From: a virus
Strand: one strand, 5' to 3'
Length of the DNA: 38,040 nt
IMG/VR virus record: IMGVR_UViG_3300042553_000266
Coordinates: 1-38,040 of that record
The position numbers and the translations under genes are program-made. The first letter of the stretch is position 1; the number at the start of each line of letters is the position of its first letter. The notes beneath the pieces are model-generated. The model made no database searches and was not told where the DNA came from. It saw only the letters and a program-made list of their open reading frames with translations. Below, one piece after another: positions 1 to 38,040 of the stretch.

Positions 1-42
1 ACGCTGACCTTCAACGCCTCCGGCCTGTTCACGGTGACCTAA
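1..42 (+). CDS. 3' end of a gene cut by the window edge
   Basis: The frame is open from base 1 and ends in TAA at 40-42, encoding the last 13 residues TLTFNASGLFTVT. The stop overlaps the next start (TAATG), the tight coupling seen throughout this cluster. The Thr/Ser/Phe-rich tail resembles the end of a beta-rich virion protein, but 13 residues cannot identify it. In a circular reading it lies downstream of the portal gene that leaves the right edge. Confidence 0.55.
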   Translation, partial: TLTFNASGLFTVT

Positions 43-1115
43 TGAGCCTGCATCGCAACCGCGTACAGATGACGGTGACGTCGGTCGATGGCGTGACCGG
101 CGAACTGACGCTTGGATCTGCCACCACCGGCTATCAGTCGTTCAGCAGTGCCTACGGCGCCAACGCCACGGTCGATATCCTTATCACCGAGGGCACCGAT
201 TGGGAGGTGGACCGCAACTGCTCCTACAACCACGCCAACGGGCTGGTGGATCGCGGCACCATCGAGGCGTCGTCGAGTGGCGGTAGCACGGTCACGTTTA
301 CGACGCCTACGGTCAGCGTCATCGCTACGGCGGCGAGCGGCAACAATTGGGGCTTGAATCAGATCAAGGCGGCGGTCACCGGATCGAACGTCACTGGTGT
401 CGTCGGCACGATGCACATTCTGGATCTGGCGGGCCTCACCGCCGACCGCGACTTCGTGCTGCCTGCAGCGTGCGCGGTTGGCGACCGCATCGGCGTGTTT
501 GTTGAAGTAGGCGACGCCGATCACGAACTGCTGCTGAAGCCCGACTCCATCGACACGATTAACGGCGGGTCTGCCGGTGCGGAATGGTCGCGGCTGTTCA
601 TCAGCAACGAGTGCGTGATTTTCCGATGCATTACGGCTAATTCCGCATGGATTGTTGAGCATGACGGGCGAATACCGTGCACGGCCCGCATGGGATTGGA
701 ATCAACTATCACCAATCGGTTTGCAGTAGCGGGAACGTATTACGAAGTCGCGTTCGATTCCGTTCAATACGACAACGCGAGCATGGCAAGCATTGCAAAT
801 GAGGATTTCACCATTCGACGCGCCGGCAAATATCTGGTGCAGGCAAGTGTGGTGTCTTCAGATGCAACCGCAGATCAAGAGGCGTTGACCACGCGAGTGA
901 TGATTGGTGGAGCAACGACCGCCGTCAGTCGAGCGTTTAGGGCGTCAGGCGCCGCTTCGTTTAGCCCCTACGGGACAGTAGACGCAATTTTGGAATTTGC
1001 TTCTGGAGATGTGGTGTCGTGGGAAGCGCGGTACGGGACGACCGCCAATCTGGACGAGCATGGGCAGGCGGGAGGCACAACGAACTACATGTCCCTGCGG
1101 GAGTTGATTCCATGA
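42..1115 (+). CDS. Fibre-like structural protein with C1q-like C-terminal domain
   Basis: A 357-residue protein with no signal peptide, rich in Thr, Ser, Gly and Ala as is usual for beta-structured virion proteins. Residues 1-120 carry short alternating-strand segments. Residues about 220-357 look like a C1q/TNF-type jelly roll: a run ending in RRAGKYLVQASV, then strands with the hydrophobic pattern VMIGG and DAILEFASGDVVSWEARY, and a final aromatic/hydrophobic strand. A similar C-terminal layout occurs in the 14441-15556 protein. The start is the ATG overlapping the preceding TAA, and its own stop overlaps the next start (ATGA). The role (fibre or head appendage) is inferred from composition and context. 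Confidence 0.75.
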   Translation: MSLHRNRVQMTVTSVDGVTGELTLGSATTGYQSFSSAYGANATVDILITEGTDWEVDRNCSYNHANGLVDRGTIEASSSGGSTVTFTTPTVSVIATAASGNNWGLNQIKAAVTGSNVTGVVGTMHILDLAGLTADRDFVLPAACAVGDRIGVFVEVGDADHELLLKPDSIDTINGGSAGAEWSRLFISNECVIFRCITANSAWIVEHDGRIPCTARMGLESTITNRFAVAGTYYEVAFDSVQYDNASMASIANEDFTIRRAGKYLVQASVVSSDATADQEALTTRVMIGGATTAVSRAFRASGAASFSPYGTVDAILEFASGDVVSWEARYGTTANLDEHGQAGGTTNYMSLRELIP

Positions 1116-1537
1116 CTCTAACTGCTGTGCTGATTTCCATGGGCTACATTCTTGACGCTGATTTTGAAGTTGTGGCCAGCAGTGCGGGGGCGCCAATGCT
1201 GCGTTGGCTCTCCGACAAACCCCGCCCCACCGACGCCGAGATCGCCGCCGCCGCGCTGCCCGCAGCCAAAGCCGCCAAGACGCAGCAGATTAAAGCCGCC
1301 GCTCGCGCCCGCATCCTCGCCCGCTACCCTGAGTGGCGGCAAGCAAATTTGACTGCCCGAGCGGTTGAACTGGTCAGCCTCGGTCAGACCACTGGCCCGG
1401 AGTGGGGCCAGATGCAAGCAATTTGGAACTGGATCAAAGCTACACGCGCTCGCAGCGACCTGCTGGAATCTGATGTGGACAACTGCATCACCGTCGAGGC
1501 GGTCGAGCAACTGACTATCGGCGGTTGGCCGGAATAA
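1112..1537 (+). CDS. Small tail-fibre-assembly-like protein
   Basis: A 141-residue soluble protein. The ATG at 1112 overlaps the stop of the fibre-like gene (ATGA) and begins MTLTAVLISMGYILDADFEV; the frame stays open further upstream, but that part runs antiparallel to no recognisable domain and lies inside the preceding gene. The N-terminal 35 residues are followed by an Ala/Lys-rich helical stretch (about 45-75) and a second helical half with WNWIKATRA. Short mixed proteins of this design directly behind a fibre gene often act as fibre assembly chaperones in phages. That role is inferred here from position and architecture only. Confidence 0.7.
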   Translation: MTLTAVLISMGYILDADFEVVASSAGAPMLRWLSDKPRPTDAEIAAAALPAAKAAKTQQIKAAARARILARYPEWRQANLTARAVELVSLGQTTGPEWGQMQAIWNWIKATRARSDLLESDVDNCITVEAVEQLTIGGWPE

Positions 1538-1546
1538 GGAACAAAA

Positions 1547-3061
1547 ATGACAGATAACGTAGTTCTTCCCGGCACCGGCGAGTCGATTGCCACTGACGAC
1601 ATCAGCGGTGCCCAATATCAGCGCATCAAGGTCAGTGATGGGCTGGCGGACAGCACCACGCACATGCGAGTGTTGACTACGCATCCGCTGTCGGATACCG
1701 CTGGTGCCGTAGTGCGACAGGCTCCGGCAGAGATATGGGTGACTGGCTTTAGCAAGGTCGGTTCTGCGTTTCTGGAGACCGACAAGTTTACGCAGCGCCG
1801 CCTCGGCACTGGCATGGGTGTTACGCAAAGCGGCGGCAACTTGCTGTTGACCACTGGCACAACGGCTAACAGCGAGTTTCTGGCTCGTTCTACGATTTCT
1901 TGGCGCGGGGCGCTGACGGCTCGCTACAAGACCATTCTCAGCCAGCGGATTGCCAACCAGAACTTTGTCATGCTGCTTGCCGATAGTGTTGGTGAGGGCC
2001 TGACATATACCAACACCGCCACAACGCTGACCATCACCAAAACGGCGCACGGTTTCACTGCCGATAACGTGGGGCAATTTATTTACGTTGGTGGTATTAA
2101 CGCTACCAGCGGCACCGCAATCCCTGGTCGCTACGCAATTGCGTCGATTACTAACGCAGATACGTTTGTTATGACTGTGGCTAGTTGGACAACTGGCGGC
2201 GGGACGCTGGACCTGTTTGGGTACAACTTTATCCGGTCCGCTTACAGCGGCACCACGGTCACAAACGCTTCTGTAGACGCGCAACGTAACGGTTGGAACT
2301 CAGGCGACACCACGGCAACGATCAACACCACGGCGTCCCCCGGCCATATGATGCAGATTTTTATGGACAGCCGAAACATTGCGTGGGCCGATACGCTGGT
2401 TGCCAGCGCCACCTCACCAACGGTTACTACTCGCGCTTCGCGGGTAGAAAACGTGCCAGATAATGAAACCGAGCTTTACTGGTTTATTTGGATGTTCAAC
2501 GGATCAACCGCGCCCGCATCTACGACCACATGGACAGTGAGTTTTGTTGCGGTCGAGGATAACGCCAACGTTCCAACGTACATCGCAGGCGTGCGCCCGT
2601 TGGGCACGCAGGCTCCGCTGCCTGTCTCCGGTGTCGGCACATTCACGGTTTCCTTCACGCAACCTGCGCTGGTAGCAGGCACGGCGGCAATCGGCGATGT
2701 TGGCCAGCAGTACCGAGCTAACGCGACCGGCGCAGCCTCTGGAACGCACCTTGTCTCTGCCGCCACTACTAACCCAACGGTAGTGAAAGCTGGCGCAGGC
2801 CGTCTGTTGGGCTATGTGCTGACAAACAACGCGGCGTCCAAGGTCTACGTCAAATTCCACAACCAGACTACAGCCCCCACCGCAGGGACTGGTGTTGTTC
2901 GGTCTGTCGGTATCCCCACCGGGGGCACGGTAGCCTGGAGCCTGGAAGGCGGCGTAGCCTTCGCTACGGGCATCGCGCTCACCACCGTGACTGGCGCGGC
3001 TGACGCCGATAACACGGCAGTGGCGCTTAACGACATCGTCGGGGACATATTCTTCGCATGA
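1547..3061 (+). CDS. Virion structural protein, Thr/Ala-rich
   Basis: A 504-residue protein starting MTDNVVLPGTGESIATDDI, an N-terminal pattern (LPGTG..IATDDI.G.QYQR) that recurs in phage virion proteins of unknown function. GGAAC lies just before the ATG. The body is rich in Thr, Val, Ala and Gly with many short beta-strand-like segments and few charged residues, and no enzymatic motif is visible. The last 130 residues (from about 370) contain repeated 'A..T' strands, consistent with a trimeric beta-structured fibre or decoration protein. The stop overlaps the ATG of the next small gene by 4 nt. Function is not established. Confidence 0.75.
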   Translation: MTDNVVLPGTGESIATDDISGAQYQRIKVSDGLADSTTHMRVLTTHPLSDTAGAVVRQAPAEIWVTGFSKVGSAFLETDKFTQRRLGTGMGVTQSGGNLLLTTGTTANSEFLARSTISWRGALTARYKTILSQRIANQNFVMLLADSVGEGLTYTNTATTLTITKTAHGFTADNVGQFIYVGGINATSGTAIPGRYAIASITNADTFVMTVASWTTGGGTLDLFGYNFIRSAYSGTTVTNASVDAQRNGWNSGDTTATINTTASPGHMMQIFMDSRNIAWADTLVASATSPTVTTRASRVENVPDNETELYWFIWMFNGSTAPASTTTWTVSFVAVEDNANVPTYIAGVRPLGTQAPLPVSGVGTFTVSFTQPALVAGTAAIGDVGQQYRANATGAASGTHLVSAATTNPTVVKAGAGRLLGYVLTNNAASKVYVKFHNQTTAPTAGTGVVRSVGIPTGGTVAWSLEGGVAFATGIALTTVTGAADADNTAVALNDIVGDIFFA

Positions 3062-3231
3062 AGATCGAGCTTTTGGCAGACGTTATTCTGTACGACGTGC
3101 AGTTGCTTGTCGGCCAAAAAGCTATTGTTTCCGACGACGACGGCGCCGCATTAGTGGCGCAGAGCCTAGCTAGTTTGTTGGCAGAAGACGCGCACGGCGG
3201 TTTTGCGGTGCCCATGCAAACGCAACCGTAA
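3058..3231 (+). CDS. Small hypothetical protein, 57 aa
   Basis: The ATG at 3058 overlaps the preceding TGA (ATGA) and the frame runs to TAA at 3229-3231. The 57 residues begin MKIELLADVILYDVQLLVG and end in a short Ala/Leu-rich helix and a polar tail. No membrane segment or motif is recognised. Overlapping stop/start, +3 nt spacing to the next gene and codon use like its neighbours support it as real. Function unknown; it probably belongs to the structural operon. Confidence 0.6.
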   Translation: MKIELLADVILYDVQLLVGQKAIVSDDDGAALVAQSLASLLAEDAHGGFAVPMQTQP

Positions 3232-3234
3232 GCT

Positions 3235-3711
3235 ATGCTGATCCTGCTGTTTGCTCAGCCGTCGTCACCCCCGCCAGCATCTATTGATGTCGGTTGGGGG
3301 TCGCAGCCTTGGGCGGCTGCGCCGTGGGCGGGCGAACTGCCCGCCGCAGGTGCGTACAGCCTGTCGCTGGACGCCGGCAGCTATAGCCTGTCAGGGCAAG
3401 ACGTAACGCTTACGTATCTGCCTGCTGGCGGTACCGCGTACAGCCTGTCGCTGGACGCTGGCAGTTACCTTTTGTCAGGGCAGGATGTCGGCCTTACGTC
3501 GGCACGACGCATAGCTCTTGATACCGGCACGTATAGCCTGACCGGCTACGACGTAACTTTTCGCACTACGCTCAGTATACCTCTTGACACAGGGGTGTAT
3601 ACTTTAAACGGCCAGCCTGTTACCCTGACTTGGAGCGGCGCACCGCCAGTTGCAACGCCAATCGATACAATCATTACACTGCGTTCACTGACCGAACGCT
3701 GGAGAATGTAA
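3235..3711 (+). CDS. Repeat-containing structural protein
   Basis: A 158-residue protein with a Pro/Trp/Ala-rich N terminus followed by four imperfect repeats of about 20-28 residues, each centred on the pattern LD(A/T)G.Y.L.G..V. Examples are SLDAGSYSLSGQDV, SLDAGSYLLSGQDV, ALDTGTYSLTGYDV and PLDTGVYTLNGQPV. The first two copies are also close at DNA level (both carry gtacagcctgtcgctggacgc), so they are a recent duplication. The hydrophobic MLILLFA start resembles a weak membrane anchor but is too short for a convincing signal peptide. The repeats suggest stacked beta hairpins in a virion appendage. Function unknown. Confidence 0.7.
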   Translation: MLILLFAQPSSPPPASIDVGWGSQPWAAAPWAGELPAAGAYSLSLDAGSYSLSGQDVTLTYLPAGGTAYSLSLDAGSYLLSGQDVGLTSARRIALDTGTYSLTGYDVTFRTTLSIPLDTGVYTLNGQPVTLTWSGAPPVATPIDTIITLRSLTERWRM

Positions 3712-3714
3712 CTC

Positions 3715-4020
3715 ATGTCCACCGCCGTCAAAGCAATTACTTCCTGCTTGGGCTACCAGCAGATCACCTCGCTGAGCGCATCCACGGGCCTGACCGTGCC
3801 GACGACCGACAAGAACGGTCTGAACGCCAAGCCGACGCTGGCGCTGATCGTGGCCGACACTCAGAACGTCCGCTGGCGCGATGACGGCGTGGCCCCGACC
3901 GCGAGCATTGGAATGCCGCTGGCCAAAGGCGTAACGCTGCAATACGACGGCGACCTGTCCAAGATCCGATTCATCGAAGAAGTCGGCGGGGCAGTCCTCA
4001 ACATCTCTTACTACGTCTGA
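3715..4020 (+). CDS. Small beta-rich structural protein
   Basis: A 101-residue protein preceded by GGAGAA 8-14 nt before the ATG. It reads as a compact beta domain with the pattern ALIVADTQNVRWRDDGVAPT, then a GMPLAKGVTLQYDGDLSKIRFIEE segment, and ends in ISYYV. Single-domain proteins with the 'NVRWRDDG..PTAS.GMPL..G' pattern recur in phage structural clusters. A capsid decoration or fibre-adaptor role would fit the position just before the scaffold and coat genes, but that is inference. Confidence 0.7.
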   Translation: MSTAVKAITSCLGYQQITSLSASTGLTVPTTDKNGLNAKPTLALIVADTQNVRWRDDGVAPTASIGMPLAKGVTLQYDGDLSKIRFIEEVGGAVLNISYYV

Positions 4021-4027
4021 GGCCGAC

Positions 4028-4519
4028 ATGCCGACCACATTCAACGACGCGGCTCCGGTGGACTACGTCAAGTATTTCACGGATCAACTGCCGCAGGATC
4101 TGGCAAAGCTGGCGGCGCTGCGCGACGAACTGGCGCTGCGGCAGGGCAACATCGACGCGGTCAAGAAGACCGCTGAGATGAAAGAGCAGGCGAAGAAGGA
4201 ACTGGACGAAGCGAAGGCCGAGGCCGCGCAGCTAAAGGCCGAAGCCAAGGCGGACGCGGCAGAGGCGTCCGCCAAGAAGAAGGCGCAGGACGCCCGCGAG
4301 AAGGAACTGACCGCTCGCATTACTGACTTCGACAAGCAGGTGGCCGCGCAGGCCACTGCCGCCGCGCAGAAGGACAAGACGCTGGCCGACCGCGAAGCGG
4401 CGCTGGCAAAGCAGACTGCGGATTTGCAGGCTCTGCAACAGAAACTCGACCGCGACCGTGCGGACCTCGACGCCCGAGTGAAGGCGTTCCAGGCGAAGGT
4501 GGCGGCACTGACAGTTTGA
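4028..4519 (+). CDS. Coiled-coil protein
   Basis: A 163-residue, highly charged Ala/Lys/Glu/Asp-rich protein. After a folded-looking N terminus (about 1-35, with DYVKYFTDQLP) it is a nearly unbroken helix from about residue 36 to 160 with heptad spacing of Leu/Ala, i.e. a long coiled coil. The ATG lies 8 nt after the previous stop, with a weak GAGG upstream. Coiled-coil proteins before capsid genes may be scaffold co-factors, head-fibre stalks or tail parts. The sequence supports the coiled coil but no specific role. Confidence 0.7.
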   Translation: MPTTFNDAAPVDYVKYFTDQLPQDLAKLAALRDELALRQGNIDAVKKTAEMKEQAKKELDEAKAEAAQLKAEAKADAAEASAKKKAQDAREKELTARITDFDKQVAAQATAAAQKDKTLADREAALAKQTADLQALQQKLDRDRADLDARVKAFQAKVAALTV

Positions 4520-4559
4520 CCGCACTGGTCCGGTAGGCCAGGGATTCTCAGGAATCAAG

Positions 4560-5327
4560 ATGTCCGAAGAAATGGAAGTGCCAGCGGCGGAAGCCGTGCC
4601 AGAACAGGACGTAACGGCTGCGCCTGTTGCTGATGAAGTTACGCCGGAAGAACATGCGGCTGAGACGGCTAAGACCTTCACTCAAGAAGAACTTGATGCC
4701 ATCGTAGCCAAACGACTTGCAAGAGAGCAGCGAAAGTGGGAGCGCCAGCAGTCGCAGCGCCCTGCCGCCGCCCCTGTTGAAGTGCCGCCCGCAGACGAAT
4801 TCCCGTCTGTGGAAGCCTACGCGGAAGCGTTGGCGGCGAAGAAGGCTCAAGAGCTTCTTCAGCAACAGGAAGCGGAACGGCAGCGTCTGGCTCTGCTGGA
4901 TGCCTATCACGAACGGGAAGAAAAGGCGCGGGAGCGGTACGACGACTTTGAACAGGTCGTCTACAACACCCGTCTGCCCATCTCTAACGTGATGGCTGAG
5001 ACGATTCAGTCGTCGGACATTGGCCCCGAGATCGCGTATCACCTCGGCTCCAATCCGAAAGAGGCTGAGCGTATCTCCAAACTCTCGCCGCTGTTGCAGG
5101 CTCGGGAGATCGGCAAGATTGAGGCCAAGTTGGCTGACAATCCCCCGGTCAAGAAGACAACGAACGCGCCCCCGCCGATTGCGCCTGTCAGCGCACGGGC
5201 GAGCGGTGCTCCGGCTTACGACACCACGGACCCTCGTTCGCTGAAAACGCTGACGACGAGCCAGTGGATCGAGCAGGAGCGCCAACGCCAGATCAAGGCG
5301 TGGGAAGCCAAACAGCGAACGCGCTAA
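4560..5327 (+). CDS. Capsid scaffolding-like protein
   Basis: A 255-residue, mainly helical, acidic then charged protein, preceded by AGGAA at good spacing. Residues 1-40 are Glu/Ala/Val-rich and disordered-looking. At 40-65 comes the signature FTQEELDAIVAKRLAREQR, widespread in phage scaffold-like proteins encoded next to the coat gene. A Gln/Glu-rich helix follows, and the C-terminal part ends with basic KAWEAKQRTR, the kind of short basic helix that contacts coat protein in P22-type scaffolds. It sits 21 nt before the coat gene, where P22 gp8 is found. It should guide procapsid assembly and leave the shell before or during packaging. Confidence 0.75.
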   Translation: MSEEMEVPAAEAVPEQDVTAAPVADEVTPEEHAAETAKTFTQEELDAIVAKRLAREQRKWERQQSQRPAAAPVEVPPADEFPSVEAYAEALAAKKAQELLQQQEAERQRLALLDAYHEREEKARERYDDFEQVVYNTRLPISNVMAETIQSSDIGPEIAYHLGSNPKEAERISKLSPLLQAREIGKIEAKLADNPPVKKTTNAPPPIAPVSARASGAPAYDTTDPRSLKTLTTSQWIEQERQRQIKAWEAKQRTR

Positions 5328-5348
5328 CCCTTTGAAAGGAAAGAAAAC

Positions 5349-6551
5349 GTGTCGAATTCATTGCTCACAATCGACATGATTACGAGGAAGGCTCTGGAGA
5401 TTCTGGAGAACAACCTCGTAATCACCCGCAACGTCAACCGCGCTTACGATGACAGCTTCGCCATCGAAGGCGCCAAGATCGGCTCCAGCCTGCGTATCCG
5501 CCTGCCGGACCGCTCTCTGGTGACTGACGGTGCCGCCCTGCAAGTGCAGGACGTCAGCCAGCAGCAGGTCACCCTGACCGTGGACAGCCAGAAGCACATC
5601 GGCGTGAACTTCACGACCGCTGAGCTTACGATGTCCCTCGACGACTTCGCCGACCGAGTGCTCAAGCCGAGGATCTCTCAGCTTGCGTCCAGCATCGACG
5701 CTGACGTCGCCAACGCCTACAAGAACATCTTTAACTCGGTCGGCACCCCGGGCACCACACCCGCGACCTCGCTGGTCCTGCTCCAGGCCCAGCAGAAGAT
5801 GAACGAAGCGGCGGCGGTTGCCAGCCCCCGTTACTTGACCGTCAACCCGGCTGCGAACGCCGGTCTGGTGGAAGGCATGAAGGGCCTGTTCAACCCGGTC
5901 AGCACCATCTCCCGTCAGTTCAAGTCGGGTCTGATGGGCGAAGGCATCCTCGGCTTCGAGGAGCTGGCCATGTCGCAGTCGATGAAGGTCCACACCACGG
6001 GCGACTGGGGTACGGCCATTGAAGTTGACGGCGCCCCGACCGCGCAGGGCACGTCCCAACTGGCCATCACCTTTACGGGTTCTTCAAAGACCTGGAAAGT
6101 GGGCGACGTGTTTACCATGCAGAGCGTCTTCGCCGTTAACCCGCAGACCCGCGAATCCACCGGCTCGCTTCAGCAGTTCGTGGTGACCGAGGATCTGACG
6201 GGTTCTTCGAGCGGCACGTTGAAGTTTGCCCCGGCGCTGTACACGGCTGCGCACCCGCTGGCCACCGTTGACGCCTTCCCGGCTAACGATGCCGACATCA
6301 CGATGCTTGGCTCGGCTGCGTCGCAGTACCCGCAGAACCTCGCCTATCACCGCGACGCCATCACGTTCGCCACCGCTGACCTTATCATGCCGCAAGGCGT
6401 GGATATGTCCTCGCGGCAGGTCCACAACGGCATCTCCATGCGGATCGTTCGTCAGTACGACATCAACAATGACCGCCTGCCGTGCCGGATTGACGTTTTG
6501 TATGGCTACAAGGTGATCCGTCCTGAGATGGCTGTGCGTGTCTGGGGCTAA
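5349..6551 (+). CDS. Major capsid (coat) protein, P22 gp5-like
   Basis: A 400-residue HK97-fold coat protein of the P22 type (family members about 400-430 residues). The start is GTG at 5349, preceded by GAAAGGAAAG, with N terminus MSNSLLTIDMITRKALEILE; the N-arm with 'L..NL......NR.Y' and the block GSSLRIRLPDRSLVTDGAAL are characteristic. Further family features are the DFADRVLKPRISQLAS spine-helix region around residue 100 and the C-terminal SMRIVRQYDINNDRLPCRID segment. A strong UUCG hairpin terminator follows 6 nt after the stop, so the coat mRNA is probably protected or terminated there. Confidence 0.92.
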   Translation: MSNSLLTIDMITRKALEILENNLVITRNVNRAYDDSFAIEGAKIGSSLRIRLPDRSLVTDGAALQVQDVSQQQVTLTVDSQKHIGVNFTTAELTMSLDDFADRVLKPRISQLASSIDADVANAYKNIFNSVGTPGTTPATSLVLLQAQQKMNEAAAVASPRYLTVNPAANAGLVEGMKGLFNPVSTISRQFKSGLMGEGILGFEELAMSQSMKVHTTGDWGTAIEVDGAPTAQGTSQLAITFTGSSKTWKVGDVFTMQSVFAVNPQTRESTGSLQQFVVTEDLTGSSSGTLKFAPALYTAAHPLATVDAFPANDADITMLGSAASQYPQNLAYHRDAITFATADLIMPQGVDMSSRQVHNGISMRIVRQYDINNDRLPCRIDVLYGYKVIRPEMAVRVWG

Positions 6552-6557
6552 CCGCTT

Positions 6558-6575
6558 AGGGGGCTTCGGCCCCCT
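6558..6575 (+). terminator. UUCG hairpin after the coat gene
   Basis: AGGGGGC-TTCG-GCCCCCT forms a perfect 7-bp GC stem with the very stable UUCG tetraloop, 6 nt after the coat stop codon. The downstream tract (tcatctatttctg) is only moderately T-rich. It may be a partial terminator or a 3'-end stabiliser for the coat message. The same core recurs at 7332 and 26712. Confidence 0.8.
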
Positions 6576-6601
6576 TCATCTATTTCTGTGAGGAATACAC
6601 C

Positions 6602-7015
6602 ATGGCACTTCCCAATGGCGGCGGCGGTTATCAGGTCGGCGACGGCAACCTGGACGAACCGCTTATCGACACCATCCCCGCGCCGGTTACGGCGACCACC
6701 ACCACTACCTTCACCGCCGCGCAACTGCTCAACGGCCTGATGCTGCTGAACAGCGGCATCACCGCCAACGTGGCGTACACGTTGCCGACGGTGGCGCAAC
6801 TGGAAGCGGACCTCACCAACTCTGACAAGGTTGGTACGTCGTTCACTTTCCGTGTCGTCAACCTCGGCACTTCGTCCGGCACCGCGACCATCACCACCAA
6901 CACCGGCTGGACCATTACCGGCTCGCTGACCATGACCATTCCGGTCACGACCGGCGTAACGCTGGTGGCTCGCAAGACTGGCCCCGGCGCGTGGGTGCTG
7001 TACCGGGTGGCCTAA
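6602..7015 (+). CDS. Small virion protein, probable head decoration or fibre
   Basis: A 137-residue protein with GAGGAA 8 nt before the ATG. Residues 1-25 are Gly/Asp-rich. The remaining part is a Thr-rich beta domain with AYTLPTVAQLEADL, GTSFTFRVVNLG and a closing KTGPGAWVLYRVA. The Thr/Val alternation and the lone C-terminal Trp/Tyr strand resemble small trimeric phage surface proteins. Its position straight after the coat gene suits capsid decoration. No close family is recognised. Confidence 0.7.
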   Translation: MALPNGGGGYQVGDGNLDEPLIDTIPAPVTATTTTTFTAAQLLNGLMLLNSGITANVAYTLPTVAQLEADLTNSDKVGTSFTFRVVNLGTSSGTATITTNTGWTITGSLTMTIPVTTGVTLVARKTGPGAWVLYRVA

Positions 7016-7027
7016 CAGGAGCGCATC

Positions 7028-7327
7028 ATGCCCAACACCAAGCCAATAGGCGTTGCTTACGCCGATCCGGGGGTGGAAAGCATCGTCTCTACGGGTGCGG
7101 TTCAGGCTTTCTCGGGCACCGCCGTGCCCGCAGGCGGCACGACCGGCGCGGGCTTTACGCTGTCCAGCACGACGAACCTCGGCATCTTTTTTGGTTCCGG
7201 GGCTCCGACGCTGTCGGCTGCGCAAGGCTCGCTGTACATCCGCACGGACGGTTCTTCCACTTCCACTCGCCTGTATGTGAACACGACCGGGTCTACTACG
7301 TGGACCAACGTGACCACCGCAGCGTAA
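7028..7327 (+). CDS. Small virion protein
   Basis: A 99-residue Thr/Ser/Gly-rich protein with CAGGAG 7 nt upstream of the ATG. The sequence GAGFTLSSTTNLGIFFGSGAPT followed by GSLYIRTDG and a WTNVTTAA ending is a pattern common in phage fibre or decoration domains ('G..P....A..GSLY.RTDG.....LY.N..G...W'). That motif is normally near the C-terminal end of fibre or virion surface proteins. A UUCG hairpin follows 4 nt after the stop. A structural role is likely; the exact location in the virion is unknown. Confidence 0.72.
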   Translation: MPNTKPIGVAYADPGVESIVSTGAVQAFSGTAVPAGGTTGAGFTLSSTTNLGIFFGSGAPTLSAAQGSLYIRTDGSSTSTRLYVNTTGSTTWTNVTTAA

Positions 7328-7331
7328 CGGA

Positions 7332-7351
7332 CAGGGGGCTTCGGCCCCCTG
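7332..7351 (+). terminator. UUCG hairpin, second copy
   Basis: CAGGGGGC-TTCG-GCCCCCTG is a perfect 8-bp stem, nearly identical to the hairpin at 6558. It is followed by only CTTTATC before the ATG at 7359, so it also fills the position where a Shine-Dalgarno sequence would lie. It may terminate transcription or tune translation of the next gene. Confidence 0.78.
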
Positions 7352-7358
7352 CTTTATC

Positions 7359-7553
7359 ATGCCTGTGATCTACCTCAAGCACCCCGTCCACGGCAACAAG
7401 ATCGCCATTGCCGAGGCGGAAGCGGAAGCAGATGAGAAAAACGGCTGGGAGCGTTATACTCCCGGCGAAGAAGTTGCGCCCAACGAGCTTGTTGTGGCGC
7501 GGCGCGGCCGACCGAGGGTGACCAATGAGCACAACCGCCGGGGACCAGATTAA
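7359..7553 (+). CDS. Small tail/head accessory protein
   Basis: A 64-residue protein beginning MPVIYLKHPVHGNKIAIAEA. The 'HP.HG.K.A' start followed by an acidic helix and NGWERYTP is a recurring short phage protein next to head-completion genes. An Arg-rich tail ends inside the following gene (29-nt overlap). No Shine-Dalgarno sequence is visible because a hairpin occupies that place; the alternative GTG at 7365 would not change this. Probably a virion or assembly factor; the function is not established. Confidence 0.65.
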   Translation: MPVIYLKHPVHGNKIAIAEAEAEADEKNGWERYTPGEEVAPNELVVARRGRPRVTNEHNRRGPD

Positions 7554-8238
7554 CGCGGCGCTGCGCCTGATTGGGCAACTAGCCGAAGGCGAGGTGCCCT
7601 CCGCTGCGACGACACAAGACGCTCTCGCGGCGATGCAGCAGATGATCGATAGCTGGAACCTTGAGCGGCTGATGGTCTACGCCACGCAAGATCAGGTCTT
7701 TACGTGGCCGCAGGGCACCGCGACCCGCACGCTGGGGCCGACGGGCAATTTTGTAGGTGGGCGCCCCGTGGCGCTGGACGACGCCACCTACTTCCGCGAT
7801 CCGGCGAATGGTCTGAGCTACGGCATCAAGATCATCAACCAGCAGCAGTACAACGGCATCGCGCTCAAGACGGTTACGGCAACCTACCCGCAGGTCATAT
7901 GGCCGAACTTCACGAATCCCGACATCGAGATGACCATCTATCCGGTGGCTACAAGGCCGTTGGAGTGGCATTTCGTGTCCGTGGAGCCGCTGACCCAGCC
8001 TGTCAACGCAGCGACGACGCTAGCCTTCCCGCCAGGATACCTGCGCTGCTTCAAGTACAGCCTTGCCTGCGAGATCGCTAACGAGTTCGGCATCGAGCCG
8101 CCGCCCACCGTGCAGCGGATCGCCATGACCAGCAAGCGTAACCTCAAGCGGGTCAACTTCCCCGACGACGTCATGTCCATGCCCTACAGCGTCGTGGCGC
8201 GGCGGGGCCGGTATAACATCTACGCCGGATCATACTAA
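7525..8238 (+). CDS. Tail accessory factor, P22 gp4-like
   Basis: A 237-residue head-completion protein. P22 gp4, which binds beneath the portal and builds the head-tail connector, is about 166 residues, so this one is longer. The N-terminal helices read INAALRLIGQLAEGEVPS, DALAAMQQMIDSWNLERLMV and VFTWPQG, the standard opening of this family. A beta-rich middle follows (TIYPVATRPLEWHF, PLEW) and then LAFPPGYLRCFKYSLACEIA with a C-terminal helix. The start overlaps the preceding small gene, and the stop overlaps the tailspike ATG by one base (TAATG). Confidence 0.85.
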   Translation: MSTTAGDQINAALRLIGQLAEGEVPSAATTQDALAAMQQMIDSWNLERLMVYATQDQVFTWPQGTATRTLGPTGNFVGGRPVALDDATYFRDPANGLSYGIKIINQQQYNGIALKTVTATYPQVIWPNFTNPDIEMTIYPVATRPLEWHFVSVEPLTQPVNAATTLAFPPGYLRCFKYSLACEIANEFGIEPPPTVQRIAMTSKRNLKRVNFPDDVMSMPYSVVARRGRYNIYAGSY

Positions 8239-10121
8239 TGGCCGACGTCAAGATCTCTCAACTGCCCGCAGTTACTTCGCCGGTCGCGTCTACGGATGTG
8301 CTGCCTGTCGTGCAGGGCGGCGCCACCAAAAAGGCGTCCGTGGCTCAGTTGGGCTTTTTACCCGCAGGCACTAGCGCGGTTACGCGCACGATTCAAGACA
8401 AGCTGCGCGACGTTGTTAGCGTCAAGGATTTTGGCGCTGTTGGTAACGGAGTGACCGACGATACAGCGTCGGTTCATGCCGCTTTTGACTACGCAAAAAA
8501 CAATGGCGTTTCTGTGTTTTTTCCTGCGGGCAAATATCGCGTCACTAGCGGGTATACCAACTCAACACTTCGCGGCGACGTAACAATTTTTGGCGAAGGG
8601 CTCGACTATGCCGCAAGCAACGCGAGTCAAGTCAATACGTCGTGCATTTTGTTGGACAGCGCAAGTAGTTCCAGCTTTTTCTATGAGCAAACAGCAGACA
8701 ACCAGTTGACAGTCAACAACATGGTGTTTGGTTGTGCTCAATACGTTCTGGACCGAAAGTTTTTTGTCACCAGCGGGCCCATGCGGCACACGTTTGACAA
8801 CGTGAATTTTGTTTCTGTCGAGCGGCCATTTGTATATCTTTCTGGCACCTACTTTCAAATGAGTTCGTACCGAAACATTCGGTTTACGAACTCTGGTTCG
8901 TTTCATTCAACGACGCCGAATTTGATCGCCACATTCATGCTGATTGAAAACTGTGACGTTGAAGGGATAGTCCCTGCGAACACAGAAAAAATTATTTGCA
9001 ATCTTGCTGGTGTTCGGCAATTGCAGGCTAAGAACTTTCTTATTGAGCCACAAGTTCCTGCAACCGGATGGGTCGCTTTGCTTTTGCAGAACGATTACGA
9101 CGCAGATTGGGTCCGCTTCCCTACTGCAACATTCCGTGGATTTTGGGTTGAAGTTACTGGATTTGCGCTTTTGTATTCCGTCCGTCAAGTAAAAGGGCGG
9201 ACGTTGTTCATTTCGCCAGTTCTCAATAATGGAGTTGCTGCGCCGTTTCGCATTGAAGATAAAGGCGCAGCAGAATTGCGGGACACCAGTTTTTCAGGAA
9301 CAAATGATCCGCTGCAAAACTACTTTTCTCTTAGTAGTTTTGTAGCGCAGGTAAAACTGACAAATTGCAACTACCGCAACGCCGGAACCGCAATTACTGA
9401 CCCAAGCTTTACATTTGACAACTGCTCGAACTCGCCTGCTGCTGGACAAGACAATTTTACGGCAACCGCCCACAACAACCAACAGTCACAACTTTTGTGG
9501 GCATTTGACGGTGGTTACCCAGACCCCGGCAGGGTTCAAATCAATCTGTTCGGCGGAACGACGTACACACCCACCGTGAATGCGGCGTTTGGTCGGGCGC
9601 TTCGATTCATACGCAGCGGCAACGTCATCAACGCAAGATTTCAAGCCAGGACTAGAGGCGACTTTGCCCAAGGTGGACAGATGTTTGCTGTGGTGCGCGG
9701 AACGCTGCCGACGTTCGCCACCAACCTCTTTGAGATCTACTTCATTGTGAATGGTACTTCCATCGGCGGGGGCCGCGTATTTACATCAGCAGATTCTGGG
9801 GCTGAGTTTAGAATGGTGTTGCCGTTCACTACCACGACCCTGAATCCGACGACGATGGGCGTTGAGTTTGGTTGTGCTACCGCTTCCAGCGACTTGCTGA
9901 TTTATCAGTTTGAATTGTGGATCGGTAAGAGTCTGCCCAATGTCACAATCCCAAGTTTTCCGCAAAACGTGCAGACCTATGCAACGGCGGCGCCTACCGC
10001 TGGCGAGTGGGCGCAAGGTGATCGAGTATTTAACAGTGCGCCTACCGTCGGGCAACCAAAGTCCTGGGTCTGCACGGTCGCGGGTACGTCCGGTACTTGG
10101 GTCAGTGAAGGCAATCTTTAA
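8238..10121 (+). CDS. Tailspike with pectate-lyase-type beta-helix
   Basis: A 627-residue receptor-binding protein or polysaccharide depolymerase. Residues 1-55 form a virion-attachment adaptor (KISQLP....TDVLPVVQGGAT) repeated in the 10219 gene. Residues about 60-80 carry VVSVKDFGAVGNGVTDDT, the classic entry into the right-handed beta-helix of Pectate_lyase_3 tailspikes, followed by FFPAGKYRVT and helical-turn repeats to about 400. The C-terminal 200 residues look like a lectin or trimerisation domain. P22 gp9 has about 667 residues and the same overall design. The adaptor is GC-rich like its neighbours, while the helix and C-terminal parts are clearly more AT-rich, suggesting exchange of the receptor-binding portion. 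Confidence 0.88.
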   Translation: MADVKISQLPAVTSPVASTDVLPVVQGGATKKASVAQLGFLPAGTSAVTRTIQDKLRDVVSVKDFGAVGNGVTDDTASVHAAFDYAKNNGVSVFFPAGKYRVTSGYTNSTLRGDVTIFGEGLDYAASNASQVNTSCILLDSASSSSFFYEQTADNQLTVNNMVFGCAQYVLDRKFFVTSGPMRHTFDNVNFVSVERPFVYLSGTYFQMSSYRNIRFTNSGSFHSTTPNLIATFMLIENCDVEGIVPANTEKIICNLAGVRQLQAKNFLIEPQVPATGWVALLLQNDYDADWVRFPTATFRGFWVEVTGFALLYSVRQVKGRTLFISPVLNNGVAAPFRIEDKGAAELRDTSFSGTNDPLQNYFSLSSFVAQVKLTNCNYRNAGTAITDPSFTFDNCSNSPAAGQDNFTATAHNNQQSQLLWAFDGGYPDPGRVQINLFGGTTYTPTVNAAFGRALRFIRSGNVINARFQARTRGDFAQGGQMFAVVRGTLPTFATNLFEIYFIVNGTSIGGGRVFTSADSGAEFRMVLPFTTTTLNPTTMGVEFGCATASSDLLIYQFELWIGKSLPNVTIPSFPQNVQTYATAAPTAGEWAQGDRVFNSAPTVGQPKSWVCTVAGTSGTWVSEGNL

Positions 10122-10179
10122 CTTAGATGACGGCAAATGTTATTGGCGCCGCTCATGCCGCAGTTGTGAGATAAAACCA

Positions 10180-10215
10180 ATGGCCAAAAAACTTTCCCCG
10201 TTTGAGCAAACCTGA
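10180..10215 (+). other. 11-codon open frame, possible gene remnant
   Basis: In the 97-nt gap behind the tailspike, ATG at 10180 opens MAKKLSPFEQT followed by TGA. The 'K.SPFE' opening is familiar from longer small phage proteins, so this may be a truncated relic, or simply chance. A second tiny frame (10126-10173, 15 codons, MTANVIGAAHAAVVR) lies just before it. Neither has a good ribosome binding site. Confidence 0.25.
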
Positions 10216-10218
10216 GCT

Positions 10219-10602
10219 ATGGCAAACATCAAGATCTCTCAACTGCCGGTCGCCTCGACGCCTCTGACTGGCGACGAGCTAGTGCCGTTGGTGCAGGGCG
10301 GGGCGACGGAACGCACGACCGTCGATCAGTTCATCAACGCGGCGCGAGGCCAGACGACTTGGACTGGCACTAGCTATTCGGGTGAGTGGATAAGCGCCCC
10401 AAGCCTCTTTCGGCTGCGTTTGATCGGCACCGGAACGGTTACCGTAGATGCAAGAAATCGGCTAGGCACCGTGACTACTGCGGCAGAAACATACGCAATC
10501 AGCGGCGCTACCAATCAAATTGAGTTTCCGTTTTTGGGTAACGACGCGGCAGAGATGCGCGTCAACTATCCGAATACGGTTAACGTGGAGGTTTTGGCAT
10601 GA
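10219..10602 (+). CDS. Short tail protein with tailspike-type adaptor
   Basis: A 127-residue protein. Residues 1-45 (KISQLPVASTPLTGDELVPL, then VQGGAT) match the N-terminal adaptor of the tailspike; the DNA even shares tcaagatctctcaactgcc. The rest is one beta-rich domain of about 80 residues, with strands such as RLRLIGTGTVTVDARNR and MRVNYPNTVNVEVLA. Sharing the adaptor suggests it binds the same virion site, or that it is a second, shortened appendage. The 3' end overlaps the next ATG by 4 nt. No catalytic motif is visible. Confidence 0.75.
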   Translation: MANIKISQLPVASTPLTGDELVPLVQGGATERTTVDQFINAARGQTTWTGTSYSGEWISAPSLFRLRLIGTGTVTVDARNRLGTVTTAAETYAISGATNQIEFPFLGNDAAEMRVNYPNTVNVEVLA

Positions 10603-10970
10603 GTGACGGCTATCCGGTAAACCTGCGCACGCTAATCAGCGGCGAAAACCAAGCGTTAAATTCGCTGGAAGTTATCGACGGTGTCGGTGACTACAAAACC
10701 GTTGCTGCCAGCCAAACCGATCAAGTGCTTGGCACCAGCGGTGCAGTGGGAGATTATCTCAACAGATTGATCTGCGTGGTGTCCACTGCGGCCACCGCGC
10801 AAGTGCAAATTAAAGACGGTAGTGGCAGCGCCATTACTGTTTTTCCTAACAGCCCTGGCGGAGGTATCGGCACTTACGTCATTCCTGTCGGCGCTAAAGC
10901 TACAGGGCTTGGGTGGAAAGTTACGACCGGAGCTGGAGTTGCTGTTATCGCGGTAGGGGCGTTCAGCTAA
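10599..10970 (+). CDS. Small beta-rich tail-cluster protein
   Basis: A 123-residue protein starting MSDGYPVNLRTLISGENQAL. It consists mostly of predicted strands: YKTVAASQTDQVLG, RLICVVSTAATAQVQIKDG, TYVIPVGAKATGLGWKVTT. The 'D..LGT.GA.GDYL..L.....T......V.I.DG' arrangement recurs in phage structural proteins that sit between fibre genes. It overlaps both neighbours (ATGA before, TAATG after), so expression is translationally coupled to the short adaptor protein and the glycosidase. Exact role unknown. Confidence 0.72.
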   Translation: MSDGYPVNLRTLISGENQALNSLEVIDGVGDYKTVAASQTDQVLGTSGAVGDYLNRLICVVSTAATAQVQIKDGSGSAITVFPNSPGGGIGTYVIPVGAKATGLGWKVTTGAGVAVIAVGAFS

Positions 10971-12835
10971 TGGCCAAGTTCACTGTAAGCAATGGCGTTC
11001 TATATCTGGGCGGGCAGCGTTGCGCAGAAATAGGCATCAATGCTTACAGCCTTGGTGAAAAGACTTGGGGGCAAGCCACGCCCGACAACGCCTATCTGAC
11101 CAGCTTTCCACTTATCAAAAGTTACGGCTACAACGTCGTGCGCATCATGGCCGCGCCGTTTGGCGGCACCGGCACCTATGGTTGGGGCAACGTTGTTGGC
11201 AGCACACCGCCGACAACGTGGAACGACCTGAACTCTGGCTATCGGTCAAAGATCGACGCCATCATGGATGCGGCGGGCGACAACGGGTTGACCGTTATCG
11301 CGGCGCCGTTGTGGTATTACAAAGCAATCCCCGACATGCTGGGGGAGACTGAAGAACAAGCCTTCACGCCGGGCAGCGCTTCGCAGACGTACTGGGAAGC
11401 GTTTGCCTCTGTGTTCGCTGACCACTTTAAGAACCACGACGCTTACGGGGCGCACAGCCCGTTCAATGAATGGCCCGTCGAAGGCATTCGTGGATTTACT
11501 ATGTCAGGCAGCCCGCCCCAGCCTTTTGCCGGATGGTCCGCAGCCAACGTGCGCGGCGCGTGCGAACGGATCTGGGCGGCCATGCGAGCAGCAGATCCAA
11601 CGCGCATTGTTATTCCGGGTTTTATTGCGCCGCCGATCTACAACGACGCTTTCCGATGGGAGTGGTTTCGCGGGATTGATGACAGCATTTTGTCTAGCGG
11701 CAGCGCCGATGTGTTGGATTGGCATGTCTATCTTTCAACTACCTTTGTCGGCGAAAAGATGTTTACGCCAACAACTCCAACGACGCCGTTGCAAGTAGAC
11801 CCTGTTCAATACGAAAATTTTGTCGGGTTAAAAGAGTTGCTGACCGAAGCGCGGCGCCGCGCAGCGTCACGCGGCAAGCCATTTGTTATGACAGAATTTG
11901 GCGTTAATAGTTATCAAGATCCCAGCAGTGTAGCCAAGATCACGGAACTAGTTACCGCAGTCAAAAATGCTGGCGTGCAGCTTGCGCTGATGTGGGATTG
12001 GAACCCGCGCACGTCTCTGGTCGTCCCAAATCAAGACAGATGGTCGATTTATCCCGGATACATTGACCACAATGGCTACGCTCGCGGAGACAATTATCTA
12101 GCTGCGGTCACTAACGAAAACGTAAACCCGTCAACAGTACCAAGCGTGTCGGCCCAAGTGCCGCCGCGCTGCGCCCGTTTTTCTGGCGCGTCCAACAGCG
12201 GCGTATCCATCCCCGCGTCTGCTCGGTACCAGACCGCCGAGATGACCATCATGGGCTGGATTCGGATGCGCGGCAGGCCGGCGGCGTTTTCCAGAATCGC
12301 GCAGTATCGCAACGCCGCCGCAACCGCTGGATGGCTTTGGCTGTTTGATGCGCCCGCCAACTTCTCTTACATGGAGTGGCGAAAAGCGAGTGGATCTGCT
12401 GAAAGCACTGCTGGTGATGCTGGTCGTCGCCCAACAAATCGTTGGTATCACGTTGCAATTTCGTTCTCTAATACAGAAACGCAGTTGTTCCTAGATGGAC
12501 GCGAGTTTCGATATTTTACTTACGCCAACGCAGGCTGGGCGCCGCACGATGGCACCACCAATCTATTCCTTGGCTATGACGGCACAACTAATTGGGGCCG
12601 ATTCGACATGGCCGACTTTGGCTTGTTTAATCGCCGCGTAAGCGCAGACGAGATCTTCGAATATGTGTTCTACGGTGTGCGTCCGGCGACGCCGGTCGGT
12701 TGGTGGCCGTTGCAAAACAACGCTAACGACGACAGCGGTTTCGGTAATAACGGTACGGCGTTGTCCGCGCTAACTTTTGTTGACACGCAAGACGCCAGAG
12801 CAGCTATTACTCAGGCCCGCGCCCCTAGAGTATGA
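10970..12835 (+). CDS. Glycoside hydrolase (clan GH-A, GH5-like) fused to a lectin domain
   Basis: A 621-residue protein; the ATG at 10970 overlaps the previous stop (TAATG). Residues 1-385 look like a (beta/alpha)8 GH-A glycosidase: YGYNVVRIMAAPFGG near strand 2, acid/base candidate Glu167 in HSPFNEWP, WHVY at 251-254, nucleophile candidate Glu309 in KPFVMTEFGV, and Trp342 in ALMWDWNPR after strand 8. Residues about 405-621 form a concanavalin A/LamG-type lectin fold (TIMGWIRMRG, RWYHVAISFSNTETQLFLDG, WWPLQNNANDDSGFGNNGTA). Set in the tail cluster, it most likely cleaves a host capsule or exopolysaccharide. Substrate and linkage cannot be read from the sequence. Confidence 0.8.
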   Translation: MAKFTVSNGVLYLGGQRCAEIGINAYSLGEKTWGQATPDNAYLTSFPLIKSYGYNVVRIMAAPFGGTGTYGWGNVVGSTPPTTWNDLNSGYRSKIDAIMDAAGDNGLTVIAAPLWYYKAIPDMLGETEEQAFTPGSASQTYWEAFASVFADHFKNHDAYGAHSPFNEWPVEGIRGFTMSGSPPQPFAGWSAANVRGACERIWAAMRAADPTRIVIPGFIAPPIYNDAFRWEWFRGIDDSILSSGSADVLDWHVYLSTTFVGEKMFTPTTPTTPLQVDPVQYENFVGLKELLTEARRRAASRGKPFVMTEFGVNSYQDPSSVAKITELVTAVKNAGVQLALMWDWNPRTSLVVPNQDRWSIYPGYIDHNGYARGDNYLAAVTNENVNPSTVPSVSAQVPPRCARFSGASNSGVSIPASARYQTAEMTIMGWIRMRGRPAAFSRIAQYRNAAATAGWLWLFDAPANFSYMEWRKASGSAESTAGDAGRRPTNRWYHVAISFSNTETQLFLDGREFRYFTYANAGWAPHDGTTNLFLGYDGTTNWGRFDMADFGLFNRRVSADEIFEYVFYGVRPATPVGWWPLQNNANDDSGFGNNGTALSALTFVDTQDARAAITQARAPRV

Positions 12836-14448
12836 AAACCCCGTTCCTCGGCTCCAGCTATGTGGCCCGCAGCGTAAACGCTGCGGACAACCGCATGGTG
12901 AACCTGTACCCAGAAATTCTCGCGGAAGGCGGCAAAGAGGCGGCGTTCCTGACCCGCGCTCCGGGCTTGCGTCTGGTGGCGACCGTGGGTACGGGGCCGA
13001 TCCGAGGGATGTTGGCTTACGGCGGGTTTGGCTACGTCGTCAGCGGCGTGGAGTTGTACCGCATTGACCAGTACTACAACGTTACGCTGCTCGGCACGGT
13101 CAGCGGCTCGGGGCCGGTCAGCATGGCCGACAACGGCGACCAGTTGTTTGTCGCCTGCGACCCCAAAAGCTACATCTACAACGCGACGACAGGCGTCTTT
13201 CAGGAAATCACCGACCCGGACTTCCCGGGTGCAAAAACGGTCTCGTTCCTCGACGGCTACTTCGTTTTCAGCCAGCCCGACTCGCAGAAGTTTTGGGTCA
13301 CGGCGCTGCTGGACGGCACCTCGGTCGAGCCGCTGGATTTTGCCAGCGCCGAAGGCTCGCCTGATCGGCTGGTGTCGCTGATCGTGGACCACCGCGAGGT
13401 GTGGCTGTTCGGCACCTCGTCGGTCGAGGTCTGGTACAACGCTGGCGGTGTGGACTTTCCGCTGGAGCGCATCCAGGGCGCGTTTAACGAACTCGGCTGC
13501 GCTGCGGCGTACTCGGTTGCCAAGCTCGACAACGCGCTGTTCTGGCTGGGCGCGGACGCTCGCGGCAAGGGCATTGCCTACCGCAGTAACGGTTACACCG
13601 GCACGCGGGTCAGCACCCACGCGATTGAGTGGCAGATTCAGAACTACAGCCGCATTGATGACGCTATCGGCTACACCTATCAGCAGGACGGGCATTCGTT
13701 CTATGTGCTGACGTTCCCGACGGCCAACGCTACTTGGGTGTTCGACGTGGCGACTGGGGCGTGGCATGAGCGGGCCAGTTGGATTACCAACCGGCTGGGG
13801 CGGCACCGCAGCAACTGCCAGATGGCGTACAACGGCGAAGTGCTGGTAGGCGACTACCAAAACGGCAAGGTGTACGCTTTCGACATGGACGTCCATTCGG
13901 ACGCGGGCGAGATCCAGAAGTGGGTGCGGTCCTGGCGGGCGCTGCCGACGGGCCAGAACAACTTGAACCGTACCGCGCACCACGCGCTGCAACTGGACTG
14001 CGAGACGGGCGTCGGCTTGGGCGGGTACGACCAATTTGATTTCATCGGACTAGGTATTGATGAAGTTGGTTACACGGATTTGGTCACAGAGACTGAAGAA
14101 CTTCTGACTGCGGAAAGCGACGACGTTTTCTTTTACAACTCGTTTCCGCTAGAAACAGACGATGTTTTGGTTACCGAAAACGGCGATCTTTTGGTTGTAG
14201 ATGTTTTGACTACGGTGGGGGCGCTGCCGCGCGTCATGCTGCGCTGGAGCGACGACGGCGGGCACACCTGGAGCAACGAGCACTGGCGAGAAATGGGCCG
14301 CATTGGCGAGCACAGCCACCGCGTCATCTGGCGGCGGCTGGGCATGACGCTCAAGCTGCGCGACCGCGTGTACGAGGTCAGCGGGACCGATCCGGTCAAG
14401 ATCGCGCTGCTGGGCGCTGAACTGCAACTGAGTCCGACCAGTGGCTGA
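12832..14448 (+). CDS. Packaged-DNA stabilisation protein, P22 gp10-like
   Basis: A 538-residue tail-hub protein that plugs the portal channel below gp4 in P22-type virions. The family start YVARSVNAADNRMVNLYPE is clear, followed by beta-propeller-like strands (GGFGYVVSGVELYRI, MADNGDQLFVAC, WVFDVATGAWHERASW) and the conserved C-terminal block MLRWSDDGGHTWSNEHW. P22 gp10 is about 470 residues. The excess is explained by an AT-rich insertion at about residues 402-461, with two acidic repeats (LVTETEELLTAESDDV and LETDDVLVTENGDLLV). It overlaps the hydrolase gene by 4 nt and the next gene by 8 nt. Confidence 0.88.
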   Translation: MKTPFLGSSYVARSVNAADNRMVNLYPEILAEGGKEAAFLTRAPGLRLVATVGTGPIRGMLAYGGFGYVVSGVELYRIDQYYNVTLLGTVSGSGPVSMADNGDQLFVACDPKSYIYNATTGVFQEITDPDFPGAKTVSFLDGYFVFSQPDSQKFWVTALLDGTSVEPLDFASAEGSPDRLVSLIVDHREVWLFGTSSVEVWYNAGGVDFPLERIQGAFNELGCAAAYSVAKLDNALFWLGADARGKGIAYRSNGYTGTRVSTHAIEWQIQNYSRIDDAIGYTYQQDGHSFYVLTFPTANATWVFDVATGAWHERASWITNRLGRHRSNCQMAYNGEVLVGDYQNGKVYAFDMDVHSDAGEIQKWVRSWRALPTGQNNLNRTAHHALQLDCETGVGLGGYDQFDFIGLGIDEVGYTDLVTETEELLTAESDDVFFYNSFPLETDDVLVTENGDLLVVDVLTTVGALPRVMLRWSDDGGHTWSNEHWREMGRIGEHSHRVIWRRLGMTLKLRDRVYEVSGTDPVKIALLGAELQLSPTSG

Positions 14449-15556
14449 AGCTAACCCTCAACTTCCAGCATCGCGGGTGCCGCTGCTCGACGCCGCCACG
14501 GGGCTGATGGCGCGGGAGTGGTACCGTTACTTCGTCAACCTCCAGACGGACGCGACGTCTGCTTTTCCGGTCAACTTTGACAACGTTCGCCGGATCAACT
14601 TCGACAACACGCCCTCGCCGCCGGTCGCGTACTCCTCCGGCACGCTGGCGTGGGGCGGGACAGACGCGACGCTTGACCTCGGCATGAACTACGGCGTGGT
14701 CCAGCAGATCGGGCTGGAACTGTACGCTCGCGTCGAGAACCAGACGGGCAGCACGATCCCTCGCGGTACGGTCGTGGGCTTCGCGGGCGTCGGCACCGGC
14801 AACACGCTGGCGGTAGCGCCGTACCTCGCGGACGGCTCGCAGCCGTCGCTGTACATCCTTGGCGTTATGGCGCACGACCTGCCCGACAGTGGGCAGCAGG
14901 GCTATTGCACCGTCTGGGGCGCGATAGCAGGCATCAACACCACGGCGTTCAGCGCGGGCGACATCCTCTACCCCTCAACCACGGTGGCGGGCGCGTACAC
15001 CAACGTCAAGCCCACGGCGCCAAACAACGTCATCCCGGTGGCGGCGGTGATGAGCGTCGGCACGAACGGCGTCATCTTTGTGCGCCCGACTATCCAACAG
15101 CAGCAGTACTACGGCGTGTTTGTGAAGACCGACACGGTGACGCCTGCGGCCACAAACACCGAGTATCTGTTAGATTTCAGTTCCACCCAAGTCGCTAACG
15201 GGGTGGCGCTCGGCACGCCCGCGTCGCGTGTTGTCGTGCCGGTGTCGGGGCTGTATCAGTTCAACGCTACGGTGCAGTTGACCAGCAACAACTCAAGCCC
15301 GAAGAACGTCTGGTTCTGGTTCAAAAAGAACGGCGTTAATATCGCCAACACGTCGCGGCTGGTGACGAACAACATCAATAACGGGTACAGCCCACTGGCG
15401 TTCATCGAGACGTTCTCACTGAACGCGAACGATTACGTTGAACTGGCCTACGCATCGGATAATACCGGCGTCTCGATCAACACCGTCTCTGGTCTGGCTG
15501 CGTCTGCACCCACCGCGCCTGCTATCGTGCTGACCGTGCAGCAGACCCAACAGTAA
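14441..15556 (+). CDS. Fibre-like protein with C1q/TNF-like domain
   Basis: A 371-residue virion protein. The N terminus PQLPASRVPLLDAATGLMAR, followed by EWYRYF, is a common phage attachment module. The middle (about 90-210) contains an IPRGTVVGFAGVGTGNTL domain typical of phage fibre or decoration proteins. Residues about 225-371 form a C1q-like jelly roll (RVVVPVSGLYQFNATVQL, KNVWFWFKKNGVNIANTS, FSLNANDYVELAYASD), like the C-terminal half of the first complete gene of the window. Such domains often bind receptors or trimerise fibres. The start overlaps the gp10-like gene. Confidence 0.78.
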   Translation: MAEANPQLPASRVPLLDAATGLMAREWYRYFVNLQTDATSAFPVNFDNVRRINFDNTPSPPVAYSSGTLAWGGTDATLDLGMNYGVVQQIGLELYARVENQTGSTIPRGTVVGFAGVGTGNTLAVAPYLADGSQPSLYILGVMAHDLPDSGQQGYCTVWGAIAGINTTAFSAGDILYPSTTVAGAYTNVKPTAPNNVIPVAAVMSVGTNGVIFVRPTIQQQQYYGVFVKTDTVTPAATNTEYLLDFSSTQVANGVALGTPASRVVVPVSGLYQFNATVQLTSNNSSPKNVWFWFKKNGVNIANTSRLVTNNINNGYSPLAFIETFSLNANDYVELAYASDNTGVSINTVSGLAASAPTAPAIVLTVQQTQQ

Positions 15557-15564
15557 GGACCGAC

Positions 15565-16761
15565 ATGGCAACTCTGGCCCCGCAGCCGAAACTTCAGTTC
15601 TTCGACAACAACGGCAACCCGCTGTCGGGCGGCAGGCTCTACACCTACGTCGCTGGGACGACCACGCCGCAGGCGACGTTCACCGACGAGACCGGCACCG
15701 TCACCAACACCAACCCGGTCATCCTCGACTCTCGCGGCGAGGCGAACGTCTGGTTCGGCCCCGGCACCTACAAGCTTAAGCTGGCCACGGCGGCGGACGT
15801 CGAGGTGTGGTCGGTAGACGACATCGGCTCTCAACTGTCCGTCGCCGATCTGGCCACCGGCATCCAGACGTGGCTGGGCAATCCGACATCCGCCAATCTG
15901 CGCACCGCGATGGTGGATGAGACCGGCACGGGGGCGCTGGTGTTCGCCAACGCGCCGACGCTGGTACTGCCCAACGTCGATGTCATCAACGAAGCCACCC
16001 CCGGCGTCGGCGTGACGGTGGACGGCGTGCTGCTGCAGGACAACGACGTCTCGGCTCAGGACGTCACCGGCAGCGCCACGGTCAACGCACCAATCGTCAA
16101 CGCTACCGGCACCAGTAGCAGCGGCGGCATCGTGCGGCTGTACGAGGACACCGACACTGGCACCAACTATGTGCAGTTGACCGCGCCTTCGTCGATAGCA
16201 TCTAACCGTGTACTGACCCTGCCGGACTCAGTAGGCACTGCGGGCCAAGCCCTAACAACTAACGGCAGCGGAACGCTGTCGTTTGTTTCTATCCCGGCTG
16301 CGGGAACGATGCTAACCGCTGTGTCGCAGACAGAACTTGAATTCCCAAGCATTCCTGCTTGGGCTAAACGTATCACAATGGCTTTTGCTGGTTTGTCCGC
16401 ATCGGGCAACGTCCAGCCGCTAATTCAGATGGGCACAGCCACTGCCTATGAAGTAACTGGCTACACAACTTCCATCCAGTACATCGGCGTTGGATCGTCC
16501 GCCGCTGTCACTAGCGGCTGGCCGCTGGCGGGCAACCTTGCGGCGGCGAACACTTATGGCGGCAAGTTTGAGTTTAACCTGATCGACGCCAGCGCCAATA
16601 CTTGGGTTGGTACGGGCCAGATCCTTCAGTTTAACGGCGGTTTGACGCCTAATCTATGCGTTGGCTACAAGTCGCTTGGGTCTGTGCTTACCCGCATTCG
16701 GCTGTACATGAACGGTACGGATACGTTCGACGCAGGCTCCGTGAACATCCTCTACGAATGA
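15565..16761 (+). CDS. Tail fibre protein with collar-type N-terminal domain
   Basis: A 398-residue protein. Residues 1-75 carry the well-known phage fibre module LQFFDNNGNPLSGGRLYTYV, then TTTPQATFTDETG, LDSRGEANVWFGPGTYKLKL. The middle contains fibre-shaft repeats rich in Asn, Thr and Val with RVLTLPDSVGTAGQALTTNG. The C-terminal 130 residues are a distinct beta domain (KRITMAFAGLSASGNVQPLIQ onward, ending FDAGSVNILYE) that resembles small receptor-binding heads. No protease-type chaperone is visible. The stop overlaps the cupin-type gene start by 4 nt (ATGA). Confidence 0.82.
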   Translation: MATLAPQPKLQFFDNNGNPLSGGRLYTYVAGTTTPQATFTDETGTVTNTNPVILDSRGEANVWFGPGTYKLKLATAADVEVWSVDDIGSQLSVADLATGIQTWLGNPTSANLRTAMVDETGTGALVFANAPTLVLPNVDVINEATPGVGVTVDGVLLQDNDVSAQDVTGSATVNAPIVNATGTSSSGGIVRLYEDTDTGTNYVQLTAPSSIASNRVLTLPDSVGTAGQALTTNGSGTLSFVSIPAAGTMLTAVSQTELEFPSIPAWAKRITMAFAGLSASGNVQPLIQMGTATAYEVTGYTTSIQYIGVGSSAAVTSGWPLAGNLAAANTYGGKFEFNLIDASANTWVGTGQILQFNGGLTPNLCVGYKSLGSVLTRIRLYMNGTDTFDAGSVNILYE

Positions 16762-17192
16762 GCGCAGACGTCCAGACCGCGCAGATGCGCGGCAAAGTGC
16801 AGGCGCTGCAAGAGGAGATCCTCAAGCAGCCCCAGGTCGAACTGCCGACTGAGCACATCTTCCACGGCGGGATGTATTGCCGTCAGGTGTGGCAACCGGC
16901 TGGGACTATAATCGTCGGCAAGGTCCATAAGAAGGAACACTTCTTCATGGTGGTGTCGGGATGCGTCGCGGTGTCGGTTGGCGAGGAGGCGCAAGAGATA
17001 CGCGCCCCGTTCCTGCTGACCAGCCATCCGGGCGACAAGCGGGCGATCTACGCGATCACCGACACGCTGTACATGACCGTCCACCGCACCGACGAAACGG
17101 ACGTCGCGGCGGCGGAAGATGAACTGGTGGAATACGATCCGACCTGCCCGTTTCTGGTCGGCAACAAGCTAAAGGTGCTGCCATGTCAATGA
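16758..17192 (+). CDS. Cupin-fold protein
   Basis: A 144-residue protein with the ATG at 16758 inside the preceding stop (ATGA). Residues about 30-110 form a single cupin barrel: FHGGMYCRQVWQPAGTIIVG, then KVHKKEHFFMVVSGCVAVSV, which matches the first cupin motif with His and Glu ligands, then FLLTSHPGDKRAIYAITD and a second-motif-like TLYMTVHRTDE. The N-terminal 28 residues are helical. Small cupins of this kind occur between fibre and ejection genes in other podoviruses, but no reaction is known for them. A metal site is plausible from the His/Glu pattern. Confidence 0.75.
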   Translation: MSADVQTAQMRGKVQALQEEILKQPQVELPTEHIFHGGMYCRQVWQPAGTIIVGKVHKKEHFFMVVSGCVAVSVGEEAQEIRAPFLLTSHPGDKRAIYAITDTLYMTVHRTDETDVAAAEDELVEYDPTCPFLVGNKLKVLPCQ

Positions 17193-17989
17193 TCGCCGCC
17201 GCCGCCGCAGTAATGGGGGGTGCCCAAATTGGTTCGGGCATCCTCCAAAGCCGCGCCGCAAGCAAAGCCGCCGCCGCGCAAGCCGCCGCGCAGGGCGACG
17301 CGCTGAACGCGCAGCGGGCGATGTTTGAGCGGCAGATTGAACTGCAAGAGCCGTTCCGACAGGCCGGGCTAACCGGGCAGAACCGGCTGATGCAACTGCT
17401 TGGGTTGGGCGGAGACACGACCGCTGCCGACTACGGCATGGCGGCGCGACCGTTCGGCATGGAGCAGTTCGAGAACGATCCGGGCTACGCCTTCCGCATG
17501 AGCGAGGGCATGAAGGCGCTGGAGCGGTCAGCCGCAGCGCGGGGCGGGATGCTGTCCGGCGGTGCGCTGCGCGGCATCACGCGCTTCGGTCAGGATCTGG
17601 CCAGCCAGGAATACCAGAACGCCTTCAATCGCTACCAGATTGAGCGGCAGGCGCGGCTGAATCCGCTCCAGTCGTTGATGGGCGCCGGCCAGTCCGCCAC
17701 CAACGTCATGACCGGCGCGGCAGGCACCTACGGTCAGCAGGCAGCGGAAGGACTGACGTCTTTGGGCAACATCCGCGCCAGCCAGTACATGGGGCGGGCG
17801 CAGGCGTTGGGTGGGGCGCTGCAAGGCGCGGCAGGGGCGTTCGGCGACTATGCCGCCATGAACCAAATGCAGAACTTTCAGAATCAACTGTTAAACAGGA
17901 TGCCTCAAGGCGGGGGTGGCGGCTCGACATTCATTCCCGGTTCGACAGGCGGCGGGGCTTATGACTGGTCGCGGGTTGGGAGACCTTAA
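17183..17989 (+). CDS. DNA ejection protein, P22 gp7-like
   Basis: A 268-residue virion protein expected to leave the capsid with the DNA and help form the trans-envelope conduit; P22 gp7 is about 229 residues. The N terminus is Ala/Gly-rich (MSMIAAAAAVMGGAQIGSGI), a likely membrane-active segment. The family core is clear: FENDPGYAFRMSEGMKALER, SAAARGGMLSGGALRGITRF, then ASQEYQNAFNRYQIERQARL and a Gly-rich tail. The start overlaps the cupin gene by 10 nt. First of three ejection genes in P22 order. Confidence 0.87.
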   Translation: MSMIAAAAAVMGGAQIGSGILQSRAASKAAAAQAAAQGDALNAQRAMFERQIELQEPFRQAGLTGQNRLMQLLGLGGDTTAADYGMAARPFGMEQFENDPGYAFRMSEGMKALERSAAARGGMLSGGALRGITRFGQDLASQEYQNAFNRYQIERQARLNPLQSLMGAGQSATNVMTGAAGTYGQQAAEGLTSLGNIRASQYMGRAQALGGALQGAAGAFGDYAAMNQMQNFQNQLLNRMPQGGGGGSTFIPGSTGGGAYDWSRVGRP

Positions 17990-17991
17990 CC

Positions 17992-19593
17992 ATGCCAATT
18001 GACGTTTCCATTCTTCGCCCGCAGCCGCTGCCGCAAGGGCCGTCGCTGCTGGAGTCGCAAGCCCGCGCCAATCAACTGATGGCGTCGCAGTCGCAGCTTG
18101 CGATGAACACGCTTCAGATGCAGAAGGCGCAACGAGAAATGCAGCGCGAGGAGCAGATGAACGCGCTGCTGTCGAATCCCGACGTCATCGACCCGACGAC
18201 CGGACAGATTAAGCCGGGGGCTTTTGCCGTACTTGGTGAGCAGGGCGCGGGCGGGCTGGCGCCGAAGTTCTTTGAGTTGTCGTTGTCGCAGCAAAAAGCG
18301 CGGCGGGAATCTGAAGAAGCAGGACTCAAGCAGCGCACCGCGCAGTTCGAACTACGCTCCAAGAAGACACAGCAGTACCGCGACGACATGTCGCGGGTCA
18401 CTACCCCCGAGGCAGCGCGGGCGCGAGTCGTGGCGCTGTACGCCGACCCGGACATGGCAGAATTTCTCAAGTCGCAAGGCGGCAGCGAGGAAGCATCACT
18501 CAAAGAGCTTGATACTGCTCTTGCCGCAGGGCCGGAAGGTTTTCAGGCTTGGCAAGCGAAAACCTCGCAAGCCGCAGACGTAGTCGCTGGGCGTCTTCAA
18601 GACGAAGCGCAGTTTGGCTACGTAACCCGCGAGGCCCGCGACATTTTGGCGCAGATGAAAGGCCGTGAAGGCGCACGGCTAACCGGCGCGGCTACCAGTC
18701 TGGAAATTAGCCCCGACGGTAAGCCTATGGTCGGTGCGCCTGGGGTTATGGCCACAACCGCCAACCAGATCTTGCAGCATCAGATATCTGCGGAACTGGC
18801 GATGGAGAAGGGCAACGCCAAGTTGGCCGAGACTTTCATGGGGCTGGCGCAGAAACTTACGCAATCTGTGCCGCAGGAATATCGGGAATATCTGCTCGCT
18901 AAAGCAGACGAAGGTTTCCGTCGATACGAACTTGAAAAGCGCAAGGCAAGCGCCGCCAGCCAGACGGTTAATCTTCCTGCGTCAGAAAAAGCCGAGCAAA
19001 CAAAACGCGGCGAATTTCTGCTGGATACGTTCAAGACTATCAGCCAGCGGGCCGATCAAGCGCGGCGTACCCTGTCGCGGGTGGACGTAGCCAAGTCCGT
19101 GCTTGATAGAGGTTTTCGTACTGGGTGGGGTGCGGAGGCGCAGGCATCAGCGGCTTCGGTGCTTAGCGCGTTGGGCCTTAGTAAAGACGCCGAAAAATAC
19201 GCGGCAAACGCTCAGTCGTTTTTGGCGATGGCCCGTGAAACTGTACAGGAAAAGATGCTGGCTCAGAAAGGCCCGCAAACTGATAACGACGCTAAACGGC
19301 TCGACCAAACAGCCGCTTCGCTTACCAACGAACGCGAGTCTAACGAGTTTATCCTAGCGTTTACTACGGCCTTGGCAAACCGAGATATTGCCGAACGTAA
19401 GTTCTATGCTGACTGGTATCGCAAGAACAAAACTTACGACGGTGCCGAAGACGCTTGGGTGGAAGGCCCTGCCAGCAAATCTATTTTTGATGACCCAGTA
19501 CTGAAAAAATACGCGCCTGCTGCTGGCGGCAAAACCCCTGTCGCACCGGCAGCGGGCGGGCAGCGCAAGCCGCTTGGCGACATCTTCAAGTGA
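17992..19593 (+). CDS. DNA ejection protein, P22 gp20-like by position
   Basis: A 533-residue, largely helical protein rich in Gln, Ala, Lys and Glu, 2 nt after the gp7-like gene. Residues 10-60 are Gln-rich coiled coil (SQARANQLMASQSQLAMNTL). The middle carries long amphipathic helices (AELAMEKGNAKLAETFMGLA; SEKAEQTKRGEFLLDTFKTI). The C-terminal 30 residues are Pro/Ala/Gly-rich. No transmembrane helix is evident. Size and helical character match the second P22-type ejection protein (gp20 about 471 residues). Assignment rests on order and composition, not on a specific motif. Confidence 0.75.
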   Translation: MPIDVSILRPQPLPQGPSLLESQARANQLMASQSQLAMNTLQMQKAQREMQREEQMNALLSNPDVIDPTTGQIKPGAFAVLGEQGAGGLAPKFFELSLSQQKARRESEEAGLKQRTAQFELRSKKTQQYRDDMSRVTTPEAARARVVALYADPDMAEFLKSQGGSEEASLKELDTALAAGPEGFQAWQAKTSQAADVVAGRLQDEAQFGYVTREARDILAQMKGREGARLTGAATSLEISPDGKPMVGAPGVMATTANQILQHQISAELAMEKGNAKLAETFMGLAQKLTQSVPQEYREYLLAKADEGFRRYELEKRKASAASQTVNLPASEKAEQTKRGEFLLDTFKTISQRADQARRTLSRVDVAKSVLDRGFRTGWGAEAQASAASVLSALGLSKDAEKYAANAQSFLAMARETVQEKMLAQKGPQTDNDAKRLDQTAASLTNERESNEFILAFTTALANRDIAERKFYADWYRKNKTYDGAEDAWVEGPASKSIFDDPVLKKYAPAAGGKTPVAPAAGGQRKPLGDIFK

Positions 19594-19602
19594 CCCGCGA
19601 CG

Positions 19603-21201
19603 ATGGCTGACTATCAGACACAGATAGACGAAGCGCGGCGGCAAGGCTACGCCGACGACGAGATCATTCAGCATCTACGCAGCAAAGACCCCAAGGTCGA
19701 GCGGGCGCTGAAGGAAGGCTATTCGTCGCAGGAAATTATGCAGTTCTTGTCGCCGGGAAGCGCCCCAGCGCCCGCCGCCGCGCCGCAAAAACGGGGTGCG
19801 TTGGGCACCGTCGCCCGCTTTGGAGGTCTGGCAGGCAAAGCCGCTGCGCCTGCGGCCATTGGTACAACGGCTGGGGCGCTGCTGGGATCTCCTGCGGGTC
19901 CTCCCGGCATGGCGGCGGGGGCGCTGATCGGCGGGCTGGCAGTGCCCGTCGCCGACGCAGGTGTGATGGCGTACAACGCGCTGATGGGCGGGCAGGTGCG
20001 GTTGCCGTCCGACATCATCCGCAATTACCTGCCAGGGCCGGCACCAGAGACGGCAGGCGAGCGCGTGTTCTCCTCCGGCGCCGAGGCGCTGCTGGGCACG
20101 GCGCCGCAGGTCGGCGCTGCGCGGGTGCTGGCAGGCTCTGCCCGCCCTGCCGCCCAAGCAGTCGGGCGTGTGGTTGGCGCAGAGCCGACCCGGCAGATGA
20201 TTGCGGCCCCGGCAGCAGGCGTCGCAGGGCAGGCGACGGTCGAGGCCACCGACAGCCCGCTGGCGGGCTTGGCGGCGGGCACTGTAGCTGGCGGGGCGAC
20301 CGGGGTGCGCAAGACGGTGCGCGAGGCGGTGCCGTCCGCCGAAGATCTGACCAAGAAAGCGAAGCAGAACTATCAGATCCTCGACAAGTCTGGCTTCCGC
20401 ATGGACGCTGACAAGTTCGCCGCTCGCATGGCAAACGAGGCAGCGGACATGCGGCGCACGGTCGGCTACACGCCGACGGCGTATCCGCGCATCGCGGCGA
20501 TAGTCGAGGAAATGTCCGCTGCGATGCCTAAAGACGTGGCGGAACTGCAAGGCCTGCGCAAGATGATTCAAGGCGCGAAAGGCAGTACAGACGCGCAGGA
20601 GCGTCTAATCGCGTCTGAACTGATGGACCGCTTTGACGACTACATCGTAAACGCCCCTTCCAGCGACATTGTCGCGGGCCGCACAGATGTCCTCAAGGCG
20701 TGGGAGCAGGCGCGGAAGGACTACTCTCGCATGAAGAAGAGCGAGGTGTTCCAGGACATGATTGAGAACGCCGACTTTACGACTGCTGGTAAGGAGCAGG
20801 CGCTGACGACCGCGCTGCAACAACTGGCCCGCAACAAGCGGCGCATGCGCGTATTCACGCTCGATGAGCAGGAGCAGATCAAGGCGGCGGCGAAGGGCGG
20901 CAAGTTGCAGGACATGATGCGGGTTGTGGCTAAGTTCACGCCGATGACGCCTGCCGCCGCTATCTTTACCGCGGTCTCTGGCCCTTACGGTGCTGGGTTG
21001 GCAGGCGCTGGGCTTGCCGCCCGTCAACTGGGCGGGCAACTGCGCACCCGAGACGTCAATCGGCTGGCGGAACAGATGCGGTTGGGCCAGCGTCCCGGCA
21101 TAATCCAAGGGCCGTTTGACGCCGTTCCGATCACGGCTGCGCGAGGCGCCATGTCCTCGCCGTACTTTCAAGATCCGACGAACGCGCTGGTTGTGGAGTA
21201 A
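19603..21201 (+). CDS. DNA ejection protein, P22 gp16-like by position
   Basis: A 532-residue protein, the third of the ejection set. The N terminus has two short repeats (ARRQGYADDEIIQHL and ALKEGYSSQEIMQFL), a helix-turn pattern frequent in phage inner virion proteins. Residues about 65-125 are a glycine-rich hydrophobic stretch (AAPAAIGTTAGALLGSPAGP and GALIGGLAVPVADAG) able to insert into membranes, repeated less strongly at 195-240 and 455-480. The central part is helical and charged. In P22, gp16 enters the cytoplasmic membrane during genome delivery; the same role is inferred here. Confidence 0.75.
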   Translation: MADYQTQIDEARRQGYADDEIIQHLRSKDPKVERALKEGYSSQEIMQFLSPGSAPAPAAAPQKRGALGTVARFGGLAGKAAAPAAIGTTAGALLGSPAGPPGMAAGALIGGLAVPVADAGVMAYNALMGGQVRLPSDIIRNYLPGPAPETAGERVFSSGAEALLGTAPQVGAARVLAGSARPAAQAVGRVVGAEPTRQMIAAPAAGVAGQATVEATDSPLAGLAAGTVAGGATGVRKTVREAVPSAEDLTKKAKQNYQILDKSGFRMDADKFAARMANEAADMRRTVGYTPTAYPRIAAIVEEMSAAMPKDVAELQGLRKMIQGAKGSTDAQERLIASELMDRFDDYIVNAPSSDIVAGRTDVLKAWEQARKDYSRMKKSEVFQDMIENADFTTAGKEQALTTALQQLARNKRRMRVFTLDEQEQIKAAAKGGKLQDMMRVVAKFTPMTPAAAIFTAVSGPYGAGLAGAGLAARQLGGQLRTRDVNRLAEQMRLGQRPGIIQGPFDAVPITAARGAMSSPYFQDPTNALVVE

Positions 21202-21202
21202 C

Positions 21203-21427
21203 ATGGACCTTCAGACCCTATTCAACATCGCCGTCGCGCTCGCGGGCGGCCTCGGCGGGTGGATCCTGAACAGCATCTACAGGTCCATCGAGCGGTTGGA
21301 CCAGGACGTGCGGGCCATGCCGCACACCTACGTGTCGCGCAGCGACTACCGCGACGACATCAAGGACATCAAAGACATGCTGAGCAAACTTTTCGACAAA
21401 CTCGACGCAAAGGCGGACAAGTCATGA
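21203..21427 (+). CDS. Small membrane protein of the lysis cassette
   Basis: A 74-residue protein. The start is taken as ATG 21203, one base after the previous stop. Residues 5-26 form one transmembrane helix (LFNIAVALAGGLGGWILNSI). The rest is a charged helix with coiled-coil character (DDIKDIKDMLSKLFDKLDAK). Such one-helix proteins sit just before holins or endolysins in many phages and may be antiholin- or holin-like. The stop overlaps the next ATG (ATGA). The role is inferred from position. Confidence 0.72.
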   Translation: MDLQTLFNIAVALAGGLGGWILNSIYRSIERLDQDVRAMPHTYVSRSDYRDDIKDIKDMLSKLFDKLDAKADKS

Positions 21428-21597
21428 GAGCGTTCCTGCTGGCTAGATCGAAAGAGGCGTCAACGTGGCGCGGCATTACGCTGTTCCTCACGGCGCTGGG
21501 CGTACCGTTGGCCCCGCAACTGGCCGAGGCTATCGTGGCGGCGGGGCTGGGCGTCGCCGGTCTGCTGGGCGTGCTGCTGCCGGATGGCCGTAACTAA
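21424..21597 (+). CDS. Candidate holin, 57 aa
   Basis: The ATG at 21424 overlaps the preceding stop by 4 nt, and the 3' end overlaps the endolysin start by 14 nt. The 57 residues begin MRAFLLARSKEASTWRGITL and contain two hydrophobic segments (ITLFLTALGVPLAPQL; AIVAAGLGVAGLLGVLL) with a short polar end PDGRN. The 'SK.ASTWRG' start followed by small hydrophobic helices is typical of small phage holins. A holin permits the endolysin to reach the cell wall. No spanin gene is recognisable nearby. Confidence 0.7.
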   Translation: MRAFLLARSKEASTWRGITLFLTALGVPLAPQLAEAIVAAGLGVAGLLGVLLPDGRN

Positions 21598-22099
21598 CTT
21601 CGACCGCTGTCTCGCCTTGGTGCTGAAGCACGAGGGCGGGTTCGTCAACCACCCGCAAGACCCCGGTGGCGCCACGAACCTAGGCGTTACCAAGGCAGTC
21701 TGGCAAGAGTGGCGCGGGCGCCCGGTAACAACGGCGGAGATGCGGCGGCTGAAGCCCATTGACGTCGAGCCGCTCTACCGCAGGCGCTTCTGGGACCGCG
21801 TGCGGGGCGATGACCTGCCGCTAGGCGTGGACTACTGCGTGTTCGACGCGGCGGTGAACAGCGGTCCTGGCCGCGCCGCCAAGTGGCTACAGGAAGTCCT
21901 CGGCGTGCCACAAGACGGCGCGGTCGGTCTCGTTACGCTGGGTGCGGCAAGAGACTTCCCCAAGGCGGAACTGATCCGGCGCTACTGTCAGGAGCGGCTG
22001 GAGTTCCTTCAGGGCCTGCGGACGTTCCCGGTGTTTGGCCGGGGCTGGTCGGCTCGGGTAAGGGAAGTGGAAGCTGTTGCCACTCAGATGTCGGTCTGA
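21584..22099 (+). CDS. Endolysin, GH108 N-acetylmuramidase
   Basis: A 171-residue peptidoglycan hydrolase, the normal length for this family. The GH108 signature is near the N terminus: VLKHEGGF with catalytic Glu17, then NHPQDPGGATNLGVT. The C-terminal part (from about residue 85, DYCVFDAAVNSGPGRAAKWL onward) is the peptidoglycan-binding half usual for these enzymes. There is no signal peptide, so release depends on the holin. The last 16 nt overlap the end of a convergent small gene on the other strand. Confidence 0.9.
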   Translation: MAVTNFDRCLALVLKHEGGFVNHPQDPGGATNLGVTKAVWQEWRGRPVTTAEMRRLKPIDVEPLYRRRFWDRVRGDDLPLGVDYCVFDAAVNSGPGRAAKWLQEVLGVPQDGAVGLVTLGAARDFPKAELIRRYCQERLEFLQGLRTFPVFGRGWSARVREVEAVATQMSV

Positions 22100-22242
22100 C
22101 GTTCATTGATGGGCCTCGCAAGAATCCATTTGTCACCAAGGATGCGGACAGACCGCAGCCAAGCGCGGCGGTTGTGGCGGTCCAAGTCCCTGTCACCGGA
22201 GCGCCAGAGGCGGCAGGCGCGGGTCAAGAGGTCACGCCGCAT
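22084..22242 (-). CDS. Small basic phage protein, 52 aa
   Basis: On the complement, ATG at 22242 opens a 52-codon frame overlapping the 3' end of the upstream gene (22232-22417) by 11 nt. The protein starts MRRDLLTRACRLWRSGDRDL and contains NRRAWLRSVRILGDKWILA, a pattern I associate with recurrent short phage proteins encoded beside replication genes. It is very rich in Arg and Trp, consistent with nucleic-acid or protein binding. The end overlaps the endolysin by 16 nt, tail to tail, with no terminator between the two transcription units. Confidence 0.6.
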   Translation of the reverse strand: MRRDLLTRACRLWRSGDRDLDRHNRRAWLRSVRILGDKWILARPINERQTDI

Positions 22243-22417
22243 CGCCGTCTCCCATGATCTCCTGCCGCTCGCGGGCGTCGCGCAGGACGCAGTACCGCTG
22301 GTGGAGCCGTAGCATCACCGTCTTGCGGCGGGCGCCGGTCCGTTCCGCCTGGATCAGTTCGTACAGTTCGGTCTCGCTCAGGTCGGGCAATCTTTGGTTC
22401 ATTTGGCGCCAGTTCAT
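22232..22417 (-). CDS. Small helical phage protein, 61 aa
   Basis: The start is chosen at 22417, where GGAGAA lies 4 nt upstream of ATGAACTGG; the open frame extends to 22462 without a better ribosome binding site. The sequence NQRLPDLSETELYELIQAER, followed by GARRKTVMLRLHQRY and LRDARERQEI, is a family of 55-75-residue proteins frequent in Pseudomonas and related phages ('LP..TE.E...L...E..GARR...L.RLHQRY..LR..RER'). The function is unknown. It follows the helicase gene in the same transcription unit. Confidence 0.75.
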   Translation of the reverse strand: MNWRQMNQRLPDLSETELYELIQAERTGARRKTVMLRLHQRYCVLRDARERQEIMGDGDAA

Positions 22418-22474
22418 AATTTCTCCTTCAGTCGTTGTGGAATCTTCGGTAAGGGCGACCACGCCACGCAGTCG

Positions 22475-23761
22475 TCATCGCAGCGCCTCCAGTGCAGCGT
22501 CCGACACGCTGCGTTTGTTCCGTAATGCAGTCCACATCTTCTCGTCCACGGTACCCTCCATCAACATGACATAACACCAGACCGGGTGCTGCTGACCGCT
22601 GCGGTGCAGCCGCCCGATAGCCTGTTCGTATAGCTCCAGCGACCACGGCAGCGACAGGAACACGACATGGTGCCCGCCGTGCTGGAGGTTCAGCCCATGC
22701 CCTGCGGCTGCGGGGTGCAGCAGCAAGACTTCCAAGTCGCCACGGTTCCAGAGGTCGATGTCGTCCACCGTCCCGGCGTGCGGGTAGCGTTGGCGCAGGG
22801 CGTCGTACTCGGCTTGAAACTGATAGAACACGATGGTCGGCGCTCGCTGGTTCTCCTCCAGCAGTTCCGCGAGCCGGTCCAGCTTGACCGTGTGCGTCCA
22901 GTGCGCCTCGCGCGCCTCGTCGTAGACGAACCCCGCCGCGAGTTGCTGGAGCTTCTGCCCCGCAGCCGCAGCGGTCACGGCGCTAATGGTCTGGCCCTCA
23001 AACTCCAGCACGAACTCCTTTTGCATCTTCCGGTACGGCGCCATGTCCATCTGGCACGGCACCTCGACCGTGTGCAGCGGCGGCAGGGTGTCGGTGTACA
23101 CGCCCGCCTCCAGCAGATACGTCCACGGGCGGATGCGACCCATGACGTGTTCCAGCGCACCGTGAAGGGGCGACCACTGGCCGAACTCCTGGTTGACGCA
23201 GTAAAAATACTGCTGCAAGAAGGCGCCTTTGCTGCGGCCCAGCATCGTCTGGTCCACGATTTTGCACTGCCCGAAGACGTCCTCCAAACCGTTGCTGGTA
23301 AAGCTGCCCGTCAGGCCCCAGCGCACCTCGATGTGTTTGATCGCCTTCTCCAAGGCTTTGAAGCGTTTGCCGCTCGGGTTCTTCAGCCGCGTGAGTTCGT
23401 CGAACACTACAGCCCGGAACGTCTCGATCTCCGGCTGTTGCACCAACCACTCGATGCTGTCGTAGTTGGTCACGATCACCTCGGCCCGCGACCGCAGCGC
23501 CTCGATGCGCTCCTTGGGCGAGCCGCAGGCGACCTCGACGTGCAGCTCTGGCGCCCACTTCTCCGCTTCAGCGGGCCAGACGTGCTGCGCCACCCGCAGC
23601 GGCGCCAGCACCAACACCCGGTAGCCGGTGTCCTGCACCAGACTGTAGATGGCGTCCAGCGCCGTGGCCGTCTTGCCCGCGCCGACCGGCGCCAGCACCA
23701 TCGCGCGGTCGTTGTCGTACAGGAAGTCGGCAGCGGCTCGCTGGTAGGGGCGCAGGGTCAT
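22475..23761 (-). CDS. SNF2-type superfamily 2 helicase
   Basis: A 428-residue ATPase. The ATG at 23761 overlaps the preceding stop (ATGA); the frame is open further upstream but that stretch lies in the methyltransferase-like gene. Motifs in order: Q-like RPYQ at 4-7, Walker A APVGAGKT at 24-31, VLAPLRVAQHVW (motif Ia), VTNYDSIEW, Walker B VVFDELTRLKNP with Asp121-Glu122, LTGSFTSNG (motif III), and GLNLQHGGHHVVFLSLPWS and QAIGRLHRSGQ (motifs V-VI). Phage members of this family are usually encoded with a VRR-NUC nuclease, as here, and are thought to act in replication, recombination or restart. Confidence 0.88.
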   Translation of the reverse strand: MTLRPYQRAAADFLYDNDRAMVLAPVGAGKTATALDAIYSLVQDTGYRVLVLAPLRVAQHVWPAEAEKWAPELHVEVACGSPKERIEALRSRAEVIVTNYDSIEWLVQQPEIETFRAVVFDELTRLKNPSGKRFKALEKAIKHIEVRWGLTGSFTSNGLEDVFGQCKIVDQTMLGRSKGAFLQQYFYCVNQEFGQWSPLHGALEHVMGRIRPWTYLLEAGVYTDTLPPLHTVEVPCQMDMAPYRKMQKEFVLEFEGQTISAVTAAAAGQKLQQLAAGFVYDEAREAHWTHTVKLDRLAELLEENQRAPTIVFYQFQAEYDALRQRYPHAGTVDDIDLWNRGDLEVLLLHPAAAGHGLNLQHGGHHVVFLSLPWSLELYEQAIGRLHRSGQQHPVWCYVMLMEGTVDEKMWTALRNKRSVSDAALEALR

Positions 23762-24309
23762 AGGCCGCCCCACTGGTCCGCCATCGCGGCAGCGATGCCT
23801 GCGTAAGTCTTGCTGCGTTCTTTCCAACGTGTCGGGCTTGGCGCCATGCGATGCACCCGCGCCTCGCGCCCGTCTACGATGTTGGTGGGTGTCAGTTTCT
23901 GGAGATTTTTCAACCACAGACAAGTCGCTTTTGTTTCGCCGTGCCCAAACTGCCACGGCTGGATCACTTGGTCAGGCTTGCGGATGCGACTGCTGATGAT
24001 GCTGACCGGGTTCTCCAGCGCGATGCGCGGTATCGGCGCGGCCAGCAGAAGGCGCACGAAGTCCAGCGCCTCAGCCTGCTCGACCTGCTTGTCCCTGAAC
24101 CAGCGAGCGCCGCTGACCGCCAAGTGCGTGCAGGGCGGGTGCGCCACCATCAGATCCCAGCCGTCGCCCAGCACGTCCCGGACGTCGCCTTGATAGTGCG
24201 GCCCCGGCGCGTCGGTCGGCAGCAGGTCGCAGGACATGGCGTCATGTCCTCGGGCGATGAACGCATCCCGCACCGCGCCGCTGTATTCACACGCGACAAG
24301 GACTTTCAT
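23758..24309 (-). CDS. C5 cytosine methyltransferase-like protein
   Basis: A 183-residue protein starting at ATG 24309, MKVLVACEYSGAVRDAFIAR, a motif I-like SAM-binding start. Motif IV is represented by VAHPPCTHLAVSG with Cys60 as the possible nucleophile, and motif VI by IALENP at 96-101. It is far shorter than a typical C5 methyltransferase (over 300 residues) and has no obvious target-recognition domain. This compact 'C.YSG..RDAF...GH.A.SCDL.P' family is common in phages and often annotated as a methyltransferase, but activity is rarely shown. It overlaps its neighbours at both ends by 4 nt. Confidence 0.75.
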   Translation of the reverse strand: MKVLVACEYSGAVRDAFIARGHDAMSCDLLPTDAPGPHYQGDVRDVLGDGWDLMVAHPPCTHLAVSGARWFRDKQVEQAEALDFVRLLLAAPIPRIALENPVSIISSRIRKPDQVIQPWQFGHGETKATCLWLKNLQKLTPTNIVDGREARVHRMAPSPTRWKERSKTYAGIAAAMADQWGGL

Positions 24310-24425
24310 AAGTCGAACATGCTCATGATGACGCCGCCGACCAGCAACGACGCCAGTACCCAGTGACCGGTGCTGTAGAGCACCACGACCGCCCAACCTA
24401 ACGCTATCAACATGATGAGAGCCAT
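24306..24425 (-). CDS. Small membrane protein, 39 aa
   Basis: A 39-codon frame starting at ATG 24425, with AGGAGAT 8 nt upstream. The peptide MALIMLIALGWAVVVLYSTG, followed by HWVLASLLVGGVIMSMFDL, has two hydrophobic segments joined by a short polar turn, i.e. one hairpin or one long membrane helix. Its stop overlaps the ATG of the methyltransferase-like gene (ATGA), and its start lies inside the end of the nuclease gene. It therefore sits exactly between two DNA-processing enzymes. Function unknown. Confidence 0.6.
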   Translation of the reverse strand: MALIMLIALGWAVVVLYSTGHWVLASLLVGGVIMSMFDL

Positions 24426-24679
24426 GCGTCGATCTCCTCTTTGGACCACACTACAATGTACCGTTGCCCGAGCCGCTGCATCTCCCGGCCAAACAACGTC
24501 TGCAAGCCGGTCAACCTGCCACCAGGGCGCTTAACCTCCACGAACCACGTCTGCCCCGGCAGGCACACGACGCGGTCCGCCACGCCCCTATGCGCCGGGC
24601 TGGTGAACTTGTACGCTACGCCTCCGTGCTCCCGCACGCGGCGGACGAGGTAGGCTTCGATGTCTTTCTCTAGTTCCAT
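24407..24679 (-). CDS. VRR-NUC domain nuclease
   Basis: A 90-residue single-domain nuclease of the PD-(D/E)XK fold. ATG 24679 gives MELEKDIEAYLVRRVREHGG, the standard N terminus; a GTG start at 24715 is possible but adds only a Cys-rich extension. Catalytic residues are visible as Asp35 (RGVADRVV), Glu48 and Lys50 (FVEVKRPGG) and Gln60 (GLQ). VRR-NUC proteins process branched DNA such as Holliday junctions or flaps. Its pairing with an SNF2 helicase downstream is the usual phage arrangement. First gene of the minus-strand unit. Confidence 0.87.
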   Translation of the reverse strand: MELEKDIEAYLVRRVREHGGVAYKFTSPAHRGVADRVVCLPGQTWFVEVKRPGGRLTGLQTLFGREMQRLGQRYIVVWSKEEIDAWLSSC

Positions 24680-24707
24680 GCTGCACAGCTTGCCACACAA
24701 AAAAGTG

Positions 24708-24737
24708 TTGCACAACCCCTAAGTTTTGCGCTAGAGT
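24708..24737 (+). promoter_or_regulatory. Candidate sigma70-type promoter
   Basis: TTGCAC (24708-24713) and TAGAGT (24732-24737) with an 18-nt spacer, in the only long gap between the divergent nuclease genes. Transcription would begin near 24744, about 26 nt before the GTG start at 24770. A short dyad GTTG-CA-CAAC overlaps the -35 element and could be an operator. Confidence 0.5.
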
Positions 24738-24769
24738 TCGTCCAGCAGTGCCAACCAAAGGAGAGTACC

Positions 24770-24952
24770 GTGAAGCTGGAGTTGACTGAGAGTGAAGTGA
24801 AGGACATCGTGCTGCGCCACATTCGCGAGGTGTTCCCTACGTTCCCTGCGCCGTGGCGCAGCGTCGAGTTCGATTGCGGCTATGGCTACTTTAGGAAAGC
24901 CGTTGTCGAGACCAGACCTGAAGAAGGAGATGGTGATGATGACCGCGCATAG
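24770..24952 (+). CDS. Small acidic hypothetical protein, 60 aa
   Basis: A 60-residue protein with a GTG start preceded by AAAGGAGAG at ideal distance. It begins MKLELTESEVKDIVLRHIRE and ends in an acidic tail EEGDGDDDRA. The 'T..EV...V..H....FP' helix and SVEFDCGYGYFRKAVVE strand are seen in short phage proteins at the head of replication modules. No function is recognised. The last 17 nt overlap the next gene. Confidence 0.65.
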   Translation: MKLELTESEVKDIVLRHIREVFPTFPAPWRSVEFDCGYGYFRKAVVETRPEEGDGDDDRA

Positions 24953-26024
24953 CAGCATCGTCGGCGGCAGCACCGCCAAGCGCGTTATCGCTTGCCCCGG
25001 CAGCGTGGCGCTCTGCGCCAAGATGCCGCCCACCCCGCCCAGCCCCTACGCCCAAGAGGGTACGCTCCTGCACTCGGCCATCCAGATGGTGGTCGAGAGT
25101 GGTGAGAAGGCTATGGACGTCGCGCTCTCTATGTGGCTGGAGCCAGCACAGACAGAGAAGTTGCTGTTTTGCGAAGAGGCGCTCGACCTGATCGACCCGC
25201 TGTTTGAAGTCGAGTGGCGCCCGGAGCAGCGCGTCGAGTTCGACGGTGCGTTGCAAGGCGTGTTCGGTACTGTGGACATGCTGGGCGTGCTTGGCGAGAC
25301 CGGCTACGTGCTGGACTGGAAGTTCGGCGACGGCGTGGCGGTCGAGGCGCAAGAGAACGAGCAGCTTCTGTTCTACGCCGCTGCCGCTCGCGCCTCGGGG
25401 CATCTGCACGGCACCAGCCGCCTGCGCCTCATCATCGTCCAGCCGCCCTACGTCCGCGAGTGGGCGACCGACTGGGCGCGAGTAGACCAGTTCGAAACGG
25501 ACCTGCTGATCGCGGTCAAGCTCGCGCAGTCCGCCGAGCCGCCGATGGCCCTCGGGCCGCACTGCCGGTGGTGTGCGGCCAAGCCGATCTGCCCTATGAT
25601 GACGGGTGCGGCGGACCGTGCGCTGCGGGCCTCGCTGGAGGGCCTCGACGCTGCGGCCATCGGCGAGCACCTCCAGCAGGCGGATCTGCTGGAGGACTGG
25701 ATCAAGAGCGTCCGTGAGCTTGGCCAGCAGATGCTGGAGAACACCGTCGCCGTGCCAGGGTGGAAGCTGGTGCAGAAGCAGGCGCGGCGTAAGTGGGTCG
25801 ATGAGGCCCGAGCACTGGAGGTGTTGGGTGAGGAGTTCGTCGAGCGCACGCTGATGACGCCCGCCCAGGTCGAGAAGGTGCTGAAGAAACGCAAGGAGAC
25901 ACTGCCGGATGACTTGATTGTGGCGGTGTCCTCAGGCGTCACGCTGGCGACCGAGGCTGACCCTCGGCCCGCCGTCGTGCAAATCGGGCGGCAACTGACC
26001 GCCGCCCTTTCTAAAATCGTCTAG
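24936..26024 (+). CDS. PD-(D/E)XK nuclease of RecB/Cas4 type (DUF2800-like)
   Basis: About 362 residues; AAGGAGA precedes ATGs at 24936 and 24939, and the reading frame further upstream lies inside the previous gene. The nuclease core reads EGTLLHSAI (His46), GTVDMLG (Asp114), VLDWKFGDG (Asp127, Lys129) and ENEQLLFYAAAA (Gln143), the RecB-family pattern. Cysteines at 20, 210, 213 and 219 (CPGS at 20-23; HCRWCAAKPIC) match the 4Fe-4S arrangement of Cas4/AddB/Dna2 nucleases. DUF2800-type proteins are encoded before an SSB and a family A polymerase in many phages, as here, and likely process DNA ends in recombination-dependent replication. Confidence 0.82.
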   Translation: MMTAHSSIVGGSTAKRVIACPGSVALCAKMPPTPPSPYAQEGTLLHSAIQMVVESGEKAMDVALSMWLEPAQTEKLLFCEEALDLIDPLFEVEWRPEQRVEFDGALQGVFGTVDMLGVLGETGYVLDWKFGDGVAVEAQENEQLLFYAAAARASGHLHGTSRLRLIIVQPPYVREWATDWARVDQFETDLLIAVKLAQSAEPPMALGPHCRWCAAKPICPMMTGAADRALRASLEGLDAAAIGEHLQQADLLEDWIKSVRELGQQMLENTVAVPGWKLVQKQARRKWVDEARALEVLGEEFVERTLMTPAQVEKVLKKRKETLPDDLIVAVSSGVTLATEADPRPAVVQIGRQLTAALSKIV

Positions 26025-26036
26025 TGGAGTATTGAA

Positions 26037-26696
26037 ATGACTGGTCTTGTTAAGTTCGCTGGAGCAAACCTTCCCGCAGTGCAGTCCCTGTCCACCGCCC
26101 TCCGGGCGATTCAAGCCGACGTCGGCCCCGCGGGATCCGCCATCCTCAAGATGGACAAAGGGGGCCATTGGGTGTTCGGCGCCGATCAAACTGAGGTGGA
26201 GGAGGGCAGCAAGTGGGCCATCAACCCCTTCGGTTTCGTCCACGGCTATATCGCTTGGGGTGAAGGTGACGTCCTCGCTGAGAAGCTGGTGCCGATCACG
26301 CAGCCGCTGCCGGAGGTGGACGCTGCGCCGCCCGGTGCTCGCAAGGGCTGGGAGTTGCAGGTCGGCCTTCAGGCCAAGTGCATCAGCGGTGAGGACGAAG
26401 GGCTGGAGGTGCGCTACGCCACTACCTCGGTGGGCGGCAAGCGTGCCGTGCAGGGGTTGGCCTTGAAGATCGCCGAGCAGGTCGAGAAGGATCCCAGCAA
26501 GCCGGTGCCGGTGGTCACGCTGTCGAAGTCGCACTACCAGCACAAGCAGTACGGCAGGATTTACACCCCGGAGTTTGGGGTCGTGGATTGGGTCTCGATG
26601 ACGGGCGAGGACGCGGCTGACGCCGACGCCGAGCCGGAAGTCGAGGCGGCAGAGGACGCCGAGCAGCCGCGCCGTCGTCGTCGCGTCGCAGCCTAA
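26037..26696 (+). CDS. Probable ssDNA-binding protein
   Basis: A 219-residue protein, 12 nt after the nuclease gene with GGAG upstream. Residues 1-180 are mixed beta (GHWVFGADQTEVEEGSKWAI, GFVHGYIAWGEGDVL, WELQVGLQAKCISGEDEGLE, VPVVTLSKSHYQHKQYGRIY). The tail from about 195 is strongly acidic (DAADADAEPEVEAAEDAE) and ends with a basic patch RRRRRVAA. An OB-like core with an acidic tail, and the place between a DUF2800-type nuclease and a family A polymerase where DUF2815/Enc34-type SSBs usually lie, argue for ssDNA binding. The family itself is not recognised, and the terminal basic patch is unlike bacterial SSB. Confidence 0.6.
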   Translation: MTGLVKFAGANLPAVQSLSTALRAIQADVGPAGSAILKMDKGGHWVFGADQTEVEEGSKWAINPFGFVHGYIAWGEGDVLAEKLVPITQPLPEVDAAPPGARKGWELQVGLQAKCISGEDEGLEVRYATTSVGGKRAVQGLALKIAEQVEKDPSKPVPVVTLSKSHYQHKQYGRIYTPEFGVVDWVSMTGEDAADADAEPEVEAAEDAEQPRRRRRVAA

Positions 26697-26711
26697 CCCA
26701 ACTGCGGAGGG

Positions 26712-26729
26712 CGGGGGCTTCGGCCCCCG
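26712..26729 (+). terminator. UUCG hairpin terminator, third copy
   Basis: CGGGGGC-TTCG-GCCCCCG has a 7-bp stem followed by TTTTCGTTT, a good intrinsic terminator. It starts 15 nt after the stop of the SSB-like gene but ends only 9 nt before the polymerase ATG, so it may act as an attenuator for the polymerase. Confidence 0.85.
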
Positions 26730-26738
26730 TTTTCGTTT

Positions 26739-28700
26739 ATGCCCATACTTTGGCTAGATTTTGAAACCCGCAGCCGCTGTGACCTGAAGGCTGCGGGCAC
26801 TTACAACTACGCGCTCGACGCCAGCACCGAGGTGCTGTGCATGTCCTACGCGTTCGATGATGAACTTGTTAAGACATGGGTGCCCGGATCACCATTTCCG
26901 GCTGACGTGTTAAACCACACGGGCCAGATCCGCGCTCACAACGCCGCGTTCGAAAGGCTAATCTTTTGGCATGTGCTGGAGATCCCGTTCCGGCTGGAGC
27001 AGTTCTACTGCACCGCCGCGCAGGCCCGCGCTAACTGCGCTCCCGGCTCGCTGGAGGACGTCGGAAGGTTCGCCAGCTCTGACATGCGGAAGGACCATCG
27101 AGGGGCGCAACTGATCCGACTGCTGTGCGTCCCGCAGGCGGACGGGACGTTCCGCGAAGACCCGGCGCTGATGCGGGAAATGATCGCCTATTGCGAACAG
27201 GACGTCCGCGCCATGCGGGAGATCAGCAAGGCGCTGCGCGACCTGTCGGACGAGGAACTGGCCGACTATCACGTCAACGAGCGCATCAACGACCGAGGCG
27301 TCCGAGTGGACGTGCCGCTGTGCGCCGCCGCCCAGGTCTACGCCGAGGCCGAGCGGGTGGAGATCGAGGCGCTGGTGCGGGAGGTGACCAACGGCGCCGT
27401 CACGTCGGTGCGCTCGCCGACGATGCGCCAATGGGTGCTGGAGCGTCTCGGCCCCGAGGCCCGCAAGCTAGCCAAGGTTCAAAAGGGCGAGCAAGAGAAG
27501 GACAGCCTCGACAAGAGCGTGCGGGCTAACCTGCTGGTGCTGGCCGAGGAAGACCCCGCCGAGGTGCCGCCTGACGTGGCCGACGTGTTGCAGTGCGCTG
27601 ACGATCTGTGGGCCAGCAGTGTCGCCAAGTTCGCCCGTCTCCAGGCGCTGGCCGACGTCGAGGACAGCCGGGTGCGGGGCGCGTTCGTCTTCGCTGGCGG
27701 CGCTGCGACCGGACGGGCTTCGTCGTATGGCGCCCAGGTGCATAACTTTACCCGCAAGGTGGCTGACGATCCGGCCAGTGCCCGCGATGCGATGGTGCGA
27801 CGACATGAGATCGTGCCGCGCTTCGGCGCCAGGGTGACCGACGTCCTGCGGGGGATGCTTCGGCCCGCGCTGATCCCGGCGCCGGGGCACGTTTTCGTGG
27901 CCGCGGACTGGTCGGCCATTGAGGGGCGAGTCCACCCGTGGCTGTCGGACTCGCCTGCGGGCGAGCGCAAGTTGGACGTGTTCCGCGAGGGCCTCGAGCC
28001 GTACAAGGTCAACGCCAGCGCCACGTTCCACGTCGCTTACGAGAACGTCACGGGCGAACAGCGGCAGGTCGGCAAGGTGCAGGAGTTGGCGCTGGGGTTC
28101 CTCGGTGGTGTCGGCGCTTTTGAGACGTTCGGCAGGGTCTACGGCGTGCGCCTGCCTGCCGCCGAGGCCCGCCGTGCCGTAGACGGCTGGCGAGCGGCGA
28201 ACCCTTGGGCGCAGGAGCACGGCTGGCGGCTGGATGCTGCCGCCCGCGCCGCTATGCGCTCGCCAGGAAAGGAAGTGACCGCTGCGCGGATAACGTACTA
28301 CTATGACCGCGAGCACCTGTGGTACATCCTGCCGTCTGGCCGCATCCTGCGCTACCCGTATGCCCGCTTTGACGACGACGGCAGCATTTCGTATGCAAAA
28401 GCGGCGTGGAAGCCATCAGCGGATGCGACCGAATGGCCGAGGGCGCGGTTGTGGGCTGGGTTGCAGTGCGAGAACGTGACGCAGGCAGCGGCAAACGACA
28501 TCCTGCGGTCGGCGCTGCGGCGGCTGGAGGGGCGTTGGGCCGTAGTACTACACGTCCACGATGAAGTGGTGCTAGAGGTGCCACGCCGCAAGGCGGAAGC
28601 CGCGCAGGAGGATCTGCTGGCGATCATGCGGGAGCCGCCGTCATGGGCGAGCGGGCTGCCGTTAGACGCGAAGGCAGAGGTTATGGACCGTTACTGCTGA
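26739..28700 (+). CDS. DNA polymerase, family A with 3'-5' exonuclease
   Basis: A 653-residue replicative polymerase. Exonuclease motifs: ExoI LDFETRS (Asp7, Glu9), ExoII HNAAFERL (Glu in place of the usual Asp after the aromatic residue), ExoIII YCEQDV (Tyr151, Asp155). Polymerase motifs: A VAADWSAIEGR (Asp390, Glu395), B RQVGKVQELALGFLGG (Arg442, Lys446) and C LHVHDEVVLEVP (His607, Asp608, Glu609). Length fits phage enzymes lacking the 5'-3' exonuclease. There is no Shine-Dalgarno sequence; the terminator-like hairpin ends 9 nt before the ATG, yet the start is certain because ExoI begins at residue 6. No nearby alternative start exists. Confidence 0.93.
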   Translation: MPILWLDFETRSRCDLKAAGTYNYALDASTEVLCMSYAFDDELVKTWVPGSPFPADVLNHTGQIRAHNAAFERLIFWHVLEIPFRLEQFYCTAAQARANCAPGSLEDVGRFASSDMRKDHRGAQLIRLLCVPQADGTFREDPALMREMIAYCEQDVRAMREISKALRDLSDEELADYHVNERINDRGVRVDVPLCAAAQVYAEAERVEIEALVREVTNGAVTSVRSPTMRQWVLERLGPEARKLAKVQKGEQEKDSLDKSVRANLLVLAEEDPAEVPPDVADVLQCADDLWASSVAKFARLQALADVEDSRVRGAFVFAGGAATGRASSYGAQVHNFTRKVADDPASARDAMVRRHEIVPRFGARVTDVLRGMLRPALIPAPGHVFVAADWSAIEGRVHPWLSDSPAGERKLDVFREGLEPYKVNASATFHVAYENVTGEQRQVGKVQELALGFLGGVGAFETFGRVYGVRLPAAEARRAVDGWRAANPWAQEHGWRLDAAARAAMRSPGKEVTAARITYYYDREHLWYILPSGRILRYPYARFDDDGSISYAKAAWKPSADATEWPRARLWAGLQCENVTQAAANDILRSALRRLEGRWAVVLHVHDEVVLEVPRRKAEAAQEDLLAIMREPPSWASGLPLDAKAEVMDRYC

Positions 28701-28709
28701 GATCACAAA

Positions 28710-31040
28710 ATGACAACAACCGGAGAGTTCATCAAGTGGTTCGCTGCGCTGGCGCCGGAGGGCGAGACGGCGCTGCTGGTACGGCAGAAGCCGCTCACGC
28801 CGCTTCAGTACCACGCCGACGGCGCCGTCAAAGCGACGTGGCCCGCCGTCATGCCGGGGCCGGGTGCCAGGGCGATGCGCGAAGGGCAGAGTTGGTACGG
28901 CAACACCGCTTCGTTCATCCTCGACCGGATGCGCGAGCGGGTGTCTGTAGCGGCGAAGAATTGCGAGTTCGTGCTGGTCATGATCCTCGATGACGTCAGC
29001 ACCAAGAGCAAAGAGCCGTCGCTGCCGCCGACGTGGGTCATGGAAACGTCGCCGGGTAACTTCCAATGGGGTTATGCGTTCAGCGAACAGCCGCCCAAGC
29101 AGCACTTCGCCGCCGCGATAGCTGCTATCGCCGAGGCGGGCTATACCGACCCCGGCGCGGGTAATCCCGTTCGTAACTTTCGCCTGCCAGGGAGCGTCAA
29201 CCTCAAGCAGGGCAAGGGCGAGTTCGCCGCCCGGCTGGTGGAGTTCGAGCCGTCGCGTGAGTACACCCTCGATGAGATCTGCTCAGCCCTCGGCGTCACG
29301 TATGACCCCGAGGCGGGCGGAAGTGGTCCAGCGCCCGTCTACGTGGTCGATGACGGCGGCGATGACGTAGCGGCGTGGCTCGTTGGGCAGGGGCTGGTGT
29401 ACTCGCGCCCGAATAGCACGGGCTGGATGGGGGTCGCCTGCCCTAACGCTGAGCAGCATACCGACGGCTCGCCGGAGGGCCGTTATCACCCGGCGTCGCG
29501 GTCGTACTGCTGCTTGCACTCGCACTGCCTCCACTTAGACTCGCGGGCATTCTTGCGATGGGTAGCGGTTAACGGTGGGCCGCAGCGCGAGCCAGGACTG
29601 CGCGAGGAACTGGTCGCCACCCGGCTGGCCTCGACCCTGAGTCAACTGCCCGAGCCGCCCGCCGAGTTGACCGAAGCCGCCGCTGCCGTGGTCGCCGAGG
29701 TCGAACTGCGGGAACTGGGCCGCATCGAGAAGGGGCAGTGGTTCGAACGGTTCGCATACGTGCTGGCCGACGATTCCTATTACCACCTAGAGACCCGGCA
29801 CGAACTGGACCGCCGTGGTTTCAACGCGCTCTATAGGCACGTCGGCTGCCGGTCGATTCACGATGGGCGCCGCGTCGAAGCAAGCATTTGCTTCGACGAA
29901 AACCGCAGCGCAGCAGGCGGTCGCGTGCTTAGCGGCATGACCTACGCTGCCGGCGAATCGGCGCTCGTCACGAACAGCGACGGCGAGGTATTCGGCAATC
30001 GTTGGCGCGATGCGAGGGCAGCGGTCGACCGTGAAGCAGAGGTGGACATCAGCCGGTGGCTGGAGTTGTGCGAACGGCTGGTGCCTGAGCGGTCGGAATT
30101 GGAGCACCTATGGGACATCATGGCGTTCAAGCTTCAGCATCCCGAGGTCAAGGTGAATCACGCCGTTCTCCACGCCGGGACGCAAGGTTGCGGCAAAGAC
30201 ACCCTGTGGGCGCCGTTTCAATGGGCGGTTTGCGGTGGTCGGGACGTCGAAGCGTTGCGAAACCATCAGAAGATGGACGTGGCAGATTTAGAGAGTCAAT
30301 GGGGTTATGCGCTTGAGTCCGAGATTATCGTGCTCAACGAACTACACGAATCAGCGGCTGCGGAAAGGCGAGCGTTGGCCAACCGACTGAAGCCTATTAT
30401 CGCGGCCCCGCCGTTGACGTTGACTGTCAACCGTAAGCACAAGCACCCGTATGAGGTGATGAACAGGGTTTTTGTGCTCGCATTTTCAAACTATCACGTC
30501 CCGATATCGATTGATTCTCAGGACCGTCGATGGTTTTGCGTCTGGTCTCACGCGCCGATCATGCATGACGGCGAGGGGAAGGCGTTCTGGCGCTGGTTTC
30601 GTCAAGGTGGCTTTGCTGGGGTTGCGGCGTGGCTCTGGCGCCGAGACGTGTCGGCGTTCGACGCGGGTGCGACGCCGAAGTGGACCGATTACAAGTACTC
30701 GCTGATTGAGCATTCCATGTCGCAAACTGAATCGTTCCTTGTCGGCATGATCCGTGGCCGTCATGGCGAGTTCGCGAAGGGCGCGGTCTGTGGCCCGTAT
30801 GGGGCTTTGTGCGAGCGCGTGCAGGCGATGGCGCCCCCAGGAGCACGGGTCTATCAGGCTGCGCTGCTACACGCCTTCGGTGAGGCCGGATGGGTGGACA
30901 TGGGGCGTCTGGCATCGTCGGAGTACAGCACGAAGAAGCATATCTTCGCTGCGCCCGACGTGGTGCGGATGATGTCCAAGTCAGACATCCGCAGGCTGGT
31001 AGAAGACGTGCCGCCAGGGGCGTTGAAGGTCGTCAAGTAG
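28710..31040 (+). CDS. Primase-helicase (RepB-like primase plus SF3-type helicase)
   Basis: A 776-residue protein, 9 nt after the polymerase gene. The N-terminal 200 residues resemble an archaeo-eukaryotic/RepB-type primase: FVLVMILDDVSTKSKE with the acidic pair, and LPPTWVMETSPGNFQWGYAF. Residues 490-498 give the Walker A TQGCGKDT within HAGTQGCGKDTLWAPF. The downstream NHQKMDVADLESQWGYALES, then EIIVLNELHE (Walker B) and NRVFVLAFSNY, with SQDRRWF, correspond to DUF5906/VapE-like helicases with motif C and an arginine finger. A Cys/His cluster around 260-280 (CPNAEQH, CCLHSHCLH) may be a zinc site. It should prime and unwind the phage replication fork with the adjacent polymerase. Confidence 0.85.
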   Translation: MTTTGEFIKWFAALAPEGETALLVRQKPLTPLQYHADGAVKATWPAVMPGPGARAMREGQSWYGNTASFILDRMRERVSVAAKNCEFVLVMILDDVSTKSKEPSLPPTWVMETSPGNFQWGYAFSEQPPKQHFAAAIAAIAEAGYTDPGAGNPVRNFRLPGSVNLKQGKGEFAARLVEFEPSREYTLDEICSALGVTYDPEAGGSGPAPVYVVDDGGDDVAAWLVGQGLVYSRPNSTGWMGVACPNAEQHTDGSPEGRYHPASRSYCCLHSHCLHLDSRAFLRWVAVNGGPQREPGLREELVATRLASTLSQLPEPPAELTEAAAAVVAEVELRELGRIEKGQWFERFAYVLADDSYYHLETRHELDRRGFNALYRHVGCRSIHDGRRVEASICFDENRSAAGGRVLSGMTYAAGESALVTNSDGEVFGNRWRDARAAVDREAEVDISRWLELCERLVPERSELEHLWDIMAFKLQHPEVKVNHAVLHAGTQGCGKDTLWAPFQWAVCGGRDVEALRNHQKMDVADLESQWGYALESEIIVLNELHESAAAERRALANRLKPIIAAPPLTLTVNRKHKHPYEVMNRVFVLAFSNYHVPISIDSQDRRWFCVWSHAPIMHDGEGKAFWRWFRQGGFAGVAAWLWRRDVSAFDAGATPKWTDYKYSLIEHSMSQTESFLVGMIRGRHGEFAKGAVCGPYGALCERVQAMAPPGARVYQAALLHAFGEAGWVDMGRLASSEYSTKKHIFAAPDVVRMMSKSDIRRLVEDVPPGALKVVK

Positions 31041-31048
31041 AAAAAAAG

Positions 31049-31079
31049 AGGCCGACGCGAGGAGGGGGCGCGTCGGCCT
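31049..31079. terminator. Bidirectional terminator between convergent operons
   Basis: AGGCCGACGCG (31049-31059) pairs perfectly with CGCGTCGGCCT (31069-31079), an 11-bp stem with a 9-nt loop. A run of seven A on the left reads as a U tract for minus-strand transcripts, so it is canonical for the early operon; for the + strand (8 nt after the primase-helicase stop) it lacks a U tract. Confidence 0.85.
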
Positions 31080-31113
31080 TGAGTGCCCCGGGTTCGCGGC
31101 GGGGGCAGGGGAG

Positions 31114-31182
31114 TCACAAGTCGAGTGTAATCACTGCAATGATCACAATCAAGATCACGATGAGCGGCATCAGAATATGCAC
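31114..31182 (-). CDS. Tiny hydrophobic peptide, 22 aa
   Basis: On the complement a GTG at 31182, preceded by GAGGGAGCC, opens a 22-codon frame: MHILMPLIVILIVIIAVITL plus Asp-Leu. It is almost entirely one transmembrane helix. It overlaps the end of the 42-residue gene by 13 nt and is the last frame before the operon terminator. The ribosome binding site and extreme hydrophobicity favour a real membrane peptide, but it is very short. Confidence 0.42.
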   Translation of the reverse strand: MHILMPLIVILIVIIAVITLDL

Positions 31183-31298
31183 GATTCGGCTCCCTCCGTT
31201 GGGTTTGGCTTTGGTAGCCGTTTCAGGATGGGAACCCATTTGCGAAGGCGGGCGTTATAGCGCCAGCGTGGGAATGGCCAGCTGGTAGGCGGGGTCAT
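31170..31298 (-). CDS. Small basic protein, 42 aa
   Basis: ATG at 31298 overlaps the stop of the HTH gene (ATGA) and has AAGGA about 9 nt upstream. The 42 residues, MTPPTSWPFPRWRYNARLRK to ESCIF, are rich in Arg, Lys, Pro and Trp, with the basic stretch RLRKWVPILKRLPKP. The 4-nt overlap on one side and the 13-nt overlap on the other match the compact organisation of this operon. Function unknown; nucleic-acid or membrane-surface contact is possible from charge. Confidence 0.55.
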   Translation of the reverse strand: MTPPTSWPFPRWRYNARLRKWVPILKRLPKPNPTEGAESCIF

Positions 31299-31648
31299 GG
31301 TTCTAGGTCCTTCAGTAGTGCGTCATGCGTGGTCTTTATGACGGGCACCATATCGTCGGGCAGCGCCCGACGATCGGTCCACCAATCCGCTAGATTGCTG
31401 GTAGTGACGCCGAGCGCCTGCGCGGCCGTGCGGGCGCCGAAGGCCTCTATCAGACGCCGTAGCTGCGCCCGTGTGGCCGGCGGCATGCGCTTAGGTGCAT
31501 GGGCCGGGGCTGCGGGCGCAGTGGCTTTGACGGGCGCCTTGCGCGGCGCCTTGGGTGGTGGTGACGGGGGCGCGTCCGTGCGCGGGCGATTGAAACTGAC
31601 CGGCGCCGGGACGTTACCAGGGCGATAGTCTAGGCGTGCGGTTCTCAT
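31295..31648 (-). CDS. HTH DNA-binding protein, candidate regulator
   Basis: A 117-residue protein with ATG 31648 overlapping the stop of the preceding gene. Residues 1-60 are a Pro/Ala/Lys-rich, flexible N-terminal arm (PPSPPPKAPRKAPVKATAPA). Residues about 65-115 contain a helix-turn-helix: LRRLIEAFGARTAAQALGVT, then TSNLADWWTDRRALPDDMVP, the pattern of Cro/C1-like or phage antirepressor HTH domains ('ALGVT..NLA.W...R.A.P'). It could bind one of the dyads in the 33.8-34.4 kb control region, but nothing in the sequence proves that. Confidence 0.7.
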   Translation of the reverse strand: MRTARLDYRPGNVPAPVSFNRPRTDAPPSPPPKAPRKAPVKATAPAAPAHAPKRMPPATRAQLRRLIEAFGARTAAQALGVTTSNLADWWTDRRALPDDMVPVIKTTHDALLKDLEP

Positions 31649-31830
31649 TGGTACAGTTCCCGTTCGTATCCGTAATCGTCTTCGCGCCACCAGACGAAGG
31701 AACCTTGATCGGTATGGGCGATGATAAACGGCGCCCCCGTCGTAGTGTCGCCGTCACGGCCAATGTAGAAGCTATCGATATCGCCGCTGCGTTGTGCCGC
31801 TTTCGCAGCTTCCAGTGCGTCGTGGAACAT
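31645..31830 (-). CDS. Small hypothetical protein, 61 aa
   Basis: A 61-residue acidic protein, MFHDALEAAKAAQRSGDIDS to REDDYGYERELYQ. GGGAG lies before the ATG in the shared context GGAGCCTAATCATG. A short helix is followed by beta strands (FYIGRDGDTTTGAPFIIAHT) and a Trp-Trp/Tyr-rich tail. It lies 2 nt after the previous gene and overlaps the next by 4 nt. No family recognised. Confidence 0.68.
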   Translation of the reverse strand: MFHDALEAAKAAQRSGDIDSFYIGRDGDTTTGAPFIIAHTDQGSFVWWREDDYGYERELYQ

Positions 31831-31832
31831 GA

Positions 31833-32153
31833 TTAGGCTCCCATGTCATCGAGATAGTCGCGGCATTCGTCGCGAAGATTCTCCGCCTCCGCCGTGCCCC
31901 AGTCCACGCACAAGTCGAGGATGCGGCGTAGATCCGCGATCACTTGGGCGCGGGGCCCGTCGTACGCCTCGTGGGCCGATTCGCTGTCGAGCCCGGGCGG
32001 ATACGGCGCGCGCGCCTCTTCAACGATGCGAAGGCTGTGCCACCCCATGTCGTACAGTTCGCCCATGGCCGATTCCGCTGCATCGCGGGCTTCGAATTCG
32101 CCGTTGGGGACGGCTTCCCAGCCGTAGCGGTGTCGTTGTTCGATGATGTACAT
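31833..32153 (-). CDS. Small hypothetical protein, 106 aa
   Basis: A 106-residue acidic, helical protein starting MYIIEQRHRYGWEAVPNGEF. The ribosome binding site and start GGAGTCCAATCATG match the clamp-like gene's. The N-terminal third is beta/turn-like with an Arg/Tyr/Trp cluster; the rest has charged helices (AESAMGELYDMGWHSLRIVE; LRRILDLCVDWGTAEAENLR). A perfect 10-bp hairpin lies between it and the upstream clamp-like gene. Function unknown; possibly a host-takeover or anti-defence protein by position, which is speculation. Confidence 0.7.
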   Translation of the reverse strand: MYIIEQRHRYGWEAVPNGEFEARDAAESAMGELYDMGWHSLRIVEEARAPYPPGLDSESAHEAYDGPRAQVIADLRRILDLCVDWGTAEAENLRDECRDYLDDMGA

Positions 32154-32172
32154 GATTGGACTCCAATAGGTT

Positions 32173-32194
32173 ACCGCGCCCCGAGGGGCGCGGT
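32173..32194 (-). terminator. 10-bp GC hairpin between early genes
   Basis: ACCGCGCCCC-GA-GGGGCGCGGT is a perfect 10-bp inverted repeat in the 52-nt gap behind the clamp-like gene. No U tract follows on the minus strand, so it is more likely a processing or attenuation element than a full terminator. Confidence 0.55.
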
Positions 32195-32205
32195 CAGATG
32201 GTCGA

Positions 32206-32850
32206 TTACGCCACGGCCCAGGACGGCAGGGGGTCGCGTTTCGTTACGTCAGTGTCATCGCGTAAAGACATCAGGACGCCGATGGCGTCATGGTGCAGGC
32301 CGCTGATCCATGCCGGTTTCGTGCCGTTGTGGTGGACAGTGAACGGGGTTTTGCCGCCAAGCGTGGAATGAATCTGGCCCCATCGAGTAATCAAGGCAGG
32401 ATCGAATTGCTGGAGCTCGCCAGACGAAGTAGCAGGAACGACCCGGCGCCAGTCCGGGTAAATGCCGTCCACGGGCGCCGTGGTGGCGGTAGTCGCGCCC
32501 TCAAGGGTGATAGTCGGCGCAAGCTTCAGCATGACGCCGGGACGGTCAGGGTCCGGCGTGAGTGCCGGGACGTTGACCGAGACCCGAATCGACAGCGTAA
32601 GACGCCCGACCTTCGCGGGCTTCACGGCTTCAAGCGTAGCGCGAGGGATGATGTACTGCCCGGAAGGGATAGCAGACTCGATGTTCGCTTGTGGTACCGG
32701 GACGGCGAGCAGCATATGCCCATCCGTAGCTACCAGGGTGACGTCAGACTCCCGCACGTCGATGAGTGCGCCAACAAGGTAGTATCGGACGTCTTGTTTC
32801 GGCATGGTGGTCAAAAGGGCCTTAATGACGTCGTGGTCGATGGTGAACAT
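32206..32850 (-). CDS. DNA sliding-clamp-like protein, short form
   Basis: A 214-residue protein, clearly related in parts to bacterial DNA polymerase III beta clamp (about 366 residues, three domains). Visible signatures are VTLVATDGHMLLAVPV (ATDGH at 41-45, the beta-clamp VATDGHRL motif) and GIYPDWRRVVP at 129-139 (compare YPDYRRVIP). The chain has room for two clamp domains at most, so it would need to form a trimer or higher ring, or serve as a decoy or adaptor for host DnaN. It is expressed early with small proteins of unknown function. Start context is GGAGAGTCCAATCATG. Confidence 0.75.
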   Translation of the reverse strand: MFTIDHDVIKALLTTMPKQDVRYYLVGALIDVRESDVTLVATDGHMLLAVPVPQANIESAIPSGQYIIPRATLEAVKPAKVGRLTLSIRVSVNVPALTPDPDRPGVMLKLAPTITLEGATTATTAPVDGIYPDWRRVVPATSSGELQQFDPALITRWGQIHSTLGGKTPFTVHHNGTKPAWISGLHHDAIGVLMSLRDDTDVTKRDPLPSWAVA

Positions 32851-32885
32851 GATTGGACTCTCCGTTAGTTGATTGACGCTGGCGG

Positions 32886-32937
32886 GATCGCGCAGCCTCT
32901 AGCAGCCTCGCGGGAGGCTGCTATGGGCTGCGCGATC
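32886..32937 (-). promoter_or_regulatory. Long hairpin with 21 paired bases, early operon
   Basis: Outer arms GATCGCGCAGCC (32886-32897) and GGCTGCGCGATC (32926-32937) are perfect 12-bp complements. After a 3x3 internal loop, AGCAGCCTC (32901-32909) pairs with GAGGCTGCT (32914-32922) around a GCGG loop. It lies between the 44-residue gene, whose stop codon it overlaps, and the clamp-like gene. No U tract follows, so an RNase III-type processing site or attenuator is more likely than termination. Confidence 0.75.
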
Positions 32938-33070
32938 AGACCGCCTTCCTGAAGATGATCCAGAATGCCGCCTCGATGGACCATCCTCGCTTTTTCAAGT
33001 AGCGGGCAGCTACGCTTGGGCCAAGACTGCGGGCTATGGTGCGTGCGCGGGTGATCTCTGCTTGTTTCAT
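32936..33070 (-). CDS. Small helical protein, 44 aa
   Basis: ATG at 33070 with AGGGGA 9 nt upstream opens 44 codons: MKQAEITRARTIARSLGPSV, then AARYLKKRGWSIEAAFWIIF and a short basic end. The 'RA.TIAR..GP..AARYL..RGWS.EAA' pattern recurs in short phage and prophage proteins, supporting a genuine gene. It is amphipathic and basic, and may bind DNA or RNA. Its stop sits inside the long hairpin at 32886-32937. Confidence 0.65.
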   Translation of the reverse strand: MKQAEITRARTIARSLGPSVAARYLKKRGWSIEAAFWIIFRKAV

Positions 33071-33085
33071 GGTCGTGTCCCCTGA

Positions 33086-33787
33086 TCAGTTGAAATGAAC
33101 GGCGCCGGAGCCGTGGACTTGAATAACGACCGATCCACGACGCCCGGATGCATGGCCATTGCAGTGACCGCAGTCGATGCACTGCACGCCTTTGTCGGAC
33201 GGGCAGATCGCCTCGCCTTGGGCGCGATCCGCGAGCCGTGACACGCGGAAGTAGCGCCACCCCTTAGCGCGTGCCTGTGCGGCTTCTGTGGGCGAATCGA
33301 CACTCGCCATGATGTAGGGGCGCAGGGACGGGCGGATGCGCCACTGGTGCGTGTAGCCGGTCCAGCCGGTGGCGTGCTTGGTGACCGACCGAATGGTCTG
33401 AATCGGCAACGCAGCGGGGTCACCGTATGCCCCAAGGCGCACCATGCGGCCGCTAGTGGCATCGCGCAAGGATTGCGCGGTCGCCAGGGGATAGCCGCCG
33501 TTAATGTACGTGCGGAAGATTTGACCGGGCGCCTGTCCTGCGTTGACATAGCAGCTGCGTTGCGCGCCCGTGCCGTCACCCCTGTGGATGCAATCGCCAC
33601 AGATAGACGCATCCGCGCCGGCTTTGATCGCGGCCACGGGTGACATGTCGGACCGCAGTATCCACAGCTGGCACATATCGCCCGTCTTACGGTTGCCGCT
33701 GTGCAGCGTGAGAATGGCGACGATAGGTGCGCCGTCAAGGCGAGATGGACCTTCGTAGACGACGAGACCGGTAGGTTGTGTTTGCAT
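33086..33787 (-). CDS. Cys-rich protein of the early operon, function unknown
   Basis: A 233-residue protein and first gene of the minus-strand early operon. ATG 33787 has AAGGAG 10 nt upstream; a longer frame to 33862 lacks one. It has eight cysteines in two groups: Cys39, 63, 66, 79 (TGDMCQLWILR, ASICGDCIHR, SCYVNAGQAP) and Cys195, 203, 206, 209 (ICPSDKGVQCIDCGHC). The spacing suggests a zinc site or an Fe-S cluster. Between them are LATAQSLRDATSGRMVRLGA and PYIMASVDSPTEAAQARAKG. I recognise this as a recurring phage family but cannot assign a function. Confidence 0.75.
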   Translation of the reverse strand: MQTQPTGLVVYEGPSRLDGAPIVAILTLHSGNRKTGDMCQLWILRSDMSPVAAIKAGADASICGDCIHRGDGTGAQRSCYVNAGQAPGQIFRTYINGGYPLATAQSLRDATSGRMVRLGAYGDPAALPIQTIRSVTKHATGWTGYTHQWRIRPSLRPYIMASVDSPTEAAQARAKGWRYFRVSRLADRAQGEAICPSDKGVQCIDCGHCNGHASGRRGSVVIQVHGSGAVHFN

Positions 33788-33868
33788 GTTGCCGCGCTCC
33801 TTGTGAACTGTATTTGGACTCAAATGTACTCTTGACCCTGATCGCGTCGTTTGCGCGACCATGTGAGG

Positions 33869-33897
33869 ATGCTACAGATTGTCTTGCAGTCTGTCAA
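33869..33897 (-). promoter_or_regulatory. Strong sigma70-type promoter of the early operon
   Basis: On the complement, TTGACA (33897-33892) and TAGCAT (33874-33869) are separated by exactly 17 nt. Transcription would begin near 33862, about 75 nt before the ATG at 33787. The -35 box is the consensus hexamer. The downstream part CTGCAAGA....CTGTAGCATCC recurs in the divergent + strand promoter at 34377-34407. Confidence 0.8.
33874..33894. promoter_or_regulatory. Candidate operator inside the early promoter
   Basis: ACAGATTG-TCTTG-CAGTCTGT is an 8-bp inverted repeat with one mismatch and a 5-bp centre, filling the spacer of the early promoter. A dimeric repressor bound here would block RNA polymerase. 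Confidence 0.5.
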
Positions 33898-33974
33898 CAA
33901 CTTGCGTTTTGGGTAGTATGGGTGTCTGGTTTGGTGGTGCGGTGGTGCCGGATGACAATCGAGGGCGGTGGGGT

Positions 33975-34001
33975 AAGGGGTTGATATCGCGGCCCCTTTT
34001 T
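33975..34001 (+). terminator. Weak terminator-like hairpin
   Basis: AAGGGG and CCCCTT can pair across a 12-nt loop and are followed by TTT. The short stem and large loop make it a weak candidate; it has no + strand gene immediately upstream. Confidence 0.3.
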
Positions 34002-34031
34002 GTAGGTTGAGGTGAGCTTTAGGTTGTAGGA

Positions 34032-34109
34032 TGGGTCAGAATTTATTTTAGTGTTTTTGTCCAAAAAAACTTTTTCTTGGGTCGTGACAATTTGACCCAA
34101 ATGACCCAA
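34032..34109. repeat. TGACCCA-type heptamer repeats flanking an AT-rich tract
   Basis: TGACCCA occurs at 34093-34099 and 34102-34108 (9-nt spacing) and inverted as TGGGTCA at 34032-34038; TTGGGTC at 34077-34083 also faces GACCCAA at 34094-34100. Between them, 34038-34079 is strongly AT-rich (attttattttagtgttttt, then aaaaaaactttttc) in an otherwise GC-rich genome. This resembles an initiator-binding array beside a DNA unwinding element, or a regulator cluster. Confidence 0.5.
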
Positions 34110-34120
34110 AAGACTGTAAA
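34092..34120 (+). promoter_or_regulatory. Candidate + strand promoter
   Basis: TTGACC (34092-34097) and TGTAAA (34115-34120) are spaced by 17 nt. The -35 overlaps the TGACCCA repeats, and a dyad ACTGTA-N6-TACAGT (34113-34130) covers the -10 box. It would transcribe rightward through the iterons. Confidence 0.4.
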
Positions 34121-34161
34121 GCTATACAGTACTACCCACAAGAGCCGCGTCAGCAGCCCCA

Positions 34162-34180
34162 TTTCCCACAATGCGGGAAA
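34162..34180. promoter_or_regulatory. Dyad TTTCCC-N7-GGGAAA
   Basis: A 6-bp perfect inverted repeat (34162-34167 and 34175-34180) directly to the left of the 37-bp palindrome; operator-sized and in the middle of the control region. Confidence 0.35.
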
Positions 34181-34216
34181 ACAGATACATTCCATTTGGA
34201 ATGGAATGTATCTGTT
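34180..34216. repeat. 37-bp near-perfect palindrome
   Basis: A 17-bp arm beginning AACAGATACATTCCATT (34180-34196) is perfectly complementary to the arm at 34200-34216 around the 3-nt centre TGG. In DNA it is a large symmetric protein-binding site or cruciform; in RNA a long hairpin. A 17-nt segment of it recurs at 34228-34244. Confidence 0.8.
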
Positions 34217-34227
34217 CGGCAGCACGG

Positions 34228-34244
34228 CAGATACATTGCATTTG
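34228..34244 (+). repeat. Second copy of the palindrome motif
   Basis: CAGATACATTGCATTTG differs by one base from CAGATACATTCCATTTG at 34182-34198. Together with the inverted copy in the right palindrome arm there are at least three copies of CAGATACATT within 60 bp. Confidence 0.7.
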
Positions 34245-34270
34245 TGATCTATATATCTGTCTGCCGCGCG

Positions 34271-34314
34271 GACAGTCGCCAGACAGTCGCCAGACAGTCG
34301 CCAGACAGTCGCCA
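34271..34314 (+). repeat. Four tandem 11-bp iterons
   Basis: GACAGTCGCCA is repeated four times without a mismatch (34271, 34282, 34293, 34304). The 11-bp period is about one turn of the helix, so each copy faces the same side, as in iteron arrays bound by replication initiators or regulators. The units carry no spacers and are too short for CRISPR. Confidence 0.8.
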
Positions 34315-34376
34315 TCTCGTTCCCTGGTGACGCACTTTTTGAGGCGCTGTAACAATCGACGGGTGCTACAAAATAG

Positions 34377-34407
34377 TTAACACAGGCTGCAAGAGTTCCT
34401 GTAGCAT
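34377..34407 (+). promoter_or_regulatory. Candidate + strand promoter facing the late genes
   Basis: TTAACA (34377-34382) and extended -10 TGTAGCAT with TAGCAT at 34402-34407; the 19-nt spacer is long. The sequence GCTGCAAGAGTTCCTGTAGCATCC closely matches the early promoter read on the other strand, which argues for a functional element. Confidence 0.55.
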
Positions 34408-34452
34408 CCATACATGCCTGCCGCGTCGGTGGGCAACAACGGGAGAATCAAC

Positions 34453-34542
34453 ATGTATACAGTCATTATCTGGGCAATCGCACTCACCCCCCTGGCCATC
34501 CCCGTTAGCAACTGGTGGCACAACCGCGGCCTGCGTCGCTGA
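34453..34542 (+). CDS. Small membrane peptide, 29 aa
   Basis: ATG at 34453, preceded by GGGAGAA at correct spacing, opens 29 codons: MYTVIIWAIALTPLAIPVSN then WWHNRGLRR. One transmembrane helix with a basic cytoplasmic-type tail, topologically N-out/C-in by the positive-inside rule. It is the first gene after the control region on the + strand, followed 8 nt later by a strong GC hairpin. Function unknown. Confidence 0.55.
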   Translation: MYTVIIWAIALTPLAIPVSNWWHNRGLRR

Positions 34543-34550
34543 CCCGACAC

Positions 34551-34575
34551 GGGGCGCCGGTCACCCCGGCGCCCC
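34551..34575 (+). terminator. Strong GC hairpin after the small membrane peptide gene
   Basis: GGGGCGCCGG and CCGGCGCCCC form a perfect 10-bp stem with loop TCACC, 8 nt after the TGA. There is no U tract (TGGCC follows), so termination efficiency is uncertain. Confidence 0.6.
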
Positions 34576-34798
34576 TGGCCGCCCGCCCCGTGCCGCGAGT
34601 CGCCACTGCAAGACTCGTGCCACCCGGCTGGCCCTAGCAAGCCGCGTGCCTGGGTGCCGTCGGCGGATCGCGTCCCGCGCGAAGCCCCCGGGTAGGTCCG
34701 GCGACCGCCCGGTCTGGTTCAGGAGCCCCCAGCCAAAATTTTTAATTTTTCCCAGCACAACGCTACACATCCTACAGCACCCCTCTATCACAAACCCC

Positions 34799-34820
34799 CG
34801 CGACTGTGGTATAAGTCGCG
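34799..34820 (+). promoter_or_regulatory. Hairpin abutting the small terminase start
   Basis: CGCGACT (34799-34805) pairs with AGTCGCG (34814-34820) around GTGGTATA; the ATG is at 34822. The loop and right arm also contain a TATAAG box at 34810-34815, so the same bases could be a -10 element for a leaderless transcript. Confidence 0.5.
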
Positions 34821-34821
34821 C

Positions 34822-35322
34822 ATGTTCAAGAGCCTTCCTCTCACCGTCCGCGAAATCAAGGCGACTGAGGCCGTGCTGAACCGCATCTACGAGGCGGCGC
34901 GGCTGGGCCTCAAAGGCGACAGTCTGGCTTTAAAGGCTGACCTGTTGCCCGTCGAGCTGCGGCGTTTGCAAGAGTTCGACCCGATGGCGCAACTGGCCGA
35001 GGCCAAAGGCCGCGCTGACGCCGAAGCGCAGTTGTCCGAGGTGATGATGAACGCCGCGCTGGCGGGCGACGCCAAGGTGGCACTCGACGTCCTCAAGCAC
35101 AAGCACGACTGGGCCGCGACCCAGCACATACAGATGGACGTCAGCCAGCAGATCAGCATCCTCACCGCGCTCAAGCAGGCGGAAGAGCGCGTAATCGAGG
35201 GCATAGCCACTGACGTAACTGAGGCCCAACAGATCCCATATGCAGAAACCTATCTACAGCCCAGACGACGAACAGTTGTTGATGTCGCGTCTGTGGTCGC
35301 CACGGATCAAGGACGACCCTGA
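34822..35322 (+). CDS. Terminase small subunit (probable)
   Basis: A 166-residue protein immediately before the large terminase; P22 gp3 is about 162 residues. Residues 1-35 (LPLTVREIKATEAVLNRIYE) look like a DNA-binding helical region. A long helical middle follows (EAKGRADAEAQLSEVMMNAA then DAKVALDVLKHKHDW), with an oligomerisation-type helix QISILTALKQAEERV and a polar tail. It should recognise the packaging site and stimulate the motor. There is no Shine-Dalgarno sequence before the ATG; a 7-bp hairpin abuts it. The 3' end overlaps the large subunit gene by 83 nt, unusually long. Confidence 0.72.
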   Translation: MFKSLPLTVREIKATEAVLNRIYEAARLGLKGDSLALKADLLPVELRRLQEFDPMAQLAEAKGRADAEAQLSEVMMNAALAGDAKVALDVLKHKHDWAATQHIQMDVSQQISILTALKQAEERVIEGIATDVTEAQQIPYAETYLQPRRRTVVDVASVVATDQGRP

Positions 35323-36793
35323 GGCGTTCGTGTTGCTGGCCTTCCCGTGGGGCCAGCCCAACACGCCGCTGGAGCACTTCCAGGGCCCGCGCAAGTGGCA
35401 GCGCGGGGTGCTGCGCGATCTGGCCAACCACATCCGCAAGAACCGCGAGATCCGGGCCGACGCTACTGCCGACGCCCCGGCGGTCCTCCAGGCGCTGCGG
35501 GACGCGACGGCGTCGGGGCGCGGCATCGGCAAGTCGGCGCTGGTCAGTTGGCTCATCCTGTGGATGCTGACCACCCGGATCGGCAGCACGACCATCGTCA
35601 GCGCCAACAGCGAGGCGCAGTTGCGTAGCGTCACCTGGGGCGAACTGACCAAGTGGACGGCGATGATTATCAACAGCCACTGGTGGGAGATCAGCGCAAC
35701 CAAGCTGGTCCCGGCGCAATGGCTGACGACGCTGGTGGAGCGCGACCTGAAGAAGGGGACGCGCTACTGGGCGGCGGAGGGCAAGCTGTGGTCGGAAGAG
35801 AACCCGGACAGCTACGCGGGCGTCCACAACCACGACGGCATGCTGTTGATCTTCGACGAGGCGTCGGGGGTCCCGGACACGATCTGGTCGGTCGCGGCTG
35901 GCTTCTTTACGGAGAACATCGTCGATAGGTACTGGTTCGCCTTCAGCAACCCACGGCGCAATACGGGGTACTTCTACGAGTGCTTCAACGCCAAGCGGGA
36001 CTTCTGGTCGTCGCGCAACATCGACGCCAGGACGGTGGAGGGCACCGACAAGAACATCTACGCGCAGATCATCGAGGAGTACGGCGAGGACAGCCGCGAG
36101 GCGCGGATTGAGGTCTACGGGGAGTTTCCCAGCCAAGGCGACGATCAGTTCATCAGCCCGCAACTGGTCAACGACGCCTTCGAGCGAGCGCCGCACAAGG
36201 ACCCCGGAGCGCCCATCGTCATCGGCGTGGACCCGGCCCGCAGCGGCGCGGACTCGACGGTGATCGCGGTGCGGCAAGGGCGCGACCTGATCGCGTTGAA
36301 GCGTCACCACGGCGACGACACCATGACGGTCGTCGGGCACGTCATCGAGGCCATCGAAGAGTACAAGCCCGCGCTGACGGTCATTGACGAGGGCGGACTG
36401 GGGTACGGCATCCTGGATCGGCTGACCGAGCAGCGGTACAAGGTCAGGGGCGTGAACTTCGGCTGGAAGGCCAAGAATCCGATCATGTGGGGCAACAAGC
36501 GGGCGGAACTGTGGGGCGCCATGCGGGAGTGGCTCAAGACCGCTGCCGTGCCGCCCGACAAACGGCTCAAGATCGACCTGACCGGCCCCAAAACCAAGCC
36601 CGACAGCAGCGGCACGCTGTTCCTGGAGGCGAAAAAGGACATGCTGAAGCGCGGTTTGGCCTCGCCAGACGCCGCCGACGCTATCGCAGTCACTTTTGCA
36701 TACCCCTTGGCGCATAGGGAGTACAATCCGAAGCCAAAACGGGTCGTTGCCTACCAAGGCAGCGCCGCCGCGAACTCCTGGATGGGGGCCTGA
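35240..36793 (+). CDS. Terminase large subunit
   Basis: A 517-residue packaging motor with ATPase and nuclease domains. Walker A is SGRGIGKS at 92-99. Walker B is LLIFDEAS with Asp206-Glu207. The nuclease carries the RNase H-type acids Asp331 (VIGVDPARSGADST), Asp383 (TVIDEGGLG) and Asp480 (SPDAADAIAV). The N-terminal SPDDEQLLMSRLWSP and FPWGQPNTPLEHFQGPR are typical of podoviral terminases of this subgroup. An internal ATG at 35282 is an alternative start, but the conserved N terminus favours 35240. Packaging type (headful or cos) cannot be told from the sequence. Confidence 0.92.
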   Translation: MQKPIYSPDDEQLLMSRLWSPRIKDDPEAFVLLAFPWGQPNTPLEHFQGPRKWQRGVLRDLANHIRKNREIRADATADAPAVLQALRDATASGRGIGKSALVSWLILWMLTTRIGSTTIVSANSEAQLRSVTWGELTKWTAMIINSHWWEISATKLVPAQWLTTLVERDLKKGTRYWAAEGKLWSEENPDSYAGVHNHDGMLLIFDEASGVPDTIWSVAAGFFTENIVDRYWFAFSNPRRNTGYFYECFNAKRDFWSSRNIDARTVEGTDKNIYAQIIEEYGEDSREARIEVYGEFPSQGDDQFISPQLVNDAFERAPHKDPGAPIVIGVDPARSGADSTVIAVRQGRDLIALKRHHGDDTMTVVGHVIEAIEEYKPALTVIDEGGLGYGILDRLTEQRYKVRGVNFGWKAKNPIMWGNKRAELWGAMREWLKTAAVPPDKRLKIDLTGPKTKPDSSGTLFLEAKKDMLKRGLASPDAADAIAVTFAYPLAHREYNPKPKRVVAYQGSAAANSWMGA

Positions 36794-36795
36794 CC

Positions 36796-36933
36796 ATGCC
36801 GCTGACCAAATCCGCTAGCAAAACTGCGTTCAAAAAGAACGTAAAAGCCGAAATTGCCGCCGGAAAACCGCAAAAACAGGCGGTAGCGATCAGTTACGCA
36901 GTGCAACGCAAGGCGCAAGGCAAGAAAAAATGA
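36796..36933 (+). CDS. Small basic protein between terminase and portal, 45 aa
   Basis: ATG 36796, two bases after the terminase stop; the TGA overlaps the portal ATG. The 45 residues, MPLTKSASKTAFKKNVKAEI then AAGKPQKQAVAISYAVQRKA and QGKKK, are very basic. Short proteins of the pattern 'TKS.SK.A...N...E...GKP.KQAVAIA' are common beside phage terminase, portal and replication genes. No function is established; a DNA-binding or capsid-internal role is possible from charge. Confidence 0.75.
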   Translation: MPLTKSASKTAFKKNVKAEIAAGKPQKQAVAISYAVQRKAQGKKK

Positions 36934-38040
36934 CGAAAGAAGAACGTCTGGCTCAAATGCGCTCGCGCCTGCGGGTGGCGCTGTCGGCGTACTCGGAAAG
37001 TCGCTCAAATGAGCTTGACGACCTCAAGTTTCTCGCCGGATCGCCGGACAACCAGTGGCAGTGGCCCGCCGACGTGCTGCAAACGCGGGGCGCGATCCAA
37101 GGCCAGACGATCAACGCCCGCCCGTGCCTGACGATCAACAAGCTGCCGCAGCACGTCAAGCAGGTGACCAACGACCAGCGGCAAAACCGCCCTAGCGGCA
37201 AGGTCATCCCCGCAGACGACAAAGCAGACCCTGAAGTCGCCGAGATCTTCGACGGTATTGTACGACATATCGAGTACATGTCGGACGCCGACGTGGCCTA
37301 CGACACCGCCTGCGAGAATCAGGTGACGTATGGCGAGGGCTACATCCGTATTCTCACCGAATACTGCGACGACAACACGTTCGATCAGGACATCCGCATC
37401 GGGCGGGTGCGCAACTCGTTCAGCGTCTTCATGGACCCGCTGATCCAGGACCCCTGCGGCGCGGACGCGAACTGGTGCTTTATCACCGAGGACCTGCCAA
37501 AAGAGGAATTCGAGCGGCTGTTCCCGGACGCGCAGCCGATCTCCACGCTGATGTCGCAAGGCATCGGCGACCAGGACCTGAACCAGTGGATTCAACAGCA
37601 GACGGTACGGATTGCGGAGTACTTCTACGTCGTCTACGAACCGGTGAAACTGCGCCTGTACCCCGGCAACGTGACCGTCGAGGCGGGGTCGAAAGAGGAC
37701 CGCGAGATCGCTGGCATGGGCCTCAAGCCGCTGCGCGAGCGCGTGGCGCAGGCGAAACGGGTTAAGTGGTGGAAGACCAACGGCTACGAGGTGCTGGAAG
37801 AGCAGGACTGGCCCGGCAAGTGGATCCCGGTCGTGCGCGTGGTCGGCAACGAGTACGAGGTAGAAGGGCAGGTGTACATCAGCGGTCTGGTGCGCAACGC
37901 CAAAGACGCGCAGCGGATGTACAACTACTGGACCAGCCAGGAAGCCGAGATGCTGGCGTTGGCGCCCAAGGCGCCGTTCATCGGCTACGGCGGGCAGTTC
38001 GAGGGCTACGAGCACCAGTGGAAGACCGCCAACGTCACCA
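36930..38040 (+). CDS. Portal protein, P22-like, 5' part
   Basis: The ATG at 36930 overlaps the previous stop (ATGA); 370 codons are present and the gene runs off the window (P22 gp1 is about 725 residues). The P22-like portal pattern is clear: RPCLTINKLPQHVKQVTNDQ followed by RQNRPSG, EIFDGIVRHIEYMSDADVAY, VTYGEGYIRIL, FSVFMDPLIQDPCGADANWC, and RMYNYWTSQEAEMLALAPKA. The dodecameric portal is the DNA channel and docks terminase and the gp4-like factor. The absence of its C-terminal half at the left edge shows the window does not close the circle. Confidence 0.92.
   Translation, partial: MTKEERLAQMRSRLRVALSAYSESRSNELDDLKFLAGSPDNQWQWPADVLQTRGAIQGQTINARPCLTINKLPQHVKQVTNDQRQNRPSGKVIPADDKADPEVAEIFDGIVRHIEYMSDADVAYDTACENQVTYGEGYIRILTEYCDDNTFDQDIRIGRVRNSFSVFMDPLIQDPCGADANWCFITEDLPKEEFERLFPDAQPISTLMSQGIGDQDLNQWIQQQTVRIAEYFYVVYEPVKLRLYPGNVTVEAGSKEDREIAGMGLKPLRERVAQAKRVKWWKTNGYEVLEEQDWPGKWIPVVRVVGNEYEVEGQVYISGLVRNAKDAQRMYNYWTSQEAEMLALAPKAPFIGYGGQFEGYEHQWKTANVT

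Follow-up and report, generated by a model that had tools for sequence, protein, structure and literature searches.

A candidate iteron origin in an uncultured P22-like podovirus, and a three-residue primase-helicase code that tracks the putative origin repeats among its relatives

Introduction

Iteron origins read by helicase initiators are already known, as is the co-diversification of initiator and iterons in PLE. In the Rep-ori modules of SaPI and PICI elements (SaPIbov1 Rep, the SaPI5 primase-helicase and those of E. coli PICIs), short iterons are recognised by the C-terminal domain of an initiator helicase, which in some cases is fused to a primase; the origin has an AT-rich melting site with a set of iterons on either side (PMC7581432, PMC6092414). 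The alpha protein of P4 carries a primase of the bacterial (Toprim) type, a helicase and a C-terminal winged-helix origin-binding domain on one polypeptide, and binds repeats at ori (PMC4234260). For the NrS-1 primase-polymerase, the part of the description consulted here reports a Tail domain without known similarity and describes no iteron origin (PMC7102993). In PLE replicons, initiator and iterons diversify together under selection by an origin-directed nuclease, ICP1 Odn (PMC8263062). Most tailed phages have no known origin, and among uncultured ones almost none does.

Here we analyse a stretch of 38,040 nucleotides (IMG/VR record IMGVR_UViG_3300042553_000266, positions 1 to 38,040; hereafter the window), which covers part of the genome of an uncultured P22-like podovirus. 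The architecture of its candidate origin matches that of SaPI/PICI and P4 origins. As in P4, primase, helicase and a predicted C-terminal winged helix are joined in one protein and repeats lie at the proposed origin, whereas the primase part matches RepB_primase. As in SaPIs and PICIs, the iterons would be read by the C-terminal domain of an element-encoded initiator helicase, as indicated by co-variation and hold-out prediction; unlike in those modules, about 3 kb and the leftward operon separate the proposed origin from the initiator gene, the proposed origin adjoins terS, and the phage is P22-like and encodes a family-A polymerase of its own. A satellite of the SaPI/PICI kind has no full virion gene set, and the window encodes a terminase large subunit, a portal, a tail spike and a lysozyme. 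The PLE replicon is likewise modular, with co-diversifying RepA and origin, but its initiator is an unrelated protein of the RepA_N type and its longer iterons occur in few variants. We found no description of a residue-level code across more than ten specificities in SaPIs, nor, in the literature searched (which covers subscription literature only in part), any report of the origins of this phage family or of a three-residue code; the code therefore appears to be new, and its novelty is provisional.

The control region and its iteron-like words

The interval 33788-34452 is flanked by a leftward gene (ATG at 33787) and a rightward 29-aa ORF (start at 34453), and is intergenic apart from small spurious ORFs, in agreement with the first-pass annotation, which had seen no convincing gene here and had read the interval as a candidate origin and transcription switch. 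All the elements that it listed (TGACCCA words, an AT-rich tract, dyads, a 37-bp palindrome, a further copy of its motif and four 11-mers) are present where it had placed them. The origin-like part is made up as follows (L006, L007 and L089 are close relatives, introduced below).

33788..34452, no strand: non-coding control region of 665 bp, with an origin-like iteron array and a divergent transcription hub
33953..33960, plus strand: weaker iteron-like word TGACAATC, which is TGCCAATC in L006
34031..34038, minus strand: iteron candidate TGACCCAT, with an exact TGACCCA at 34032 (minus)
34040..34079, no strand: most AT-rich 40-mer of the 38-kb record (80% AT), candidate unwinding element
34077..34084, minus strand: iteron candidate CGACCCAA, which is TGACCCAA in L007
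34085..34092, plus strand: weaker iteron-like word TGACAATT, absent from L089
34093..34100, plus strand: iteron candidate TGACCCAA, exact TGACCCA, with an ACCCAAA core invariant in all close relatives
34102..34109, plus strand: iteron candidate TGACCCAA, exact TGACCCA, 9 bp after the preceding candidate

The region has four sites within one mismatch of TGACCCAA, where the expectation is 0.68 (2 of 200 shuffles). For sites of this kind the region is the densest 300 bp of the window. Two of the four lie on the minus strand and two on the plus strand, and the AT tract sits between the two minus-strand sites. The pattern TGACMMW, which was picked after inspecting the region, turns up six times within 276 bp, where its frequency in the rest of the window would predict about 0.24, and two TGACAA and four GACCCA sites fall within about 160 bp. 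The array is small, with four to six iteron-like words against the 8-15 often seen in relatives, and taken alone is significant at about 1 in 100 only; because of this small size, we infer the identity of the window's own iterons.

Close relatives and the wider family of loci

Relatives were located through the terminase large subunit (TerL, 35240..36793). An initial set of about 50 relatives, at about 75% TerL identity, was followed by three further scans that led to 205 loci with both primase-helicase and TerL, 177 of them unique. The region itself can be aligned in four versions, namely the window, L006 (identical to L087 and L088), L007, and L089 (identical to L090). The ACCCAAA pair is invariant in all four despite deletions around it, and L089 retains the ACCCAAA cores only.

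In about 50 relatives, the interval upstream of terS, from the end of the primase gene to the terminase, mostly consists of an array of a short word of 7-10 bp that differs between phages (ATTGCCAAT, TTGCCTACA, ATGACTACA, TGACCGAA, TTGCCCACA, TGACCCAT and others), and a short-repeat array is clear in most of the 177 unique loci. In nine of ten records the repeats are concentrated at the site, with a density of up to 15 per kb compared with 0-0.25 per kb in the rest of the record. Across the family, 9 bp is the dominant spacing between neighbouring sites, and the array cores of relatives are 62% AT, against 53% for the region. A two-sided inverted orientation is a tendency only (86.6% against 81.4% under strand permutation).

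No direct DNA match was found in named phages, among whose records a relative of the primase-helicase with more than 80% coverage occurs in a single metagenomic genome, MW202483. One locus, L003 (DSL-LC05), has dense TGACCCACTGGGTCA palindromes upstream of terS (3380-4320) and shows no match to the C-terminus of the window's primase-helicase; it may have a different initiator that reads a similar word.

The primase-helicase as candidate initiator

The protein proposed to read these words is encoded on the far side of the leftward operon.

28710..31040, plus strand: primase-helicase, proposed initiator, with a RepB-type primase N-terminus, an SF3/D5-like helicase and a C-terminal winged helix
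30903..30941, plus strand: wing GRLASSEYSTKKH, residues 732-744, with specificity columns 735, 737 and 740

It matches the domains RepB_primase and DUF5906 and has an AAA+ SF3 helicase fold with a C-terminal extension. Among solved structures, two come nearest: the C-terminal helicase region of the NrS-1 polymerase, to which the C-terminal half is most similar (Z 23.7, rmsd 5.9 over 270 residues), and the SaPI5 primase-helicase, matched over the helicase part (Z 17.5, rmsd 2.9 over 210 residues). In the structural model, a predicted winged-helix domain carries a beta-hairpin wing; residues 735, 737 and 740 lie in the loop of this hairpin, between two strands, where pLDDT is about 90. Searched alone against the PDB, this domain gave no clear match, only weak winged-helix matches with Z of at most 6.6. 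The P4 domain was matched directly neither in sequence nor in fold, and its absence among the fold matches listed is no proof of difference.

Terminase aside, the primase-helicase is by far the most widely spread upstream protein family (31 loci in the initial set), and no other upstream non-structural family comes near its spread over the loci.

Co-variation between the repeat word and three wing residues

For 96 representatives, we asked column by column, over the variable positions of the C-terminal 330 residues and with control for backbone identity, how closely residue identity follows repeat similarity as measured on 6-mer spectra. Three of the 246 variable columns track the word: A735 (column 302, partial r 0.53), S737 (column 304, 0.36) and S740 (column 307, 0.52). 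The next-best column reaches a partial r of 0.125, and the maximum of 1000 within-clade permutations was 0.205. From high to low backbone identity, motif cosines are 0.63, 0.53, 0.45, 0.37 and 0.40 for pairs with identical triplets, against 0.09, 0.07, 0.05, 0.04 and 0.05 for those in which all three residues differ. Identical triplets thus go with similar words even at 40-60% backbone identity, and differing triplets with differing words even above 90%.

By individual triplet, K.R..D goes with GTCCAC in 21 of 24 classified cases, H.R..P with CCCACA in six of six, M.R with GACTA in seven of seven and A.G..P with GACCCAA in seven of eight. The K.R..D triplet recurs, together with the same word TTGTCCACA, in well separated clades. 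When both are mapped onto a tree built from the rest of the protein, a change of word class coincides with a change of triplet on 17 branches, in excess of expectation (Fisher p 4e-5). A further 14 motif changes come without a wing change, and some of these are ambiguous reconstructions or unclassified arrays.

The triplet-to-word rule was written down before loci from a new scan and a genome collection were scored. Of ten classes, the one that the rule predicted ranked first in enrichment in 33 of these 36 new loci, and in nine of the ten whose primase was less than 95% identical to the training set. In two of the three misses, the predicted word ranked second, outscored by GACCGA words (30 or more in 1.2 kb) that probably form a tandem array.

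The triplet of the window, A.S..S, is absent from the training set; the triplets nearest to it predict TG[AC]CAA or GACCCA, and the window has both. As an example of the rule, the window is therefore neither rich in copies nor sharp, and the strong evidence is at the family level.

Reading the interval as an origin

We regard it as likely that the interval around 33.95-34.11 kb is the replication origin of the phage, and that its iterons are bound by the winged helix of the primase-helicase. The first-pass annotation had proposed a combined origin and regulatory hub that the primase-helicase of the phage would need; this is supported, most strongly at the family level, where the repeats co-vary with the DNA-binding wing of that protein. 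It is this co-variation that suggests physical binding; origin activity itself, as well as melting and initiation, we infer by analogy with described origins.

In the proposed mechanism, the winged-helix C-terminus would bind the TGACCCA-type words beside the AT tract, and the bound protein would assemble SF3 helicase rings that melt the tract, the initiator loading itself. The primase domain would then prime, and the family-A polymerase of the phage would start copying. A self-loading initiator is the simplest reading because of the comparison with SaPI/PICI origins and P4 alpha. Divergent promoters, together with LexA-like and CAGATAYAT-type operators, share the region, so that initiation and transcription could be controlled together.

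For the family, we lean towards a reading in which iterons and initiator co-diversify via three residues at the wing tip, forming a predictive code of over ten specificities, with origin-directed parasites or incompatibility as possible drivers, and in which a LexA box ties some origins to the SOS response of the host. In these phages, a probable origin can be placed on the genome and its repeat can largely be predicted from three initiator residues, and natural protein variants make the recognition of a phage origin directly testable. Natural data sets on a protein-DNA recognition code are rare, and the 96 representative pairs, with repeated and partly independent switches, provide one; they also raise the question of what selection lies behind such rapid change of origin sequence.

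The family might have such origins while the window's own words are chance or fossil matches, the functional sites of this phage being the palindromes or lying elsewhere. The low copy number and weak statistics of the window array speak for this, as does the fact that the palindrome block at 34160-34270 is the best-conserved part among the four close relatives. However, the ACCCAAA pair stays invariant in those relatives despite the nearby deletions, it sits at the position and the 9-bp spacing typical of the family, and the wing is identical to that of the window in close relatives with a readable primase; we consider this alternative unlikely.

Co-variation indicates that the protein reads the repeats, and it does not follow that replication starts there, since the repeats could also be autoregulatory operators. 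The primase-helicase, or a regulator travelling with it, would then bind them to control the divergent promoters, with replication starting elsewhere. The sites do lie between such promoters, and the LexA-like box and the CAGATAYAT dyads are typical operators. On the other hand, up to about 15 sites at 9-bp spacing beside the most AT-rich stretch would be unusual for plain operators, the reader is a helicase-primase, and the spread of that protein family is unrivalled among upstream non-structural families, which makes an operator-only function rather improbable.

Known cos and pac sites often adjoin or sit within terS, and the repeats lie directly upstream of terS in relatives, but recognition sites bound by the neighbouring small terminase are a very remote prospect given that TerS is conserved while the repeats change completely and that no TerS column tracks them well. 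The best TerS column reaches 0.18 and the best TerL column 0.26, against 0.53 for the primase wing, and TerS was rejected as the reader.

The first-pass annotation had looked to a cumulative GC-skew minimum as support for an origin, and to a skew inflection elsewhere together with unconserved repeats as evidence against one. Neither in the window nor in nine related records does the cumulative curve have its minimum at the region; the curve depends on an arbitrary start, and the result only shows that GC skew is uninformative here. While the inflection lies elsewhere, the repeats are kept in position, though their sequence diversifies.

Promoters, palindromes and operator-like elements

Around the origin-like words, the control region carries the following elements.

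33869..33897, minus strand: clear leftward promoter, TTGACA-17-TAGCAT
34113..34130, no strand: LexA-box-like dyad ACTGTAAAGCTATACAGT, CTGT-N8-ACAG (box 34114-34129), beside the window's iterons
34162..34180, no strand: dyad TTTCCC-N7-GGGAAA, TTTCCCACAATGCGGGAAA
34180..34216, no strand: perfect 37-bp palindrome (17+3+17), half-site CAGATAYAT, operator candidate
34228..34259, no strand: second dyad, sharing its half-sites with the 37-bp palindrome (CAGATAYAT; CAGATACAT...ATATATCTG)
34271..34314, plus strand: four tandem exact 11-mers GACAGTCGCCA, not conserved
34377..34407, plus strand: weak rightward promoter-like site TTAACA-19-TAGCAT, within an inverted copy of the leftward promoter

The outward-facing promoters of the first-pass annotation hold for the leftward side, where the promoter is kept in two of three close relatives, with weaker conservation in L089. 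The rightward site is weak in the window, and relatives have at its position a different and better promoter, TTGACA-18-TATTAT. The inverted copy spans 35 bp at 80% identity (33860-33894 against 34382-34416) and takes the place of the rightward promoter in the window; relatives differ.

In alignment, the elements differ in conservation. Together with the ACCCAAA pair, the 34160-34270 block, which includes both CAGATAYAT dyads, is conserved in close relatives, and conservation of the 37-bp palindrome is limited to these. The palindrome is probably an operator, and the CAGATAYAT dyads most plausibly serve a phage regulator as operators. Because the palindrome's imperfections in relatives would give C-A mismatches in a hairpin, an RNA hairpin was rejected, favouring a putative DNA-protein dyad. 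The large palindromes are not supported as members of the initiator code, and the origin-like part consists of the TGACCCA words and the AT tract. A wide search with the CAGATAYATTNNATTTG dyad returned mostly unrelated single matches, plus the close relatives, and Rfam gave microRNA matches only, at chance level.

The tandem 11-mers had been taken for iterons and were dropped as such, being absent from L006 and fewer in L007 and L089. Short tandem arrays resembling them (units of 7-11 bp, of unrelated sequence) lie between the iterons and terS in L073 (834-900), L283, L384 and L064.

ACTGTAN6WACAG occurs in the regions of 19 of the 96 relatives, against 0.0 expected, suggesting SOS control through a LexA box in part of the family.

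Genome setting

The genes framing the region are given below; the window also encodes a portal, a tail spike and a lysozyme.

26739-28700: family-A DNA polymerase
33086..33787, minus strand: first leftward gene, phrog_2554, of unknown function
34453..34542, plus strand: 29-aa ORF, first on the rightward side, kept in L006 and L007 and replaced in L089
34822..35322, plus strand: terminase small subunit, by position and relatives
35240..36793, plus strand: terminase large subunit

The hosts may be betaproteobacteria: several genome-collection matches are Rhodoferax, Betaproteobacteria or Burkholderiaceae bins and others are not, and the binning of phage contigs is unreliable. A circular window was considered and rejected, as the frame joins across the ends by chance but a portal fragment would meet a tail-fibre-like protein. 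At the ends themselves (1-1115 and 36930-38040), the portal gene runs off the record and the start is a tail-fibre-like gene.

The leftward operon encodes a small protein that matches an HTH weakly and, at 32206-32850 (minus strand), a sliding-clamp-like protein (DNA_pol3_beta_2); the RusA-like label on the best PHROG of the clamp-like protein may be a mislabel. The 29-aa ORF at 34453-34542 has a ribosome-binding site and an apparently hydrophobic segment, and is the first gene of the rightward operon. Upstream of terS, RNA structure gives a weak folding signal (z -1.7). A GC-rich non-coding stretch at 34543-34760, with a AAAATTTTTATTTTT tract directly upstream of terS, is conserved in position across relatives.
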